Source: an uncultured Eubacteriales bacterium
Lineage (GTDB): Bacteria > Bacillota > Clostridia > TANB77 > CAG-508
Direction of reading: 5' to 3'
Assembly: GCA_949288175.1 (NCBI GenBank)
Contig: CASEIV010000003.1
Location: forward strand, 88,043 to 152,042
Length of the DNA: 64,000 nt
The position numbers and the translations under genes were made by a program. The notes below the pieces were generated by a model, which saw only the letters and a list, made by a program, of their open reading frames with translations, searched no databases and had not been told where the DNA came from. Below are positions 1 through 64,000 of this stretch, one piece after another. Within the stretch, counting starts at the first letter, position 1; each line of letters starts with the position of its first letter.

Positions 1-284
1 AACATATTAACAGAACCAAGTCCTTTTACATAACTATTATTTTTCGCTTGTACAAATTTTTCACTTGGTACTTGATAAATCGCTGATAATTCATATATCA
101 TATCTAAATCTGGATATTCTAATCCAAGCTCCCACTTTCTAATATCTTTTTCTTTTATTGTTTTATTAGATAAATGTGACAAGAGTTCTACACGTGACCA
201 ACCTTTTTCATTTCTTAGCCTAATTAATAGTTCTTCTATTCCTTCTCCTACTTCTTTTTTCTCTTTCTTTTTTATTTGTTCCAT
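1..284 (-). CDS. XRE-type helix-turn-helix protein, C-terminus cut by window edge
   Basis: The reading frame starts at an ATG at 284 and stays open to the left edge (94 codons seen). The N-terminus is very lysine-rich (MEQIKKKEKKEVGEG). It is followed by a region like an XRE/HTH_3 DNA-binding domain at about residues 18-75: LIRLRNEKGWSRVELLSHL, then IRKWELGLEYPDLDMIYELS, the usual KWE...PD..L pattern. This suggests a cytoplasmic transcription regulator. A weak ribosome site lies just upstream. The target is unknown, and the 3' end lies outside the window. Confidence 0.75.
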   Translation of the reverse strand, partial: MEQIKKKEKKEVGEGIEELLIRLRNEKGWSRVELLSHLSNKTIKEKDIRKWELGLEYPDLDMIYELSAIYQVPSEKFVQAKNNSYVKGLGSVNM

Positions 285-338
285 TCTTATTTCCCCTATT
301 TCACTTTCTACTGTCATCATAGCATAAGAAATATTATT

Positions 339-2054
339 TTACAACACTTTTTTCAACTCTTCATTTCTCTTGGTTTTGTGTGTCGTTGTTTTAATTAATG
401 GTTCATCTGTTAAAATCATATGCATAATATATTTATATCTTGGTAATGTTTTATTCACTTCTTTTATCTTATTCCATATAATTGGGAACAAATCTTCTTC
501 TGAAATGTCTCCATATTTTTCTTTTACAGCTTCTTTGTTATATACCACTTCTACCGCTACTTTTATCTTGCTTTTATCTTCTTTATCTGGCATACCATAT
601 ACAAATGATTCCTCTATTTCTTCATTTCGATTGATTAAGGTTTCTAATTCCTCTGGAAATACTTTTTTACCATTTTTTAAAACAATCATATCTTTTTTTC
701 TACCTGTAATAAATAGAAAACCATCTTTATCTAAATATCCTAAGTCTCCTGTATGAAACCAACCATCTTGTAATACTTCTTTTGTTGCTTCTTCATTTTC
801 GTAATATCCTAGCATGACATTTGGACCTTTTACAGTGATTTCTCCAATTCCTTTTTCATCTTTATCTACAATTTTTACTTCTGTATGTTTCATTGGGATT
901 CCCACTGAACCATATTTTGCATATTTATCATTTTCTGCTGCGATAACAGGTGATGTTTCTGTTAAACCATATCCTTGTACCATATGGATTCCAAATTCAT
1001 TGAATTTTCTTTCTATTTTACTATCAAATGGTGCACCTCCTGCGATAACAAATCGCATTTTGCCTCCTAGTCCATCAATAATTTGTTTAAATAGTTTCCT
1101 TCGAATATCTATATGGAATTTTAATAAAAAATTACTAATTTTAACTGCCACTTTGATTAATTTTGTTTTTCCTTGTTTTTCAATTTCTTTTTCAATATTG
1201 GCATACATTTTATCTACCAATAAAGGAACACCCACAAAAACAGATACTTGGTATTCTAATAAGTTTTGTTTAATATATCGCAATCCATCTGGAAATACAG
1301 TTTTTACACCACATGCTAGCATCACTACCATAGCTGTTGAACCAAATATATGGTGATATGGTAAAAAAGCAATATTCACATCTGTATCATAAAATGTTTC
1401 TACGATTTGCATATCATAGACATTTGTTGCAATTCCATATTGTGATAACATAACTGCTTTTGATTTAGAAGTTGTTCCAGATGTGAATAATAAAATACTC
1501 ATTCCCTTTGAATCAACTTCATAATTGACAAAATCTTTATTTCCAGTTTCTAAAATTTCTTTTCCTTTTACAAGTAATTGCTCAATATTTTCAAATCCAT
1601 CTATATTGCTCATACAAATATATTCATGGATATTGGTTTTTTGATTTTCTTTAATCACTTGTATTTTATCAGTTAATTTTTCATCAAAAATAATACCATC
1701 TGCTTTACTTCTCATTAGTGATTCTTCTAACTCATTAATTTGTAAATCTTTATCTAATGGAACGGAAACAATGCCACCTAATAAACAAGCTAAGTGTGAA
1801 ATTGCCCAATGATATTGATTTTTTCCGATAATGGCAATTCGTTTTCCCTGTAATCCTTTTTGATATAAAGCTGTTCCTAGTGCATTTATATCCTCTAATA
1901 ATTGTGTATAAGTAATATTTTTGTATTCTACTTTATTTTCTTCTTTTTTCTCTTTAATGGTATAAGCTATATTCTCTGGATATAACTTTACAGAATTGTA
2001 TATAATCTCTTTAATGTTCTCAAATTTTGGAACTTCTCTTAATTGATTTTTCAT
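339..2054 (-). CDS. Long-chain acyl-CoA synthetase (AMP-forming), paralogue 1
   Basis: A member of the ANL/AMP-binding superfamily, expected to activate a fatty acid with ATP and join it to CoA on the inner face of the membrane. The ATP-binding loop LLFTSGTTSKSK is near residue 190. The GYGLTETSP motif, the GWFHTGDLGYLDKDG motif and GRKKDMIVLKNGKKVFPEE follow in normal order. The C-terminal catalytic-lysine region ends in KTTTHKTKR, near the usual TTTGKIKR. Length (about 570 aa) is normal. A TTG at 2060 is a possible alternative start; the ATG at 2054 is preferred. A perfect 9-bp palindrome lies just upstream of the ribosome site. A paralogue lies at 21681-23387. The substrate chain length cannot be read from sequence. 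Confidence 0.9.
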   Translation of the reverse strand: MKNQLREVPKFENIKEIIYNSVKLYPENIAYTIKEKKEENKVEYKNITYTQLLEDINALGTALYQKGLQGKRIAIIGKNQYHWAISHLACLLGGIVSVPLDKDLQINELEESLMRSKADGIIFDEKLTDKIQVIKENQKTNIHEYICMSNIDGFENIEQLLVKGKEILETGNKDFVNYEVDSKGMSILLFTSGTTSKSKAVMLSQYGIATNVYDMQIVETFYDTDVNIAFLPYHHIFGSTAMVVMLACGVKTVFPDGLRYIKQNLLEYQVSVFVGVPLLVDKMYANIEKEIEKQGKTKLIKVAVKISNFLLKFHIDIRRKLFKQIIDGLGGKMRFVIAGGAPFDSKIERKFNEFGIHMVQGYGLTETSPVIAAENDKYAKYGSVGIPMKHTEVKIVDKDEKGIGEITVKGPNVMLGYYENEEATKEVLQDGWFHTGDLGYLDKDGFLFITGRKKDMIVLKNGKKVFPEELETLINRNEEIEESFVYGMPDKEDKSKIKVAVEVVYNKEAVKEKYGDISEEDLFPIIWNKIKEVNKTLPRYKYIMHMILTDEPLIKTTTHKTKRNEELKKVL

Positions 2055-2070
2055 ATTCAAAATTTCTCCT

Positions 2071-2091
2071 ATCTGGTTTTCTAAACCAGAT
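2071..2091. promoter_or_regulatory. Operator-like palindrome upstream of acyl-CoA synthetase
   Basis: Perfect 9-bp inverted repeat ATCTGGTTT ... AAACCAGAT with a 3-nt centre. It sits directly before the ribosome site of the minus-strand acyl-CoA synthetase gene. There is no T-run, so a repressor site (TetR- or GntR-like size) is more likely than a terminator. No cognate regulator is identified. Confidence 0.45.
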
Positions 2092-2283
2092 TAACACATT
2101 GATATAACTTTGTCAATATTGACTATCTATTTCAATCATGGTAATATATATGTATATATACTATCTTAGGGATTTTTTTAAGATTGTGAAAATTTTATGA
2201 AATATTGTAAACATAGAAATCTTTGATTTCGTATGCTTATTTTTCTTATAAAACAAATTTTAAAATAAAGGATTGAAAAAAAT

Positions 2284-2781
2284 ATGCGTAAAGAAAATAT
2301 AAAATTACATATTCCTAGATGGAAAGAATTACCTAATGTGGATTTATACCTAGACCAAGTCGTTACATTGGTGAATGAAACATTATCTTCTTTTTTATCT
2401 AACTCAAATTCTGAGGAAGATACACTTATTTTAACAAAAAACATGATTAATAATTATGTTAAAAATAAAATTATAGAACCTCCTGTAAAGAAAAAATACA
2501 ATAAAATTCATTTAGCTAAATTTTTTGTAATCTGTGTTTTAAAAGAAGTTTATAAAATGAATGATATAAAAATATTAATTGGATTGGCCTTAGAAAGTGC
2601 ACCAATTGAAATTGCATATGATAATTTTTGTAAATTATTTGAAAAAGCTTTAGATTGTGTATTTAATAAAACCGATTTCATTGATAATTATTCAACAAAC
2701 GACCGTAAATATTTGTTAAAATCTGTTTTACTTTCTTGTGCTTATGCGATTTATACAAAAAAAGAAATAAGTGAAAATTAA
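2284..2781 (+). CDS. DUF1836 family protein
   Basis: A 165-residue protein with the usual DUF1836 pattern: an N-terminal IPRWKELPNVDLYLDQVV, then LTKNMINNYVKNKIIEPPVKKKYNKIHLAKFFVICVLKEVY, which looks like a MerR-like winged-helix segment, then an all-helical C-terminal half. Family members are found widely in Firmicutes and have no firm function. A DNA-binding regulator is a reasonable guess from the helix-turn-helix-like middle. The gene is one of few on the plus strand, diverges from the acyl-CoA synthetase, and ends at a bidirectional hairpin (2819-2849). Confidence 0.8.
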   Translation: MRKENIKLHIPRWKELPNVDLYLDQVVTLVNETLSSFLSNSNSEEDTLILTKNMINNYVKNKIIEPPVKKKYNKIHLAKFFVICVLKEVYKMNDIKILIGLALESAPIEIAYDNFCKLFEKALDCVFNKTDFIDNYSTNDRKYLLKSVLLSCAYAIYTKKEISEN

Positions 2782-2818
2782 TTCATTTATTTCTTTTCTT
2801 ATTGTCTTATTAGAAAAA

Positions 2819-2849
2819 GTTGCCAAAGGGGACGTGCCATTTTGGCAAC
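2819..2849. repeat. 31-nt GGGGACGTGCC palindrome, also a bidirectional terminator
   Basis: Arms GTTGCCAAA and TTTTGGCAAC enclose the asymmetric centre GGGGACGTGCC, with T-rich flanks on both sides. It lies between the converging DUF1836 and ferredoxin genes and can end both transcripts. The same 31 bases occur again at 56981-57011, and a near copy in opposite orientation is at 57053-57083. Confidence 0.8.
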
Positions 2850-2851
2850 TT

Positions 2852-3043
2852 TTATTTCAAAACTAATGCATGCTTTGGGCAAAAATCTGAACATTTCCCA
2901 CAACTAATACATTTTGTATAATCAATTGTAGGTGCTTGGAAATCTTTTTGACTTAAAGCTCCCACTGGACACACGTTTACTGCTGGACATTTATGATTTT
3001 GTGGACAATTTTCTACGATAATATTTAATTTTTTCTTTTCCAT
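2852..3043 (-). CDS. Small ferredoxin-like 4Fe-4S protein
   Basis: A 63-residue protein with a complete cluster motif CISCGKCSDFCPKHAL at the C-terminus. A second cysteine-rich region near the N-terminus reads CPQNHKCPAVNVCPVGAL; its spacing differs from a classic ferredoxin, but this form recurs in small Clostridial ferredoxin-like proteins. It probably carries electrons or binds two clusters in the cytoplasm. The ribosome site AGGAGG is strong. The stop codon abuts the hairpin at 2819-2849. The redox partner is unknown. Confidence 0.85.
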   Translation of the reverse strand: MEKKKLNIIVENCPQNHKCPAVNVCPVGALSQKDFQAPTIDYTKCISCGKCSDFCPKHALVLK

Positions 3044-3125
3044 ACTTCAATTCCTCCTAATTTCATTGTATTATATCTTTTTACACTTTATTACTGCCAA
3101 CTCCACATTGAATAATATGTATAGT

Positions 3126-3548
3126 TTATTTTTTCCATACCATTACATATTCTTTTTCATTTGTTGTTTTATCTAGTTCTTCTTTTACAACTTTAAATTC
3201 TTCTCTTTTATAAAATGCAATTGCTCTTTCATTTTTCACATACACCCTTAACATTAGTTCTGGATATTTTGACTTACAATATTGTATTAATTTCTTTCCT
3301 ATCCCCATAGACTGTTTTTCTTTTTTAACAAATATTCCTGCTATATATGTACTAGATAATCCGATAAATCCACATATTTCTTCTTTTTCTTTATAGACAT
3401 ATATTTCTGCATTTAAGATTTCCTTTTTTACATCTTCTAAATGATTATCCCAATATTCTTCAGGAATATAGGTATGTGTTCTTTTATTTTCTTTTAACCA
3501 AATATCCATAATTTGATGTATATCTTTTTTATTTAGTTCTTCAATCAT
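3126..3548 (-). CDS. GNAT N-acetyltransferase (YjaB/YiaC-like)
   Basis: A 140-residue single-domain GNAT protein. The acetyl-CoA binding segment GIFVKKEKQSMGIGKKLIQYCKSKYP fits the Q/RxxGxG/A motif, and the late LRVYVKNERAIAFYKREEF segment matches the YjaB/YiaC branch. The N-terminal LKENKRTHTYIPEEYWD resembles the same branch. The substrate is unknown; related enzymes acetylate small molecules or protein lysines. It starts 15 nt after the csaA-like stop, so co-transcription with csaA is likely. Confidence 0.8.
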   Translation of the reverse strand: MIEELNKKDIHQIMDIWLKENKRTHTYIPEEYWDNHLEDVKKEILNAEIYVYKEKEEICGFIGLSSTYIAGIFVKKEKQSMGIGKKLIQYCKSKYPELMLRVYVKNERAIAFYKREEFKVVKEELDKTTNEKEYVMVWKK

Positions 3549-3562
3549 CTATATCTCCTCTA

Positions 3563-3892
3563 TCATCCTAATTTATCTCCATTGCTCGCTTTTTTATCTG
3601 GGGTAATTAATATCACTCCTTCTTTACTATATGTTCCTAAAACCAATACTTCTGATAGAAAGTCTGCAATTTGTTTTTGTGGAAAGTTAACGACTGCCAA
3701 TATTTGTTTTCCGATTAATTCTTCTGGAGTATATAGATTCGTAATTTGTGCTGATGATTTTTTAATTCCGATTTCTTCTCCAAAATCAATTTCTAATTTA
3801 TATGCTGGTTTTTTTGCTTTCTTAAATTCTTCTGCTTTTAGAATTGTTCCTACTCTAATATCTAATTTCATAAAGTCTTCAAAAGTAGCCAT
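3563..3892 (-). CDS. csaA: CsaA-like tRNA-binding-domain protein
   Basis: A 109-residue OB-fold protein covering just the EMAP/tRNA-binding domain: TFEDFMKLDIRVGTILKAEEF at the start, AYKLEIDFGEEIGIKKSSAQITNLY in the middle, and VNFPQKQIADFLSEVLVLGT near the end. This matches stand-alone CsaA (about 110 aa), described in Bacillus subtilis as a protein-export chaperone; the fold itself binds tRNA in MetRS and PheRS. Length is normal. It lies between nadE and a GNAT gene on the same strand. Confidence 0.88.
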   Translation of the reverse strand: MATFEDFMKLDIRVGTILKAEEFKKAKKPAYKLEIDFGEEIGIKKSSAQITNLYTPEELIGKQILAVVNFPQKQIADFLSEVLVLGTYSKEGVILITPDKKASNGDKLG

Positions 3893-3963
3893 TTTACCTA
3901 TTCTCCTTTTATTTCATTTCTTTATTCAAAATATTCTTTGTGCTACATATACTTTCATAATTC

Positions 3964-4737
3964 CTATTTTCCTCCTACATCTTTTAAATAATTTTTTCTT
4001 TCAAAAGTATAAACTGGAACCAATTCTCTTTTATGTTTTGATGCATTGTATCTTTTTAAGATTTCTTTCTTTGCATTTTCCTCTGTGTTTCCTGTTTCTA
4101 TCATTTCTGCAATTTGACTATACTTGATTCCCATTTTTTCTTCATCTGTTTTTCCACCTAATCCATCATTTGGTGCCTTTTCTAATATTTTTTCTGGAAC
4201 ACCCAAATATTTTCCAATCGCTAATACTTCATCAACTGTAAAATTTCCAATTGGATTAAAGTCCGAACTATTGTCTCCCCATTTTGTTGTATATCCTACC
4301 ATTGCTTCACAAAGATTTCCTGTTCCGATTACTAAGTATCCTAGACTTTGAGCAATTCCATATAATGTGGTCATTCTTAATCTTGGTTTCATATTAATGG
4401 TGGCTTCTTTTGATAATTCTTGTCCTAATGTAGATTGTATTTCTTTTTCCATTTCATTATATGTATTTGTTAAATCTACTTTTAGAAATTTTACACCAAA
4501 AGTATCTGCTACTAATTTTGCATCTTCAAAATCATGGGAAATAGAATGACATGGCATAGATACAGCCAGTACATTCTCTTTTCCTAATGCTCTTACTGCC
4601 ATGGCAAGTACAGTCGCAGAATCCTTTCCTCCACTATTTCCAATAATAACGCCTTTTGCTCCAGTTTTCTTTACATATTCTTTAATCCAAGTAATGGCAC
4701 CTTCTGCCTGTTTCATTAATTCTTCTTTTTCTAGCAT
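3964..4737 (-). CDS. nadE: NAD synthetase (ammonia-type)
   Basis: Converts nicotinate adenine dinucleotide to NAD with ATP and ammonia. The PP-loop motif IGNSGGKDSATV is near the N-terminus, and GTGNLCEAMVGYTTKWGDNSSDFNPIGN is the diagnostic deamido-NAD site. No glutaminase domain is present, so the enzyme is the short ammonia-dependent form. I chose the start MLEKEELM at 4737, preceded by AAAGGAG at good spacing, over an upstream ATG at 4764. The neighbour nadD supplies its substrate, separated by a hairpin repeat. Confidence 0.93.
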   Translation of the reverse strand: MLEKEELMKQAEGAITWIKEYVKKTGAKGVIIGNSGGKDSATVLAMAVRALGKENVLAVSMPCHSISHDFEDAKLVADTFGVKFLKVDLTNTYNEMEKEIQSTLGQELSKEATINMKPRLRMTTLYGIAQSLGYLVIGTGNLCEAMVGYTTKWGDNSSDFNPIGNFTVDEVLAIGKYLGVPEKILEKAPNDGLGGKTDEEKMGIKYSQIAEMIETGNTEENAKKEILKRYNASKHKRELVPVYTFERKNYLKDVGGK

Positions 4738-4825
4738 ATTTTCACATTCTCCTTTACCTTTCATTTTTAATTATTTATTCCATTATTTTTTCAAAAATGT
4801 CCAAAATGAAACGTTACCGAGCCCA

Positions 4826-4864
4826 AAAATGTCCCAAATAGAAACGTTCCCAATGGGACATTTT
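4826..4864. repeat. Palindromic element between nadD and nadE
   Basis: Arms AAAATGTCCCA and TGGGACATTTT are perfect over 11 bp. A related broken copy (GTCCAAAATGAAACGTTACCG) lies just left at about 4800. The right arm runs into the nadD stop codon. It resembles the other GGGAC-containing palindromes of this window. Confidence 0.6.
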
Positions 4865-5477
4865 ATTGATACAACTGATGTTCTTTTATATATGAGATAA
4901 CTTCATCTGGTGTTAAATATCGAATACTTTTTCCTGCTTTAATTTTTTCTCTGACAAATGTAGAACTTAAATTATTTTTTATAGTATCTTTTGCCTTGAT
5001 AAAAGCTTGTCTATGTTTTTTTAGCAATTCATTATTTTCAATAATTTCTTCCATACAATCATTATCTCTTTCTAAGATATACATTTTGAAATCTCTGGTA
5101 AGTTCATCTACTTTTTTCCATGTGTCTAATTTTTTTAAATTATCACTTCCTGTTAAAAAAGCAACTTCATAATCTGTATATTCTTCTTGTATTCTATGTA
5201 ATGTTTCGACTGTATACAGTTGTCTTTCACTATCTATTTCAATTCTGGATACTTCAAATTTTTCATTTTTATCACAAACTGCTTTTAGCATCTGATAACG
5301 ATGTTCATTTTCAATTAAATCTATTTTTTCATATTGACTATTCACTGGAACAAATATGATTTTCTCTATTTCTGGATATTCTGCTATCATTTGTTCTGCA
5401 AGTGAAAAGTGTGAATTTAATGGTGGATTAAAACAACCACCAAATACAATGATTTGTTTTCTATTATGCTCTTCCAT
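4863..5477 (-). CDS. nadD: Nicotinate-nucleotide adenylyltransferase
   Basis: Transfers AMP to nicotinate mononucleotide. The nucleotidyltransferase motif GGCFNPPLNSHFSLAE (GxFxPxxxxH type) is at residues 14-29, and LSSTFVREKI near residue 170 is the ISSTxxR motif. FLTGSDNLKKLDTWKK matches the NadD signature GxDxxxxxxxW. Length of 204 aa is typical. It lies directly upstream of nadE on the same strand, forming a two-step NAD unit; pncB at 26.7 kb would provide nicotinate mononucleotide. Confidence 0.92.
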   Translation of the reverse strand: MEEHNRKQIIVFGGCFNPPLNSHFSLAEQMIAEYPEIEKIIFVPVNSQYEKIDLIENEHRYQMLKAVCDKNEKFEVSRIEIDSERQLYTVETLHRIQEEYTDYEVAFLTGSDNLKKLDTWKKVDELTRDFKMYILERDNDCMEEIIENNELLKKHRQAFIKAKDTIKNNLSSTFVREKIKAGKSIRYLTPDEVISYIKEHQLYQ

Positions 5478-5570
5478 ACATACTCTCCATTAACTAACTT
5501 CTATTTCATTTATATTTTACACATATACTATATCATAAAAAGAAAAATTACTCTATAGTTATGTAAAAAA

Positions 5571-5604
5571 CAATTGATAATCTCCTTTTAACTTTTATCA
5601 ATTG
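5571..5604. terminator. Hairpin downstream of the 5627-6499 gene
   Basis: CAATTGATAA and TTATCAATTG form a 10-bp stem with A-rich and T-rich flanks, so it could end minus-strand transcription coming from the hypothetical gene before nadD begins. Confidence 0.6.
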
Positions 5605-5626
5605 TTTTCTTTTTTCTACTATTCTA

Positions 5627-6499
5627 TTATCTAATAACTTTTGTTGATAATAATTCTCTTGTGTTATAGTCATAGTACTGAATGGTTAGTTTCCAATCTG
5701 AATTTCCGTTTATTCCTTGTTTTAATAATGAATATAAGAATAATCGCCACTCTTTAATTCCCATTTTGTCTTTAACACTGTCTTCATAATAGATGGATAC
5801 TTCTTTGTATTCATTATCCCATTCCATTGTATAATTTTCATTTAATTTTTTTAAGTTATCTATTTCTTCATACATTTGAATTTCTAAATGTTTTTCTAAA
5901 TCTTCTTTTGCTTCTTTTATAAATTCTACTGAAACCCCACCATTTTCATCTTGTACAAAAGAATATATTTTTATTTTTTCAGTATCCTCATCTGCCAAAG
6001 ACTCGTCACCATATTCTATGTTGCTTCCATCTGCTAAGTCTAATGCTATAGGATATTTTTCTGTTTCTTTGGTAGATTCTTGTATCTTATCTGCTACTAA
6101 ATATTCATGTATTCCGTCTCTTACATATTCTAATGTATTGCTTATATTTTCTCCATTCAAAGCTGTAAAGCTAAATAAAATTTTTCCCTTATGGATATTC
6201 CAAAAACTTATATTAGTATCATATAAAAAGGTTTCATCTTCTACTAATGTCGCTCTATATAGTCCTGTATTTAAAAGAAAATTGGATATTTCTTCATCTG
6301 TTAGTTCTGTTCCATCTGCATGTTTTAGATATATTTTTATTTCCTCATAATCTTGACTACTTATAGAGTCCATTAATGTTGTTGTTATGTCGATTATCTT
6401 TGCTTTTGTTCTGTTTACTGTATCAATTTTATATACCATATAAAGAATTAGTACCAAAACGATAATTATACTTAATATTTTTTTCACTCTTTTTTTCAT
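5627..6499 (-). CDS. Hypothetical membrane-anchored extracytoplasmic protein
   Basis: Not recognised. From the chosen start (MKKRVKKILS, ribosome site AGAGG), a single hydrophobic segment IIIVLVLILYMVYKI spans about residues 10-25. An acidic, polar domain of about 265 residues follows, predicted outside the membrane. The first ATG at 6547 has no ribosome site. There are no cysteines of lipobox type and no catalytic motif I can see. The mix of short beta-prone segments (ILFSFTALNGENISNTLEYV, WKLTIQYYDYNTRELL) suggests a small globular fold. It lies alone between nadD and a decayed ABC transporter. Confidence 0.7.
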   Translation of the reverse strand: MKKRVKKILSIIIVLVLILYMVYKIDTVNRTKAKIIDITTTLMDSISSQDYEEIKIYLKHADGTELTDEEISNFLLNTGLYRATLVEDETFLYDTNISFWNIHKGKILFSFTALNGENISNTLEYVRDGIHEYLVADKIQESTKETEKYPIALDLADGSNIEYGDESLADEDTEKIKIYSFVQDENGGVSVEFIKEAKEDLEKHLEIQMYEEIDNLKKLNENYTMEWDNEYKEVSIYYEDSVKDKMGIKEWRLFLYSLLKQGINGNSDWKLTIQYYDYNTRELLSTKVIR

Positions 6500-6643
6500 A
6501 ACCATTCCTCTTATCTTGTTTGTTTCTATTTTTATACAATATATCATATCTTTAAAAGTTTCTCAATTGTTTTATATAATAAAATGAACCCTTTTTGTTA
6601 AACTTTTTGTCTAACATTTTACTAATCCTAAAATTCATTAAAA

Positions 6644-7235
6644 CTAAAATATTTTTCTATACAATTTCATTTGATTCTTCTTGACATATTGATTGATTGC
6701 CAAATTGATACATACGAGTGTTAGAAATATAGTTATCATAAAAATTGCTATGTTGTTTATGATAAGTGCAATTACTGTTAGCAAAATCACCTCTACTACG
6801 GCATAAAAAAATTCATACATAACATTGACATTTTCCTTCATCATAGCATATTCACTTGTCCATGTAATTTTTGGTTTTTTCAAATCTTGTCTTTTGGTCT
6901 ACTTTATATACATCTGCTACAAAATTCAAATATTCTATCCCTGTTAATTTCTCAAACGCATCTGGTGAATCTGGTACAAATCCAAATTGTTTCTTTGCTT
7001 CAATTGGATTTTTTTCTATATTAATCCCATCAATTAAGATTTCTCCTTCATCTATATCTAATATACCTGTAAGCATTTCCATAGTGGTTGTTTTTCCGGC
7101 TCCATTTGGTCCAATAAATCCAAATATCTGACCATCCTCAATAGTTAAATTCATGTTTTCAATTACATTTTTATGTTTGACATATGCTTTACTAACATTT
7201 TTAATTTCTATCATAATTTTTCTTCCTTTTGTCAT
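6644..7235 (-). pseudogene. ABC exporter remnant: ATPase N-terminus joined to permease C-terminus
   Basis: The 5' part (to about 6852) encodes the first 115 or so residues of an ABC ATPase: FGFIGPNGAGKTTTMEMLTG is the Walker A, and VPDSPDAFEKLTGIEYLNFVADVY is typical of drug/antibiotic exporters. The Q-loop is followed by an early stop, so Walker B and the signature motif are missing. In the next frame, from about 6883, a 79-residue segment KKPKITWTSEYAMMKENVNVM plus two hydrophobic stretches looks like the tail of an ABC-2 type permease. The simplest explanation is one internal deletion that removed the rest of the ATPase and most of the permease gene. Confidence 0.8.
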
Positions 7236-7318
7236 TCTTAAATTCCTTCATATGACATCATTATATTAACACAAATGAGAGCAACTCTCAATATAGTCAC
7301 TCCCATTAAACTCATCAT

Positions 7319-7867
7319 CTATTTTATATTCTTTAAGGTTCTATGGTCATAATCATCTAGTAAATCTAATGCTTTTGAATAATCTCCAATGACTTTTAAG
7401 ATTTCTTTTGCATCACTGTTATCTAATCTTTCTTCCATACGATTCGCTATATCAATTAATTTTATTGTTTTTTCTAAATATTCTAATCTTTTTTGATTTA
7501 CGGCATATCCTTTTAACATATAATCTTTTAAAATCTTTGTTGCCCAAATTCTAAATTTCGTTCCTTCTTTAGATTTTACTCTATATCCAACAGATATGAT
7601 TACATCTAAATTATAATAATCTATATTCCTTGTAACTGTTCTGCCGCTTTCGTTTTGAACTGTTGCAAAATTTGCAACAGTTGAATTTCTATCTAATTCT
7701 TCTTCCTTAAAAATATTATTTATATGTCTTGAAATAACAGATTTATCTCTTTTAAATAATTCCGTCATCTGCTCCAAATTAAGCCACACTGTTTCATCTT
7801 TTAAGTTTACTTCTAATTTTACTCCTTGGTTTTCGAATAAAATGATCTCATTTTTCTTTTCTTCCAT
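7319..7867 (-). pseudogene. RhuM-family protein, apparently shortened at the C-terminus
   Basis: A 182-residue protein matching the N-terminal half of RhuM-type proteins: VKLEVNLKDETVWLNLEQMTELFKRDKSVISRHINNIF, then STVANFATVQNESGRTVTRNIDYYNLDVIISVGYRVKSKEGTKFRIWAT. Full members are about 330 aa and carry a Fic/Doc-like C-terminal region; this one stops after ALDLLDDYDHRTLKNIK, right at the usual junction. It could be a truncated gene or a natural short form. The function of RhuM proteins is unsettled; many sit in mobile or defence regions. Confidence 0.65.
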
Positions 7868-8006
7868 AAAACCACATCCTTTTATAAAATTCAGTTTATC
7901 CAGATATTTTTGCTTATAAACGTTAGCAAACTGTTGTTTGTATTATATGATATATTTATGGCTTTGTCAATCATTTTATTAAACTTTATTTAATTTTATT
8001 AATAAG

Positions 8007-8267
8007 TTAAACTTTCCCATATTTTTCAAGTATTTTCTTTGCATAAGAACATTCTGCAATAAGCTTTTTATTTTCTTTTTTTGCATTCTCTATAATACAT
8101 TCTACCAACTTTCTTGCAATTTCTTGTCCTTGATATTCATTATTTACCTCTGTATGTGTTATATTCCAATAATCTTCTGTTTCTAGAAAATCACATTCTC
8201 CTACTTGGATTGTATTATCATATGCAACTGCTCTATTTTTTTCTTTATCAAATATAATTTCAATCAT
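8007..8267 (-). CDS. Small GNAT-like acetyltransferase (YjdJ type)
   Basis: An 86-residue protein of the Acetyltransf_CG/YjdJ type: YWNITHTEVNNEYQGQEIARKLVECIIENAKKENKKLIAECSYAKKILEKY. The NEYQGQEIARKLV segment is the acetyl-CoA binding loop, and the final CSYAKKILEKY is the family's hallmark end. The substrate is unknown. Two adjacent ATGs (8270 and 8267) are possible starts; the second has better spacing from GGAGG. Confidence 0.8.
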   Translation of the reverse strand: MIEIIFDKEKNRAVAYDNTIQVGECDFLETEDYWNITHTEVNNEYQGQEIARKLVECIIENAKKENKKLIAECSYAKKILEKYGKV

Positions 8268-8381
8268 CATATCCTCCTCTACTTTCTTCTAAGTCTTATG
8301 TTCATAAACTTTATTATTTTTTATTCATAATACCATAAAAAAAAGAATTCTGAAAGATAATATAGTTTTTGTTCAGACTGG

Positions 8382-8580
8382 ATTGTCATTAAGCAAGCAT
8401 ATATATTATTTTTTATTAATTGACGAATGTGACGTGGAGTAGATGTACAAATTCTTAATTTTAAACAAATGAGGAAGCGAGATATCGAGAGGCTCGTTTG
8501 TTTAAAATTTAGAATTTGTAATCTATGGAGCTAGCCGAGGAAATAATAAAAAATAATATATATGCTTGCTTAATGACAAT
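8382..8580. repeat. 199-nt nested inverted repeat (fold-back element D)
   Basis: Perfect 37-bp outer arms at 8382-8418 and 8544-8580. Nested inside are 28-bp inner arms at 8446-8473 and 8493-8520 with two mismatches. The centre GAAGCGAGATATCGAGAGG is at 8474-8492. It fills most of the gap 8271-8697, between a minus-strand and a plus-strand gene. No open reading frame lies inside. Confidence 0.85.
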
Positions 8581-8697
8581 TAGGTCTCAATAGAAACGTA
8601 CTATATTATATTTTTATGACTTTTATATAATTTTATTTACAAAAACTTTAAATTTATATATAATCTCTATATAAAATAATTTTTTTGGGGGATGCAA

Positions 8698-10872
8698 ATG
8701 AAATATTTAAAATACTTTTTTAGAAAGATTAAAAAAATGGTAAAAGGCATAATAATAAACGCAACACCTTTTCTATTTTTTATACTCATTATGATTTTAT
8801 ATATAACATCTGAAGGCTATACATGGGAAGATTTTGGTCTTGATGGATTTAGCTTAAATCCCAATGATTACTGCAATTTAACAGATATTGAATACACCGC
8901 AGTTTTACATGATGATCCAAATGGAAATGCTAGTGTTGAAATTACAGAATATTTAACATTTGACGTACATGCAGGTTCACAATCGAATACCTATAAAGAA
9001 TTATGGAGAGAACTTCCTGAAGAATATGTTGATGGATTAAAAGTAACTTATGATGTTGAATCAGTTACACAAATTCTGGACAATGGTCAAGAAATACCTT
9101 ATGCAGAAACTTCTAAAATGTATTGGGAAGATTCCGACTATACCCAAAGTTCAACTATGCGTTGGCATCACAGTGATGGCTCAGGAAGTTATCCAGATAA
9201 TGATGAGTCTTTGCTAATATACATTCCATGGACATATCGAGAAAAAATGACTTTTAAAATTGTATATTCCATGAACAATGCAGCATTAAAATATAATGAT
9301 TGTTCTGAATTATATTTAGCTATGTATTCTGGAAATACGATTACAAAACTAAATTCTTATAAAGCACAAATTCTAATACCAGATGAAATAATGCCCTCTA
9401 CTTACTATGCATATACATTTGGAACGGCTAATAATCGATTGCCGCTTATCGAATCAGATGATATAAATGATGGCTATCATACATTTTCAATTAATTTGGA
9501 TAAGTCTGATTTAAAATTCAATTATCACAATCGTTATATAGAATTTTGTTTATTGACATATGGTGATGATAAACATATTTTTACAAAATATGCACCTAAT
9601 AACAGATATTCAGATGAAAATGTTTTAGAGGAATGTATTGCAGAAAATGAATATTATGAAACGCAAAATAGAAAATTTAATACATATAAAACACTATTAC
9701 TGATAGCATCTATATTTGGTACAATTTTAATAGTGTATACTACAATAAATAAATATAAGAAGACTAAGGAAAAATACAACTTATATGACCCAGAAGTAGA
9801 CTATGATTATTTTAGAGAAATACCAAGTGACTTAGACCCTATTTTTGCTTCTGAGTTAGTATTTATGAAAGATCCTTTTGATGAAAATAAAGAAAAACAA
9901 GAAGAATATGCAGCAATTTTACTTAGTTTAGTAAGAAAAAAATATGTGAACATTACGAAATTAGATAATAATCTTGACTGGGATAGTTCAAATACAGTCA
10001 TTTCTATAGAACCTACTCGCACAAATTACACAACACCAGCTTTTACAGATTCTCCAGATTATTCACCTGAGCCTATTTATACAACAATAAATGAAAACAC
10101 TGGTGATGTTTTAAAACCACTTACTACTTCTGAAAGACTTTATTTAGAATTATTGGAAAGACATTCTAGACCTCATAATTCAATTACCATCAATCAATTA
10201 CAAGAATGTATAGATAATGATTATATATATACAAATGCATTTGTAAAGGATATAGAAAAGAAACCTATTTTAGAAAGTGGTGTCATGCAAGGATATTTTC
10301 AAAGTGCAGATTATGATGCACCAAAAAAAGAACTTAATGAAAGTGCTAAGTCAAGCCTAATTTTAGGATTAATTTTATTAATTGTTATAAATCTAATTTC
10401 CTACTTTACACCTATGGCATTAGCCTTCGGGGCATATACGATTTTTGGAATCGCTTGTTTATGGAAATATTTTTATCTAACTTCAAAAGCAAGTAATTCC
10501 GTTTTATTCACACAATATGGAGCTAATGAACAAGCTAAATGGTATGGTTTATACAATTTCTTAAATAGTGATACTTTGATGAATGAAAAAGAAGTTTATG
10601 AATTACCTTTATGGGAAAAATATTTGATTTACGCAACTGCTTTTGGTATTTCCGAAAAAGTGATAAAAGCAATAAAAATACATGCAGTAGAATTAAATAT
10701 TGATAGCAGTCCTATATTAAACCATCATTTTTATATTCACTCAAGTAGCTTTCATAGGACCTCTAGAGCCTTTGGTCGCTCTATTCATACCTCCTCAAGA
10801 GGCGGTGGATTTGGTGGACATGGTTATGGTGGAGGCGGCCGTGGAGGCGGCGGTGGTGGCGGAGGCCATTAA
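8698..10872 (+). CDS. DUF2207 membrane protein with polyglycine tail
   Basis: An N-terminal hydrophobic segment (about residues 18-38) is followed by a large extracytoplasmic beta-rich domain, EYTAVLHDDPNGNASVEITEYLTF, typical of DUF2207. Then come a membrane segment near residue 335, a cytoplasmic stretch, two more membrane segments near 555-600, and a tail RGGGFGGHGYGGGGRGGGGGGGGH. This order fits DUF2207 proteins of unknown role. The start ATG at 8698 sits 6 nt after GGGGG; an ATG at 8692 has no spacing to it. The gene stands alone on the plus strand. Confidence 0.88.
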   Translation: MKYLKYFFRKIKKMVKGIIINATPFLFFILIMILYITSEGYTWEDFGLDGFSLNPNDYCNLTDIEYTAVLHDDPNGNASVEITEYLTFDVHAGSQSNTYKELWRELPEEYVDGLKVTYDVESVTQILDNGQEIPYAETSKMYWEDSDYTQSSTMRWHHSDGSGSYPDNDESLLIYIPWTYREKMTFKIVYSMNNAALKYNDCSELYLAMYSGNTITKLNSYKAQILIPDEIMPSTYYAYTFGTANNRLPLIESDDINDGYHTFSINLDKSDLKFNYHNRYIEFCLLTYGDDKHIFTKYAPNNRYSDENVLEECIAENEYYETQNRKFNTYKTLLLIASIFGTILIVYTTINKYKKTKEKYNLYDPEVDYDYFREIPSDLDPIFASELVFMKDPFDENKEKQEEYAAILLSLVRKKYVNITKLDNNLDWDSSNTVISIEPTRTNYTTPAFTDSPDYSPEPIYTTINENTGDVLKPLTTSERLYLELLERHSRPHNSITINQLQECIDNDYIYTNAFVKDIEKKPILESGVMQGYFQSADYDAPKKELNESAKSSLILGLILLIVINLISYFTPMALAFGAYTIFGIACLWKYFYLTSKASNSVLFTQYGANEQAKWYGLYNFLNSDTLMNEKEVYELPLWEKYLIYATAFGISEKVIKAIKIHAVELNIDSSPILNHHFYIHSSSFHRTSRAFGRSIHTSSRGGGFGGHGYGGGGRGGGGGGGGH

Positions 10873-10900
10873 TACTACCTAAAAGATATCCTATAAAAGA

Positions 10901-10935
10901 AAAGAAAGAGTGTTAAAATACTCTTTCTTTTTATT
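10901..10935. terminator. Terminator after the DUF2207 gene
   Basis: AAAGAAAGAGT and ACTCTTTCTTT form a stem around TTAAAAT, followed by a T-rich run on the plus strand and an A-rich run before it. It can serve both the DUF2207 gene and the converging minus-strand operon. Confidence 0.8.
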
Positions 10936-10955
10936 TAAAATTTAAATTCTTGCTA

Positions 10956-12419
10956 CTATTGATTCTTCAATATGTCTTTTAATTGTAAACAATTTAATTG
11001 AATATCAAGACTATGTTCTATTTTTTCTCTAGGAATGGTTTTGTAAATTGTTTTTGAAATATATTTTTCTGCAAAATGAATGATTTCTCTATATTCCTTA
11101 ATGTCATCAGGAAAATATATTCCTCCTTTATCTTTATTTTTTATCATCCAGCAAACAGCTGCTAATGCTGACATGGCAACAGGTGTTATTGTTGGTGTTT
11201 GCCAGAAGGATGATTTTTTGTCTTTATATAAAAAATGTTTCTTAATTCTATTTCCCACCCATACTGGCTCAAATTTATCCCCTAATAACAATACTCCTAC
11301 ATATTCTGTACCTCGTTTTATATTTTCTTTGTAAGGAATTTCTGCTCTTTTAGGGTATTTAAATCCTCGTATAATTGAAATATCATCATCTTGTGGCTTA
11401 TGGATATCTGGATGAAGATAATCATTTACTTTCGCTTTTTTTAGGTATTTTACTGCAAATTCACAAGGAGAGTACAAAAATATAACTGTTGGTCTATATA
11501 TAACCTCCTCCCCTCTTTTTACTTCAAGAGATTTTGCTATCGTAATTGTTTCTTCGTGAGGAACTAAAAATCCTTCAAATTCCCCTTTTGGATAATATGT
11601 TTTTCCTACTTTATCAATTGCTATATCTTTAAATTCTAAAAAACCATTTTTTAAATCTAGATTTTTACATTCTTTTTCATAATCGATTTTCTCACTTGTA
11701 CCAATATTCGCAGTTGCTTCACTTAACATTTCGAAGAAAAACGAATCCACTGACCATGTACTATATAGTTTGCTTTCATCAAATTTTTCTTTGATTTCTT
11801 GATAATCATTATCATTTACGTGAATTTCTTTTAGGTCAAGAGCCTTCGCAAGTTCATTGAATTTATTTTCCTTTAAAAGTTTATGATATTCTTCATTATT
11901 CTTAAATTGCTTTTTTACAATGTATTCCAGCCCTGCCTTTACAAAATGAGAAACCAATCCAGGATTATTTCCATGTTGCAACACGATAGGATATTTATTC
12001 ACATTGCTTTTTTGTTTTAATTGATTTCGTAATTCATTTTTTTTCAAATTTTCTTCAAAAATATTATACCAATTATCGCTCCAATCTGTCTCTCCTGTGT
12101 TTAGATACATGATATTTTTATTTGCACACCATTCTATGAAATCTTTTGTACCAACACTATCAGCAAAATCAATTAATAAATCGCCCTCTTCTAAATATTT
12201 TGAAAATATGCTTTTGAAATTTTCTCTATTAATATCCGCTACAAGGAAGTTCCCCATCTTCCCTCCAAGTTCGAGAAAAAAAGTATATTCCAGCTTATCC
12301 CTAGATATTACGAAATATTTGTCTTTATCATATTTTATTTCTTTGGAAATTTTTTCGAAAAAACTTTTTCCTACTGCACCAAATCCAAATTGTACTATTT
12401 TATTTTTAAATTCAATCAT
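10956..12419 (-). CDS. Homospermidine-synthase-like enzyme (saccharopine dehydrogenase fold)
   Basis: A 487-residue protein starting with a Rossmann dinucleotide motif VQFGFGAVGKS at residues 9-19. LLIDFADSVGTKDFIEWCANKNIMYLNTGETDW and VLQHGNNPGLVSHFVKAGLEYI match bacterial homospermidine synthase (about 480 aa), which builds homospermidine from putrescine, or from putrescine and spermidine, using NAD. It is the last gene of a tight minus-strand unit (5 nt after the previous stop) with a GSP-synthase-like ATP-grasp enzyme. That context suggests the polyamine is joined to an acid or peptide. The exact substrate is inference. Confidence 0.8.
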   Translation of the reverse strand: MIEFKNKIVQFGFGAVGKSFFEKISKEIKYDKDKYFVISRDKLEYTFFLELGGKMGNFLVADINRENFKSIFSKYLEEGDLLIDFADSVGTKDFIEWCANKNIMYLNTGETDWSDNWYNIFEENLKKNELRNQLKQKSNVNKYPIVLQHGNNPGLVSHFVKAGLEYIVKKQFKNNEEYHKLLKENKFNELAKALDLKEIHVNDNDYQEIKEKFDESKLYSTWSVDSFFFEMLSEATANIGTSEKIDYEKECKNLDLKNGFLEFKDIAIDKVGKTYYPKGEFEGFLVPHEETITIAKSLEVKRGEEVIYRPTVIFLYSPCEFAVKYLKKAKVNDYLHPDIHKPQDDDISIIRGFKYPKRAEIPYKENIKRGTEYVGVLLLGDKFEPVWVGNRIKKHFLYKDKKSSFWQTPTITPVAMSALAAVCWMIKNKDKGGIYFPDDIKEYREIIHFAEKYISKTIYKTIPREKIEHSLDIQLNCLQLKDILKNQ

Positions 12420-12423
12420 TGTT

Positions 12424-13086
12424 CTATATTTCTTCTTTCTCTAATCGTTCTTTTATTGTTTTTGTTAATATAACTTTTTTTGGAAATACATATCCATCTG
12501 TTATATAAATCTCCATTCCTTTTTCTTGAAATTTTAAGAAAATCTTTTTCAAGTCTGGGTGAATTTTATCTCCTACCACTATGATTTTAACTATACCATT
12601 TTTCTTAAAATATTCAAATGTTGGAATATCTTGTTTGTATAAATCCCAACTATTATCAAAAATAGATTCCTTTGCTCTATATCTATTTGTTCTATAGCTA
12701 TCAAGCAAAAAAGCTGGGTTTGCATCATTTTTTAGTTGTATATTTTTTAATTTTTCACTTCCATTTATTAAGCAACTTTCAATTAAATACGTATTTGTCG
12801 TTGCTTGTGCGTCTTGTTGTTCATCCGTTCCGTTAAAAACTGGTATTGGTCTATAACCTAGATGTGCTAAATCGATTCCCAATTCTATACTTTCTTTACC
12901 TGGTAAATCAATAAATATCGCTGTATCTTGTTGATATTCTTTTAAAAACATTGCTTTTCTATCTAGCCAATCACCAATAGGTTGTCTATGATAAGTATCA
13001 ATTGCAACAAATGGTACTGGTCTCACCCATTCTGTCCATTTCGCACCTTCAGGTGCATATATTTTATATATTTCTTTTCCTCTCAT
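12424..13086 (-). CDS. Unknown protein in the polyamine/ATP-grasp operon
   Basis: Not recognised. A 220-residue soluble protein without signal peptide or membrane segment. Possible conserved points are the W-rich start KWTEWVRPVPFVAIDTYHR, an alternating hydrophobic strand TAIFIDLPGKESIELGIDLAHLGYRPIPVFNGTDEQ, LLDSYRTNRYR, and a second strand-turn VKIIVVGDKIHPDLKKIFLKFQEKGMEIYITDGY. Two beta-alpha units suggest an alpha/beta enzyme or binding domain. It lies 11 nt after the ATP-grasp gene and 4 nt before the homospermidine-synthase-like gene, so it is almost certainly co-translated with them. Confidence 0.8.
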   Translation of the reverse strand: MRGKEIYKIYAPEGAKWTEWVRPVPFVAIDTYHRQPIGDWLDRKAMFLKEYQQDTAIFIDLPGKESIELGIDLAHLGYRPIPVFNGTDEQQDAQATTNTYLIESCLINGSEKLKNIQLKNDANPAFLLDSYRTNRYRAKESIFDNSWDLYKQDIPTFEYFKKNGIVKIIVVGDKIHPDLKKIFLKFQEKGMEIYITDGYVFPKKVILTKTIKERLEKEEI

Positions 13087-13097
13087 TTTCTTACCCT

Positions 13098-14303
13098 CTA
13101 TTTTTCAATTAATACTGGAATATCTTCTGCATAAGAATCAATTCTTGGATATGGACTCATTCGTGCATAATATCCAGCATGCTCTCCTTCTATTGTATAT
13201 GAGCCAAGACAAATATGGTATTCTTTTCCATCTTCACTTTTTAATGGTTTACTTTGGAAGTTTTTCTGCGCTAAGTATTGTTTTGGATGCTTTTTTACAT
13301 CTTGTAAAATTCTTTCATATTCATCATCTTTACACGCTTCTTTAATTGAAATCCTCTCTCCTACTCTACCATAAACTGGTTTATATATAAACCCTTCTTT
13401 TTTTCCTACATCCTTTACTTCTACTGTTTCTGGCAATAATGTTTTCCACGTTTTCATACGAATACCAGCTTTTTCTAGTTCTTCCCAAACAAACGGAAAT
13501 CTTTTGCTTTGAGCATATATGCTAATAGGATGGTTGCAAGATTTCGTTATGGTGTTGAAGTATCCATCCCATCTGCGTGGTTTCATTTGGATAAGCCATT
13601 CCAACGGAGTAAATCTAAAAATTAAATCTATACTTTCTTGATTATTATCTAAAATACAATAAGCTTTTTTATCTTTAAAATTAATATGATCTACTGCTCC
13701 ATAAATAATCTTGTAACCTTCCTTTTCAAGCCTATCTCCTAAATATTGCATAACTTGTCTATCATCACTAAAGCAAGTACAATGTACCATCATAATCGTT
13801 CCTTTTTTGTTTAATTTGTTGTTTATTGTATCTACCATTTTTTCGCCAAATGAATGATATTCTAATTCAGGCATATTTATCATTTTACGTGCTATATCTG
13901 GTAATAGTGAACTTTCTGCAAAACCTCCTGGACAATCACTATTTACTTCAGTCACAACCCAATGATTGTCTGTGCTTGGATGAAAATCATATCTCATAAG
14001 TCTAATATTTTGCGTTTTATCATAAGTTTGCATATTTGGTATTTGCTCTAAAATTTGTTTAGGAAGTGCTAATTTTTTTGCAAGTTTACGATTTTGATTT
14101 AAATATTCTTCTGCTAATCTAGTTTCTTTATCTAAACTTTTGGTAAGCTTAATGATTTCTTCATTTTCTTTTTGCGTTAATATCAATATATGTTTTGATA
14201 AAGTGTTACTATCACAAAACTGTGGATCCCATTTATAGCAGTCAAACATGGCCTGAATTTTATATTCATAATATCTATCTTCGGGAATCTTGATTAATTT
14301 CAT
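13098..14303 (-). CDS. Glutathionylspermidine-synthase-like ATP-grasp ligase
   Basis: A 401-residue protein with features of the GSP-synthase C-domain family (YgiC/YjfC relatives): RYDFHPSTDNHWVVTEVNSDCPGGFAESSLLPD near residue 105, where a glutamate/asparagine pair binds metal-ATP in relatives, and GFIYKPVYGRVGERISI near residue 310, the ATP-grasp lysine and glycine loop. Known relatives form an amide bond between a carboxylate and an amine, often a polyamine. No amidase (CHAP) domain is present. The homospermidine-synthase-like enzyme two genes downstream makes a polyamine acceptor plausible. The acid partner is unknown. Confidence 0.8.
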   Translation of the reverse strand: MKLIKIPEDRYYEYKIQAMFDCYKWDPQFCDSNTLSKHILILTQKENEEIIKLTKSLDKETRLAEEYLNQNRKLAKKLALPKQILEQIPNMQTYDKTQNIRLMRYDFHPSTDNHWVVTEVNSDCPGGFAESSLLPDIARKMINMPELEYHSFGEKMVDTINNKLNKKGTIMMVHCTCFSDDRQVMQYLGDRLEKEGYKIIYGAVDHINFKDKKAYCILDNNQESIDLIFRFTPLEWLIQMKPRRWDGYFNTITKSCNHPISIYAQSKRFPFVWEELEKAGIRMKTWKTLLPETVEVKDVGKKEGFIYKPVYGRVGERISIKEACKDDEYERILQDVKKHPKQYLAQKNFQSKPLKSEDGKEYHICLGSYTIEGEHAGYYARMSPYPRIDSYAEDIPVLIEK

Positions 14304-14339
14304 AACCTCTCTCTTTTCTCTACAAATTACAATTTTTCA

Positions 14340-14852
14340 TTATATTCCAAATTCTTTAGCATATTGGACAACACCTGTTATTTCTATGTCTGTATCATTC
14401 AATTTCATAGCCATAAAATTTTCATTAGCCACATCAAAAGGTGCTTGTATTCCATATTGTGTTGCTGGAATGTATCCAAACTTTGGATAATAATTTTCAC
14501 TTCCTAATACAATAGAATAATGATATCCTAGCTGTTTTGCTATCTTATGTCCTTGCTCAATTAGCATACTACCAATTCCTTGTTTTTGATATTCTGGTAA
14601 TACAGCAAGTGGTGCTAACGCTATTTCTTCATGATTTTCTATTTCTATTTTTGTAAATAAAATATATCCTACAATTTTATCCTCTTTAACAGCTACTAAT
14701 GACAATTCTGGAATAAAACTATCACTATTTCTTAAGTCCACTACCAAATCCTGTTCATTTCCATCACTATGTTCTGCCGTTTCAAATGCTGTTTTGACAA
14801 CCATATATACTTCTTCATAATCTTTTTGATTTTCTTGTCTTATTTCTATCAT
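14340..14852 (-). CDS. GNAT N-acetyltransferase (YhbS-like)
   Basis: A 170-residue GNAT protein: IALAPLAVLPEYQKQGIGSMLIEQGHKIAKQLGYHYSIVLGSENYYPKFGYIPA contains the acetyl-CoA loop QKQGIG and the YhbS-type VLGSENYYPKFGY segment. It is 36 nt upstream of the ATP-grasp ligase on the same strand, so it may be the first gene of the polyamine unit and acetylate a polyamine or the finished product; that link is inference. Ribosome site AGGAG is good. Confidence 0.82.
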   Translation of the reverse strand: MIEIRQENQKDYEEVYMVVKTAFETAEHSDGNEQDLVVDLRNSDSFIPELSLVAVKEDKIVGYILFTKIEIENHEEIALAPLAVLPEYQKQGIGSMLIEQGHKIAKQLGYHYSIVLGSENYYPKFGYIPATQYGIQAPFDVANENFMAMKLNDTDIEITGVVQYAKEFGI

Positions 14853-14974
14853 ATTACATTCTCCTCACAACTTGTTATTATCCATCTAAGCATATCATAA
14901 AAAAGAAAATTATTCTATATATCAGACCAAAGCCTGTAAAATAATTTTCTAAAAGGTAATATTTTGTTAAATAT

Positions 14975-17282
14975 TTATGGTGCTTTACATAACTTTCTTT
15001 TTATAAAAATAATCACATAGCTAATTATCGCTAAAATCGCAACAATTCCTATTTGCTCAACTACCAATGGTGATAATTTTAATAAATTTCTAAATAGATA
15101 TGCTGCCACATAGAATCCTACAGCTGTTGTACTAAATAAAAATGCATGAACTTTATTAAATGGCATACAGACCTCTTGAACGGCTAATATACTTACAAAT
15201 CCAATTAATAGGTACATCATAGTAGTTAATGTATTTTGCTCTATTCCCATACCATTTCCTAAAACTGTTAAAACAATTATATTTAACATAATTACAATAG
15301 CAAATGGAAGTGCATTTGTTAAGGCTGTTTTTAAAAATGTTCCTTTGATTGGTTTTTCATTTCTTTCAAAAGATACAAAGAAAGAGGTATATGCTTCAAT
15401 TACTAAATCAATTAATGTAATTTGTATTGGTATGAATGGGAATTCCATATTGGTTAATATACAAAATACAGATAATAGAACAGAATATATAGTCTTAATA
15501 AAGAATATTCTTGCAACACTTGTAATGTTATTAACAACTCTTCTTCCTTCCATTAGTACATCTTTTAAAACACTAAAATCTGAATTTAATAATACAATTT
15601 GAGATACTTGTTTTGCGCTATCTGTTGCATCTGGAAGTGTAATACTACAGTCTGCTTCACGAAGTGCAATGACATCATTGACACCATCTCCTGTCATGGC
15701 TACTTTATGCCCTTTTTCTTGCAATGCTTTTACAATAATACTTTTTTGATGTGGTAACACTCTTGCAAAAATACTGTATCTATCTACTAGGTTTGCAATT
15801 TCATCATCATTTTTTATGGTTGATAAATCTATGTAAGAATCATAGTTTTCAAGGCCTGCTGTTCTTGCTATATTAGATACAGTAAGAGGATTATCTCCTG
15901 AAACGACTTTTACTTCAACACCTTGCTTTTTAAAATATCCTAACATTTCTTTTGCATTTTTTCTTAAAGGATCTTCTACTATGATAGATGCAACCACTTC
16001 TAACTCTGGTAGTTCTGGTGTATGAATCACTTTATTGGTGTATGCAATTCCTAAAACTCTTTTTCCTCTTTTTTGTAAATCTATCATTTCTTCTGGCATC
16101 TGTACCTTACTTTTTTCGAATAATCTTTCAGGCGCTCCCATAACAACTGTTCCCATATTTTCAAAAGAGATAGCACTCCACTTTCTTTCTGATGAAAATG
16201 GTATTTTTTCTATAGTGTTATATACAGTATCTCCTTTAAAATATTTCTTCATCGCTTTAAATGTCGCATTATTATCCTCCATACCATTTACAAATGCTAC
16301 CATCATTTCGTTAAATGGCTTTGGTAATATGGCTTCATCATACATTTTTACTTCTGAAACTTTCATTTTACCAGTTGTAATCGTCCCTGTTTTGTCTAAG
16401 CATATGGTATCTATATGTGCCAGTGATTCTATACTATATAATTCTTGCACAAGTACTTGTTTTTTGGCTAATTTAATAACCCCTGATTCTAAAGAAATCG
16501 TAATTAATAAGATTAACCCTTTTGGTAACATTCCGAAGTAACGCTGCTGCTGTTGCAATAACTGATTGTGTGATATCTGTTTGTCTTGTAATATATGCTT
16601 GTATAAATAGAATAATTCCAAATGGAATAATAACAAAACTTGTAAATCTTGTTACTTTTTTCATAGAATTGATTAATTCTGAATTGTTAGATTTTTGTTT
16701 TTTCGCTGAACTAATAATCCTATTAGCAAAATTATTCTCTCCTACTTTTTCTATTTTGGCATAACATTTTCCACTAACCACATAACTTCCGGAAAGCAAT
16801 GTGTCTTTTTCACTTTTTAAGATTAAATCTGATTCTCCTGTAAGTAGAGATTCATTAACTTCTATTTCTCCACTGATAATTTGTGCATCCGATGGAATTT
16901 GATCTCCTTGTGCTAAAACAATTGTATCTCCTAATACGATTTCTTCTACATCTATTTTTTTCTCTTTTCCATTTCTTATAACAGTTGCTTTTGCTGTATT
17001 TAGAATGGATAATTTTTTCACCAAATTTTTTCCATGGATTTCTTGTATAATACCAATTAAAACATTTACTGTGATAATTGCAAAAAAGAATACATTTGTA
17101 TATGCTTTTACTGAAATTAATGCAATCGCAATTATCAAATTATATAAATTAAATAATGTAAATACATTATCAGCGATAATCTTCCAATTTGATTTTAAAT
17201 TGTCTTTTGGCAGTGTATTCACATTTTCTTTTTGTATTTGTTCTTCTACTTCTTTGTTTGATAATCCTTGTATTTTTTCCAT
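14975..17282 (-). pseudogene. Cation-transporting P-type ATPase with a 1-bp frameshift
   Basis: Two overlapping frames form one P-type ATPase of about 768 residues. The 5' part (17282 to about 16535) holds the actuator domain with VNESLLTGESDLI and membrane segments ending TQSVIATAAALL. The 3' part continues GMLPKGLILLITISLESG, then the phosphorylation site CLDKTGTIT, MTGDGVNDVIALREAD, and six membrane segments. Deleting the G at 16535 restores AAALLGMLPKGL exactly. It may be a real mutation, a programmed event or a sequence error. The ion is not identifiable. An ECF-type promoter lies at 17330-17354. Confidence 0.9.
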
Positions 17283-17329
17283 TTTTTAATTTCCTTCCTT
17301 TCTTTTATCATAAGTCTTAACATTTATTA

Positions 17330-17354
17330 CACGATGAAAAAACAAAAAGGTTGG
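17330..17354 (-). promoter_or_regulatory. ECF-type promoter of the P-type ATPase gene
   Basis: On the minus strand the sequence reads CCAAC, then 16 nt, then CGTG followed by TAATAAATG. The same words with the same 16-nt spacing occur upstream of the ECF sigma gene at 20050-20074, which argues that this sigma factor reads both. Confidence 0.7.
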
Positions 17355-17390
17355 AAAATTTTTAAAAAAATTGTCAATAATACAAAAAAA

Positions 17391-17450
17391 CAGAATTAAG
17401 TATGTATTGCACAAACCATTTGTAGTTTTACAACATCTCCTAATTCTGCT
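17391..17450. terminator. Probable terminator between Fic gene and ATPase gene
   Basis: CAGAATTAAG and CTAATTCTG pair across a long loop, with A-rich and T-rich flanks. It lies just downstream of the Fic gene stop on the minus strand. Confidence 0.4.
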
Positions 17451-17473
17451 TTTAATATTATTCTTATAAATTT

Positions 17474-18136
17474 CTAGTTATTTTCAAAAACAATTCCATC
17501 GATACACTCATCAAAAATAAATTGTTTAATTTTCTCTTTGTTATTTGTACTATAAAATTCAGATAACAAAATTGTAAAATCTTTTAACTTATTATCTGGA
17601 ACTTTTATAATTCCACAACCATTTTCAATCATAATCTTATTAGCACAAATTGTACTTGTTCTTTTATTTCCATCCCAAAACAATTGACTTCTTATACCAT
17701 ATAACATATACTCTATTGCTCTTTCTGTAGCATTTTCTATTTGCAATATATGCGTTATCTGTTGTTTTACTTTTTCTTCACTTGGTATTTCAGGAATATA
17801 ATCTGTTCCAGTTATTTGCACTTTACCTTGTCTTAATACTCCCCAAGCAATACTTTCATTTCTTGCTACAAATTCATTTATTTTACAAATAAAATCAAGG
17901 TCAAAAGCTTTGTCTACATTATTTATAACATATTTCCAAGCATCTCTTAAATTTAATATACATTGAATTTCATCTATTTTTAAATTTGGAACATTAACCC
18001 CTTCCAATATTGTTTTAGTCTCTGGAAAAGTTATGTTTAAACCTTCCATTCTTGCATTGGCATATATATTATCTACTAAATTTCTTTTTGCTAAAAATTT
18101 ATTTTGTTCTTTTGTTAAATTATATTTATCATTCAT
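17474..18136 (-). CDS. Fic-domain protein with a variant active site
   Basis: A 220-residue Fic/DOC-family protein. The core motif is at residues 151-161: QLFWDGNKRTS, against the classic HxFx(D/E)GNGRxxR. The catalytic histidine is replaced by glutamine, while the D-G-N core and arginine are kept. VDNIYANARMEGLNITF at residues 21-37 resembles the autoinhibitory (S/T)xxxE(G/N) helix. Most Fic enzymes transfer AMP to proteins; loss of the histidine suggests altered or absent AMP-transfer. No antitoxin partner is adjacent. Confidence 0.82.
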   Translation of the reverse strand: MNDKYNLTKEQNKFLAKRNLVDNIYANARMEGLNITFPETKTILEGVNVPNLKIDEIQCILNLRDAWKYVINNVDKAFDLDFICKINEFVARNESIAWGVLRQGKVQITGTDYIPEIPSEEKVKQQITHILQIENATERAIEYMLYGIRSQLFWDGNKRTSTICANKIMIENGCGIIKVPDNKLKDFTILLSEFYSTNNKEKIKQFIFDECIDGIVFENN

Positions 18137-18290
18137 TTTTTCAAGTCCTTTCTCAAATTTGTATAATTTCTATTTTATTTTTCAAATCTCTTTTGACTTG
18201 TTGGTGTTTCAATTTTTTCTTCTGACTACTTTTATATTATACTACAAAACACTTAAATTTACTATACTTTTAGACATTTTTATACATAAA

Positions 18291-19214
18291 TTAGTTTTGT
18301 CGTTTTTCCCCACATTTAGCACAATACTTATCATTCCTATTCAAAACAGAACTACATGTGTGGCAAGTTTCATTTAATTTTGTACCACAATATGTACAAT
18401 AGATATAGCTTTTATCTTGCGAAGCTCCACATTTGAAACAAGTCTTTTGATTTTGTTTATAAATAATATATATGATAACACCTGCTATATTGGTAATTAA
18501 TGTGATTCCTCCCCATAAATATGGATTTAGTTTTGACTTTAGTGCATTTTGATAAATATATAAAGCCAGTAATACCCAATATATCATAAAGAAAAACATC
18601 ATAATGGCTAGAGTTACTTTTATATACATTTTCCCATTTTCAACTGGATGGATTTCATTGATAAAATATATTTTTTCTCCTGTATCATGATTTGCTATAT
18701 AACTTAATAAATAGACTTGCTTATTGTCAAAGTTTGGCTCATAAAATATTTGATCTTCAGATTCTTTTTGAATTTCTGTATCAAAGTTTGACAACACTGT
18801 ATTTATGATAAGTTCTTTATTGGTTGTTAATCTAAAAATAGCTGTGTCATTATTGGGATTTACAAAATAATCATTTGTCATATTATCTGCTTTATTTAAA
18901 GTAAATTTTTCTTGGTTTGCAAATTCAGAATGTTTACTACTATATATGATTTTATTTTCTTTGTTCAATATTAAAACATCTACAACATCTTCTGAATTAT
19001 CTGACATATTTTTTATTTCTTCTTTTACACTTTCTAAATCATTATGATTATTTTCTAATGTTTCATGAATCCTATGATAGTCATATATAAATGTTAATTT
19101 ACTTTGAAAGGCATTTCCTATAAATAGAATTAAACTAATACCTACTAATATAGCAACAATTATATATATGAAAACAACTTTTTTAAATGGTATCTTTTCT
19201 ATAAAATTATTCAT
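18291..19214 (-). CDS. Membrane sensor-like protein with C-terminal zinc ribbons
   Basis: An N-terminal membrane segment (VVFIYIIVAILVGISLILFIG) is followed by an extracytoplasmic domain of about 170 residues, then two membrane segments near residues 195-255, and a cytoplasmic tail with paired zinc-ribbon motifs CFKCGASQDKSYIYCTYCG and CHTCSSVLNRNDKYCAKCG. I chose the start MNNFIEKIP at 19214 because AGAGGTG precedes it; it overlaps the 90-aa gene by 8 nt. It is the third gene of the ECF sigma unit, so it may be a signal-sensing or anti-sigma partner; this is inference. Confidence 0.75.
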   Translation of the reverse strand: MNNFIEKIPFKKVVFIYIIVAILVGISLILFIGNAFQSKLTFIYDYHRIHETLENNHNDLESVKEEIKNMSDNSEDVVDVLILNKENKIIYSSKHSEFANQEKFTLNKADNMTNDYFVNPNNDTAIFRLTTNKELIINTVLSNFDTEIQKESEDQIFYEPNFDNKQVYLLSYIANHDTGEKIYFINEIHPVENGKMYIKVTLAIMMFFFMIYWVLLALYIYQNALKSKLNPYLWGGITLITNIAGVIIYIIYKQNQKTCFKCGASQDKSYIYCTYCGTKLNETCHTCSSVLNRNDKYCAKCGEKRQN

Positions 19215-19479
19215 AACATTCACCTCTTGCATTTTCTTTTAAGGCTATTGGTAACATGATTAATATTGCAAGTGCTATTAATCCAATTGCTCCTATAATA
19301 AATCCCCAAATATTCACATCTAGCATAATCAATGTACTTGGTATAAATAGCAATAACACAATCGCGAATATAAATAGCTTTTGCATTCTTCTTTCTCTTG
19401 TTTTTTGCTTTAATTCAAAACATTTTTTATCTATTGCTGGCTCTAAATTTGATAATACAGTTTGTAAATTTTTATCCAT
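19207..19479 (-). CDS. Small two-helix membrane protein in ECF sigma operon, candidate anti-sigma
   Basis: A 90-residue protein with a charged N-terminal half (ELKQKTRERRMQK) and two membrane segments, LFIFAIVLLLFIPSTLIML and IIGAIGLIALAILIMLPIAL. It overlaps the sigma gene by 8 nt and the next gene by 8 nt. The position and shape recall the small YxlC-type anti-sigma partner of B. subtilis SigY, but I see no clear sequence match. The ribosome site AAGGAGG is strong. Confidence 0.7.
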   Translation of the reverse strand: MDKNLQTVLSNLEPAIDKKCFELKQKTRERRMQKLFIFAIVLLLFIPSTLIMLDVNIWGFIIGAIGLIALAILIMLPIALKENARGECYE

Positions 19480-20017
19480 ATGAATTACCTCCTTTTTTTA
19501 TTCTTTTTTCTAATTTTTTCTTTCCTTCATGTATTCTACTCTTTATGGTTTTCGGTTTTGTTCCCATTTTTTCAGCAATTTCCTTTAAAGAGTATTCTTC
19601 TAAATATTTCAGCTTTATTGCCTGTGCTTGTTCAAATGGTAATGTATCAATTTCTTTTAATACCATATCTAATTCATTTTTTTCTGCGATCTTATCTTCT
19701 ATGGAAATGGTATCAGATATGGTTTCTATATCAATTTCTGATGCTATTTTCTTATTTTTCTTTAGATAATCTAAATAACAATTCTTTGCTATTTTCATGA
19801 GATATGTACTAAACATTGCTTTTCCTTTTACATCAAACTTATCTATATGCATTACCAATTTTAAAAAAGTTTCTTGTACTAAATCTTGTGCAATTTCTTC
19901 ATCTGCTGTTAATTTGATTAGAAATTTTGATACATACGGATAATATATGGTAATTAATTTATTAAATGCTTCTTTTTCTCCTTTTTGGCACTGTATAATT
20001 AATTTTATTTCATTCAA
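19472..20017 (-). CDS. ECF sigma-70 factor
   Basis: Sigma region 2 is seen in FNKLITIYYPYVSKFLIKLTADEEIAQDLVQETFLKLVMHIDKFD, and region 4 in LPFEQAQAIKLKYLEEYSLKEIAEKMGTKPKTIKSRIHEGKKKLEKRI. Length of about 181 residues is normal for ECF factors. I chose the TTG start at 20017 (LNEIKLIIQCQKGEKEAF) because AAGAGG precedes it; the longer frame to 20113 starts upstream of the promoter itself. It begins a three-gene overlapping operon with two membrane proteins. The ECF-type promoter at 20050-20074 suggests autoregulation. Confidence 0.88.
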   Translation of the reverse strand: MNEIKLIIQCQKGEKEAFNKLITIYYPYVSKFLIKLTADEEIAQDLVQETFLKLVMHIDKFDVKGKAMFSTYLMKIAKNCYLDYLKKNKKIASEIDIETISDTISIEDKIAEKNELDMVLKEIDTLPFEQAQAIKLKYLEEYSLKEIAEKMGTKPKTIKSRIHEGKKKLEKRIKKGGNSYG

Positions 20018-20049
20018 GCTAGCACCTCTTTTCTGTTTTCCATTTATTA

Positions 20050-20074
20050 CACGATTGTAAAATAAAAAAGTTGG
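20050..20074 (-). promoter_or_regulatory. ECF-type promoter of the sigma operon
   Basis: On the minus strand: CCAAC, 16 nt, CGTG followed by TAATAAATGG. It matches the promoter of the P-type ATPase (17330-17354) in both boxes and in spacing, and lies about 30 nt upstream of the sigma start codon. Confidence 0.72.
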
Positions 20075-20222
20075 TGTTTTTATAAAATTCATAACTAAAA
20101 TGGATAACCCCATATAAATTATGCTAAAGAATAATCATTCTATATTTTTATATATCTAAATCAATCTCATATTTATTTTTGATTAAAATATATCTATACT
20201 CTCTTGTTGTTTTCTTTTTTTA

Positions 20223-20828
20223 CTAATCTATTATTTTTTTATTCCAAGATTTTTTATGACATTTTGGACATCTCATATATCTTGTTCTACCAGAATGCAT
20301 TGCAAATAAAACTTGTTTATAACTTGGAATATATTTATATTTACAAATATCACATTGATAATATCCTGCTTTTTGTTCAATTAAAAGACAGGTTCCTACT
20401 CCTATGATAAAAATTACAAAACTAATTACCATGGTTATGACTTTCCATACTATATTTTCAATCGCAAATATAGATAAAAATATCATTAGCAAAAATGATA
20501 TTGTAATAATCGTACCAATAATTGTTTCAGTAAACAATAATCGTTTATCGCTATCCTCTTTTTCTTTTTGTAATTTAATAAAATTTTCTTCTGCTTTTTT
20601 ATCATAATTTTCCATTTTTATCATCTCCCCACTTAATAATTCATTTACAGTAATATTCAATTCATTGCATAAGTCAAGCATAATAGAGGAATCAGGCATA
20701 CCTTTACCAGTTTCCCATTTTGATATTGCCCTGTCTGTTATATTTAATTTTTCTGCAAGTTCTGCTTGCGTCATATTTTTTTCTTTTCTACACTTAGCAA
20801 TAAATTTTCCAATTCTTACTTGATCCAT
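20223..20828 (-). CDS. XRE regulator with membrane segments and a zinc ribbon
   Basis: Residues 6-62 form an XRE helix-turn-helix: IGKFIAKCRKEKNMTQAELAEKLNITDRAISKWETGKGMPDSSIM. Two membrane segments follow (about residues 98-150), then a C-terminal pair of CxxC motifs, CDICKYKY and CPKCHKKSW, of rubredoxin/zinc-ribbon type. Membrane-tethered XRE proteins of this type are common in Clostridia; targets are unknown. AAAGGAGG precedes the ATG. A perfect hairpin (20882-20914) upstream may be its operator. Confidence 0.85.
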   Translation of the reverse strand: MDQVRIGKFIAKCRKEKNMTQAELAEKLNITDRAISKWETGKGMPDSSIMLDLCNELNITVNELLSGEMIKMENYDKKAEENFIKLQKEKEDSDKRLLFTETIIGTIITISFLLMIFLSIFAIENIVWKVITMVISFVIFIIGVGTCLLIEQKAGYYQCDICKYKYIPSYKQVLFAMHSGRTRYMRCPKCHKKSWNKKIID

Positions 20829-20881
20829 ACCTTTACCTCCTTTACTATTATTGTAAATTCCTTATCCTAAAAAGTAAACAT

Positions 20882-20914
20882 ACTAATCGTTGAGTGAGGA
20901 AAACAACGATTAGT
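20882..20914. promoter_or_regulatory. Perfect 11-bp inverted repeat upstream of the XRE gene
   Basis: ACTAATCGTTG and CAACGATTAGT flank an 11-nt centre. It lies between the XRE start and the GNAT gene end on the same strand. With no direct T-run, it could be an operator for the XRE protein or a weak terminator for the GNAT gene. Confidence 0.5.
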
Positions 20915-20948
20915 AGAGTAACATAAACTGTGATTTATCTTTTACATA

Positions 20949-21491
20949 TTATATTTTTATCCAATATCTCAAATATGTAAATCCATCATCTTCATTATAA
21001 TAACTATTTTCAAAAATACCGTTATTTTTCTCTATAACTTTTTTTGAAGGTATGTTAAAATCTTTGCAAGTGATTAAAATCCTCTCTCTTTTATGGTCCA
21101 TTTCTTTAAATTTTTGCAAACCTAATTTTAGCATTTCTGTAGCATATCCTTTTCCTCTTTCTGTAGGTCTTATACTATATCCTATAAATCCACCGTATTT
21201 CATTAATACAGGAACCTCTTTCCATCTTAATCCTATTGCTCCAACTATTCTATCCTCATCATTTTCTATTAAGTAAAATGTATGTGTTGAGTAATCTTTT
21301 GGAAGATTTTCTTCGTATTTATTATTTTCTAAATCATTTAGCCATTGTTGAAAATTCATTTTGCCTAGATTTTCGAAATCTCTTACTCCTTCAAAAATCC
21401 TTATTCCTGGTATTGGCTCACTATTTATATATTCTTGATAAATTTCAAGTAATTCTTTTTCATCATTTTCATTTGCTTCTCTTAATTTCAT
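20949..21491 (-). CDS. GNAT N-acetyltransferase
   Basis: A GNAT protein of 180 residues from MKLREANENDEKELLE (ribosome site AGGGGG at good spacing; a longer frame to 21572 lacks one). GGFIGYSIRPTERGKGYATEMLKLGLQKFKEM is the acetyl-CoA loop (RGKGYA). ITCKDFNIPSKKVIEKNNGIFEN near the end is typical of the RimJ/RimL-like side of the family that recognises N-IPS-KVIEKNG. The substrate is unknown. Confidence 0.85.
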   Translation of the reverse strand: MKLREANENDEKELLEIYQEYINSEPIPGIRIFEGVRDFENLGKMNFQQWLNDLENNKYEENLPKDYSTHTFYLIENDEDRIVGAIGLRWKEVPVLMKYGGFIGYSIRPTERGKGYATEMLKLGLQKFKEMDHKRERILITCKDFNIPSKKVIEKNNGIFENSYYNEDDGFTYLRYWIKI

Positions 21492-21634
21492 ATTTATCCC
21501 CCTATTTTCTTTGATAAAATTATACTGTAAATTTTGGTTGCATACCACCAATTTGACTTTAAACTTTGTCAACTAAGATTAACATTTTCTTATTTTTTTC
21601 TTTATTATAGCAGATTTCATTATATTCTTTTATA

Positions 21635-21675
21635 AAAAAAGACTGATTTGCTTTCATTTAACAAATCAATCTTCT
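21635..21675. terminator. Terminator after acyl-CoA synthetase paralogue 2
   Basis: AAGACTGATTTG and CAAATCAATCTT form a 12-bp stem with one mismatch, preceded by a seven-A run on the plus strand, which is a T-run for the minus-strand gene that ends at 21681. Confidence 0.75.
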
Positions 21676-21680
21676 TCAAA

Positions 21681-23387
21681 CTAACATTCCTTTTCTATTA
21701 ACTCTAGATTTGCTTGTCTTTTTATTTTACCAGTTGTTGTTTTAATTAAAGGTTCTTCTGAAACAATAATTCCTCTGATTGCTTTATACTTTGGCATAAC
21801 ACTATTTACTTCTTTTATTTTTTCAGTTAATACTCTATAAATATCTTCTTCTTTTTCTACCTTATATGCTTCTTTCATAATATCTTTATTAAATACAATT
21901 TTTACATGTATTTTGATATTATCTTTATCATCTGTTTGTTGTTTTCCAAAGATAAAAGATTCTTTTACCCCTTCAATTTTATTAACTAAGCCTTCCATTT
22001 CTTCTGAGTATATATTTTTACCATTTTTTAAAACAATGACACTTTTCTTTCTTCCACAGATAAATATGTAACCATCTTCATCAATTCTTGCCAAATCTCC
22101 TGTATGGAACCATCCATCTTCCATAACACTTTCTGTCGCTTTTTTATTATTATAATATCCTAACATAACATTTGGGCCTTTTACAACTAGTTCTCCTACA
22201 CCATCATCATCTGCCTCATCAATTCTTGCCTCAACATGTGGAATTGGTCTTCCAATAGATCCAACTCTATGATGTTCATTTGTTTCTATTCCAATAATTG
22301 GAGATGTTTCTGTTAATCCATATGCTTGGCATAAATTAATTCCCCAATTTCTGAATGTTTCAATAACTTCTTTGTCTAGTGCTGCAGCTCCAGTAATAAA
22401 TAACTTAATACATCCTCCATACATATCATGAATTTCTTTAAAAACCTTTTTCTTCTCTTCCATAGATTTATCTTTGCATTCTTGCATCAATTTTTTCGTT
22501 TCTTCTATTTTATCTCTTTTTTGAATCATTTTCCATATGTTTTTATACATAATTTCATATATAGCAGGAACAAATGCTGCATAAGTTATTTTATATTCAT
22601 TTAAATTTTCCATTATATGTCTAATACCATCACAAAAAGACCTTTCTGCACCTACATATAATGAAACTAGCATGCCAACTGTACATTCATATACATGATG
22701 TAATGGTAAGAATGATAGGATTCTATCATTTGAATCAACATCTACGACTGATGCATAATCCATTACATTTGAAACTAAATTCTTATGAGAAAGTGCAACA
22801 ACTTTTGATTTTGATGTGGTTCCTGAAGTAAATAACATGATACGCATTTCTTCTGGATTAATTTTTGCATTAATATATTCTCTATTTCCACTATCTAATA
22901 ATTCTTTTCCTTTTTCTATTAACTCTTTTTCAGAATATATCCCTTCCTCATGAATGTCTGTATCCATAGAAATTAAATGTTTTAATTTGTTTTTCTCACT
23001 ATATTTTATTTTTTTGATGATTTCTTCATATTTCTTAGAATAAAATATGGCTTCTACTTCTGATCTTTCTATAACTTCTTCTAATTCATTTGCTGGTAAT
23101 GATTTATCCATTGGAACAACAATTCCTACACCACATGCGATTGATAAATAGGCAAGTTCCCATTCATATCTGTTTTCTCCAATAACACCTATTCTTTTAC
23201 CTTTTAATCCCATACTGATTAGTGTTGTTCCTAGATAATTAATCATATCTCTTATTTCATTATGGGTATAGGTTTTATATTGTCCTTTCCCTGTTTTTAT
23301 TTTGTATCCTGGTTTGTCTCCATATAATTCTCTTGTCTTATTTAACATATCTTTTAAATCTGTCACTTCTAACATATTTTTTGCCAT
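21681..23387 (-). CDS. Long-chain acyl-CoA synthetase (AMP-forming), paralogue 2
   Basis: A 568-residue ANL-superfamily enzyme with all main motifs: MLFTSGTTSKSKVVALSHKN, YGLTETSPIIG, GWFHTGDLARIDEDGYIFICGRKKSVIVLKNGKNIYSEE, and the C-terminal IKTTTGKIKR with the catalytic lysine. It is close in plan to the gene at 339-2054 but keeps the canonical TTTGKIKR. It should activate fatty acids as acyl-CoA. It stands alone, with GAGG before the ATG, and lacks the palindrome seen upstream of paralogue 1. Confidence 0.9.
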   Translation of the reverse strand: MAKNMLEVTDLKDMLNKTRELYGDKPGYKIKTGKGQYKTYTHNEIRDMINYLGTTLISMGLKGKRIGVIGENRYEWELAYLSIACGVGIVVPMDKSLPANELEEVIERSEVEAIFYSKKYEEIIKKIKYSEKNKLKHLISMDTDIHEEGIYSEKELIEKGKELLDSGNREYINAKINPEEMRIMLFTSGTTSKSKVVALSHKNLVSNVMDYASVVDVDSNDRILSFLPLHHVYECTVGMLVSLYVGAERSFCDGIRHIMENLNEYKITYAAFVPAIYEIMYKNIWKMIQKRDKIEETKKLMQECKDKSMEEKKKVFKEIHDMYGGCIKLFITGAAALDKEVIETFRNWGINLCQAYGLTETSPIIGIETNEHHRVGSIGRPIPHVEARIDEADDDGVGELVVKGPNVMLGYYNNKKATESVMEDGWFHTGDLARIDEDGYIFICGRKKSVIVLKNGKNIYSEEMEGLVNKIEGVKESFIFGKQQTDDKDNIKIHVKIVFNKDIMKEAYKVEKEEDIYRVLTEKIKEVNSVMPKYKAIRGIIVSEEPLIKTTTGKIKRQANLELIEKEC

Positions 23388-23571
23388 AACTTTATTTCCT
23401 CCGTATATTTCTTTACTTTTTCCATTCTATTTGTGCTTTTCATTTTATCTTGCCTATAATAGATTAATATAGATACAAAAAAATGTCAAATGTTATTGTG
23501 AATTTTAAGAAAAAAGATTTGTCATATTTCAAACAAATCTTTTTCTATTATATAATTCTGTAATGTGTTCG

Positions 23572-23991
23572 TTATTGTTCTTCATTATTATCTGTAATTA
23601 TGATTGAAACACTTTCAGGACTTATTGTGCTATCATCGACTTCTATTGTAACATTTTCTGGACTATGATTAAATTCTTCATTTGCTTGTAAATTTTCCTC
23701 AAATATTTTTTCATATTCTTTCCTTTCTTCCTCAAAGTCATTATAATCCATAAACCACGTACCAATTTTAATATCATCAAATCCTGCTAATGTATTGAAA
23801 TCTATAACTTTATATCCAAGTCCAAAATATTCTATTGTTCCTCCATCATTCATAATTCCTGCTGGATTTTTTATACAAAATATGGGTTTTTCCTGTTTTT
23901 GTACTCTATTATAATCTACTGCAAAAAATACAATTCCTAAAATTACTATTACTCCTATAATAATAAAACATATTTTTATCCCCTTTTTCAT
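23572..23991 (-). CDS. Hypothetical membrane-anchored protein
   Basis: Not recognised. A 139-residue protein with an N-terminal membrane anchor (KICFIIIGVIVILGIVFFAVDY) and a polar domain outside: FCIKNPAGIMNDGGTIEYFGLGYKVIDFNTL, then an acidic tail rich in glutamate, asparagine and serine. The FCIKN...YFGLGYKVI segment is reminiscent of small exported proteins in Firmicutes, without known role. GGGGG precedes the ATG. It lies next to the first peptide cassette. Confidence 0.65.
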   Translation of the reverse strand: MKKGIKICFIIIGVIVILGIVFFAVDYNRVQKQEKPIFCIKNPAGIMNDGGTIEYFGLGYKVIDFNTLAGFDDIKIGTWFMDYNDFEEERKEYEKIFEENLQANEEFNHSPENVTIEVDDSTISPESVSIIITDNNEEQ

Positions 23992-24008
23992 AAATCCCCC
24001 TATTTTTC

Positions 24009-24038
24009 TTGACTTTTTATTTATATATATATTATAAT
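24009..24038 (+). promoter_or_regulatory. Promoter of the counter-transcript, cassette 1
   Basis: TTGACT, 18 nt, TATAAT on the plus strand. It points into the 3' end of the 37-aa peptide gene and would start RNA at about 24045. Confidence 0.65.
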
Positions 24039-24044
24039 AAATAT

Positions 24045-24137
24045 AGGAAATGACAATTCCACAAACGTGGTTTTGCCGAATTTAGTTGTAAAAAACTCAC
24101 ACCTAACTCGCCAAAGTTACAGATGTGAGCTTTTTTT
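24045..24137 (+). ncRNA. Predicted counter-transcribed RNA of peptide cassette 1
   Basis: A transcript from the TTGACT/TATAAT promoter would begin ATATAGGAAATGAC, pass through GTGGTTTTGCC and stop at the shared hairpin CTCACA...TGTGAG plus seven T residues, giving about 90 nt. It overlaps the 3' end of the peptide mRNA and shares a 5' sequence with it. No reading frame is evident. The prediction rests on promoter, terminator and arrangement only. Confidence 0.55.
24096..24137. terminator. Shared bidirectional terminator, cassette 1
   Basis: CTCACACCT and AGATGTGAG pair (one wobble), with AACT/AGTT extending the stem inside. A seven-T run follows on the plus strand and a six-A run precedes it, so both converging transcripts can end here. 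Confidence 0.75.
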
Positions 24138-24249
24138 ATTTATGTAGTTGCTTATCAACCCAGTTCTTGTAAAGAACTGCTGTCAAGGCAACGTTTAATG
24201 TTAAAGATAACATTAATGCTATTATTAAAAATAGTATCACTTTAACCAT
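24136..24249 (-). CDS. 37-residue hydrophobic peptide, candidate type I toxin (cassette 1)
   Basis: The short frame reads MVKVILFLIIALMLSLTLNV, then ALTAVLYKNWVDKQLHK: one membrane helix and a short charged tail, the usual shape of type I toxins (Fst, TxpA). The ribosome site GGTGGTG can pair with CCACC in the leader, which would hide it. The promoter is TAGACA-17-TAGAAT at 24331-24359. An ATG two codons upstream (24255) is an alternative start. The stop lies at the shared terminator. No database match was checked. Confidence 0.6.
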   Translation of the reverse strand: MVKVILFLIIALMLSLTLNVALTAVLYKNWVDKQLHK

Positions 24250-24330
24250 AAACATCACCACCCTTCCTACGAAAAATCGTAAAATTGGTGGCAAAACCAC
24301 ATCTGCTAACTATCATTTCCTATGTTATTT

Positions 24331-24359
24331 ATTCTACAATATTCTTTTTATTTTGTCTA
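24331..24359 (-). promoter_or_regulatory. Promoter of the peptide mRNA, cassette 1
   Basis: On the minus strand TAGACA, 17 nt, TAGAAT. It would start RNA near 24323, giving a leader of about 75 nt before the peptide start. Confidence 0.6.
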
Positions 24360-24514
24360 CAAATTCCATTAAATTTATAAATGTATTTTAACTTCCAAGA
24401 CAAATCGCTATTTTTCTATCAGAATCATAGTAAAACAAGACAATTTCAATGAATTGTCTCTTTAACTTGAAAAAAGTATTCTTAATATAATAAGAATACC
24501 TTTTCTATGTTAAA

Positions 24515-25990
24515 TCAATAGTCCTGAATGATAATAAATGGTGTTCCACTATTTTCATCTTCTTCAATCCAATAATATACAATACCATAACTACTATTTC
24601 TTTTTTGTAATTTAGTATAACTGTTAAAATATGATTTTTCACTATCTTTTAAATTATAATCATTAAAATAATATATTCCATTCAAATATTCCACATCTTT
24701 TATATAAATCGTTTCTTCTCCATTAGAATCTGTAAATTTACTATAAACTCTAATAGAAGATTTTTCACCTCTTTCTGTATCTGCTATAAATTCATCTAGC
24801 TTTTCAATATTATTTGATTTTACTTTATTATTTTCTAATACAATATAACCATCACTTATTGCATTTTCTACGCTATAAGATTTTGGAAGTTCCTCTGTAC
24901 TAATACATCCTTCCACTTCTACTTTTCTATTTTCAATACTGACATCTGCATTTTCTCTCAATAGTGACCTATCTACAATAGCATACCAGATATTATTATT
25001 TTTGTTATAGTCAGGATTTTCTTTTTGTTTCATCTTTATATGTGTAGTGGTTTCATCTGCTGTTATCTCCGAAATAGTTAAATCTTTTTCATGTAGTTGT
25101 CTTACATTTTCATTTACAATTATAATAACAAAATTTTCTTCAAAATTGATTTCTTCTAAGTTCGGTAATTCCTCAACTCTTGATTTATATTTGTTATACT
25201 CTTCTTGGTCGCTTATTATTTTGTGATACAATCTTGGCTTTTGATTCCAAGTCATATCATTTGCCATTAAATCTGTTTCATATGTAGTTATTCCATCTCC
25301 CAAGTCGAATAAGCCTCTTGATGTAATTTCCTCTTGCTTTTTTATGTATTTATTATAAATTGTAACACCCGCATAAACGATTCCACTTAATAAAGCAGTT
25401 GTGCAAATGATGATAATAAAAATTTTTAGTACTTTATTCATTTCACTAACTCCTTTCTTTAGCAGGATTTTTCTTAATTGTTTTTTTCCTCTATGAATTA
25501 ATGTTTTAGTATTTTGGAGAGTTTGTCCTAATATTTCTGATGTTTCTTTATATGATAATCCTTCAATATTAACTAAATATATAGCATTTTTATATTTTTC
25601 ATCTAGCTCTTCTATACTGTTTAATACTTCTTTTTTTGTTTCTTCACTTGTTATAATTTCCAATACATCTTTATCTACTTTTTTACTTTCATTTAAAATA
25701 TATTGTTCATTAATTTCTTCTCTTCTTTTTTCTATATTTAGATAATTATATGCCTTACTTTTTGCAACTAAATATATATAATACTTAAAAGAACTATTTT
25801 CTTTCATTTTATTTTGCATAACATATATAAAAGTTTCTTGTGTTATGTCTTCTGCTTTTTGATAATCCTTTACTATGTTATAAATAAAATATTCTATTCT
25901 ATTTTTATATTTCTTGTAAATATATTCAAATGCTTGTTTTTCTCCATTTAAATAATCATTATATAATTTTTTATCTAAATCTCTCTCCAT
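24515..25990 (-). CDS. ECF sigma factor fused to a membrane-anchored extracytoplasmic domain
   Basis: Residues 1-180 are an ECF sigma factor: region 2 in YKKYKNRIEYFIYNIVKDYQKAEDITQETFIYVMQ and region 4 in LDEKYKNAIYLVNIEGLSYKETSEILGQTLQNTKTLIHRGKKQL. Residues 188-210 form a membrane segment and the remaining 280 residues an exported domain of unknown type. The junction codons for KKGVSEM (residues 178-184) are also AAAGGAG plus an ATG at 25441, so a separate membrane protein could be made from the same frame. This may be a stop-loss fusion, or a tethered sigma factor. Total length 491 aa. Confidence 0.82.
   Translation of the reverse strand: MERDLDKKLYNDYLNGEKQAFEYIYKKYKNRIEYFIYNIVKDYQKAEDITQETFIYVMQNKMKENSSFKYYIYLVAKSKAYNYLNIEKRREEINEQYILNESKKVDKDVLEIITSEETKKEVLNSIEELDEKYKNAIYLVNIEGLSYKETSEILGQTLQNTKTLIHRGKKQLRKILLKKGVSEMNKVLKIFIIIICTTALLSGIVYAGVTIYNKYIKKQEEITSRGLFDLGDGITTYETDLMANDMTWNQKPRLYHKIISDQEEYNKYKSRVEELPNLEEINFEENFVIIIVNENVRQLHEKDLTISEITADETTTHIKMKQKENPDYNKNNNIWYAIVDRSLLRENADVSIENRKVEVEGCISTEELPKSYSVENAISDGYIVLENNKVKSNNIEKLDEFIADTERGEKSSIRVYSKFTDSNGEETIYIKDVEYLNGIYYFNDYNLKDSEKSYFNSYTKLQKRNSSYGIVYYWIEEDENSGTPFIIIQDY
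25441..25441 (-). promoter_or_regulatory. Possible internal translation start in the sigma fusion
   Basis: AAAGGAG followed by 8 nt and ATG AAT AAA lies in frame, inside the 491-codon gene, directly before the membrane segment. Product: about 308 residues with an N-terminal anchor. Confidence 0.5.
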
Positions 25991-26172
25991 TTTTTACCTG
26001 CTTTCATTTATATAGAACAGCAACTATTAAAAAAGTTTCATTTTTTTATCATTTGTCATATATGATAACTGATTTATATGACTATTTTCTTAAGTATATC
26101 ATAAAAAGCAGATAATTTACTATAATTATCTGCCCTAGTTATTGTAATTTGCATTTTTGTTTTTTATTCTTA

Positions 26173-26619
26173 TTATTTATCAAATAAATTGATATTATTA
26201 GCTATTTTCTTTCTTATTCCATTTATACAAACACATAAAATGATTATAATAGCATCTATAGCAATATAATATCTTGCTTTACTATATCCCTTTTCCTCTA
26301 TATAACTTTTTAAATTATATAATTCGTCATCATAAAGTTCAATTTCTTCACCATTTTGATAATATAGTGTAAATTCATAGTTATTAAAATCCATAAAAAA
26401 TTGTATTTTTTTCAATTGATTTATATCATATGTTTCATCATAATATTCACTGGTTTTTAACATGTTTTCTAACAATTCTTTATTATTATCATTTACATTT
26501 ACAATGCTTTTCCCTAATCCACTAAATATATGATATCCATTATAAATTATCATTATCATTCCTATAACAATGCCTACCATTAACAATAATTCAAAAATCA
26601 CAAATACGTTTCTTTTCAT
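26173..26619 (-). CDS. Hypothetical small membrane protein
   Basis: Not recognised. A 148-residue protein with two membrane segments, VIFELLLMVGIVIGMIMIIYNG near the start and YIAIDAIIIILCVCINGI near the end. A polar extracytoplasmic loop of about 85 residues lies between them: INQLKKIQFFMDFNNYEFTLYYQNGEEIELYDDELYNLKSYIEEKG. There are no catalytic motifs. AGGAG precedes the ATG. It lies between the sigma fusion and pncB on the same strand. Confidence 0.65.
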   Translation of the reverse strand: MKRNVFVIFELLLMVGIVIGMIMIIYNGYHIFSGLGKSIVNVNDNNKELLENMLKTSEYYDETYDINQLKKIQFFMDFNNYEFTLYYQNGEEIELYDDELYNLKSYIEEKGYSKARYYIAIDAIIIILCVCINGIRKKIANNINLFDK

Positions 26620-26671
26620 ATAAAACTCCTAAATTTTTTTGCACCAATTGATAATTTTCTTTTCTTAAAAT

Positions 26672-28105
26672 TTATACTTGTTTTTGATTTAATAACTTTG
26701 TTTTTAAATCATATAATTTTTTAGATAAATCCACATAATATTTTTGTGGGTTCTCTAGTCTTTTGATTTCTTCCCATATCGTTCCTAATTGTTCTTTTGT
26801 ATATTTTACAATTTCTTTTATGGTTGGTTGCTTATAGACTAGTTTTCCATTTTCAAATATTTTTTCTTGCAATTCTTTTACATAGTAATTTTGTAATTTC
26901 TTTCTTTTCCAGGTATTATATTGATCAAATATTTCATATTCTCCCTCTGGCTCTTTTTCATTTTTTAACATGATAACATCTGCTAATGCATAATTGGTTT
27001 CTTTAGAATAAAAACGATATACCTTTTTAAAACTTGGATTTGTGATTTTTTCTACATTTTCACTAATTTTTATTTTTGGTATCATTTTTCCTTCTTTTTC
27101 CATTGCTGCTAATTTATATACCCCACCAAATACAGAATCACTTTTTGCTGTAATTAAATTCTCACCTACACCAAATAAATCAATTTTCGCGTCTTGTTCT
27201 ATCAAAGAACTAATTAAATTTTCATCTAATGCATTGGTTGCACATATTTTACAATCTGGATATTCAGCTTCATCCAAGATTACTCTTACTTTTTTAGATA
27301 AATATGCTAAATCTCCACTATCTAATCTAACGGCAACTGGTCTAATTCCTTGTGGTTTTAAAACTTCATCAAATACTTTTATGGCATTTGGTAATCCACT
27401 TTGTAATGTATGATATGTATCAATTAAATATGTACCATTGTTAGGATATAGTTCTGCATATGTTTTAAATGCTTCATATTCATTATTAAAACTTTGTATC
27501 CAACTATGTGCCATGGTTCCACTTGCTGGAACATGGAATTTTTCACTAGCAGCTGTACAAGATGTTCCTACTGCTCCTCCTATAATCGCTGCTCTTGCTC
27601 CATAAATGGCAGCTGACACTCCATGAGCCCTTCTTGCCCCAAATTCCATTACTGGTCTTCCTTGTGCTGCTCTTACAATTCTTGCTGTCTTTGTCGCGAT
27701 TAAACTTTGATGATTAATAATTAATAATAACATGGTTTCTAACAATTGTGCTTCACTAACTGGTGCTCTTACTGTCATTAATGGTTCGTTTGGAAATACC
27801 ACAGTTCCTTCTGGTATTGCCCAAATATCTCCTGTGAATTTAAAGTCTTTTAAATAATTTAAATATTCTTCTGAAAACATATTTTGTTTTCTTAAATAGT
27901 CTATATCTTCTTCATCGAATTTTAAATTTTGTATAAATTCTATAATTTGTTCTAATCCTGCTACAATCGCATATCCTCCACCATCTGGAACCTTTCTAAA
28001 AAATACATCAAAATATGCAATATCATTCTTATTTTTTGAGAAATATCCATTTGACATTGTAAATTCATAAAAATCTGCTACTAATTCTAATTTTTCTTGA
28101 TTCAT
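26672..28105 (-). CDS. pncB: Nicotinate phosphoribosyltransferase
   Basis: Makes nicotinate mononucleotide from nicotinate, PRPP and ATP, the entry to the Preiss-Handler route. ADFYEFTMSNGYF at the start is the family's substrate-binding opening; MEFGARRAHG and GTMAHSWIQSFNNEYEAF are core motifs, and RPVAVRLDSGDLAYLSKK is the phosphate-binding region. Length of 477 aa is typical. I chose MNQEKLEL at 28105, with GGGAGG upstream; the frame extends to 28156 without a ribosome site. nadD and nadE at 4-5.5 kb complete the pathway. Confidence 0.93.
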   Translation of the reverse strand: MNQEKLELVADFYEFTMSNGYFSKNKNDIAYFDVFFRKVPDGGGYAIVAGLEQIIEFIQNLKFDEEDIDYLRKQNMFSEEYLNYLKDFKFTGDIWAIPEGTVVFPNEPLMTVRAPVSEAQLLETMLLLIINHQSLIATKTARIVRAAQGRPVMEFGARRAHGVSAAIYGARAAIIGGAVGTSCTAASEKFHVPASGTMAHSWIQSFNNEYEAFKTYAELYPNNGTYLIDTYHTLQSGLPNAIKVFDEVLKPQGIRPVAVRLDSGDLAYLSKKVRVILDEAEYPDCKICATNALDENLISSLIEQDAKIDLFGVGENLITAKSDSVFGGVYKLAAMEKEGKMIPKIKISENVEKITNPSFKKVYRFYSKETNYALADVIMLKNEKEPEGEYEIFDQYNTWKRKKLQNYYVKELQEKIFENGKLVYKQPTIKEIVKYTKEQLGTIWEEIKRLENPQKYYVDLSKKLYDLKTKLLNQKQV

Positions 28106-28221
28106 TTTTATGTTTCCTCCCATATATTTAATTTCAAAACTTTTTTCTATTATCATACTACAAAAAAGAAAATTATTCCATACATACCTGTAATAAAATA
28201 ATTTTCTTTTACTTCTTTTTA

Positions 28222-29100
28222 TTAATTATCTTCTACCAATGTATATTCTGTTACATCTGGTTCTTGCATATCTTCATCTGTAACAGTTCCAAAAGAATAT
28301 TCATATCGTATTGTAATGATACCTTTATCTTCTCCATTTACTGAAACTGGTTGAATAGTTTGCAATGCTAATCCTGTATCCTTTTCTATATAAAATTCCA
28401 ATCCAGGTGTTTCTTTTTTATAAGTACTTTCCAGTATATAACAAGCTTTACCATTAACTTCTCCTGATGTTATTTCATAAGACCTACTCATTATAAATAA
28501 GGTCTTCAAAGAATCATAATATGTGTAATTATTTAATGGGTTGTATAAATATTGCCCACCCATAATAGATAAATTTTTATAGTCAGGACCATCTACAAAT
28601 GTCTTACTTTGATTTGGATATACATATTGTGTACTCGTTACATTATCTTCTGAAAATGTCATTACATGTTTTTCTATACCATCTTTATAATAGTTATCAT
28701 AAGTTGCTACTGTTTGAGAAGGATAATATGAAGTTTTTATATATACATTATCACTCTGTTGCTCATATTCTTTAAATTTATCTTGTAAAGAAGCTATAAT
28801 TATCATATTTCTTCCTGGGAAAGCTATAAATAATACTACAAAGATTAGTATAATTATCAATAAGGTGGTTTTTAATATTCTTAATTTATGATTGTATTTT
28901 TTAATATATTTAACTTTCTTTTTTTCTAAGTTTTTCTCTTGTAACTGGATATCTTTTTGCATAGCATCTAAGATTTTTTTACATTCTTTACAACCATTAA
29001 TATGTTCTTCTATATATGCATTTGTTTCTTTGCTTGTTAATTTATCAATATAATTTGGTAATAAATCTTGAACAATTTTACAATCATTTTTTTCTTTCAT
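28222..29100 (-). CDS. Anti-sigma factor with zf-HC2 domain
   Basis: The first 60 residues carry a zinc-binding anti-sigma motif: CKIVQDLLPNYIDKLTSKETNAYIEEHINGCKECKKIL (H..xxxCxxC pattern). A membrane segment follows at about residues 74-98 (ILKTTLLIIILIFVVLFIAFPG), then an exported domain of about 190 residues. It overlaps the sigma gene by about 17 nt. Such proteins hold the sigma factor at the membrane and release it on a signal, here not known. The start is chosen by the spacing from GGAGG. Confidence 0.87.
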   Translation of the reverse strand: MKEKNDCKIVQDLLPNYIDKLTSKETNAYIEEHINGCKECKKILDAMQKDIQLQEKNLEKKKVKYIKKYNHKLRILKTTLLIIILIFVVLFIAFPGRNMIIIASLQDKFKEYEQQSDNVYIKTSYYPSQTVATYDNYYKDGIEKHVMTFSEDNVTSTQYVYPNQSKTFVDGPDYKNLSIMGGQYLYNPLNNYTYYDSLKTLFIMSRSYEITSGEVNGKACYILESTYKKETPGLEFYIEKDTGLALQTIQPVSVNGEDKGIITIRYEYSFGTVTDEDMQEPDVTEYTLVEDN

Positions 29101-29584
29101 CTTCATCACCCTCCTTCAACTTCTGTTTTCCTCTATAAAAAGTAACTCTTGCCCAGTTCTCTGTTTGATTTAGAATCGTTCCTATTTCTTTAAATGATAA
29201 TTCTCCTGTAATTCTTAAATAGATAACTTCTCTTGTTTTTTCATCTAGTGTTTGTAACTTTTTATATAATGCCATTTTTTCTTCGTTTTGAACAACTTTC
29301 TCTTCTGTAACATCATTAGGCGCTTGTATCTCTAAAAAATTTTCTTCACTTACCTTTATTGTTTTTCGATGTTTTCTACATTCGTCATACCATAAGTTTT
29401 TTGCAATTTGGCATAGCCATACAGATATTTTACACTCTCCTTTAAAAGTATGTATCTTTTTTACTGCTCGATAAAAGGTTTCTTGTGTTAGTTCTTCAGA
29501 GATATCACTATTACGAGTTAAACAGAATAAATATTTATATACTGTTTCAAAGTATTGTTCATATATTTGCTCCATATCCTGCAT
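29084..29584 (-). CDS. ECF sigma-70 factor with cognate anti-sigma
   Basis: A 166-residue ECF sigma factor: region 2 in YKYLFCLTRNSDISEELTQETFYRAVKKIHTFKGECKISVWLCQIAKNLWYDECRK, and region 4 in LDEKTREVIYLRITGELSFKEIGTILNQTENWARVTFYRGKQKLKE. It overlaps the anti-sigma gene. The promoter TGTAAC-16-CGTC at 29609-29634 is a textbook ECF type, suggesting autoregulation. Other targets are not visible in the window. Confidence 0.9.
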   Translation of the reverse strand: MQDMEQIYEQYFETVYKYLFCLTRNSDISEELTQETFYRAVKKIHTFKGECKISVWLCQIAKNLWYDECRKHRKTIKVSEENFLEIQAPNDVTEEKVVQNEEKMALYKKLQTLDEKTREVIYLRITGELSFKEIGTILNQTENWARVTFYRGKQKLKEGDEDERKK

Positions 29585-29608
29585 AACTTTATCCCCCTTT
29601 GTACATAT

Positions 29609-29634
29609 GACGCATGAATTTCTTTTTCGTTACA
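29609..29634 (-). promoter_or_regulatory. ECF-type promoter of the sigma/anti-sigma pair
   Basis: On the minus strand TGTAAC, 16 nt, CGTC, located 25 nt before the start codon, where ECF factors place their own promoters. Confidence 0.7.
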
Positions 29635-29649
29635 ATTTATCTTAAAAAA

Positions 29650-29680
29650 TGTCGCATTGACAAACGAACTCAATGCGACA
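29650..29680. repeat. 31-nt TGTCGCAT palindrome after carB
   Basis: TGTCGCATTGA and TCAATGCGACA enclose CAAACGAAC. It lies 6 nt after the carB stop and is T-flanked, so it is the probable terminator. A second member lies at 58024-58054, with a compensated base pair. Confidence 0.8.
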
Positions 29681-29685
29681 TTTCT

Positions 29686-32600
29686 TTATTCATCAATCGT
29701 TGATATTCCAAGTGTAATTTCTTCTAATACATCTAATACTGCTCTTACAGTATCCAATGCTGTAAACATTGGTACATTATTTTGTGTTGCACATCTTCTA
29801 ATGTAGCTTCCATCTGTTTCTTGATCTATGGAATCAATATTTCTTGTGTTGATGACATAGCTAACATATCCTTTTCTTAAAGATTCTAGGATTTCTTCAC
29901 TACCTTCACTAATTTTCTTTTTCACTCTTGTTCTGATACCATGTTCTTTTAAGAATTTAGCAGTTCCTTTTGTTGCTTCTATATTAAACCCTAGGTTATA
30001 AAATCTTCTAATTAATGGTAATGCTTCTTCTTTGTCTTTATCTGCTATGGTTACAAATATGGTTCCATAATTTGCAAGTTTCATTCCTGATGATTGTAAT
30101 GCTTTATATAATGCTCTAGTTAATTTTTTATCATATCCAATGGCTTCCCCTGTTGATTTCATTTCAGGAGAAAGTGTTGCATCTAATCCTGATAATTTTG
30201 AGAATGAGAAAGCTGGCGCTTTTACATACCATTTTTCTTTTTCTTTTGGATATACCACATCAATTCCTTGTTCTTTTAAAGATTTTCCAAGCATAACTAA
30301 TGTTCCAATATCTGCTAAAGAATATCCTGTAGATTTTGAAATAAATGGTACAGTTCTTGATGATCTTGGATTTACTTCAATTACATAAACATCTTCCTTA
30401 TCATCTACAATGAATTGGATATTATATAATCCGACAATACCAATACCTAATCCTAATTTTACTGTATAATCTATGATTGTATCTTTTGCTTTTTGGCTAA
30501 CACTAAAGGTTGGATATACACTAATACTATCTCCTGAATGGATTCCTGTTTTTTCAACATGTTCCATAATTCCAGGTATGAATACATCTTTTCCATCACA
30601 TACAGCATCGACTTCTAGTTCTTTTCCTGTTATATATTTATCAACTAATACTGGTTGTTCTGTATTAATTTCAACAGCTGTTTTCAAATATTTTTCTAAT
30701 GCTTTTTGATTAGAAACAATTTGCATTGCTCTTCCACCTAATACATAACTTGGTCTTACTAGAACTGGATACCCAATTTCTTTAGCAACTTTTATTCCAT
30801 CTTCTATATTGGTTACTGCTTCTCCTCTAGGTTGTAATAATTCTAAGTCTTTCATAACTCTTTCAAATGCATCTCTGTTTTCTGCTTTTTCAATGGCATT
30901 CACATCTGTACCAATAATTTTAACACCTAATTTTGAAAGTGGTCCTGCAAGGTTAATGGCTGTTTGTCCACCTAAAGCAGCTACAACACCTTCTGGTTTT
31001 TCTAATTCTACAATATTCATAACATCTTCTACAGTTAGTGGTTCAAAATATAGCTTATCACTGGTTGTATAATCTGTTGAAACCGTTTCTGGGTTGTTAT
31101 TGATAATAATTGCTTCATATCCTGCCTCTTTAATTGTTTTTACTGCATGTACTGTAGAATAGTCAAATTCTACACCTTGTCCAATTCTAATTGGTCCTGC
31201 TCCTAATACAATGATTTTTTTCTTATCACTTATGATAGATTCATTTTCTTCTTCATATGTTGAATAGAAATATGGTACATAGCTTTCAAACTCACTACTA
31301 CATGTATCTATCATTTTATATACAGGATAAATGCTATTTTTCTTTCTTAATTCATAAATATCGTTTTCTTTTTTCTTCCATACTTTTGCAATATATTTAT
31401 CACTAAATCCCATTTTCTTAACAGTTTTTAATGTATCAATATCTCCTACGTTTTTCTTTAACACTTTTTCCATTTCAACAATATTTTTAATTTTTTCTAA
31501 GAAAAACATATCAATTTTTGTTGTATCATAAATTAATCCTAAATCGACATCTCTTCTTATTAATTCTGCAATCGCATAGATTCTATCATCTGTTCCATCT
31601 TTTATATATGTCATCATGTCTTCTGTTTCCATTGTATCAAATTTCTTATGATGGATATGACATACACCTGTTTCTAAAGACCTTATTGCTTTTAATAAAC
31701 TTTCTTCAAAGGTTCTTCCCACACTCATGACTTCTCCTGTTGCCTTCATTTGTGTACTTAGTTTATTTGAAGCTAGTGTAAATTTATCAAATGGGAATCT
31801 TGGTATTTTGCAAACAATATAGTCTAATGCTGGTTCAAAACTTGCTGGTGTATTGGCTAATGGAATTTCTTCTAATCTCATACCAACTGCTATTTTTGCT
31901 GAAACTCTAGCAATTGGATATCCACTTGCTTTTGAAGCTAATGCTGATGAACGAGATACCCTTGGATTTACTTCAATGACATAATAGTTAAAAGAATGTG
32001 GATCTAAAGCAAATTGAACATTACATCCTCCCTCTATTTTTAAAGCTCTAATGATTTTTAAAGCACTATCTCTTAATAGTTGATATTCTTTATTAGTTAA
32101 TGTTTGACTTGGTGCTACAACAATAGAATCTCCTGTATGAACACCTACTGGGTCTAAGTTTTCCATATTACAAATGGTAATGGCTGTGTCATTATGATCT
32201 CTCATTACCTCATATTCAATCTCTTTATATCCTTTAATACTTTTTTCTACTAATACTTGATTGACTGGAGAAAGTTTTAAAGCATGTTTTAATAATGGTT
32301 TTAATTCTTGTTCATTATCTGCAAATCCTCCACCAGTTCCTCCCAAAGTGAAAGCTGGTCTTAGAACAACTGGGTATCCAATTTTATTCGCAGCTGCAAT
32401 TCCTTCTTCTTCTGATTCTGCAATAATAGATTCTAATACAGGCTCTCCTAATTCTTGGCATAGTTCTTTAAATTTTTCTCTGTCTTCTGCCTTTTCAATA
32501 CTTTCACTACTTGTTCCTAGAAGTTCTACTTGACATTCTTGTAAGATTCCTTTTCTGTATAACTGCATAGCAATATTTAGACCTGTTTGTCCTCCAATTC

Positions 32601-32865
32601 CTGGTAAAATAGCATCTGGTCTTTCATATCTGATAATTTTTGCAACATATTCTAATGTCAATGGTTCCATATATACTTTATCTGCAATCGCTGTATCTGT
32701 CATGATTGTTGCTGGGTTAGAATTTACTAATATAACTTTATATCCTTCTTCTTTTAGTGCTAAACAAGCTTGTGTTCCAGCATAATCAAATTCTGCTGCT
32801 TGTCCAATGACAATTGGTCCAGAACCAATTACTAGTACAGTTTTTATATCTTTTCTTTTTGGCAT
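29686..32865 (-). CDS. carB: Carbamoyl-phosphate synthase large subunit
   Basis: Makes carbamoyl phosphate for pyrimidine and arginine synthesis from bicarbonate, ammonia and two ATP. Two ATP-grasp halves are clear: [21 protein letters not shown], then [11 protein letters not shown], and the second half [23 protein letters not shown] with [17 protein letters not shown]. Length of 1,059 aa is normal. The true start is probably MPKRKD at 32865; an upstream GTG (32874) is in frame. It lies downstream of carA across a long hairpin element. Confidence 0.95.
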
Positions 32866-32910
32866 TTTATTCACATTCCTTTCATTTTATTTTTATTACT
32901 ATATCTCAAC

Positions 32911-33036
32911 GAATTTGGAAAAGAATCGTCTTTTGACTAGGCACACGAACTTGAAATCTATGAGACGTATGTTCTATACGTTGATTAAATTTCAAGTGAA
33001 GTGTAACAACGTCAAAATCGATTATCTTCCAAATTG
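32911..33036. repeat. Long fold-back element A between carA and carB
   Basis: Outer arms at 32911-32937 and 33011-33036 pair with a few mismatches; inner arms ACTTGAAAT and ATTTCAAGT surround GAGACGTATGTTCTATACGTTGA. The right arm includes the last codons and stop of carA. It resembles elements at 45794-45920 and 51804-51930. Confidence 0.75.
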
Positions 33037-34107
33037 CATAATTTTGATAAATTTATCAAAAAGATACCCACTATCTTGTGGTCCTGGTGCACTTTCAGGG
33101 TGATATTGCACACTAAATACTTTATCTTTCTTACATTCCACACCTTCAATTGTATTATCTAAAATATTTTTATGTGTTGGTACTAAATCTGTTTTTTCTA
33201 AAGATTTTTCATCTACTGCATAACTATGGTTTTGACTTGTGATTTCTATCTTATCTGTTTCTAGGTTTAATACTGGATGATTTCCACCTCTATGTCCAAA
33301 TTTTAATTTATATGTTTTTGCGCCATACGCCAAACTAATCATTTGATGTCCTAAACAAATTCCGAAAATTGGATATTTTCCTCTTAATTCCTTTACAAGT
33401 TTAATGACTTCTTTTACATCTTCTGGATCACCTGGTCCATTTGATAAAAAGACGCCATCTGGTTTTAAGCTTTCAATTTCTTTTGCTGTTGTATTATATG
33501 GCACAATCGTTACATTACAACCTCTTTTATTTAAACTTCTGATAATATTTAACTTAATACCACAATCTACTGCTACCACATTATATTTGTAATTTGCTGT
33601 TCTAGAATACCATTTCTTTTTACAACTTACTTTTGATACAGCATCTTTTGGAATATCATATGCATTTAATTTTTTTAACGCTTCTTCTTTACTAGTTGTA
33701 ATGTCTGTGATGATAACCTTTCTACTTCCTTTATTTCTGATACTTCTCGTTAATTTTCTCGTATCAATACCTGAAATTCCTGGTATATCATTTTCTTCTA
33801 AATATTCTGATAATGTTTTTGTGTAACGAAAATTACTTGGTAAATCATTGTATTCTCTGACTACCATTCCACCAATCGTTGGTTGTTTTGTTTCATAATC
33901 TTCATCTGTGATTCCATAGTTTCCAATTAATGGATATGTCATCACTACCATTTGATAGGTATATGATGGGTCTGAAACAATTTCTTGATATCCTACCATT
34001 GAAGTATTAAATACAACTTCACAAATGGCTTCTTTGTCTGCTCCAAATCCATATCCTAAATATTCTTCTCCATCTTCTAGTACAATTTTTTTGTTGAATT
34101 CTTTCAT
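33022..34107 (-). CDS. carA: Carbamoyl-phosphate synthase small subunit
   Basis: The glutaminase subunit that feeds ammonia to CarB. N-terminal FGADKEAICEVVFNTSMVGYQEIVSDPSY and IPGISGIDTRKLTRSIRNKGSRK are typical of CarA. The class I amidotransferase site is PIFGICLGHQMISLAYGAKTYKLKFGHRGGNHPV, with cysteine nucleophile; the H..E pair is in SVQYHPESAPGPQDS. Length of 361 aa is normal. GGAGG 5 nt before the ATG at 34107 decides the start. Confidence 0.95.
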   Translation of the reverse strand: MKEFNKKIVLEDGEEYLGYGFGADKEAICEVVFNTSMVGYQEIVSDPSYTYQMVVMTYPLIGNYGITDEDYETKQPTIGGMVVREYNDLPSNFRYTKTLSEYLEENDIPGISGIDTRKLTRSIRNKGSRKVIITDITTSKEEALKKLNAYDIPKDAVSKVSCKKKWYSRTANYKYNVVAVDCGIKLNIIRSLNKRGCNVTIVPYNTTAKEIESLKPDGVFLSNGPGDPEDVKEVIKLVKELRGKYPIFGICLGHQMISLAYGAKTYKLKFGHRGGNHPVLNLETDKIEITSQNHSYAVDEKSLEKTDLVPTHKNILDNTIEGVECKKDKVFSVQYHPESAPGPQDSGYLFDKFIKIMQFGR

Positions 34108-34156
34108 ATTAACCTCCATTCATATATGTTAAATTTGTATATATTGTAAATGACAA

Positions 34157-34182
34157 AAAAAAATAAGGAACGAAAAATCCTT
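34157..34182 (-). terminator. Terminator of the 27-aa peptide gene
   Basis: AAGGA and TCCTT form a short stem around a TTTTTCG loop, followed by nine T residues on the minus strand. Confidence 0.65.
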
Positions 34183-34184
34183 AC

Positions 34185-34268
34185 TTAAAATGGAAATGAA
34201 AATAAAGCAACTATTAAGAAAATAGCTGAAGTATTTATGTAATTTGTTTTTTTCAAATAGTTTTTCAT
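34185..34268 (-). CDS. 27-residue peptide, possible small membrane protein
   Basis: The frame reads MKNYLKKTNYINTSAIFLIV, then ALFSFPF: a short basic start and a hydrophobic run of about 13 residues. AGGAG lies 7 nt before the ATG. A clear promoter (TTGCAA-18-TATAAT) and a terminator frame it, so a small transcript is well supported. The function is unknown. It lies between carA and the carboxymuconolactone-decarboxylase-like gene. Confidence 0.55.
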   Translation of the reverse strand: MKNYLKKTNYINTSAIFLIVALFSFPF

Positions 34269-34305
34269 TTTCTTTCTCCTCATATAATATATTTATATCT
34301 TTACT

Positions 34306-34335
34306 ATTATATCAGAAACTATATACAGATTGCAA
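34306..34335 (-). promoter_or_regulatory. Promoter of the 27-aa peptide gene
   Basis: On the minus strand TTGCAA, 18 nt, TATAAT, preceded by GA. It would start RNA about 30 nt before the peptide start codon. Confidence 0.6.
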
Positions 34336-34403
34336 TATTTTTTATTATTTTTTTACATCTGTTGGCTTCTTTATTGAGAACAATAGAGGGCTTTTGTTTT
34401 GTA

Positions 34404-34733
34404 TTATTCCTCATCTTCCCCATAAATTTTATATACTATTGGAAATGCTTTCCAAGCCAAAGGCCAACCACAATAAAATGCTAATTGTGTAATTACTTCT
34501 ACTATTTCTGTTTTGGTAATTCCATGTGCTTTTCCCATGACAATATGAGATTCAAATGGTCCTTCTACAATTCCTTTTCCAAATAGAGCTGCAATGGTTA
34601 TCATACTTCTATCTCTTGGATTTAATTTATCCTCCCTTGACCAAATTTCTCCAAATAACACATCATCATTTAATTCTGCAAATTTTGGAGCCAATTTTCC
34701 TAAATTATCTCTCCCTGCTGTTTGTTTTTCCAT
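34404..34733 (-). CDS. Carboxymuconolactone decarboxylase family protein
   Basis: A 109-residue CMD-family protein: ALFGKGIVEGPFESHIVMGKAHGITKTEIVEVITQLAFYCGWPLAWKAFPI. The family's FESHI.MGKAHGITKTEI...YCGWP signature is intact. Members include decarboxylases and AhpD-like disulphide reductases; this one has a single cysteine, so the AhpD CxxC reaction is unlikely. Strong AAGGAGG ribosome site. The role is not known. Confidence 0.85.
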   Translation of the reverse strand: MEKQTAGRDNLGKLAPKFAELNDDVLFGEIWSREDKLNPRDRSMITIAALFGKGIVEGPFESHIVMGKAHGITKTEIVEVITQLAFYCGWPLAWKAFPIVYKIYGEDEE

Positions 34734-34739
34734 AATACA

Positions 34740-35048
34740 TTCCTCCTTAAAATTTATTATTTAATATATATATATATATATATTATACATGTCAAAACTC
34801 CTGGCTTATCTAAGGCATATGTTTTTAATTGTTCTAATTGCCATGCAATTGATTTTTTTACTTTATCTAAATTCGTTGTCCAACCATAACTTCCTGTTTT
34901 TTAATTTGCTCCAAAATGAATTTGGTACATAACTTCATTATATAGAAAAATATTCATAGAATTTTTCATTTTTTATGCATACTTATTTTATATCACTTAG
35001 AGTTTACTTTAAGTCATTCGCCTTCAGCAAGAAATAGATAAGTTAAAT
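34740..35048. other. AT-rich gap with a decayed coding remnant
   Basis: The stretch holds a short TA repeat (about 34766-34785). On the minus strand from about 34901 to 34787 a coding-like stretch reads KTGSYGWTTNLDKVKKSIAW, then QLEQLKTYALDKPGV, with a stop just upstream and no start. It looks like the tail of a lost gene that I cannot identify. Confidence 0.35.
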
Positions 35049-35666
35049 ATGAATAATAAAGAATTGCGATTACAAAAGTTACTTGATTATAGTAATTTAG
35101 GAGAAAGATTCTTTGAAAAGAACTTTGAAACATATCAAATAAATTATAATAATGCTAAAGCTTTTGAAACTGCTAAAAGATTTATTACAAACTTTGAAAT
35201 CGCAAATAAAAGAGGCACTGGAATTATATTTTACGGTCCATATGGAGTCGGTAAAACACATTTAGCTTGTAGCATTGCAAATGAATTAATAAAAATGCAG
35301 AAATCAGTTGTATTTGGATCAACAATTAAACTTTTTGGAATAATAAAGAAAAGCTATAATAATGAAATTCAAGAAAATGAATCAAAAATAATTTCAGAAT
35401 TTATAAATTGTGATGTTTTAATAATTGATGATTTAGGAAAAGAAAAACCTAGTGAATGGGTGCTAGAAAAATTATACTATATCATTAATGAAAGATATGA
35501 ACATAACAAACCAATTATAATTACTACTAATTTTACTGAGAATCAACTTATAGACATTTTTACAGTCGGAAAGAATAAATCTTCGATTGAAGCAATTATG
35601 AGCAGATTAAATGAAATATGTTTGACTGTCAAGATATTGGATAATGACTATAGATATAAACCATGA
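35049..35666 (+). CDS. DnaC/IstB-like AAA+ ATPase, orphan
   Basis: A 205-residue AAA+ protein: the Walker A is IIFYGPYGVGKTHLACSIANEL and the Walker B is CDVLIIDDLGKEKPSEWVLEKLYYIINERYEHNKPIIITTNF, matching DnaC-like helicase loaders of phages and mobile elements. The C-terminal SRLNEICLTVKI is typical. It has no replication or transposase neighbours, and sits next to a peptide cassette and broken genes, which suggests a remnant of an integrated element. Confidence 0.85.
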   Translation: MNNKELRLQKLLDYSNLGERFFEKNFETYQINYNNAKAFETAKRFITNFEIANKRGTGIIFYGPYGVGKTHLACSIANELIKMQKSVVFGSTIKLFGIIKKSYNNEIQENESKIISEFINCDVLIIDDLGKEKPSEWVLEKLYYIINERYEHNKPIIITTNFTENQLIDIFTVGKNKSSIEAIMSRLNEICLTVKILDNDYRYKP

Positions 35667-35691
35667 AAATCACAAACTTTTGTTTTTGTTG

Positions 35692-35720
35692 TTGACTTTT
35701 ACCTAATTCCTTTGTATAAT
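35692..35720 (+). promoter_or_regulatory. Promoter of the peptide mRNA, cassette 2
   Basis: TTGACT, 17 nt, TATAAT, giving RNA from about 35727 and a leader of about 65 nt before the peptide start. Confidence 0.7.
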
Positions 35721-35791
35721 CTTAAAAGAAAATAAGGAAAAGCAGAGTGTGGTATCATCTCAATTCTTATAAAGAAAGTGAGGTGATGCAT

Positions 35792-35929
35792 ATGTTAGAA
35801 GAGGCATTATTGCAATTATTGATTTTGTCATTAATTACGAATATAGCTCTTGCTATCATCTCTTTTGTTTTAATTATAGCTTTAGTTATAATTACATACA
35901 AAGAGAATCACATCTCTGCTAGCCATTAG
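35792..35929 (+). CDS. 45-residue hydrophobic peptide, candidate type I toxin (cassette 2)
   Basis: The peptide reads MLEEALLQLLILSLITNIAL, then AIISFVLIIALVIITYKENH and ISASH: one long membrane helix with a short polar end. GAGGTG precedes the ATG at 35792 by 6 nt, and the leader segment TCATCTCA can pair with TGAGGTGA, hiding the ribosome site. A longer frame from 35747 begins within the leader repeat and is less likely. The hairpin terminator overlaps the last codons. Confidence 0.6.
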   Translation: MLEEALLQLLILSLITNIALAIISFVLIIALVIITYKENHISASH

Positions 35930-35945
35930 AGATGCGATTCTTATA
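35902..35945. terminator. Shared hairpin of cassette 2
   Basis: AGAATCACATCTCT and AGAGATGCGATTCT pair with one mismatch around GCTAGCCATT. T-rich bases follow on both strands, so the converging transcripts can both end here. It overlaps the peptide stop. Confidence 0.65.
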
Positions 35946-35988
35946 TCAATTTTATAATGGTACCACACTTTGTGGCTCCTTGTTTTCT
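35903..35988 (-). ncRNA. Predicted counter-transcribed RNA of peptide cassette 2
   Basis: From a consensus promoter the RNA would begin near 35988, run through GAGCCACAAAGTGTGGTACC, and stop at the shared hairpin, giving about 85 nt. It overlaps the 3' end of the peptide mRNA and repeats its 5' sequence. There is no reading frame of note. Confidence 0.55.
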
Positions 35989-35994
35989 ATATTT

Positions 35995-36023
35995 ATTATA
36001 GTATATATTTTTTTATATGTCAA
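35995..36023 (-). promoter_or_regulatory. Promoter of the counter-transcript, cassette 2
   Basis: On the minus strand TTGACA, 17 nt, TATAAT, an exact match to the housekeeping consensus. Confidence 0.75.
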
Positions 36024-36027
36024 TTAT

Positions 36028-36234
36028 TTATAACTTAAAAAATGTGTCTTTATTTCTATCTATAAGGTTATGTGCCATTTCCATTTCTTCTGGTTTATTA
36101 ATATAAATAATTTTAAACTTTCCTGATGTTGTTTTATTTATATAATCATGTTTAACTTCTATTATATGTATCAATCCCCAATATAGCCATTTACCATCAA
36201 TATTTTCAACTAAAAAATTTCTTACTGGTGGCAT
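36028..36234 (-). CDS. Small hypothetical protein
   Basis: Not recognised. 68 residues: MPPVRNFLVENIDGKWLYWG, then LIHIIEVKHDYINKTTSGKF and KIIYINKPEEMEMAHNLIDR, then NKDTFFKL. Beta-strand-rich and soluble, without known motifs. Its position 17 nt downstream of the broken IMPase gene, and the decayed state of the area, leave it open whether it is expressed. Confidence 0.5.
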   Translation of the reverse strand: MPPVRNFLVENIDGKWLYWGLIHIIEVKHDYINKTTSGKFKIIYINKPEEMEMAHNLIDRNKDTFFKL

Positions 36235-36251
36235 TTGATAGTTCCTATCTA

Positions 36252-37038
36252 TTAAAATTCGATAGTATTTTTTAAAGTTTCTACCACTTCATTATGTATT
36301 TTTCCATTAGTTACAAGTAAAGTATCTATTTTATCTCGTTTATTTCCTTTTAAATTTGTGATTTTACCACCAGACTCTTTTACAAACAATTTTCCAGCTG
36401 CTGAACTCAATCCAATGCTAGGCTTAACATTTATCACACCATCTATTTTTCCTGAAGCACACCAACACAATTCAATTGCACTAGAAACTATTAATCTTAA
36501 TCCTCTTACTTTTGAAGCTAGACTTTCTTCAACTCTTAATATATCTCTAATATGTTTTTCATTATAATGAGAAGTTAAACAAAATGATAGAATACTATTA
36601 CATAATTTTTCATTGTTTGAAACTTTGAGTCTTTCATTATTGCAAAATGCCCCCTGTCCATTAAAAGCATAATATACATCTTTTTGATTGTAATCAATCA
36701 CTAAACCGAAAAATAGTTTCATCATTTTTATTTAAAGCAACAGATGTTGAAAATAAAGGAATTCCAGCCGCAAAATTTATTGTTCCATCAATTGGATCAA
36801 TAAACCATACATAATCACTATTTCCAACAATTTTTCCTTTTTCTTCTGAATAAATTGAATGTTCTGGAAACCATTCTCTAATTTTTTCAATAATTTTTGT
36901 CTCCATATAAATATCAACATCTGTTACAATATCGTTCAATTCCTTATTCTTTATGTTTCTATCTAATTTCGTTGCCTCATCATAACTTGTTAAGATAACA
37001 TTTTTTAATTCTTCTACTAAATTAATATCTATATTCAT
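36252..37038 (-). pseudogene. Inositol monophosphatase family gene, frameshifted
   Basis: Two frames make up one protein of about 260 residues. The first holds IVTDVDIYMETKIIEKIREWFPEHSIYSEEKG and the metal site VWFIDPIDGTINFAAGIP. The second continues GLVIDYNQKDVYYAFNGQGAFCNNERLKVS. Removing the G at 36708 joins them as TIFGLVIDYN. The late motif WDxAAG reads LSSAAG, so the catalytic aspartate is also missing. A decaying gene is likely. Confidence 0.85.
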
Positions 37039-37201
37039 AATATATTGTCCTTTCTTTTATAGATTTATCATACCTTCTTGTAATAGAATTTCAAATTAAT
37101 TTAATGCCCACCATAATATTTTAATATTCGTTGCATTCTCTTATTCTCATCACCAGTTGCACAAGATAGTAATTTTATTTCTTTTATTTTCATCCCTTTC
37201 C

Positions 37202-37620
37202 TTATAAAGAAATATATTCTAATATTTCTTTAAATTCTTTATAACCAAATTTCTCATTAAAATGTCCTGCATTATGTATCAATACTTTTTCGGCTTCTAT
37301 ATTTTTAGAAAAACTTTCTGCATCTGATATTGAAACATAAGGATCATTATCAGAATAAATACAAATTTTTTCTACACAATACTTTGTTAAATCTTTTAAT
37401 TTTTCATCCCCAATATAGAAAGAATCATATAAACTATTGTCTTCTCCAAATTTTGTATTATTAAATCCTGCAACTGTGATTATCCATTTTATTTTGACTT
37501 TATTATCAATTAGAAATTTAATTACAAAAATTCCTCCTAAACTATGTGTTATAAAAATTGTTTCTTCTGATTTTATTTTGTTTAATAGAATTACTATTAT
37601 CTAGTAAATAATTAATGAAT
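37202..37620 (-). pseudogene. Alpha/beta hydrolase (RBBP9/YdeN-like) remnant
   Basis: The minus-strand reading gives KSEETIFITHSLGGIFVIKF (GxSxG-like nucleophile elbow, here THSLGG), then YCVEKICIYSDNDPYVSISDAESF and a terminal IHNAGHFNEKFGYKEFKEILEYISL, which carries the acid and histidine of the triad. The N-terminal part is frameshifted (INYLLDNSNSI reads in another frame) and no start is seen. The stop codon is at 37202. Confidence 0.75.
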
Positions 37621-38044
37621 TTTTCTTTTTATAATTATGTAATGTTTCTAAACATAATTCCTTTAAATATATTATCATAAACTATTTTAATTATCAAATT
37701 TCATTTAAATAATATAAAAAATTTTTTTCAAATCGTATTATTTATATTAAATATATCAGAAGAATTTAATTTTCTCAACAATTTGAATTTTATATTCAGA
37801 TTGTAGCTGATAATATTATTATCTATGAATTTTCCGAACAGGAAATTTGTATATCGAATCTCTATAGCACTTGGTTTCAATACTATTACAAAGGATATTT
37901 TTCCGTGCAAATCCTCCGTGCAGATTCCGTGCACGAAATAAAAATCAATGAATAATGACAAATAATTTTGAAAATAGATTGAATAGTGAAAATAGCTAAA
38001 ATGCAATCATATCAATACTTTCAAATACTTCTGAATAAAAATAA
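37621..38044. other. Non-coding, decayed stretch before tRNA-Leu
   Basis: No supported gene. A 92-codon minus-strand frame (37728-38006) lacks a ribosome site and normal composition. The bases CCGTGCAAATCCTCCGTGC and CCGTGCACGAAAT at about 37901-37938 contain three short CCGTGCA copies, of unclear origin. Confidence 0.4.
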
Positions 38045-38077
38045 AAAAAGCTGAAATTGGTTAAAATTTCAACTTTT
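38045..38077 (-). terminator. Terminator of tRNA-Leu
   Basis: On the minus strand GTTGAAATTT and AATTTCAGC pair around TAACC, followed by seven T residues. Confidence 0.75.
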
Positions 38078-38165
38078 TGGTGCAGATGGCCGGAATCGAA
38101 CCGGCACGGTTTATTCAACCGCAGGATTTTAAGTCCTGTGCGTCTACCAGTTCCGCCACATCTGC
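38078..38165 (-). tRNA. tRNA-Leu (UAA anticodon)
   Basis: On the minus strand GCAGATG opens the acceptor stem, GTTCGATTC is the T-loop, and the end reads CATCTGC A CCA with CCA encoded. The anticodon arm CAGGACTTAAAATCCTG gives UAA. The long variable arm (GCGGTTGAATAAACCGT) confirms a class II leucine tRNA. Confidence 0.96.
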
Positions 38166-38307
38166 ATATTTAAACTGGTTTTATCTTGACGACAATAGTT
38201 ATTATAATATTTGTTCTTTTTTTTGTCAATAGGTTTTCTATATTTTTTTAAATTTTATAAAAATTTTAAGAAGCCTGTGAGATTTTAGGCTTCTATGGGT
38301 TAATATT

Positions 38308-38874
38308 TTAATTATCGCTTGTTCCTGTTCCTTCAAAAGGTATGAATTTATTTACGACACTTTCTGTTGATACATCTTCTGCTCTAAACATCATAAATGA
38401 TGTATTAATTTTATTTTCAACTAATTGTTCTACTTCTTCTTGTGTTGCATGTTCTGCTAAAACTAATTCACTAACTAAGATTTGTTTTGCATTGTTTAGC
38501 ATTTTTTTCTCGCCTGTTGAAAGACCTTTTTCTTTTTGTTTAAAGCTTAAATTTCTAACGACATCCGCTATTTCATAAATATCTCCGCTCTTCATCTTTT
38601 CCATATTATCTCTATAGCGTTTATTCCAATTTTTATCCATAGCTGTTTCATCTTGCTCTAAAACTCCAAATACTTTATCTGCTGATTCTTTGTTAATTAT
38701 ATTTCTAACCCCAACTTCTTCTGCTTTTGCGGTTGGTATCATTACTTTAACCTCACCTGGCATTTTTAAAATATAATAAGACTGTTTTTGTCCTAAAATA
38801 TCTTTTTCTTCTATTGCATCTATTGTTCCTGCCCCGTGCATTGGGTATACGATTTTGTCTCCTACATTGAACAT
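38308..38874 (-). CDS. CarD-family transcription regulator
   Basis: The N-terminal CarD/TRCF RNAP-interacting domain is clear: MFNVGDKIVYPMHGAGTIDAIEEKDILGQKQSYYILKMPGEVKVMIPTAKAEEVGVR. A helical C-terminal domain follows, with WNKRYRDNMEKMKSGDIYEIADVVRNLSFKQKEKGLSTGEKKMLNNAKQILVSE. CarD proteins bind the RNA polymerase beta subunit and steady open promoters. I chose the start at 38874 (AAAGGAG upstream). An 11-bp inverted repeat lies in the upstream region. Confidence 0.92.
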   Translation of the reverse strand: MFNVGDKIVYPMHGAGTIDAIEEKDILGQKQSYYILKMPGEVKVMIPTAKAEEVGVRNIINKESADKVFGVLEQDETAMDKNWNKRYRDNMEKMKSGDIYEIADVVRNLSFKQKEKGLSTGEKKMLNNAKQILVSELVLAEHATQEEVEQLVENKINTSFMMFRAEDVSTESVVNKFIPFEGTGTSDN

Positions 38875-38921
38875 GTAAGTCACTCCTTTCAGCATTTTTA
38901 TTTATTTGGCAGAAAAAATAT

Positions 38922-38957
38922 AATAAAGTTATGTCAATACCTTTTAATAACTTTATT
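38922..38957. promoter_or_regulatory. Inverted repeat upstream of carD-family gene
   Basis: AATAAAGTTAT and ATAACTTTATT, perfect over 11 bp with a 14-nt centre holding a TTGACA-like box on the minus strand. It is a candidate operator at the promoter. Confidence 0.45.
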
Positions 38958-39088
38958 GGATTTTTTAACCATATCTATTATACAACAAAAAACGGTAAAA
39001 GTCAAAGCCATTACCGTCAATTTTTATGTATATTTTCCTTATATCCCTTATCGCTCTAAGAAGAAATTTTTTTACATATTTTTGGAAT

Positions 39089-39550
39089 TTATTTTGTCGT
39101 TGAACCAAACCCTCCGACTCTTTCTCCTTCTGCTACATCATCATCTGTTATTAAATATTTTTGGAAAATCGCTTGTCCAATTGCTTCTCCTTTTTTTATA
39201 ACTACATCTTCTTCTTTTATGTTATAAAAGGCAAACATGAAATGTCCATCATTATCTGGATTTCCATAATAGTCTTTGTCTATCACACCTACACTATTTG
39301 CCATAATTAATCCTTTCTTTTTTGGATTAGAACTACGGTTATACAATAATAATACTTCATCATCTTGCATATATGCTTTTAATCCTGTTTTTACTAATGT
39401 TGGATTTGCTCCTTTTTTAAAGCTTGGAATGATTGTATCTTCTGCTGCTTCTATATCATATCCTGCACTATATTTTGTTTTTCTAATTGGAAGATTTATT
39501 TGTTTATCCTCAAATCCTTTTGCAATTTCAAATCCTCTCTTTTTTTCCAT
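39089..39550 (-). CDS. dut: dUTP diphosphatase
   Basis: Hydrolyses dUTP to dUMP. Trimeric dUTPase motifs are seen in order: SAGYDIEAAED (motif 1), LYNRSSNPKKKGLIMANSVGVIDKDYYGN (motifs 2 and 3, with catalytic aspartate), FAFYNIKEEDVVIKKGEAIGQAIFQKY (motif 4), and the C-terminal RVGGFGSTTK (motif 5). Length 153 aa is normal. GGAGG precedes the ATG. It lies between spoVS and carD, same strand. Confidence 0.93.
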   Translation of the reverse strand: MEKKRGFEIAKGFEDKQINLPIRKTKYSAGYDIEAAEDTIIPSFKKGANPTLVKTGLKAYMQDDEVLLLYNRSSNPKKKGLIMANSVGVIDKDYYGNPDNDGHFMFAFYNIKEEDVVIKKGEAIGQAIFQKYLITDDDVAEGERVGGFGSTTK

Positions 39551-39618
39551 TTTTAGTCCTCCTTCTATTTTATACTTTTATCGTTTGTATTTTTTCATAA
39601 TATTTTATAATTGTCAAG

Positions 39619-39658
39619 TGTCCAATTGAGGGATTTTGGGGACGGACTCAATTGGACA
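39619..39658. repeat. GGGGACGG palindrome between dut and spoVS
   Basis: TGTCCAATTGAG and CTCAATTGGACA form perfect 12-bp arms around GGATTTTGGGGACGGA. The centre again carries GGGGACG, as in the elements at 2819 and 56981, although the arms differ. Confidence 0.75.
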
Positions 39659-39706
39659 AAACAAAACAGACTACTATTTCGCAGTCTGTTATTTATTGTA
39701 TAGGAA

Positions 39707-39970
39707 CTATCCTCTTGATTCCACTATTAATTTGATACCTGTTCTATCTTCTCCTTCTACCTCCACTTCTGCAAATGCAGGTATACAAACTAAGTCCACA
39801 CCAGATGGTGCCACAAAGCCTCTTGCTATTGCAACTGCTTTTACCGCTTGATTTAATGCTCCTGCTCCGATTGCTTGCATTTCTGCTTTGTTTGATTCTT
39901 TTACTAATCCAGCAATTGCTCCTGCTACTGAATTAGGATTTGATTTTGATGAAATTTTTAAAACTTCCAT
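39707..39970 (-). CDS. spoVS: Stage V sporulation protein S
   Basis: An 87-residue SpoVS: MEVLKISSKSNPNSVAGAIAGLVKESNKAEMQAIGAGALNQAVKAVAIARGFVAPSGVDLVCIPAFAEVEVEGEDRTGIKL. This small, highly conserved Alba-like fold is needed for normal spore coat formation in B. subtilis. I chose the internal ATG at 39970; the upstream residues are not family-like. The order rny, ymdB, spoVS is as in Bacillus. Confidence 0.95.
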   Translation of the reverse strand: MEVLKISSKSNPNSVAGAIAGLVKESNKAEMQAIGAGALNQAVKAVAIARGFVAPSGVDLVCIPAFAEVEVEGEDRTGIKLIVESRG

Positions 39971-40172
39971 TTTCTTTTGCCTCCTATAATTTTTATTTTT
40001 TTGTTGCAACTCTTACAGTTTGTATTTTACATTATCTGGAAATTTGTGTAAAGTATTTTTTATAAAAATTTATAGGTTTTCATCGCAATAAATCTACTAA
40101 TTCGACATTTTTTATATTATTACAAAAATCTCTTTGTATTCATTATAATGGTTGATTTTATTATTCATTTTT

Positions 40173-40943
40173 TTACACATTAATTCTTGTTATCGTTTTT
40201 ACTTTATTGGTTTGATCATTAATATCATAAATAACACCATTTAACATTCCTTCTCCTGAAGCTACTTTATATCTTTCTGGTAGGGACGTCTCAAATCTTT
40301 TTAAAGCTACAGAAACATCCATTCCTAATGCTGAATTTTTTGTTCCTGTCATCCCTATATCACTAATATATGCTGTTCCTTTTGGTAATATTTTTTCATC
40401 TGCTGTTTGTACATGTGTATGTGTTCCAAAAACTGCTGTAACTTTACCATCTAGATAATATCCCATTGTGATTTTTTCTCCTGTTGCTTCAGCATGAAAA
40501 TCTACAATAATGATATCTACTTTGTCTTTTATTTTCTTTATAATATCTTTTACTACCAAAAACGGACTTTCTGATAATACATTTATATAGACTCTTCCAA
40601 TTAAATTGATAACTGCTATTTTTTTATTTTTACATTCATATATGCCATATCCTTTACCTACTACTCCTTTTGGATAATTCGCAGGTCTAATTAATTTAGG
40701 ATGGTCTATAAATTTAAAGATGTCCTTTTTTCCCCATGTATGATTTCCCATTGTTACTACATCCACATTTTGGGCTATAATATCATTAAAATTTTTTTCT
40801 GTAATTCCCATTCCTTCTGCTGCATTTTCTCCATTGACAATTACAAAATCAATTTCTTCTTTTTGTCTAATTTGGTATAATTTATTTTTTAATTCCTTAA
40901 TTCCTGTTTCTCCAATAATATCCCCCACTGCTAAAATTTTCAA
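40173..40943 (-). CDS. ymdB: YmdB-type metallophosphoesterase
   Basis: A calcineurin-like phosphoesterase: ILAVGDIIGETG, then VNGENAAEGMGITEKNF, MGNHTWGKKDIF, and FHAEATGEKITMGYYLDGKVTAVFGTHTHVQTAD, which carry the metal ligands. B. subtilis YmdB is a cAMP/cGMP-type phosphodiesterase that affects biofilm and late-growth choices. Start chosen as TTG at 40943, 6 nt after AAGGA. It lies between rny and spoVS. Confidence 0.92.
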   Translation of the reverse strand: MKILAVGDIIGETGIKELKNKLYQIRQKEEIDFVIVNGENAAEGMGITEKNFNDIIAQNVDVVTMGNHTWGKKDIFKFIDHPKLIRPANYPKGVVGKGYGIYECKNKKIAVINLIGRVYINVLSESPFLVVKDIIKKIKDKVDIIIVDFHAEATGEKITMGYYLDGKVTAVFGTHTHVQTADEKILPKGTAYISDIGMTGTKNSALGMDVSVALKRFETSLPERYKVASGEGMLNGVIYDINDQTNKVKTITRINV

Positions 40944-41006
40944 AACCATTCCTTCTTTCTATATTTTTTATACAGTAATATCATACTATATTTTTTTCTA
41001 ATTCGC

Positions 41007-41127
41007 AAGAGCGGCTCTATTATGAAATTTATCATCCACATACTAGAACAATAGCGGGCTTTCTTAAACATTTTTTCTGTTCATAACATTTCAAGGCTCG
41101 CGTCATTGTTTCCTATTCAACAAAAAG
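41007..41127. other. Gap with imperfect fold-back, before rny terminator
   Basis: GGCTCTATTATGAAATT and ACATTTCAAGGCTCGCG show partial complementarity across an 80-nt spacer. No coding potential. It may be a worn member of the long hairpin family. Confidence 0.3.
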
Positions 41128-41153
41128 AACCCAGCTTAAAACTGAGTTCTCTT
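41128..41153 (-). terminator. Terminator after rny
   Basis: On the minus strand AGAACTCAG and CTGGGTTCT pair (one wobble) around TTTTAAG, followed by TTTTT; it lies 3 nt after the rny stop. Confidence 0.8.
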
Positions 41154-41155
41154 CC

Positions 41156-42697
41156 TTATTTTGCATAATCAACTGTTCTTGTTTCTCTAATAACATTAAC
41201 TTTAATTTGTCCTGGATAATCCATTTCATTTTCAATCTTTTTAGAAACATCTCTTGCTAAGATTGTCATTTGGTCATCTGAAATCTTTTCTGGTTTTACC
41301 ATAACTCTAATTTCACGACCAGCTTGTATAGCAAAAGATTTTTCAACTCCATCAAATGAGTCTGCAATTTCTTCAAGATTTTGTAATCTTTTAATATATG
41401 CTTCTAATGTTTCTCTTCTAGCTCCTGGTCTTGATGCTGATATAGCATCTGCTGCTTGTACTAAAACAGCTTCTAAAGTTTGAGGTTCTACATCTCCATG
41501 ATGAGCTTCTACTGCATTAATCACTAATGGATTTTCTTTATATTTTTTCAATACTTCTACACCAATCTCTACGTGGGTTCCTTCCATATCATGGTCTAAT
41601 GCTTTTCCAATATCATGTAGTAAACCTGCTCTTCTAGCACGTTTTGCATCTAATCCTAATTCCTCTGCCATAATTCTTGCTAAATTTGAAACTTCTATTG
41701 AATGGTTTAATACATTTTGCCCATAACTTGTTCTGTATTTTAATTTTCCAATTAATCTTACTAAATCTGGATGTAATCCAATCACACCTGTTTCTAATAC
41801 AGCTCTTTCTCCTTCTTCTTTGATGGTTGCATCTAATTCTTCTTTAGCCTTTTCTACCATTTCTTCAATTTTTGCTGGATGGATTCTTCCATCATCAATT
41901 AATTTTTCTAATGCAATTCTTGCAACTTCTCTTCTTAATGGGTCAAAACCTGACAATACGACAGCTTCCGGTGTATCATCGATTATTAAATCAATTCCTG
42001 TTAATGTTTCCAATGCTTTTATATTTCTACCTTCTCTACCAATAATTCTTCCTTTCATATCATCATTAGGAAGTGGAACAATTGATACTGTTGTTTCTTG
42101 TGAATGATCTGCTGCACATTTTTGTACTGCATAACACAAAATTTCTTTTGCATTTTTATTTGCATCCTCTTTTGCTTTCTGTTCTTTTTCTCTAATTAAG
42201 GTTGCCTTTTCTGCGGTCAATTCCTTATCCATTTCTGCAAGTAATCTTTGCTTTGCTTCTTCTTTACTTAAAGATGCAATTTTTTGAAGTTCGACTATTT
42301 CTTGGTCATGCAATTTTTCTAATTCTTCTTTTTCTTTTTCAATATCTTCTCTTTCCCTTTCTAATTCTTGTTCTCTCTTTTCAAAAATCTCTGCACGCTT
42401 TTCTAAATTTTCCTCTTTTTGAATTAGTCTCGCTTCTTGTTTTTGTATTTCGCCCCTTCTTTCTTTAATCTCTTGATCCAATTCTTTTCTATTATTCATA
42501 ATTTCTTCTTTGGCTTTGAAAATCTCTTCTTTCTTTAGATTTTCTCCTTCTTTTTTTGCTAAATCAATTAATCTTTTAGCCTCATTTTCTGCTCCTTGAA
42601 TTTTAGATTCTGCAACTTTTTTTCTGTATACCATTCCTACAAAAAATCCTATTGCAAGTGAGATTAAGACAGCGGCGATAATGATTACAATAGTCAT
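41156..42697 (-). CDS. rny: Ribonuclease Y
   Basis: The membrane-anchored endoribonuclease of mRNA turnover. An N-terminal membrane helix ([22 protein letters not shown]) leads to a long coiled coil (about residues 25-200). A KH domain follows ([29 protein letters not shown]), then an HD domain with [21 protein letters not shown]. Length 513 aa is standard. The start at 42697 has the better spacing to GAGG than the ATG two codons earlier. Confidence 0.95.
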
Positions 42698-42849
42698 AAT
42701 CATACACCTCTTTCTTATTTAATTTTCAATGTTCGAAATAAATATATATGTTTATATGAATATATTTTTTCCTACCATATCTATTTTATCTTTATTATTG
42801 TAAACTGTCAAGCATTTTGACATAAAAACCATAATTCACATTAAATATA

Positions 42850-43004
42850 CGTCTCTGTTCAGACTAGTGGACAGGGGGGAAGTATTTATAAATTATTTCA
42901 TTACGAATGTGATTGGAAAATATTTAGAAATTCTTAAAGCATTTTATGGAAAATGTTCACGTCGAACGTAGTGAGGACTAAGTGAAAGGGCGCCAACATA
43001 TATA
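42850..43004. repeat. Fold-back element E (unexplained gap)
   Basis: The gap 42704-43036 holds TGTTCAGACTAG, ACGAATGTGA, AAATTCTTAA and GTTCACGTCGAACGTAGTGAGGAC. The first three words also occur, in the same order, in element D around 8370-8460. No reading frame is present. Confidence 0.5.
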
Positions 43005-43006
43005 CA

Positions 43007-43041
43007 ATAAAGCAGACAGTTTAAATACTATCTGCTTTATT
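43007..43041. terminator. Terminator of the ComEC-like MBL gene
   Basis: AATAAAGCAGA and TCTGCTTTATT form an 11-bp stem (with a bulge) at the stop codon of the minus-strand gene, with A- and T-rich flanks. Confidence 0.75.
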
Positions 43042-43963
43042 TTGAGTTATTTGTAGTTTTTATTTGTATTGTATTTCCATCAGATGTCATTTGAATTGTT
43101 CCATCCTCATCTGTTTTATATATTTCACTTCCGATATTATGCAATTTATCAATTGTTTCTTGTGTTGGTAATCCATAAGAATTATCTTTTCCAGCCATAA
43201 TAATTGCATATTTCGGTTGTACTTGTTCTAAAAAGCTTTTGCTACTACTGGTACTAGATCCATGATGTCCTACTTTTAATACATCTGTTTTTGGCCAAAT
43301 AATTGTTTCTTCATTTTCCTCTTCTGCATCTCCCATAAATAAGTAACTTGTATTTCCAAATTCTAATCTAAGAACAAGTGATGATACATTTAAATTATCT
43401 TTATCTAGTATAGGCTCTGTCATAAATTCTCCTACTGCTTGTCCTAGCTCAATTTTATCACCTTTATTAGGTGCTGTTACTGTTAAATTTTTGTTTTCTA
43501 TTGCTTCTAATACATCTTCAAATGTTTTGGTTGTTGTTTCAATTTTTGGCATATAAATTTGTCCAATGTCAAAATTGTTTATCACATTATCTAATCCACC
43601 AATATGATCTTCGTGCGGATGTGTTCCTACTAAATAATCTATCTTTGTAATCCCAAGATTTTGTAAGTACTTGACAACCATTTCTCCTGCCTCATTTGTT
43701 CCTGCATCTATTAACATGATTTTATCTTGATTTCGGACTAAAATACTATCTGCTTGTCCAACATCTATAAAATCTATTAACAAATCTTCTTGTGCCACAA
43801 ACTCTATCTGTTGTTCGTTTTGTGAATTGGTTTGTTTATCTACATTTGAAATTGTATTTATAAATTCTTCATTAGTTCCTAATATACCTGCAATTCCTAG
43901 TATAATGACAGTTATGATACCTGATAAAATTCTTTTGGTACTTATTTTTCTCCTTCTTGTCAT
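43037..43963 (-). CDS. ComEC-like metallo-beta-lactamase-fold hydrolase
   Basis: An N-terminal membrane or signal segment (RILSGIITVIILGIAGILG) is followed by a metallo-beta-lactamase domain: LLIDFIDVGQADSILVRNQDKIMLIDAGTNE, the metal motif VGTHPHEDHIGGLDNVI, and later LFMGDAEEE and LKVGHHGSSTSSSKSFL. It resembles the hydrolase domain of ComEC without the DNA channel. Such proteins may act on extracellular nucleic acid. GGAGG 6 nt before the ATG at 43963 decides the start. A DUF3006 gene lies just upstream. Confidence 0.87.
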   Translation of the reverse strand: MTRRRKISTKRILSGIITVIILGIAGILGTNEEFINTISNVDKQTNSQNEQQIEFVAQEDLLIDFIDVGQADSILVRNQDKIMLIDAGTNEAGEMVVKYLQNLGITKIDYLVGTHPHEDHIGGLDNVINNFDIGQIYMPKIETTTKTFEDVLEAIENKNLTVTAPNKGDKIELGQAVGEFMTEPILDKDNLNVSSLVLRLEFGNTSYLFMGDAEEENEETIIWPKTDVLKVGHHGSSTSSSKSFLEQVQPKYAIIMAGKDNSYGLPTQETIDKLHNIGSEIYKTDEDGTIQMTSDGNTIQIKTTNNSK

Positions 43964-44067
43964 CTTTTGCCTCCTTTTCATTTTTTCTTATGTTTGATCA
44001 TCTAGTTTTCTTTATTCTTAGCACAAAGCCTTGTTCTTGTATAGGAAAAACTTGATTTTCCTATATT

Positions 44068-44397
44068 TTAATTCCATAATTTGTTCATTTTATCTTGTAT
44101 TCTATTAGTTTCTTCTTTTGTCAATTCTTCATTATATGTATATTTTCCATTTACATATTGCAAAATACTTCCCTCTTTTATATTTTCTGGTAACATATCT
44201 TTTTCTACATTTTTTATTTCATTTGTTTTCCTGTTTTCTAATACAGCATATTCCCCTTCAAATCTATCTACAGAATATTCTTCTATGGCATCTAATTTTT
44301 TTGCTAATTCCATTTCTTCTGAAGTGTTATTTTGTTTTATTTCATTTTTCATATCTGTCATTTTTTCTTGTATATGGTTAAATATTTCTAAATCCAA
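44068..44397 (-). CDS. DUF3006-containing protein
   Basis: A 109-residue acidic protein. The DUF3006 core is YSVDRFEGEYAVLENRKTNEIKNVEKDMLPENIKEGSIL, a small SH3-like fold found beside ComEC-like hydrolases. An N-terminal helix of about 45 residues precedes it. It starts with TTG, spaced well from AAGGAGG. Next to the MBL gene, so a joint role is probable. Function unknown. Confidence 0.82.
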   Translation of the reverse strand: MDLEIFNHIQEKMTDMKNEIKQNNTSEEMELAKKLDAIEEYSVDRFEGEYAVLENRKTNEIKNVEKDMLPENIKEGSILQYVNGKYTYNEELTKEETNRIQDKMNKLWN

Positions 44398-44438
44398 TAT
44401 ACTTACCTCCTTTTAAAATAATGTTATTATCTTAAAAT

Positions 44439-44487
44439 ATATAGCAGTATATAAATAATCTTTACCTTATTTATATACTGCTATATC
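44439..44487. terminator. Long hairpin after the exporter permease gene
   Basis: TATATAGCAGTATATAAATA and TATTTATATACTGCTATAT are almost perfect arms of about 19 bp around ATCTTTACCT. It lies 35 nt after the permease stop on the minus strand. Confidence 0.7.
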
Positions 44488-44521
44488 AAATTTGTCAAAT
44501 CCTTATTTATATATTCATACT

Positions 44522-45766
44522 TTAATTATTTTTATCTCTATATACCTTTACAATATCCTTAAATGTCATTTTTGTTCCATAATTTAATATCGCATTTGAG
44601 TAAATCTTAATAGCTACTTGTGCAATGATTAATATTGTAATCACTAATACTACAATTGATAATATAATTTCTGAAGTTGACGCAATTCCCATCATAATTC
44701 TAAATGGCATACAAAATGGTGATGAAATTGGGAAGATTGCTGCAAATTGGTTTAATTCGCTTGTTGGATTCATCATCGTAAAATATGATAAATAGAATCC
44801 AACTACTGCAAGTATAGCAACAGGTGTATTAGCTGATTGTATATCCTCTGGTTTGCTTACTGTTGAACCTGTTAATGCATATAATAAAGCATATGCTAAA
44901 TATCCTAAGATAAAGTATACAATTGTCATAATTGCCAAATATGGTGTCATTGTTGACATATCTAAAACAGAATTTAATAATTCTGGTTCTAAACATATTT
45001 TAGCAGATATTAATGCTACACCAACAATTAGGCATATTTGTATCAATCCTACAATACCAATTCCTATGGTTTTTCCTAATACAATCGTTCTTGGTGATGT
45101 TGATGTTACTAATGTTTCCATGATTTTTGAAGTCTTTTCTGTCGTAATAGAACTTGATACTTGATATGCACAGAAATAGATTGCATAGAATAACACAATT
45201 GATAATAGCATAATAACAACTAGATTCCCACTGACTTCCTGCTCTTCGGTTTGTTCTATCGTAAACTCAAAATTTGGAGACAAGCTTGCAATTTGTTCTG
45301 GGGTCAATCCTAATTTTGAAATCTGTAAATTTGTATAAAGTGTATTAATCGTATTCATTAAATCTTCTGGAACCATAGCTACTTGTGTCATATTTTCTAC
45401 AATATATCTTAATTTATATGTTCCATCTTCTTTTTGCTCGATAATCATTGCCTGGTCAATATCTTTATTTTCTATTCTTCCTTTTATGTCATCAAAAGAA
45501 ACTTCATTATTGGCAACTTGAACATTATATCCTAGTTCCATTTGATTGATACTTTGCAATGTTCCTTCAAATAAATTGGTACTATCTACAATTAATATTT
45601 TTGTTTCTCCAGCATTTTCGTTATCACCTGTAATCGCTTTCATGATATTCGGAATGTTAATCCCTATGACAATTAATACTAAAATAATTAATGTTGATAT
45701 GATAAAAGATTTTCTTTTTGCCATATCTTTTATCGTAAATGCAATAACGGTTTTTAAATCTCTCAT
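44522..45766 (-). CDS. ABC-2 type exporter permease (NatB-like)
   Basis: A 414-residue permease with an N-terminal membrane segment (FIISTLIILVLIVIGINIPN), a large extracytoplasmic loop of about 150 residues, and five or more C-terminal segments. The central QVSSSITTEKTSKIMETLVTSTSPRTIVLGKTIGIG is the NatB/ABC-2 signature. It is paired with the ATPase gene upstream, and should export a small ion, peptide or drug; NatAB of B. subtilis exports sodium. A long hairpin element separates the pair. Confidence 0.87.
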   Translation of the reverse strand: MRDLKTVIAFTIKDMAKRKSFIISTLIILVLIVIGINIPNIMKAITGDNENAGETKILIVDSTNLFEGTLQSINQMELGYNVQVANNEVSFDDIKGRIENKDIDQAMIIEQKEDGTYKLRYIVENMTQVAMVPEDLMNTINTLYTNLQISKLGLTPEQIASLSPNFEFTIEQTEEQEVSGNLVVIMLLSIVLFYAIYFCAYQVSSSITTEKTSKIMETLVTSTSPRTIVLGKTIGIGIVGLIQICLIVGVALISAKICLEPELLNSVLDMSTMTPYLAIMTIVYFILGYLAYALLYALTGSTVSKPEDIQSANTPVAILAVVGFYLSYFTMMNPTSELNQFAAIFPISSPFCMPFRIMMGIASTSEIILSIVVLVITILIIAQVAIKIYSNAILNYGTKMTFKDIVKVYRDKNN

Positions 45767-45793
45767 ATTACTTATTCCTTTCTTTATATAATA

Positions 45794-45920
45794 TAATTCT
45801 AAAAAGAATTAGTATATTGCTAGGCAGACAAGATTAAAATCAATGAGGCGTGCTATTTGCACGTTGAATTGATTTTAATTGCAGTCTAACGACGCAAGAT
45901 GCTGATTATTTTTAGAATTA
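45794..45920. repeat. Long fold-back element B between natA-like and natB-like genes
   Basis: Outer arms TAATTCTAAAAA (45794-45805) and TTTTTAGAATTA (45909-45920), and inner arms ATTAAAATCAAT (45832-45843) and ATTGATTTTAAT (45868-45879) are perfect. The centre GAGGCGTGCTATTTGCACG is a further stem. The right arm includes the ATPase stop codon. Confidence 0.8.
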
Positions 45921-46805
45921 GCCCACCTTTTCTATAAAAATATCATTTAATGTTGGTTTCTTAATTTCAAACTTATCTACTTCTATATGATTTGTAACCA
46001 ACCTTTCTAACAATTGGTGAGCTTTTTCTTCAGAATCAATTTTAATAGAATATTCATTATTTTTAGAAAATTCTATCTCCATACCAAATTCTTTAATGTA
46101 TTCATCTATATTCTTGTCTGCAGATAATTCTAATCGATTTGCTTTATATCCTTCTTTAATTTCCTTTAAATTTCCTTTTAAAACAGTTTTCCCTTTATTT
46201 AATATCAAAATGTCAGTACAAAATTCTTCTATAGATGCCATTTGATGACTAGACATAATAATATATTTTCCTTCTTTTACTAAATCAATAATCACATTTT
46301 TTAAGATTTCAGAATTTACTGGGTCTAATCCACTAAATGGTTCATCTAGCACAATTAATTCTGGGTCATGAATAATCGCTGTCATAAATTGAATTTTTTG
46401 TTGATTTCCTTTTGACAATTTCTCAGCTGGCATTGGTATATATTCTTCTACCTTCAAGACCTTTGCCCATTTTTTAATTGCTGTATCTGCATCTTTTTGG
46501 CTCATACCTTTTAATTTTGCAAAATACATCAATTGATCATATATTTTTGTTTTTGGATAAACACCTCTTTCTTCTGGTAAATATCCAAAATTCACGCTCT
46601 TTCTTTCAACCTTTTTTCCATTCCAGGTAATTTCACCTGTATCTTTTTTGATAATTCCAAGAAGCATTCTAATGGTTGTTGTTTTACCAGCACCATTTGT
46701 ACCTAGTAACCCAAATACACCTGGTTTATCAACTTCAAAAGAAATATTATCTACTGCTTGTTTTCCAACAAACTTCTTAGAAACATTTTCAAGTTTTAAT
46801 CCCAT
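45918..46805 (-). CDS. ABC exporter ATPase (NatA-like)
   Basis: A 295-residue ABC ATPase: Walker A GLLGTNGAGKTTTIRMLLG, Q-loop region FGYLPEERGVYPKTKIYDQLMYFA, signature LSKGNQQKIQFMTAIIHDPELIVLDEPFSGLDPVN, H-loop MSSHQM. The LPEERGVY/GNQQKIQ form is typical of NatA-type exporters. The gene precedes its permease on the same strand. Strong AAAGGAGG ribosome site. Confidence 0.92.
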   Translation of the reverse strand: MGLKLENVSKKFVGKQAVDNISFEVDKPGVFGLLGTNGAGKTTTIRMLLGIIKKDTGEITWNGKKVERKSVNFGYLPEERGVYPKTKIYDQLMYFAKLKGMSQKDADTAIKKWAKVLKVEEYIPMPAEKLSKGNQQKIQFMTAIIHDPELIVLDEPFSGLDPVNSEILKNVIIDLVKEGKYIIMSSHQMASIEEFCTDILILNKGKTVLKGNLKEIKEGYKANRLELSADKNIDEYIKEFGMEIEFSKNNEYSIKIDSEEKAHQLLERLVTNHIEVDKFEIKKPTLNDIFIEKVG

Positions 46806-47010
46806 CTTTTATCCTCCTTTATGACGTTCTCAAATTAAATTTTTTCTTTAAAACATCCCTTATTGTATTTTGTTTTTTTAATTCTTTTGTATTATACTAT
46901 TTCCTTACTCCATTTACAATAGTTTTATGACATATTTGCATAGTTTGTCATATTTTAAAATCTCTATATATATGACTTCTTATCTCCTATATGAAAAATA
47001 ATTACATAAA

Positions 47011-47060
47011 AAAAGTATAGATAATTTTCTTAAAATCCTTATTATCTACACTTTTTCTTA
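47011..47060 (-). terminator. Terminator of the 442-aa HTH gene
   Basis: AAAAAGTATAGATAAT and ATTATCTACACTTTTT pair with two mismatches across a short A/T spacer; T-rich on the minus strand. It lies immediately after the gene. Confidence 0.7.
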
Positions 47061-47067
47061 TATTTCT

Positions 47068-48396
47068 TTAAAGTTCTATTCCTTGTCTGTTTTCTAAATC
47101 CACTACTCTGTTATATAGGCTTTCTAGATAGGCTGTATCTTGGCTTCTTTCGGCAATTTTCTCTAATAAAACCTCTATCCTATCCCACTTACTAATAGCA
47201 TCTGCTTGTATCCTTGCATCTCGAGACTGCATATCCACATATACTTTTTTTCTTTGCTCTCTTATAAATTTATTAATATGATCATACATAACTTTATCTT
47301 GCTTTTTACTATTGATTTTAGCTTCTTTTTCTCCATTTTGTTCTGTTGGTTTTCTTGCAGGGTTGTTATTCGTTTTTACGAATAAACTTCTTCTATACAT
47401 GGCATTTCTGTCTGCTTGATTTTCTCTAGCTTGCTCACTTGTACCAGCTTCTGTGGTAGCAGCTTTTTTCTCTTGTGCTTTTTCTCTAGTTGCTAACATC
47501 ATTTTCTCTCTTTTACTTGCACTAGCTGCTCTCAACTCATCATCATACTGCCTCTTTAATTTTAAATCCATTTTCCAGCCTAAAATATCATCATATTTTG
47601 TTATATCAAATATATTTGACTTTTTAGTACCTATTCTTTCTAAAATTTGTCTGATAATACCCTTTTCTTTTTCATTCCTTGAAACATATTCACCAACAAT
47701 TCTTTTTGCCTCATTTTTCATCTTTCTTTTTTCACATATAGCAAGTAAACTAATCACTTTTTTAAATTCACTGATTTGTCTATTTGTCTTAAGACCTTCT
47801 ATTACTTCATTATCCACTTTATCATAATACAATTGTGTTCTTATACGATCTAATTGAGCCATTTCTTTTCTTTTATTTTTTACTTTTTTAGCAGAGTGTT
47901 TACTTGATTGATTAAATCTCATATACATCCTCGCTCTGCTTACTTGCTCTTGAATTACTTCATCATTCTTAAATCTATCTCTTATATCTCGTATTGTATC
48001 ACCATCTTCTTCTCTAATTGCTATTTTTAACATGTGTGATTGTATTTTTCTATCCCCTTTAAATTGTTCTCCTATTTGTTTTGCTGTCTCGTAATCTTGT
48101 TGCATGATTGCTATTTTTAGCCTCTCTCTTTGTATTTCTGCACTATTCGGGTGTTCTTCTGCTAATTGAATTGCTTCCTCAAATTTTTCTTCTCCTTTTA
48201 ATTTATCTATCTCTTGTATAACTTTTTTTTCACTTTTTGTTTCATCTTGTCCTATTTCTTCTTTTGGTCTAGCTGCTCTTTTCCAATTGTACAATGTAGG
48301 TATACTAATTCCCATTTCTGCAGCTATATCTTTTATTCTATCGCCATTTTCTATTCTTTTTAATGCCTTCTGTTTTTCCTCTTCAGAATAAGCCAT
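47068..48396 (-). CDS. HTH protein with helical repeats, unknown role
   Basis: Residues 1-40 are a transposase-like helix-turn-helix (EEEKQKALKRIENGDRIKDIAAEMGISIPTLYNWKRAARPKEE). Residues 70-165 look like TPR-type helical repeats (KFEEAIQLAEEHPNSAEIQRERLKIAIMQQDYETAKQIGEQF). The rest is very basic, helical and rich in lysine, ending with a segment that has charged coils. No catalytic DDE motif is seen, so it is not a transposase despite the HTH. A nucleic-acid-binding role fits. Family not recognised. Strong AGGAGG site. Confidence 0.75.
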   Translation of the reverse strand: MAYSEEEKQKALKRIENGDRIKDIAAEMGISIPTLYNWKRAARPKEEIGQDETKSEKKVIQEIDKLKGEEKFEEAIQLAEEHPNSAEIQRERLKIAIMQQDYETAKQIGEQFKGDRKIQSHMLKIAIREEDGDTIRDIRDRFKNDEVIQEQVSRARMYMRFNQSSKHSAKKVKNKRKEMAQLDRIRTQLYYDKVDNEVIEGLKTNRQISEFKKVISLLAICEKRKMKNEAKRIVGEYVSRNEKEKGIIRQILERIGTKKSNIFDITKYDDILGWKMDLKLKRQYDDELRAASASKREKMMLATREKAQEKKAATTEAGTSEQARENQADRNAMYRRSLFVKTNNNPARKPTEQNGEKEAKINSKKQDKVMYDHINKFIREQRKKVYVDMQSRDARIQADAISKWDRIEVLLEKIAERSQDTAYLESLYNRVVDLENRQGIEL

Positions 48397-48514
48397 AAAT
48401 AATCCTCCTATCTAGCTAAATTGCTCAAATTTAGCACTATTATATAACGATAAAGTCGCTTTATCAAGACTTTACTGACATTTTTTGCTTTTCTCGTCAT
48501 TTATTTCAGTAAAA

Positions 48515-48551
48515 AGCATATTAATCTTATACAAATTAATATGCTTTTTCT
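48515..48551. terminator. Terminator after ileS
   Basis: AAAAGCATATTAATCTT and AATTAATATGCTTTTT pair over 13 bp; followed by A-rich bases on the plus strand (T-rich on the minus). Confidence 0.75.
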
Positions 48552-48565
48552 TACGTTATTTTATA

Positions 48566-51500
48566 TTATTTCACAACTTCTACATTAACTTTCAAATTCT
48601 CTCCATTAATATTAGTATCTGTATAGTCTCTTTCTTCTTTGTTATAGAAGATATTATTAGCCAATGTATCATGTTTGATGGTTTCTTCATATTTCTTGAT
48701 AACAGCTTCTATTTTTTCATTTTCAGCCACATATAGATTGATTCTGTCTAATACTTCAAATCCACTGTCTTTTCTCATGTTTTGTACTTTTGATAAGACT
48801 TCTCTTAGAACTCCTTCTTCTGCTAGTTCTGGTGTGATGGTTGTATCTAATACAACGCCAATTTCTCCTTCTCCACTAAATGCAAATCCTTCTTTTCCTT
48901 GCATTGTAACTAATAGATTTTCTGCATTTAATCCGATTTGTGTATCATCTATTTCGATGTATTCTGTTCCTCCGTTTTTTACAGTGTTTGCTAAGTCCAT
49001 TTGATTTTTCTTAGCGATTGCTTCTTTGATTTTTGGTATTAGTCTACCATATTCTTTTCCTAAGACTGGTAGATTTGGTTTAATTTCGAAGTTTACATAT
49101 TCAGACATTTCTGCTCCTAATACAACTTCTTTGACATTTAATTCTTCTTTAACAATGTCTGCATAGTATTCTGGAAGTGTATCAACTGAGATTAACATTT
49201 CTGATAATGGTTGTCTGTTTTTGATATTTACAGAGTTTCTTGCACTTCTTCCTAGTTTTACTATTCTGTATGCTAAGTCCATTTCTTTTTCTAATTCTTT
49301 ATCGATTACGTTTTCATCTACTTCTGGCCATGAACATAAATGGATACTTTCAGGTGCTGTTTTGTCTAAACCAATAACTAAGTTTTGGTAGATTTCTTCT
49401 GTCATAAATGGTACAAATGGTGCTGACACTTTGCATAAGTCTACTAATACTTTATATAGTGTTACATAAGCTCCAATTTTTTCATCATTTAATCCTTGAT
49501 TCCAGAATCTTTCTCTGTTTCTTCTAACATACCAGTTTGATAAACTGTCTGTAAATTCTTCTATTTCTAATGCTGCTCCTGTAATGTCGTAACTATCTAA
49601 TTTGTTATCTACATCTTTGATTAATGTATTTAATTTTGAAATAATCCATTTATCCATAACATTTGTTACTTTGAAATCTTTATATTTTAATGGATTGAAT
49701 TGGTCTATTTCTGCATATAACACATAGAAAGAATATACATTCCATAAAGTACTTAAAAATCCTCTTTGTGTTTCTTTTACATTGTCTAATCCCAATCTTG
49801 TTGGTAACCATGGAGCACTACAAGTGTAGAAATGCCATCTTGTTGCATCTGCACCAACTGTGTTTAATAATTCCATTGGGTCTACACCATTTCCTTTTGA
49901 TTTAGACATTTTTTGGCCTTTTTCATCTAGAACATGACCTAAAACAATACAGTTTTCAAATGGTGTTCTATTAAATAGTGCTGTTCCAATTGCCGTTAAC
50001 GTATAGAACCATCCTCTTGTTTGATCAACTGCCTCTGAAATAAATCCAGCAGGGAAATTATTATCAAACATTTCTTTATTTTCAAATGGATAATGCCATT
50101 GTGCAAAAGGCATTGAACCCGAGTCAAACCAACAGTCGATAACTTCTTTTGCTCTATGCATTTTTTTACCACATTTTGGACATTTTAGATATACATTGTC
50201 AATATATGGTTTATGAAGTTCTATATCTTCTGGTACATCCATTCCTTTTTCTTTTAATTCTGCAATAGAACCTATACATTCTTGATGTCCACAATTTTCA
50301 TCTTCACAAGTCCAGATTGGTAGTGGTGTTCCCCAATATCTATCTCTTGAAATTCCCCAGTCGATAACATTTTCTAGGAATTTTCCAAATCTTCCTGTTT
50401 TAATGGTTTCTGGATACCAATTTACTTTACTATTATTTTCAACTAATTCATCTCTTAGTTTACTCATAGCCACAAACCAGCTTTCTTTTGGATAATATAA
50501 AAGTGGTGTGTCACATCTCCAGCAATGTGGATATGAGTGCATATGTTTTTCTTTGCTGAATAATTTATTTTCTTGTTTTAACCATTTACAAATATCTTCA
50601 TTACAATCTCTTACAAATCTTCCAGCCCATGGTTCTACTTCTTTTACAAATTTTCCTTCTTTATCTACTAGGTTAATAAATGTAATACCATTTTGTTTTG
50701 CAACAAAGCTATCATCTTCACCATAAGCAGGTGCAATATGAACAATACCTGTACCATCTGTTAATGTTACATAGTCTCCATGAATAACTTCAAATGCTTT
50801 TCCTTCTACTTCTCCAAATGGCATTAATCTTTCATATTTTGTACCTAATAATTCTTCACCTTTAAATGTTTTTACAACATCATATGGTGTTTCTTTTAAT
50901 ACAGCTTCTAGTAAATCTTTTGCTAAAATATAGTTTTCATATACTGGTTCATCATCTGTTCCAATATTTGCTTTTACTTCAGTATATTCATATGATTTAT
51001 TAACACATAATGCTAAGTTTGATGGTAATGTCCATGGAGTTGTTGTCCATGCTAAGATATATGTGTCTTTATCAAACTTTTGTCCATCAAGTACTTTAAA
51101 TTTTGCAACACATGTTAAATCTTTTACATCTTTATATCCTTGTGCTACTTCGTGTGATGATAAAGCTGTTCCACATCTTGGGCAATATGGCATAACTTTG
51201 TGTCCTTCATAAAGTAATCCTTTTTCCCACATTTGTTTTAATGCCCACCATACAGATTCAATATATTCATTATGATAAGTTACATATGGATCATCCATAT
51301 CTACCCAGAATCCAACTTTGTTTGTCATTTCTTCCCATAAATGAACATATTCAAAAACACTTTCTTTACATTGTTTTACGAATTTTTCTACACCATATTC
51401 TTCTATTTGTTGTTTTCCTGAAATACCTAGTTTTTTCTCTATTTCTAGTTCTACTGGTAAACCATGAGTATCCCAACCAGCTTTTCTGATAACTCTGTAT

Positions 51501-51727
51501 CCTTTCATGACTTTATATCTTGGAATTAAGTCTTTCATAACTCTTGTTTCAATATGTCCCACATGTGGTTTTCCATTTGCTGTTGGAGGTCCATCATAAA
51601 ATGTAAAATATCTTTTTCCTTGATTTCCATTAAGGCTTTTCTTTATGATGTCTTTGTCCTTCCACATTTTGGCAACATCATTTTCCATTCCGACAAAACC
51701 ATTTTGCAATTCTACTTTTTTGTACAT
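48566..51727 (-). CDS. ileS: Isoleucyl-tRNA synthetase
   Basis: Charges tRNA-Ile. The HIGH-type motif is [20 protein letters not shown] and the KMSKS loop is [19 protein letters not shown]. The editing region and two CxxC pairs ([13 protein letters not shown]) are present. At 1,053 aa it is the long form of the enzyme, common in Clostridia and related to the eukaryote-like (IleS2) type that is often mupirocin-resistant; the resistance is inference. A T-box leader (51934-52200) controls it by uncharged tRNA. Strong GGAGG site. Confidence 0.96.
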
Positions 51728-51803
51728 ACAAATTCCTCCTTTTTATTTTTATGTTTTTAAAATTATAAACTTTCATGTATAGGATGCTGATTCCATCATT
51801 CTT

Positions 51804-51930
51804 TAAAACAAATCAAAATTAATATATTGTGCATTTTTTGTATTTTGTCAAGCTGAAGGCGTACTCTAGTACGTCGAAGTTTGGCAAAGTATAAAACAAA
51901 TGTGCAAGATACTGATTTTCATTTGTTTTA
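51804..51930. repeat. Long fold-back element C between T-box and ileS
   Basis: Outer arms 51804-51819 and 51915-51930 match with one mismatch in 16. The middle arms and centre (GCGTACTCTAGTACGTC) make it one continuous hairpin of 127 nt. It shares order and central words with elements A and B. Confidence 0.82.
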
Positions 51931-51933
51931 ACC

Positions 51934-52200
51934 AAAAAAAGCTATTCGCATCCCATATACTAGGACGAAATAGCTTTACTTTCCGCGGTACCACCTATTT
52001 TAACTAATTAATTCTCTTTTAATTAATTCTCTCATTTATCTTTAACGCAGATTTACGACTATACTTACTTTTATTTCAGTTTAGTAACAGTTAGGTGATA
52101 ATAAATAGAGTTTACTTACCAAATTCTCAGCTACCTTTGGCTCTCTGTAAGATATTATGCCATTTATCGTGTCCTGACTATCGTTTTTCTATATTATGTT
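51934..52200 (-). promoter_or_regulatory. T-box leader of ileS
   Basis: On the minus strand the T-box TAGGTGGTACCGCGG lies at 51983-51997, followed by a terminator hairpin AAAGCTATT...AATAGCTTTTTTT at 51934-51977 that it can replace with an antiterminator. Upstream, AGAGAGCC, GGTAGCTGAGAA and TTATTATCACC fit the Stem I pattern; ATC is a candidate isoleucine specifier codon. Uncharged tRNA-Ile should permit read-through to ileS. Confidence 0.9.
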
Positions 52201-52204
52201 CATT

Positions 52205-52232
52205 ATTATATCATGTTTTTTATATTTTTCAA
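52205..52232 (-). promoter_or_regulatory. Promoter of T-box/ileS
   Basis: On the minus strand TTGAAA, 16 nt, TATAAT, placed just upstream of the T-box leader. Confidence 0.7.
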
Positions 52233-52270
52233 GTGATTTTTGATATTTTTACGAATTTATATATCCGTTT

Positions 52271-52720
52271 TTACAATGCTTTAATTTCTTCTTCAGTTAA
52301 ACCTGTTATCTCGATTATATATGTAATATCTGTACCTTTTTCTTTCATTTTCTTAGCAATTTCTTTTCTTTCTTCAGTCTTCCCTTCTTCTAATCCTTTC
52401 CTTCTTGCCTCATACATTTCTGTGTTATAAGTTAATCTACTTCTTTCTCTGATTTCATATAACTCTCTTTCATATTCATCTGCACTCATTTGTGTTAATT
52501 GTTCTACTGCTTCTTTGATTTCTTCATTTTCTTTTTTGCATTCTTCCATCATTTTTCTATCTCCCCCAATCACATATAACCATTTTTCTAGTAAATCTGC
52601 TACCTTTGGTTTCTTTTTCTTAAACTTTGGTAATTCTATGATATAGTATTTTACCATGTCTGTTAAATATTCTTCTTCTTTTTCATATCCTATATTAACA
52701 TATTTTTTATTAACAATAAA
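52271..52720 (-). pseudogene. Rpn/PD-(D/E)XK nuclease family transposase, C-terminal remnant
   Basis: The C-terminal half of an Rpn-family (putative transposase) protein: LLEKWLYVIGG, then ADEYERELYEIRERSRLTYNTEMYEARRKGLEEGKTEERKEIAKKMKEKG and ITGLTEEEIKAL, typical of this family. Coding-like sequence (VNIGYEKEEEYLTDMVKYYI) continues upstream of the first ATG, but the N-terminal nuclease domain is absent. Family members are usually about 300 aa. Confidence 0.8.
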
Positions 52721-52740
52721 ACTTTATGAATAAAACAAAA

Positions 52741-52788
52741 AAATCTCTAATTGCATTTCCATTATTTTACAACGCAATTAGAGATTTT
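52741..52788. terminator. Terminator after the pseudopilin-like gene
   Basis: AAATCTCTAATTGC and GCAATTAGAGATTT form a perfect 14-bp stem around a 20-nt loop, with A- and T-rich flanks. It lies between the pseudopilin-like gene and the Rpn remnant. Confidence 0.7.
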
Positions 52789-52855
52789 GCAATATTTAAT
52801 TCATTAATTTAACAAATATATTTTCTATTGAGTAGTTTGAATTTTAACTTTATGA

Positions 52856-54445
52856 TTAGTTATTATCAAATCCAGGATATCCATCCTCTCCTACTATCCA
52901 TTTTTTTAACACAACATCTTTCATTGTTATATTTTCTGTTACATAGTTATTGAGTTTCTCTAATATTTCGGTTGATTTCATTTCTGTGTCTGAAAGACCT
53001 TGTATATCTTCTAATGTTTCTTTACTAGAATCCCATCCTCCAATTCCTTTTGAAATATTTGTGTTCAAATAATAGCAGTTTTTTGTAATCAATAATTCAT
53101 TGCTTGTATTTAATCCTCCTAGAATACCTCCTGCAACTTTTCCAGATACTTTTCCAATGTTATAGCAATTTTCTATCATTCTTTCAGCCCAATTTAAGTA
53201 TCCTATTATTCCACCTGCATTTGAATTAGATGTTACATTTCCTAAATTATATGAATTTATTACATTTGATCCCCTATAATCATATCCTATAATTCCTCCA
53301 ACATCTCCTTCTCCTGATATATTTCCTAAATTATAACAATTTACTATCTTAGCATCATTATTATAATGCTGTCCTAGTATTCCTCCTGCCCTAGTATCTC
53401 CATTAATTTTTCCTGTATTTATACAATTAGATATCATTATATAACTAGAATTAGACCCTGAACCAACGCCTCCTATTATTCCTCCTGTTACCTTTCCTTC
53501 TATTGTTACATCACTTGTACAATTTTCTATTTTAACACATACATTAGGATTCGTATTTGACAATATACCATATATTCCTCCTACAGTATTACCAGTTATA
53601 TCTCCAGAAATACTTAAATCTTTAATAAGCATATCTGAATACTGTATAAGGGTCGTTCCAAATAATCCTACTGTCATATCTGGTCTATTAATATAAATAT
53701 TTTTAATGATTTTATGATTTCCATCTAGTATTCCTGTAAAAACAGAAATTACTGTACTTCCATCTCCAATTGGATAAAACCCTTCATTTTCTGTTAATAG
53801 CTTTTTTAATTCTTCGATTGATTGACAACTTTGAATATTCCCATCTACAGATATGTTTCCATTTACGTAAGAAAAATCCGAATTAAAATTTAAATCTCTC
53901 ATTAATTTTATATATTTATTCAAAAAACTTGTTCCTTTATTTACTTCATTCGAAAATGCACATAAATCCTCTATACACCAAATCTCATATGGTTTTTCTT
54001 CACTTCCATCCAATGTTTCTCCATCTTTTCCTACTGTTATATCTCCTGGATGTATATCTTCTATAATTTCATAAGCACCTTCTACATTTCCATCTTTATC
54101 TACTGTATAATATCTATTACTTTCATGAAATGCAACTTCAAATTCATCTCCGACATCTGATACTTCTGTTTCTCCTTCTTTTGTTTCTTTATCTAGTTGC
54201 CCTTGTAATTCACTTTCTTCTATATTCCCATATTTATTATTCCCCATTGCTTGCACGGTTGCCTTTTCTACTATTTCTTTTTCATTGGAAATCTCTGTTT
54301 CTTTTTTTGCTTGTCCTGCATTTCCTATGATTCCATTATCTCCTGTTATCGCACTTATTGTGATTCCTGCTAAAATTAATAATATAATAATTGTGATAAC
54401 CAATGCTAATAGTGTAATTCCTTGTTCTTTCCTTATCTTTTGCAT
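52856..54445 (-). CDS. Pseudopilin-like protein with GLUG repeats
   Basis: The N-terminus EQGITLLALVITIIILLILAGITISAITGDNGIIGNAGQAKKETEISNEKEIV is a prepilin-like class III signal: G before a hydrophobic helix, in the position cleaved by prepilin peptidase, though residue +5 is not glutamate but leucine. After a variable region, residues 260-470 hold GLUG-type repeats (GGIYGILSN, GGIIGGVGSG, GGILGQHYN, GGIIGYDYRG, GGIIGYLNW, GGILGGLN). This suggests an adhesin or surface protein. No pilus genes are nearby. Confidence 0.78.
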   Translation of the reverse strand: MQKIRKEQGITLLALVITIIILLILAGITISAITGDNGIIGNAGQAKKETEISNEKEIVEKATVQAMGNNKYGNIEESELQGQLDKETKEGETEVSDVGDEFEVAFHESNRYYTVDKDGNVEGAYEIIEDIHPGDITVGKDGETLDGSEEKPYEIWCIEDLCAFSNEVNKGTSFLNKYIKLMRDLNFNSDFSYVNGNISVDGNIQSCQSIEELKKLLTENEGFYPIGDGSTVISVFTGILDGNHKIIKNIYINRPDMTVGLFGTTLIQYSDMLIKDLSISGDITGNTVGGIYGILSNTNPNVCVKIENCTSDVTIEGKVTGGIIGGVGSGSNSSYIMISNCINTGKINGDTRAGGILGQHYNNDAKIVNCYNLGNISGEGDVGGIIGYDYRGSNVINSYNLGNVTSNSNAGGIIGYLNWAERMIENCYNIGKVSGKVAGGILGGLNTSNELLITKNCYYLNTNISKGIGGWDSSKETLEDIQGLSDTEMKSTEILEKLNNYVTENITMKDVVLKKWIVGEDGYPGFDNN

Positions 54446-54471
54446 TTTATCTTCTCCCTTCTATACTTTCT

Positions 54472-54672
54472 TTTAGTTAAGTACTCTAGAACTTTTTTTG
54501 TACCTTGATTATACCAATAAATATGATAGATATCCATAAAAAATTTAAAATAAAATAACAAAGTCTATAAATTAAAATGTAAAAAATAAAGAAGTTAAAA
54601 ACTCTAAACCACCTAAATAATGCATAAAATTCAACTTCCTATATTTCTTAGAGTACTTAACTCTAGGACTTT
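54472..54672. repeat. Inverted word pair between pseudopilin and membrane genes
   Basis: AGTTAAGTACTCTAGAACT at about 54476 is mirrored by AGAGTACTTAACTCTAGGACT at about 54651, each followed by a T-run. They could be two opposed terminators, or ends of a lost element. Confidence 0.4.
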
Positions 54673-54689
54673 TTTTATTTGTTTTTTAG

Positions 54690-55109
54690 TTAAAATATCT
54701 TTGTAAACTGCGTTCCTACCCAAATCCAATAGATTCCTAATCCCACTAATGTCGCCAGTACACTCATTATTATATATACTTTTGTACTAATTTTTCCTTT
54801 TCGTTTCATATATATATTAATCGGTAGTAATATTAACAAATATACAATTAAAAGAAACATTCCTATCATTGCATTAAAACCAGCTTCACTTTCTGGTACA
54901 TAATATGCACTTCCTTTAGGTTGATTTGAAAAGAACATATAAAATAATATAAAAAATATGGTATCCATAAATCCCATAAAACCATTAAATATGACAGATA
55001 ATGTAGACATGATATATTTTTTTGGTTTTTCTTTAAATTTTATGAATCCAATGATTACACAAATCAATATATAGATAATTAATCCTGCTAATATTTTTAA
55101 TAATACCAT
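54690..55109 (-). CDS. Hypothetical membrane protein
   Basis: Not recognised. A 139-residue protein with four membrane segments: LLKILAGLIIYILICVIIGFI, FNGFMGFMDTIFFILFYMFF, MIGMFLLIVYLLILLPINIY and VYIIMSVLATLVGLGIYWIWVG. Loops are short. GGAG precedes the ATG. Upstream lies fabI, on the same strand but likely behind its own terminator. Confidence 0.7.
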   Translation of the reverse strand: MVLLKILAGLIIYILICVIIGFIKFKEKPKKYIMSTLSVIFNGFMGFMDTIFFILFYMFFSNQPKGSAYYVPESEAGFNAMIGMFLLIVYLLILLPINIYMKRKGKISTKVYIIMSVLATLVGLGIYWIWVGTQFTKIF

Positions 55110-55154
55110 TTTTTTCTCCTAAGTTTTTTCTTATTTTATCATAAAAGCAAAAAT

Positions 55155-55192
55155 TACTCTATACCTTTTCGATATAAAGTAATTTTAATCAT
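55155..55192. terminator. Hairpin after fabI
   Basis: AAAATTACTCTATA and TATAAAGTAATTTT pair imperfectly (11 of 14) around CCTTTTCGA, with T-rich ends. Confidence 0.5.
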
Positions 55193-55229
55193 CAAAATTG
55201 TTAAACTCTCAAATAGAATTTATATATAA

Positions 55230-56000
55230 TTACACACCAACAGTTGAGAAACCATTATCCACATGAATAATTTCTCCAGTAATTGCACTTGACATATCAC
55301 TAAATAAAAATGCTGTAGCATTTCCAACTTGATTGATTGTAACATTTCTATGTAATGGTGCTCTTTCTTCAACGATATCTAGTATTGAACCAAAATCTTT
55401 AATTCCTTTTGCAGATAAAGTTTTGATTGGTCCTGCTGAAATTCCATTAATTCTATATCCATCTTTTCCTAAATCTTTTGCTAAATATCTGATGCTTGCT
55501 TCTAATGCTGCTTTTGCCACTCCCATAACATTATATCCTTCAATTGCTTTTTCAGAACCATAATATGTATATGCAACAATGCTTGCACCTTCATTTAACA
55601 TTTCTTTTTCTCTTGCCATTCTAACAATAGCCACTAATGAATAAGCACTTACATCTTGTGCATGTGCATACCCATCTCTTGATGTTAAAATAAAATCATT
55701 TCTTAAATCTTCTGTATTGGCATGTGCAATCGCATGTAATAATCCATCTATTTTTCCATGATCTTTTTTAATTTCTTCTAAGCATGTATCTATATCTTCG
55801 TCTTTACTAACATCATTACATTCATAAACACTTACTCTTGGCATATCTTTTACCATATCTTTTACTTTTTCTACACTATCTCCTGAACAAGTACAAATGA
55901 CTTCTGCTCCTTGTTCATAAGCTGATTGTGCTGCTCCCCATGCAATACTCCATTTGTTTCTTACTCCCATAATTACTACTTTTTTACCTTCTAATAACAT
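55230..56000 (-). CDS. fabI: Enoyl-[acyl-carrier-protein] reductase (NADH)
   Basis: Reduces the enoyl-ACP double bond in each elongation cycle. The FabI start GKKVVIMGVRNKWSIAWGAAQSAYEQGAEV is the cofactor-binding fold. AYTYYGSEKAIEGYNVMGVAKAALEASIRYLAKDLG carries the YxxxxxxK catalytic pair, and RINGISAGPIKTLSAKGI follows. Length 256 aa is normal. It closes the acc cluster (accC, accD, accA, fabI) in the same direction. Confidence 0.94.
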   Translation of the reverse strand: MLLEGKKVVIMGVRNKWSIAWGAAQSAYEQGAEVICTCSGDSVEKVKDMVKDMPRVSVYECNDVSKDEDIDTCLEEIKKDHGKIDGLLHAIAHANTEDLRNDFILTSRDGYAHAQDVSAYSLVAIVRMAREKEMLNEGASIVAYTYYGSEKAIEGYNVMGVAKAALEASIRYLAKDLGKDGYRINGISAGPIKTLSAKGIKDFGSILDIVEERAPLHRNVTINQVGNATAFLFSDMSSAITGEIIHVDNGFSTVGV

Positions 56001-56170
56001 TTTAAATTCCTCCTAATTTATATTTTTATTGTATCGGAAATTATATGAAATTTTAATTTATGCAAAATATATATTTCATTTTTCATTTAGATTCCATATA
56101 TAATATTTCCATTACAATAGTTTTAAGCTTTTTATTAATATATTTTATTTCAAACTATGTCTAAGACATT

Positions 56171-56962
56171 TTAACACATTGTTCTAAATTTTTCATATCT
56201 ATTTTCTACTAATTCTTTTTTAGATAATGTGCTTAATTCTTTTAAACTCTTTTTGATATATGATTTTAGTTCTTTTACAACCATGTCAATATCTTCTCCA
56301 GCTCCACCTTCTGGCTCTTTTATGATTTTATCAATAATTCCAAAATCTTTTAAATCTTTAGCAGTAGCCTTCATATCCACTGCTGCTTCTTTTGCTTTGC
56401 TTGAATCTTTATATAAGATACTAGCAAATCCTTCTGGAGACAAGATAGAATATACTGCATTTTCTAGCATAGCAATCCTATCTCCCACAGCAATCGCCAA
56501 TGCACCACCACTAGAACCTTCTCCAATAACAATACAAATAATTGGTACTTCTAACTTTGACATTTCAAACAAATTTCTAGCAATTGCTTCTCCTTGTCCT
56601 CTTTCTTCTGCTCCCATTCCAGGATATGCACCAGGTGTATCAATAAAGGTAATAATTGGTCTATTAAACTTTTCTGCTTGTTTCATTAATCGTAATGCTT
56701 TTCTATATCCTTCTGGATTTGGCATCCCGAAATTTCTTTCCATATTTTCTTTTGCTTTTTTTCCTTTTTGTTCTCCGATTATAGTGACTGGCATACCTTC
56801 AAATGTTGCAATTCCTCCAACAATTGCTTTGTCATCTCCGAAATTTCTGTCACCATGTAGTTCCATAAAATCATCGAATATTCCATTGATATAATCTAAT
56901 GCTCTTGGCCTATCCATTTTTCTTGCAAGCATAACTCTATCCCATGCTGTTATTTTCGCCAT
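56171..56962 (-). CDS. accA: Acetyl-CoA carboxylase carboxyltransferase alpha subunit
   Basis: Makes malonyl-CoA with Acc[63 protein letters not shown] is the AccA start, and [44 protein letters not shown] lies in the core. I chose [10 protein letters not shown] at 56962 (AAGGAGGAG upstream); an ATG at 57001 is inside the repeat, and its extra residues ([13 protein letters not shown]) are translated repeat. 263 aa. Confidence 0.94.
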
Positions 56963-56980
56963 ATTTTTCTCCTCCTTAGG

Positions 56981-57011
56981 TTGCCAAAGGGGACGTGCCA
57001 TTTTGGCAACT
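56981..57011. repeat. 31-nt GGGGACGTGCC palindrome, copy 2
   Basis: Base-for-base the same as 2819-2849. It lies just upstream of the accA ribosome site. Confidence 0.85.
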
Positions 57012-57052
57012 TTTCTTTAAAAATTAATTTTATACTTATATTTTCATTTTAG

Positions 57053-57083
57053 TTGCCAAAGTGGCACGTCCCCTTTGGCAACC
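57053..57083. repeat. 31-nt GGGGACGTGCC palindrome, copy 3, inverted
   Basis: The reverse of copy 2 except for the arm base pairs: here the arm reads GTTGCCAAAG and the other CTTTGGCAAC, with TGGCACGTCCCC between. It lies 5 nt after the accD stop. Copies 2 and 3 face each other across 41 nt. Confidence 0.85.
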
Positions 57084-57087
57084 TCTA

Positions 57088-57936
57088 CTATGCTTTATGT
57101 AATCTGATTAATTTTGCAATTGTTGATTTCATATCTTTTCTTTCTACGATTTTATCAATAAATCCATGTTCTAACAAAAATTCTGAACTTTGGAATCCCT
57201 CTGGTAGTTTTTGATTAATGGTTTGTTCTATAACCCTTGGTCCTGCAAATCCAATTAATGCATGTGGTTCTGCTAAAATAATATCTCCTAAACTTGCAAA
57301 ACTTGCTGTTACTCCTCCTGTTGTTGGGTCTGTTAATACAGATATATATAATTGTCCTGCTTTATCTAATTTTGTAAGTGCACTTGATGTTTTCGCCATT
57401 TGCATTAAAGATATCATTCCTTCTTGCATTCTGGCACCACCTGATACACAAAATATGACTAATGGTAATTTCTTTTTAGCTGCTGTTTCAATTGCTAATG
57501 TAATTCTTTCTCCTACTGCTGATCCCATACTTCCCATTAAAAAGTTTCCATCCATAACAGCAAGAACTGCTTTTTCTCCTTCTATCTCACATATACCACA
57601 TTTTACTGCTTCATCTATTTTTGTTTTTTCCTTTAGCATTTCTACTTTTTTCATATATCCCTTAAAATTTAATGGATCTTTTGTAACAATATCTCCACCA
57701 ATTTTTTTAAAGGTTCCTTCATCTGCAATTTGTTTAATTCTTCTTCTTGATGATAATCTAAAATGTTTTCCACAATTTGGGCATACGCTCAAGTTTTGAT
57801 GCAAATCATCTTTATAGATAATTTCTTTACATTTATCACATTTTACCCATTTTCCTATCATCATATCTGAAGCTTTTTCATTTTTGACTCTTTTTTCTTC
57901 CTTTTGATTTATCTTTTTTACTTTGTCGATTACCAA
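57088..57936 (-). CDS. accD: Acetyl-CoA carboxylase carboxyltransferase beta subunit
   Basis: The zinc finger is [33 protein letters not shown] (4 cysteines). The carboxyltransferase core has [79 protein letters not shown]. Length 282 aa. The start is a TTG 8 nt after GGAGG; an ATG in another frame overlaps it and is out of phase. Next genes: accA, fabI. Confidence 0.93.
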
Positions 57937-58023
57937 GGCATTTCCCTCCTTTTATATCTTTGCTATTATATATGTATTTTCAATTTATTTCAACTAGGAT
58001 AAGTAGTCAAAAGAAAAGATTTT

Positions 58024-58054
58024 TGTCGCATAGACAAACGATCCCTATGCGACA
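58024..58054. repeat. 31-nt TGTCGCAT palindrome after accC
   Basis: TGTCGCATAG and CTATGCGACA enclose ACAAACGATCC; it starts immediately after the accC stop. In the copy at 29650-29680 the ninth pair is T-A instead of A-T, a compensated change. Confidence 0.82.
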
Positions 58055-59398
58055 TTACATATTAAATTCTTTTTTGATAAATGATGTATCATAATGATTT
58101 GTTTTAAAGTTTTCATTTTCTAATATTTTTAATAAAAAGTCTATATTTGTTGTGATTCCTTCTATTACAAATTCTGCTACAGCACTTTTCATTTTTGCAA
58201 TAGATTCTTCTCTATTTTTTCCATGAACAATCAATTTTGCAAGCATAGAATCATAGGTTGGTGGAACTGTATATCCACTATATATAGCAGTGTCTACTCT
58301 TATACCATTTCCTCCTGGAATATGTAATCCTGTTATCGTTCCTGGACATGGCATAAAGTTTTTATCTGGATTTTCTGCATTAATTCTTACTTCCATAGAA
58401 TGTCCATCAAACTTGATTTCTTCTTGTTTATATGTTAATTCTTCTCCACCTGCAATTTTGATTTGTTCTTTTATAATATCTACTCCTGTCACCATTTCTG
58501 TTACAGGATGTTCTACTTGTACTCTTGTATTCATTTCCATGAAGTAAAAATCCTTGTTTTTATCCACTAAAAATTCAATTGTTCCTGCATTAGAATATCC
58601 AATTTCTTTTACTGCTTTTACTGCGACTTCTCCCATTTTCTTTCTTGTTTTTTCATCTAATATACCACTTGGTGTTTCTTCTAATACCTTTTGATTTCTT
58701 CTTTGTACAGAACAATCTCTTTCTCCTAAATGAATGCAATTTCCATGTTCATCTGCTAATATTTGAATTTCTACATGTCTTGGATTTTCTACAAATTTTT
58801 CTAAATATAAGCTGTCATCATTAAATGCTACTTTTGCTTCTTGTTTTACAATATCATATTCTTTTTCTAATTCTTCTTTAGAATAGGCAATTCGAATACC
58901 TCTTCCGCCACCTCCTGCTGATGCTTTTAACATAACAGGATATTTGATTTGTTCTGCTAGATTAACAGCTTGTTTTTTTGAATAAATTAGTCCATCTGAA
59001 CCAGGTACAACTGGAACACCTGCTCTTTTCATCGTTTCTTTTGCTTTTGATTTGTTTCCTAATAATTCGATTAGTTTATAATCTGGTCCAATAAATTTAA
59101 TTCCTGTTTCTTGGCAAATCTTTGCAAAATTTGGATTTTCTGATAAGAATCCAAATCCTGGGTGAATACTGTCTGCTCCTGTTAAGCATGCTGCTTCTAA
59201 TATTGCTTTTACATTTAAGTAACTTTTATTTGATGGTGCTGGTCCTACACAAATTGCTTCATCTGCTAATTGCACATGTAAGGCATTTTTATCTGCTTCT
59301 GAATAAATAGCTACTGTTCTTATCCCCATTTCTCTACATGCTCTGATAATTCTAACTGCAATCTCTCCTCTATTGGCAATTAATACTTTTTTTAACAT
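58055..59398 (-). CDS. accC: Biotin carboxylase
   Basis: Carboxylates biotin on AccB with ATP and bicarbonate. MLKKVLIANRGEIAVRIIRACREMGI opens the fold. The ATP-grasp glycine loop is LKASAGGGGRGIRIAYSKEEL, and VEKFVENPRHVEIQILADEHGNCIHLGERDCSVQRRNQKVLEETPS and FYFMEMNTRVQVEHPVTE are the active-site runs. 447 aa is normal. No accB gene is next to it. AGGGGG ribosome site. Confidence 0.95.
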   Translation of the reverse strand: MLKKVLIANRGEIAVRIIRACREMGIRTVAIYSEADKNALHVQLADEAICVGPAPSNKSYLNVKAILEAACLTGADSIHPGFGFLSENPNFAKICQETGIKFIGPDYKLIELLGNKSKAKETMKRAGVPVVPGSDGLIYSKKQAVNLAEQIKYPVMLKASAGGGGRGIRIAYSKEELEKEYDIVKQEAKVAFNDDSLYLEKFVENPRHVEIQILADEHGNCIHLGERDCSVQRRNQKVLEETPSGILDEKTRKKMGEVAVKAVKEIGYSNAGTIEFLVDKNKDFYFMEMNTRVQVEHPVTEMVTGVDIIKEQIKIAGGEELTYKQEEIKFDGHSMEVRINAENPDKNFMPCPGTITGLHIPGGNGIRVDTAIYSGYTVPPTYDSMLAKLIVHGKNREESIAKMKSAVAEFVIEGITTNIDFLLKILENENFKTNHYDTSFIKKEFNM

Positions 59399-59617
59399 GA
59401 AAATTCCCCCTACGAAAGATAATTTTATATAATAATTTCTTTAATCTCTTAAAAAAAGACAGCTTATATACTGTCTTTTATACCTTTAATATTATATATA
59501 TTTTTTTAATTTTTTTCAAGCTAGTACAGGTGGTCAGGTAAAATCTATTTTTCCAAATTGATACTGACATTAAATGTCAATACAACAATCACTTCTTTTG
59601 TGTCATAATTACTTTAA
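59399..59617. other. Gap upstream of accC with a hairpin
   Basis: AAAAAAAGACAG and CTGTCTTTTATA at about 59451-59486 form a 7-bp stem with A/T flanks, usable as a terminator in either direction. The rest is AT-rich with no gene. Confidence 0.45.
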
Positions 59618-59637
59618 ACATTCGTTTAAGGTGATGT
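59618..59637. promoter_or_regulatory. Operator-like palindrome at the small XRE gene
   Basis: TTAAAC and GTTTAA surround ATTC as part of CTTTAAACATTCGTTTAAGG. The right end overlaps the ribosome site, so binding would block translation or transcription of this gene. Confidence 0.45.
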
Positions 59638-59638
59638 T

Positions 59639-59845
59639 ATGATAAAAGAAAAAAGAAAAGCAAAAAAATATACCCAAGAAAAAATGTCTGAAATACTAGG
59701 AATTAGTTTAAGACAATATATACGAATTGATAATGAAGAAGATTTACCTAGAAGAGATGTTTTAAAAAACCTAATTTTAGAATTAGAACTAACAGATGAA
59801 GAACTGGGTGAATATATAAGAATTATGGCTAATAAAATAGCTTAA
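59639..59845 (+). CDS. Small XRE-type HTH protein
   Basis: A 68-residue helix-turn-helix protein: MIKEKRKAKKYTQEKMSEILGISLRQYIRIDNEEDLPRRDVLKNLILELELTDEELGEYIRIMANKIA. The QEKMSEILGIS...IRIDNEE pattern fits an XRE/Cro-type fold with no extra domain. The start ATG follows AAGGTG. It is on the plus strand between two minus-strand clusters. A palindrome in its leader suggests self-control. Confidence 0.78.
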   Translation: MIKEKRKAKKYTQEKMSEILGISLRQYIRIDNEEDLPRRDVLKNLILELELTDEELGEYIRIMANKIA

Positions 59846-59900
59846 GAATATTTTATTATAAATTTATTAATATAATTTAATATTCTTAAGCTATTTTTTA
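59837..59900. terminator. Terminator of the small XRE gene
   Basis: ATAGCTTAAGAATATT and AATATTCTTAAGCTAT form a perfect 16-bp stem, followed by TTTTTT on the plus strand. Confidence 0.85.
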
Positions 59901-59971
59901 TTTATCAAAAATCAACTTTTGTCTTATCTTTGCTTACATACATTTTTTCATATATACTAGGTTAAATCTTT

Positions 59972-60679
59972 CTATTTTGTAGATATATGTATATTTTCAA
60001 TTTCTGCCTGTAATTCTCTAGAAATAATATTTTGTATTTGTGCCACTTCTTCTTGTTGTAATTGTTCTGCTCCAATAATCACACTAATACTATCTCCATT
60101 TACAAAAATAATATTATTCGTAAAACCTTTTGTGCTTATCAAATTTTCACATATCATGATACTATTTTTTATATCATTAATTTTTTTGATTTCTTCTGTA
60201 GCACTTTGTTTTTGAGTTTCTAAGCTATTGCTACTATTTAATACATTCTCATAACTTTCTATCATCTGTGAATACATAGTATCTCTTTCCAATTTTGATT
60301 TTGTAAAATATTCATCTGTTGTGACTGTCGCACTTGTTTGAGTTACTGTATGATTTTCTGTTGTATTTGTGTTTTGTGTCACATTTTCATTTGTTTCTTG
60401 AGTTGCATTTCCGTTTGTATTACTTATATTTTCGGTCACATTTTCGGTTGTATTTTCTGCTACTTCATTTTCGCTAACTGCTTCACTATTTACTAATGTG
60501 GCATCTCCGATATCTGCAATTTGCATATCATCATTTGCTTCCATTTCCATAGTAGTTTGTGCAGATACTTGTTCTGCTGTATTAGTAGTATAATTCAAAT
60601 ACCCAGCAGTTACTAACATTAAAGCAATCACATAAATAATCACTTGGTTTTTCTTTAATAATCCTTTCATTATTTTCAT
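59972..60679 (-). CDS. spoIIIAH: Stage III sporulation protein AH
   Basis: Mother-cell ring protein of the channel to the forespore. An N-terminal membrane segment (QVIIYVIALMLVTAGYLNYT) leads to a low-complexity linker rich in threonine, asparagine and glutamate, then a C-terminal YscJ-like domain: TDEYFTKSKLERDTMYSQMIESYENVLNSSNS, and IIFVNGDSISVIIGAEQLQQEEVAQIQNII. Length of 235 aa is normal. It binds SpoIIQ in the forespore in Bacillus. Confidence 0.9.
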   Translation of the reverse strand: MKIMKGLLKKNQVIIYVIALMLVTAGYLNYTTNTAEQVSAQTTMEMEANDDMQIADIGDATLVNSEAVSENEVAENTTENVTENISNTNGNATQETNENVTQNTNTTENHTVTQTSATVTTDEYFTKSKLERDTMYSQMIESYENVLNSSNSLETQKQSATEEIKKINDIKNSIMICENLISTKGFTNNIIFVNGDSISVIIGAEQLQQEEVAQIQNIISRELQAEIENIHISTK

Positions 60680-60712
60680 AGAATTACCTTCCTTTCAATG
60701 TTTTTTCATTCA

Positions 60713-60789
60713 GGTCTGTCCCTTTCGTTTCATTTTGAAACATTGGGGACGGGTTAAATCGTTTCAAAATGGAACGATTTGGCACGTCC
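60713..60789. repeat. GGGGACGGG element in the spoIIIA operon
   Basis: CGTTTCATTTTGAAAC, then GGGGACGGG, then AAATCGTTTCAAAATGGAACG and GGCACGTCCC. Several nested palindromes with the same GGGGAC/GTCCC words as the other elements. It ends at the spoIIIAG stop codon and lies before spoIIIAH. Confidence 0.7.
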
Positions 60790-61413
60790 CTAACGTTCCA
60801 TTTCAAATACTTGTATTTTATGTGTTGCTAAACCTGTGACTGCTTCTACTGCTTGAATGATACTTGTTTTTACTTCTGCGTTTCCTGCTCCTTTGGCTGT
60901 AATAATCGCCCCTTCTATCTGAGGTTCTACTACTTTTTGTGTAATGACTGTTTTTTGTCCATCATTTTCTTCATAAATAATTTCTTTTTGTGAATCGGTT
61001 TCTTCTATAGTTCTTGTTCCTCCTGATGTATCTGTTTCTTCTGTATTACTGGTTTGTGTACTTTCATTATACATAGGAATAATTTCACTCGATTCCGAAT
61101 AATTGATAAATACATTTACTTCTCCTACTCCTTGGATTTTTGATAAAATATCTTCTAATTTCATTTCTAGTTCGTTCGTGGTGTTACTTGATACTTGTAA
61201 TGAAGATGTATTACTAGTTGCTAATTGTTTTGAAGTATCATTTTGTCCCCCCTTATCTTTACTGTTATCTTTATCTCCATTCCATATGATATTGATGATA
61301 ACAATTGTGACAATTAATATCACAACAAAAAATACCAAATTTTCTATTTTCTTTTTATTATTTTTATTTCCATCTTCTGGATTGATTAACCCTTTTAATT
61401 TATCTTTAAACAT
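60790..61413 (-). CDS. spoIIIAG: Stage III sporulation protein AG
   Basis: A membrane-anchored protein of the feeding-tube complex. One membrane segment (NLVFFVVILIVTIVIINIIW) and a domain LEDILSKIQGVGEVNVFINYSESSEIIPMYN, followed by KTVITQKVVEPQIEGAIITAKGAGNAEVKTSIIQAVEAVTGLATHKIQVFEM, match SpoIIIAG. Length 207 aa. It overlaps spoIIIAF by 19 nt. The stop codon touches a repeat. Confidence 0.92.
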   Translation of the reverse strand: MFKDKLKGLINPEDGNKNNKKKIENLVFFVVILIVTIVIINIIWNGDKDNSKDKGGQNDTSKQLATSNTSSLQVSSNTTNELEMKLEDILSKIQGVGEVNVFINYSESSEIIPMYNESTQTSNTEETDTSGGTRTIEETDSQKEIIYEENDGQKTVITQKVVEPQIEGAIITAKGAGNAEVKTSIIQAVEAVTGLATHKIQVFEMER

Positions 61414-62051
61414 GTTTCCTCAACTCCATATTCTTCTTTTAAGAATTTTTTTATCTTTTGAATATCACGATTACTGATATTTTGTTTACTCTCATCTTGT
61501 TCCTTATCAGTTTTATTAATTTTTCCAACGGTTGTATTGACTGGTTTTATCTTTTGAATTTCATTTACTAACTTATCTTCGATTGTTTCTGATTGCTCTG
61601 TTCCATTTTCTTCTTGATTGTTTTCTTGCTCTTCATTTTTTTCAACTGTTAAAACAATTTCTTCTATATAATTTTCTTCATTTTCGCTAGATAATGTTGC
61701 ATATACGTTACAAGTTATAACCTGATATCCTAATTCCTCTACTTTTTTAGTGATATCTTTTTCTAATTCTTCTATATAGATTTCTTCTATTCGACTATTC
61801 ACAGAACTTTGTTCTCCATTTGTTTGATTGGTTGTGTAATTACCAATATATTCATTCAAATCATAAGAACTGACATCTAATATATCTTTATTCTTAACAA
61901 ATGGTGACAGGATATTAAAAATAATATATATACCAAATACCATTCTGACATATTTTTTTGTTTTATTATTGGGTAATAACATTTCCAAAATGGATATGAC
62001 AATAATGGCTAGTCCTAAGCTTTTTGCCCAATCACTTAAAAACTCTATCAT
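61395..62051 (-). CDS. spoIIIAF: Stage III sporulation protein AF
   Basis: Membrane segments SLGLAIIVISILEMLLP and VRMVFGIYIIFNILSPFV lie at the N-terminus with the typical MIEFLSDWAKSLGLAIIVISILEMLLPNNKTKKYVRMVFGIYI opening. The C-terminal part is an exported domain that ends in RDIQKIKKFLKEEYGVEETCLKIN. Length 218 aa is normal. Confidence 0.9.
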   Translation of the reverse strand: MIEFLSDWAKSLGLAIIVISILEMLLPNNKTKKYVRMVFGIYIIFNILSPFVKNKDILDVSSYDLNEYIGNYTTNQTNGEQSSVNSRIEEIYIEELEKDITKKVEELGYQVITCNVYATLSSENEENYIEEIVLTVEKNEEQENNQEENGTEQSETIEDKLVNEIQKIKPVNTTVGKINKTDKEQDESKQNISNRDIQKIKKFLKEEYGVEETCLKIN

Positions 62052-62059
62052 AACTTCCC

Positions 62060-63211
62060 CTACCTATACATCATTCCTGTATTGGATATCTTAACAACTA
62101 AAGCTGTGCCAACAATTAGCATAACAGATATAGAACATAAAATTGCCAAAAAGATTTTATACACATCTCCTATTTGATCTAATAAGCTTGTAATATTTTT
62201 ATCTGCTATTGGTTCACAGATTGCCGCCATTAACTTATATGCCATTGTAAAGATTCCTAATTTTAAGATTGGCATGATACAAATTCCTACCACAATCATA
62301 ATTCCAATAACACCTACTGCATTTTTTAAAATGATTCCACACCCTAAAACCGTATCTACTGCATCTCCTAGAATTTTTCCTACCACAGGTATTACTGAAC
62401 TAACAACTGCTTTTGTTGTTTTAGCAGTAATACCATCTACACTACTAGAAAGTGTCCCTTCTAGTGAAATGACTGCTACAAAAATAGTAAGAACAATTCC
62501 AAAGAACCACACGACTCCTGATTTTAAGAATTTCGATAATTTGTCTATTTGTACATTATCTGAAATTTTGGATATGGCAATTAAACTCGTAAAGACTAAG
62601 ACAATTGGAATGATAAGTGTTTGTATCATGTTTCCTATAAAATTAATTAAGAATAATATAATAGGTTCTAATACACCACTGGTTGTAATACTTCCTGTAT
62701 ATATCATGAGTGAAATGAGTAAAGGAATTAATATATTCATAAATCCAATTAAATTATTACAGGTATCTTTTACAACTTGTACAATATCAGAAAAGTTCAT
62801 CATGACAATGGTAACAATTAATATGTATTGAACATAGTAAATCAATTTTGAAATCGTATCATTTTCTAAACTTTCACTAACAGATTTTAATATACTATGT
62901 ATCACCACAATGGCTAATATACTTCCTAATACTGTTAAACCATCTACCAGTTCTCCTCCTAATAAACTAAGTACTTTTTTGAATAATGTTTGATTATCCA
63001 CCTCTCCTTTTATGGCATTTTCAAGGATTTCATTCATATCGATATCTTCAAAAAACTCACCTGAATATTCTTCTGCTTGTTCGATAAATTCATTAATTCC
63101 AAATTCTTCTTGTTGTTCCTCTATAGTTTCTTCTTCATTTGCACTTGAGGTTGGCATGATAAGATTTATTAAGAAAATGATAGCTATCAAAATATATATA
63201 AATTTTTTCAT
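62060..63211 (-). CDS. spoIIIAE: Stage III sporulation protein AE
   Basis: A polytopic protein of 383 residues with a signal segment and about six to eight membrane helices: LVDGLTVLGSILAIVVIHSILKSVSESLENDTISKLIYYVQYILIVTIVMMNFSDIVQVVKDTCNNLIGFMNILIPLLISLMIYTGS. Later AVVSSVIPVVGKILGDAVDTVLGCGIILKNAVGVIGIMIVV is family-typical. It is needed for the sigma-G stage in Bacillus. GAGGAGG precedes the ATG. Confidence 0.93.
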   Translation of the reverse strand: MKKFIYILIAIIFLINLIMPTSSANEEETIEEQQEEFGINEFIEQAEEYSGEFFEDIDMNEILENAIKGEVDNQTLFKKVLSLLGGELVDGLTVLGSILAIVVIHSILKSVSESLENDTISKLIYYVQYILIVTIVMMNFSDIVQVVKDTCNNLIGFMNILIPLLISLMIYTGSITTSGVLEPIILFLINFIGNMIQTLIIPIVLVFTSLIAISKISDNVQIDKLSKFLKSGVVWFFGIVLTIFVAVISLEGTLSSSVDGITAKTTKAVVSSVIPVVGKILGDAVDTVLGCGIILKNAVGVIGIMIVVGICIMPILKLGIFTMAYKLMAAICEPIADKNITSLLDQIGDVYKIFLAILCSISVMLIVGTALVVKISNTGMMYR

Positions 63212-63261
63212 TTTGCCTCCTCTTGAATTTTAGAAACTGTTTTTAAAGTTCATTTTATTGT

Positions 63262-63325
63262 CTTAGACCACAAGGTTCTGGAGTACCTGACTGCAATCTT
63301 TGATTGCTATGTCGGGTCAGGTTCT
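63262..63325. repeat. Two-step hairpin between spoIIIAE and spoIIIAD
   Basis: CCTGAC/GTCAGG and GCAATC/GATTGC nest within each other around TTT, at 63286-63321. Flanking AAGGTTCT and CAGGTTCT repeat each other. It sits in a 130-nt gap of the operon and has no T-run for a terminator. Confidence 0.55.
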
Positions 63326-63342
63326 TATTATTCAAAATTCAT

Positions 63343-63729
63343 TTAAGGCAAAATTTGCAATATAATTTCTAACAAACTAGATATGATGGGTATGGACATA
63401 GAAATGATAATAATTTTACTTCCCAACTCTATTTTACTAGCAATCGCTCCCTCTCCTGAATCTCTACATATACTAACTGCAAATTCCGAAAGAAAAGCAA
63501 TTCCTGTTATCTTTATGAGTAACGATAAAAATTGACTGTTAATATTGGCTTTTCCTGCAATTGATTGTATGAGATTTACAATTCCTGTTAGTTGGTCTGT
63601 TAATAAAAGTAATATCAGTGCCCCTGTTAATAAACTAATATATATCGCAAATTCTGGCTTATATTGTTTTAACAATATGATAATAATCAATGCAATTAAT
63701 CCAATTCCTATAACTCTAATAATCTCCAT
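63343..63729 (-). CDS. spoIIIAD: Stage III sporulation protein AD
   Basis: A 128-residue membrane protein with four hydrophobic segments: IIRVIGIGLIALIIIILLKQYKPEFAIYISLLTGALILLLLTDQLTG, then LIKITGIAFLSEFAVSICRDSGEGAIASKIELGSKIIIISMSIPIISSLLEIILQILP. This is the SpoIIIAD pattern, with the conserved CRDSGE. The start at 63729 is preferred over an ATG two codons earlier. Confidence 0.9.
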   Translation of the reverse strand: MEIIRVIGIGLIALIIIILLKQYKPEFAIYISLLTGALILLLLTDQLTGIVNLIQSIAGKANINSQFLSLLIKITGIAFLSEFAVSICRDSGEGAIASKIELGSKIIIISMSIPIISSLLEIILQILP

Positions 63730-63749
63730 AAACATATCCTTTTTAAAAT

Positions 63750-63944
63750 TTACAAATCAAATATGGTTCTTACTGTGTCGAATAAATCACTAATTTCTCT
63801 AATTACCATAGTCAGAACAATAATTAATCCTGCCAAAGTTGTCATCATTGCTTGGTCTTCTCTTCCTGCTCTTACCAATACTTGGTGTAAAACAGCAACT
63901 AATATTCCAATTGCTGCTATCCTAAATAACAAATTGATATCCAT
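63750..63944 (-). CDS. spoIIIAC: Stage III sporulation protein AC
   Basis: A 64-residue membrane protein: MDINLLFRIAAIGILVAVLHQVLVRAGREDQAMMTTLAGLIIVLTMVIREISDLFDTVRTIFDL, standard for SpoIIIAC, with two helices and the AGREDQA loop. The sequence right of it (63955-64000) should be the end of spoIIIAB, but the few codons seen do not identify the frame. spoIIIAA and spoIIIAB lie outside the window. Confidence 0.93.
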   Translation of the reverse strand: MDINLLFRIAAIGILVAVLHQVLVRAGREDQAMMTTLAGLIIVLTMVIREISDLFDTVRTIFDL

Positions 63945-64000
63945 AGTTTCTTATCTCATTCCTTTCTCAAAACGCCTATCTAGTTGAAAAAGAAGCAAAT

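Follow-up and report, generated by a model that had tools for sequence, protein, structure and literature searches.

A compact cassette of ~330 bases (cassette 2, positions 35692-36023) in the window, the 64-kb stretch of DNA analysed here (G000:C3:88043-152042; 28% G+C, from a source genome of 1.65 Mb in 16 contigs), is probably a type I toxin–antitoxin locus with a 5'–3' lock in the read-through form of its toxin mRNA, a reading made from sequence. In it, one hairpin separates the gene of a short peptide from a consensus promoter that points back at the gene, with an inverted repeat outside. Judged by alignment of the copies, one ~40-nt sequence occurs in two versions, as leader of the toxin mRNA and as leader of the antisense RNA, and within any given copy the two co-vary; this likeness and copy-by-copy co-variation are the new observation. 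The parts of cassette 2, and of a second cassette in the window (cassette 1), are as follows.

35692-35720, + strand: predicted toxin-mRNA promoter TTGACT-17-TATAAT, 11/12 consensus.
35727-35738, + strand: toxin-mRNA leader block I, AGAAAATAAGGA, matching the antisense leader block at 35988-35977.
35746-35758, + strand: leader block II and 5' arm, AGTGTGGTATCAT, an inverted repeat with 35957-35969.
35755-35762, + strand: anti-Shine–Dalgarno (anti-SD) sequence TCATCTCA, complementary to 35779-35786 and paired there in the fold of the terminated mRNA.
35779-35786, + strand: Shine–Dalgarno (SD) region, TGAGGTGA, read directly from the sequence.
35792 (ATG) to 35929 (stop), + strand: 45-aa hydrophobic peptide MLEEALL...HISASH, the predicted type I toxin.
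35854-35862, + strand: second possible anti-SD, TATCATCTC, in the coding region; the fold of the read-through mRNA pairs it with the SD region.
35904-35941, both strands: shared terminator-like hairpin, likely bidirectional; the terminator scan flags it on the + strand only.
35957-35969, + strand: 3' arm of the inverted repeat, ATGGTACCACACT, which read on the − strand is antisense leader block II.
35963-35975, both strands: small hairpin, the 5' hairpin of the antisense RNA, CCACAAAGTGTGG; on the + strand a second terminator-like site.
35977-35988, − strand: antisense leader block I, AGAAAACAAGGA, co-varying with mRNA block I across copies.
36023-35995, − strand: predicted antisense (antitoxin) promoter TTGACA-17-TATAAT, 12/12 consensus.
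24009-24359, − strand: cassette 1, with the plan of cassette 2.
24136-24249, − strand: cassette 1 peptide MVKVILF...DKQLHK, 37 aa.
24290-24300 and 24067-24077, − strand: arms of the cassette 1 inverted repeat.

The two promoters, leader, 45-aa reading frame and hairpin of cassette 2 all lie where the original prediction had placed them, and the second cassette that it reported shares the plan, with cassette 1 on the − strand and cassette 2 on the + strand. Both were recovered by a scan for inverted repeats of 9 bp or more, 120-420 bp apart, with converging promoters summing to at least 20/24; across the 64 kb of the window the scan found these two places only, and 15 first-order Markov simulations of the window gave none. 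Promoter-like sites alone are not rare in such AT-rich DNA (4 found against 4.0 expected by shuffling). The cassette 2 RNA up to 35975 is much stabler than its shuffles (z −6.6). The framing repeats described earlier exist, and their extent had to be redrawn: they are inverted, span ~40 nt and reach the predicted transcript starts, beyond the bounds first given. The structure of the shared hairpin likewise held up, and as a terminator it was flagged in part, since the scan called the + strand of cassette 2, found none in its antisense direction and flagged nothing in either direction of cassette 1.

The 45-aa reading frame is nested inside a 60-aa frame starting with GTG, and its product has a hydropathy of 2.98 over 19 residues. 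The gene runs into the hairpin, whose left arm and loop thus code for the peptide tail, ENHISASH. The same overlap is found in the cassette-2-like representatives L011, L118, L132 and L163; in most others the stop codon comes first and then the hairpin (L059 and L139 seem misassigned and L108 is marginal). The predicted antisense RNA starts ~58 nt past the stop codon and would overlap only the last ~26 nt of the reading frame.

The peptides form a widespread family. A profile built from 14 peptides (A1) had matches in 153 of 210 genomes of the same genus (E ≤ 0.01) and in 143 of 243 genomes of the family (E ≤ 0.001), covering 33 of 39 sampled genera. An order-wide draw gave 118 of 238 genomes, with two of the listed positives outside the family (G444 and G446), and a class-wide draw gave 4 of 291 (E ≤ 1e-4) and none beyond the order of the window. 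The cassette 1 peptide, which is absent among the A1 matches listed for the window's own genome, is present in 116 of 204 same-genus genomes. A sequence model made from 46 antisense promoters and their leaders (R1) matched 56 of 58 same-genus genomes (E ≤ 0.001), and RNA anatomy can thus locate such loci. Further copies, for which a genome-wide search had been proposed, were found by R1 in the window's own genome, where it recovered five antisense leaders: those of cassettes 1 and 2, of L179 and L181 (= L068), both with peptide genes, and of the relic L180, which has none. RNAalifold reported no consensus pair on the antisense promoter–leader alignment.

In the protein database, 664 of 4797 candidates were relatives at E ≤ 0.01. 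None of the 120 listed relatives carried a Pfam domain, and one bore a phage name (P0033); carriage by phages or plasmids was rejected, as the one family peptide tried per collection gave no match. The 13 relatives in the named collection were without exception metagenome-assembled and labelled 'uncultured Clostridium/Clostridia'. Pfam includes an Fst family, and the peptides matched no toxin family in Pfam or NCBIfam. Searches of known families and solved structures with the peptides gave no significant match, Rfam gave none for the cassette family, and the family was not recognised in a literature search on its combination of features, which covered titles and the openings of abstracts, mostly of non-subscription articles. 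All 50 representative peptides have a strongly hydrophobic segment and 47 have a lysine or arginine within the last eight residues. The dN/dS (ratio of means) of four peptide groups was 0.40, 0.29, 0.31 and 0.45 (n = 9, 18, 8 and 25), and the peptides are under purifying selection. The idea of a selected family with one plan and diverged peptides is thus borne out, and its stated refutation, that copies elsewhere and conservation in relatives would both be lacking, fails on the same-genus counts.

The leader comparison started from 121 copies, five of which had no recognisable mRNA leader (L014 at 221, L060, L077, L138 and L165), and the remaining 116 leader pairs comprised 114 distinct ones; thinning at 85% identity left 55 representatives, 50 of them with a clear leader. 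In an example pair, the mRNA leader reads ATAGGAAATGAGAATAAGCAGATGTGGTTTGCC and the antisense leader ATAGGAAATGGAGAAACCACAAACGTGGTTTGCC. The two leaders of a pair are alike and yet distinguishable: the contrast of AAGCAG in the mRNA and CCACAA in the antisense RNA has the same direction in all 114 pairs, and the CCACAA motif occurs in 103 of 114 antisense leaders and in none of the 114 mRNA leaders. An invertible segment was ruled out, as the leader motifs were swapped in 0 of 114 pairs. No toxin-side leader went into the model R1, and yet that of cassette 2 is among its hits (E 5e-6).

Leaders of the same copy resemble each other beyond the general likeness. Among the 55 representatives, the mean similarity of own pairs was 16.1 against a permutation mean of 12.5 and a maximum of 13.7 in 5000 permutations, numbers that are not true probabilities since the copies share ancestry. 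Compared with the leaders belonging to the three nearest peptides, the own pair was better in 41 representatives, worse in 13 and equal in one. The signal persists within peptide groups, where own pairs exceeded all 2000 permutations in blocks I and II alike.

The mismatches between the leaders are skewed by strand. When read in the toxin strand, 64 transition mismatches were compatible with G·U pairing and 10 were not (22 vs. 7 in block I and 42 vs. 3 in block II), and counting each mismatch type once per peptide group left 22 compatible vs. 4; a further 21 mismatches, 5 in block I and 16 in block II, pair in neither strand. The incompatible fraction was 0.24 in block I and 0.07 in block II, vs. 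0.33 and 0.15 after permutation within groups, and lay below the permutations in 300 of 300 and 299 of 300 cases, respectively. A transposase end, an operator or gene conversion would show no strand preference, and the pairing is therefore taken to act in a toxin-strand RNA containing both arms. As with the similarity scores, the common ancestry of the copies keeps these permutation figures from being true probabilities, and the skew could also stem from differing constraints on the two leaders.

We propose that the converging near-consensus promoter makes an antitoxin RNA, that the hydrophobic peptide is the toxin and that the terminator-like hairpin would serve both transcripts. Part of the toxin mRNA would cross this hairpin and reach the start of the antisense unit, possibly ending at the small hairpin at 35963-35975. 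In such a read-through mRNA the 3' end would be the complement of the 5' leader, and the molecule would close end to end. Since the antitoxin unit encodes the 3' arm of the lock, the antisense leader would resemble that of the mRNA. In the shorter, terminated mRNA the SD would still be covered, mainly by the anti-SD of the leader. Through its complementarity to hairpin and 3' arm, the antisense RNA would bind the toxin mRNA, which would then stay silent or be degraded; once antisense supply dropped, the peptide would be translated and harm the membrane.

Predicted folding supports the pairing of the arms. Leader and 3' extension of the mRNA paired with z < −2 in 40 of the 50 representatives (10 miss), and in the read-through mRNA the leader paired with the 3' extension with a mean probability above 0.5 in 42. 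That the leader can hide the ribosome site, as suggested before, agrees with the complementarity of TCATCTCA and TGAGGTGA and with the terminated mRNAs, where the mean probability of SD–leader pairing was 0.71 and reached at least 0.5 in 38 of 50 representatives. The lock reduces this pairing to 0.43. The SD is predicted to be unpaired at 0.18 in the full-length and 0.14 in the terminated form, so that folding does not separate the two forms and, with the SD covered in both, is by itself no proof that the lock silences translation. In these models it is not evident that the SD is hidden by the lock, whose role may instead lie in protecting the 5' end or in keeping a reserve of silent message. 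Pairing in trans between the antisense leader and the mRNA leader reached z < −2 in 5 of 50 representatives, so that the hairpin and the 3' arm are the expected sites of antisense action.

A lock requires read-through, and T-runs after the hairpin in the toxin direction count against it. Such runs (at least 6 of 8) followed the hairpin in the toxin direction in 26 of 50 representatives and in the antisense direction in 41, with the hairpin misplaced in several of the rows. A type I toxin–antitoxin system lacking the lock, in which the mRNA stops at the hairpin, the leader anti-SD and pairing at the hairpin provide the control, and the leaders are alike because one duplicated unit gave rise to both promoters with their initial transcribed regions or because both bind a common regulator, would explain the T-runs that many copies have in both directions. 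It would also agree with the terminated form already having its SD covered and with the leader match beginning at the predicted transcript start and extending outside the GTGG arm. A cause at the DNA level would, however, not be expected to produce co-variation within peptide groups or strand-asymmetric mismatches, and we consider this account rather unlikely.

The strengths of the promoters bear on the role of the antisense RNA. After removal of six cassettes without full flanks from the 131 found, the antisense promoter scored at least 11/12 in 121 of 125 copies (the exceptions being L117, L137, L151 and L155) and the toxin promoter in 23, cassette 2 belonging to the copies with an 11/12 toxin-side promoter; random windows gave such promoters in 32 and 33 cases per 2000. 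As read from sequence, a near-consensus antisense promoter combined with a usually weaker toxin promoter suits an antitoxin excess. By eye, the toxin-side promoters of several subfamilies (L036, L015, L019, L180 and L217) have in common a TGTTCGCTTG/TGTTCGCTAG box upstream, possibly a regulator site, which was not seen upstream of cassette 2.

Relics were surveyed in 35 loci derived from strong antisense leaders (L178-L182 and L193-L222, the weaker own-genome L183-L192 being excluded), of which L206 and L216 end at a contig edge and L207 was left unclassified. In five loci (L180, L195, L197, L210 and L221) the antisense promoter persists, whereas the toxin gene is gone or is missing its leader and native start; L180 (G000:C12) retains the mRNA leader, the shared hairpin and the antisense promoter and misses the peptide gene. 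At L221 (G040:C18) the orphan antisense unit lies directly behind a tmRNA gene (631-982). tmRNA genes are a common landing site for mobile elements. Conversely, 4 of 125 toxin genes stand opposite an antisense promoter below 11/12. The asymmetric decay fits the trace expected of a toxin held by its antitoxin, in small numbers and in two samples drawn differently. A non-toxic small membrane protein, serving for instance in signalling or holin-like export and tuned by an antisense RNA, is compatible with multiple chromosomal copies among mixed neighbours, and the toxicity of the peptide is itself a prediction. The strong antisense promoter and the antisense-only relics suit a toxin–antitoxin system better, and we regard the non-toxic role as improbable.

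The cassettes behave as units. Relatives of cassette 2 (L010 and L128-L137, L010 and L136 being one contig) resemble window positions 34201-37500 over ~35666-36039 only, from just beyond one −35 box to just beyond the other, with the toxin promoter adjoining the outer edge of the region common to relatives at other loci. Some of the relatives have flanks in common (e.g., L010/L135 and L129/L130), and none has those of the window. Among the copies of cassette 1, L170, L171, L173 and L176 share the downstream but not the upstream flank of the window, and the rest match over ~390-440 bp only (L168 is the window's own copy). Tandem arrays of two or three cassettes, ~500 bp apart and with different peptides, occur at L021, L058, L064 and L073.

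The location beside mobile-type genes that had been reported is weakly supported, by one adjoining gene in the window, and elsewhere the neighbours are a mix of housekeeping and mobile or defence families. Directly upstream of cassette 2 lies a DnaC/IstB-like ATPase (NCBIfam PRK08116 subfamily; 35049-35666, +). On the other side of the cassette is an inositol monophosphatase-like gene (36252-37038, −) divided between two overlapping frames, the C-terminal part at 36252-36725 and the N-terminal part at 36694-37038, which may reflect a frameshift, a sequencing error or a pseudogene. Elsewhere in the window, a 491-aa protein (24515-25990, −) matches sigma-70/ECF sigma factors over its first ~180 residues and has a long further part. 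A survey of 66 proteins neighbouring representative cassettes found, among the 25 of 67 Pfam and 25 of 58 PHROG families listed, enolase, alanine racemase, Spo0A and ribosomal protein S6 as well as restriction, SMODS, ORF6N and integrase genes.

Copies at unrelated loci, a shared region that stops near both −35 boxes and the tandem copies are what a small MITE-like element would give, its inverted repeats being transposase ends and the peptide a passenger, and in several cassette 2 relatives the AT-rich stretches outside both −35 boxes appear, by eye, alike and inverted. Such an element is compatible with a toxin–antitoxin function. Its promoters would, however, be located outside the arms studied here, and the arms diverge in step within a copy rather than being constant across copies, which makes this origin of the repeats quite improbable.

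The preferred reading, a type I system with a lock, has precedents for its separate parts. In Fst/par of pAD1, a type I toxin–antitoxin family of Firmicutes, the available part of the account (PMC7472228) describes promoters that converge on a bidirectional terminator used by both RNAs, a stem-loop that hides the SD, and direct repeats through which the leaders of toxin and antitoxin become complementary. The family studied here is similar in its converging promoters, short hydrophobic peptide, single intervening hairpin and SD-hiding leader, as far as that part of PMC7472228 extends, but its repeats are inverted (mean similarity 8.3 in direct vs. 16.1 in inverted orientation) and the antisense leader therefore copies the mRNA leader rather than complementing it. 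A locus of the Fst/par type, its antisense RNA pairing with the toxin leader through the repeats and with the hairpin, shares this layout and is highly improbable, given leaders that are alike and not complementary, peptides without a toxin-family match in Pfam or NCBIfam and, on trans pairing through Fst-like direct repeats, its rejection at z < −2 in merely 5 of 50 representatives. The family is not classed as Fst/par because direct repeats were tested for and not found. Scans of Pfam and NCBIfam gave no hit showing homology to the Fst peptide.

The partial account of AapA in PMC6733600 describes an end-to-end lock with anti-SD sequences in the leader and the ORF. As in aapA/IsoA of Helicobacter and in hok/sok, within what that account covers, a 5'–3' long-distance interaction is predicted in the full-length toxin mRNA, and as in aapA there is an anti-SD in the leader and, in cassette 2, also one in the coding region. 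Unlike in aapA/IsoA, the 3' arm of the family sits behind the shared hairpin, in the leader of the predicted antitoxin, which is transcribed toward the toxin gene from its downstream side; IsoA3, in the same part of PMC6733600, is encoded opposite the AapA3 ORF. We do not class the family as AapA because the predicted antisense placement differs, the peptides having been scanned against Pfam and NCBIfam only. The type I loci of Clostridioides difficile (CD2517.1-RCd8 etc.), likewise from Clostridia, with membrane peptides of 34-59 aa and overlapping convergent antisense RNAs in several copies, are similar in kind, likened by description in the accessible part of PMC6563280 rather than by sequence.

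Tentatively, we see a third design of type I control, in which the 3' arm of the lock lies inside the antitoxin leader, the antitoxin mimics the 5' end of the mRNA and competes for the lock, and the cassette, with a peptide that can be exchanged, has spread through an entire clostridial family; this seems possible, if somewhat doubtful. Because either arm can be mutated by itself or in combination with the other, the lock is a sharp, testable prediction, and the antisense-only relics offer a natural test of addiction. The family adds a large predicted toxin–antitoxin group in bacteria met here only as metagenome assemblies. By prediction, it combines an Fst/par-like layout with an AapA/hok-like lock and inverted repeats and, if true, would unite two designs that the available parts of these sources describe apart, a shared bidirectional terminator and an end-to-end mRNA lock.
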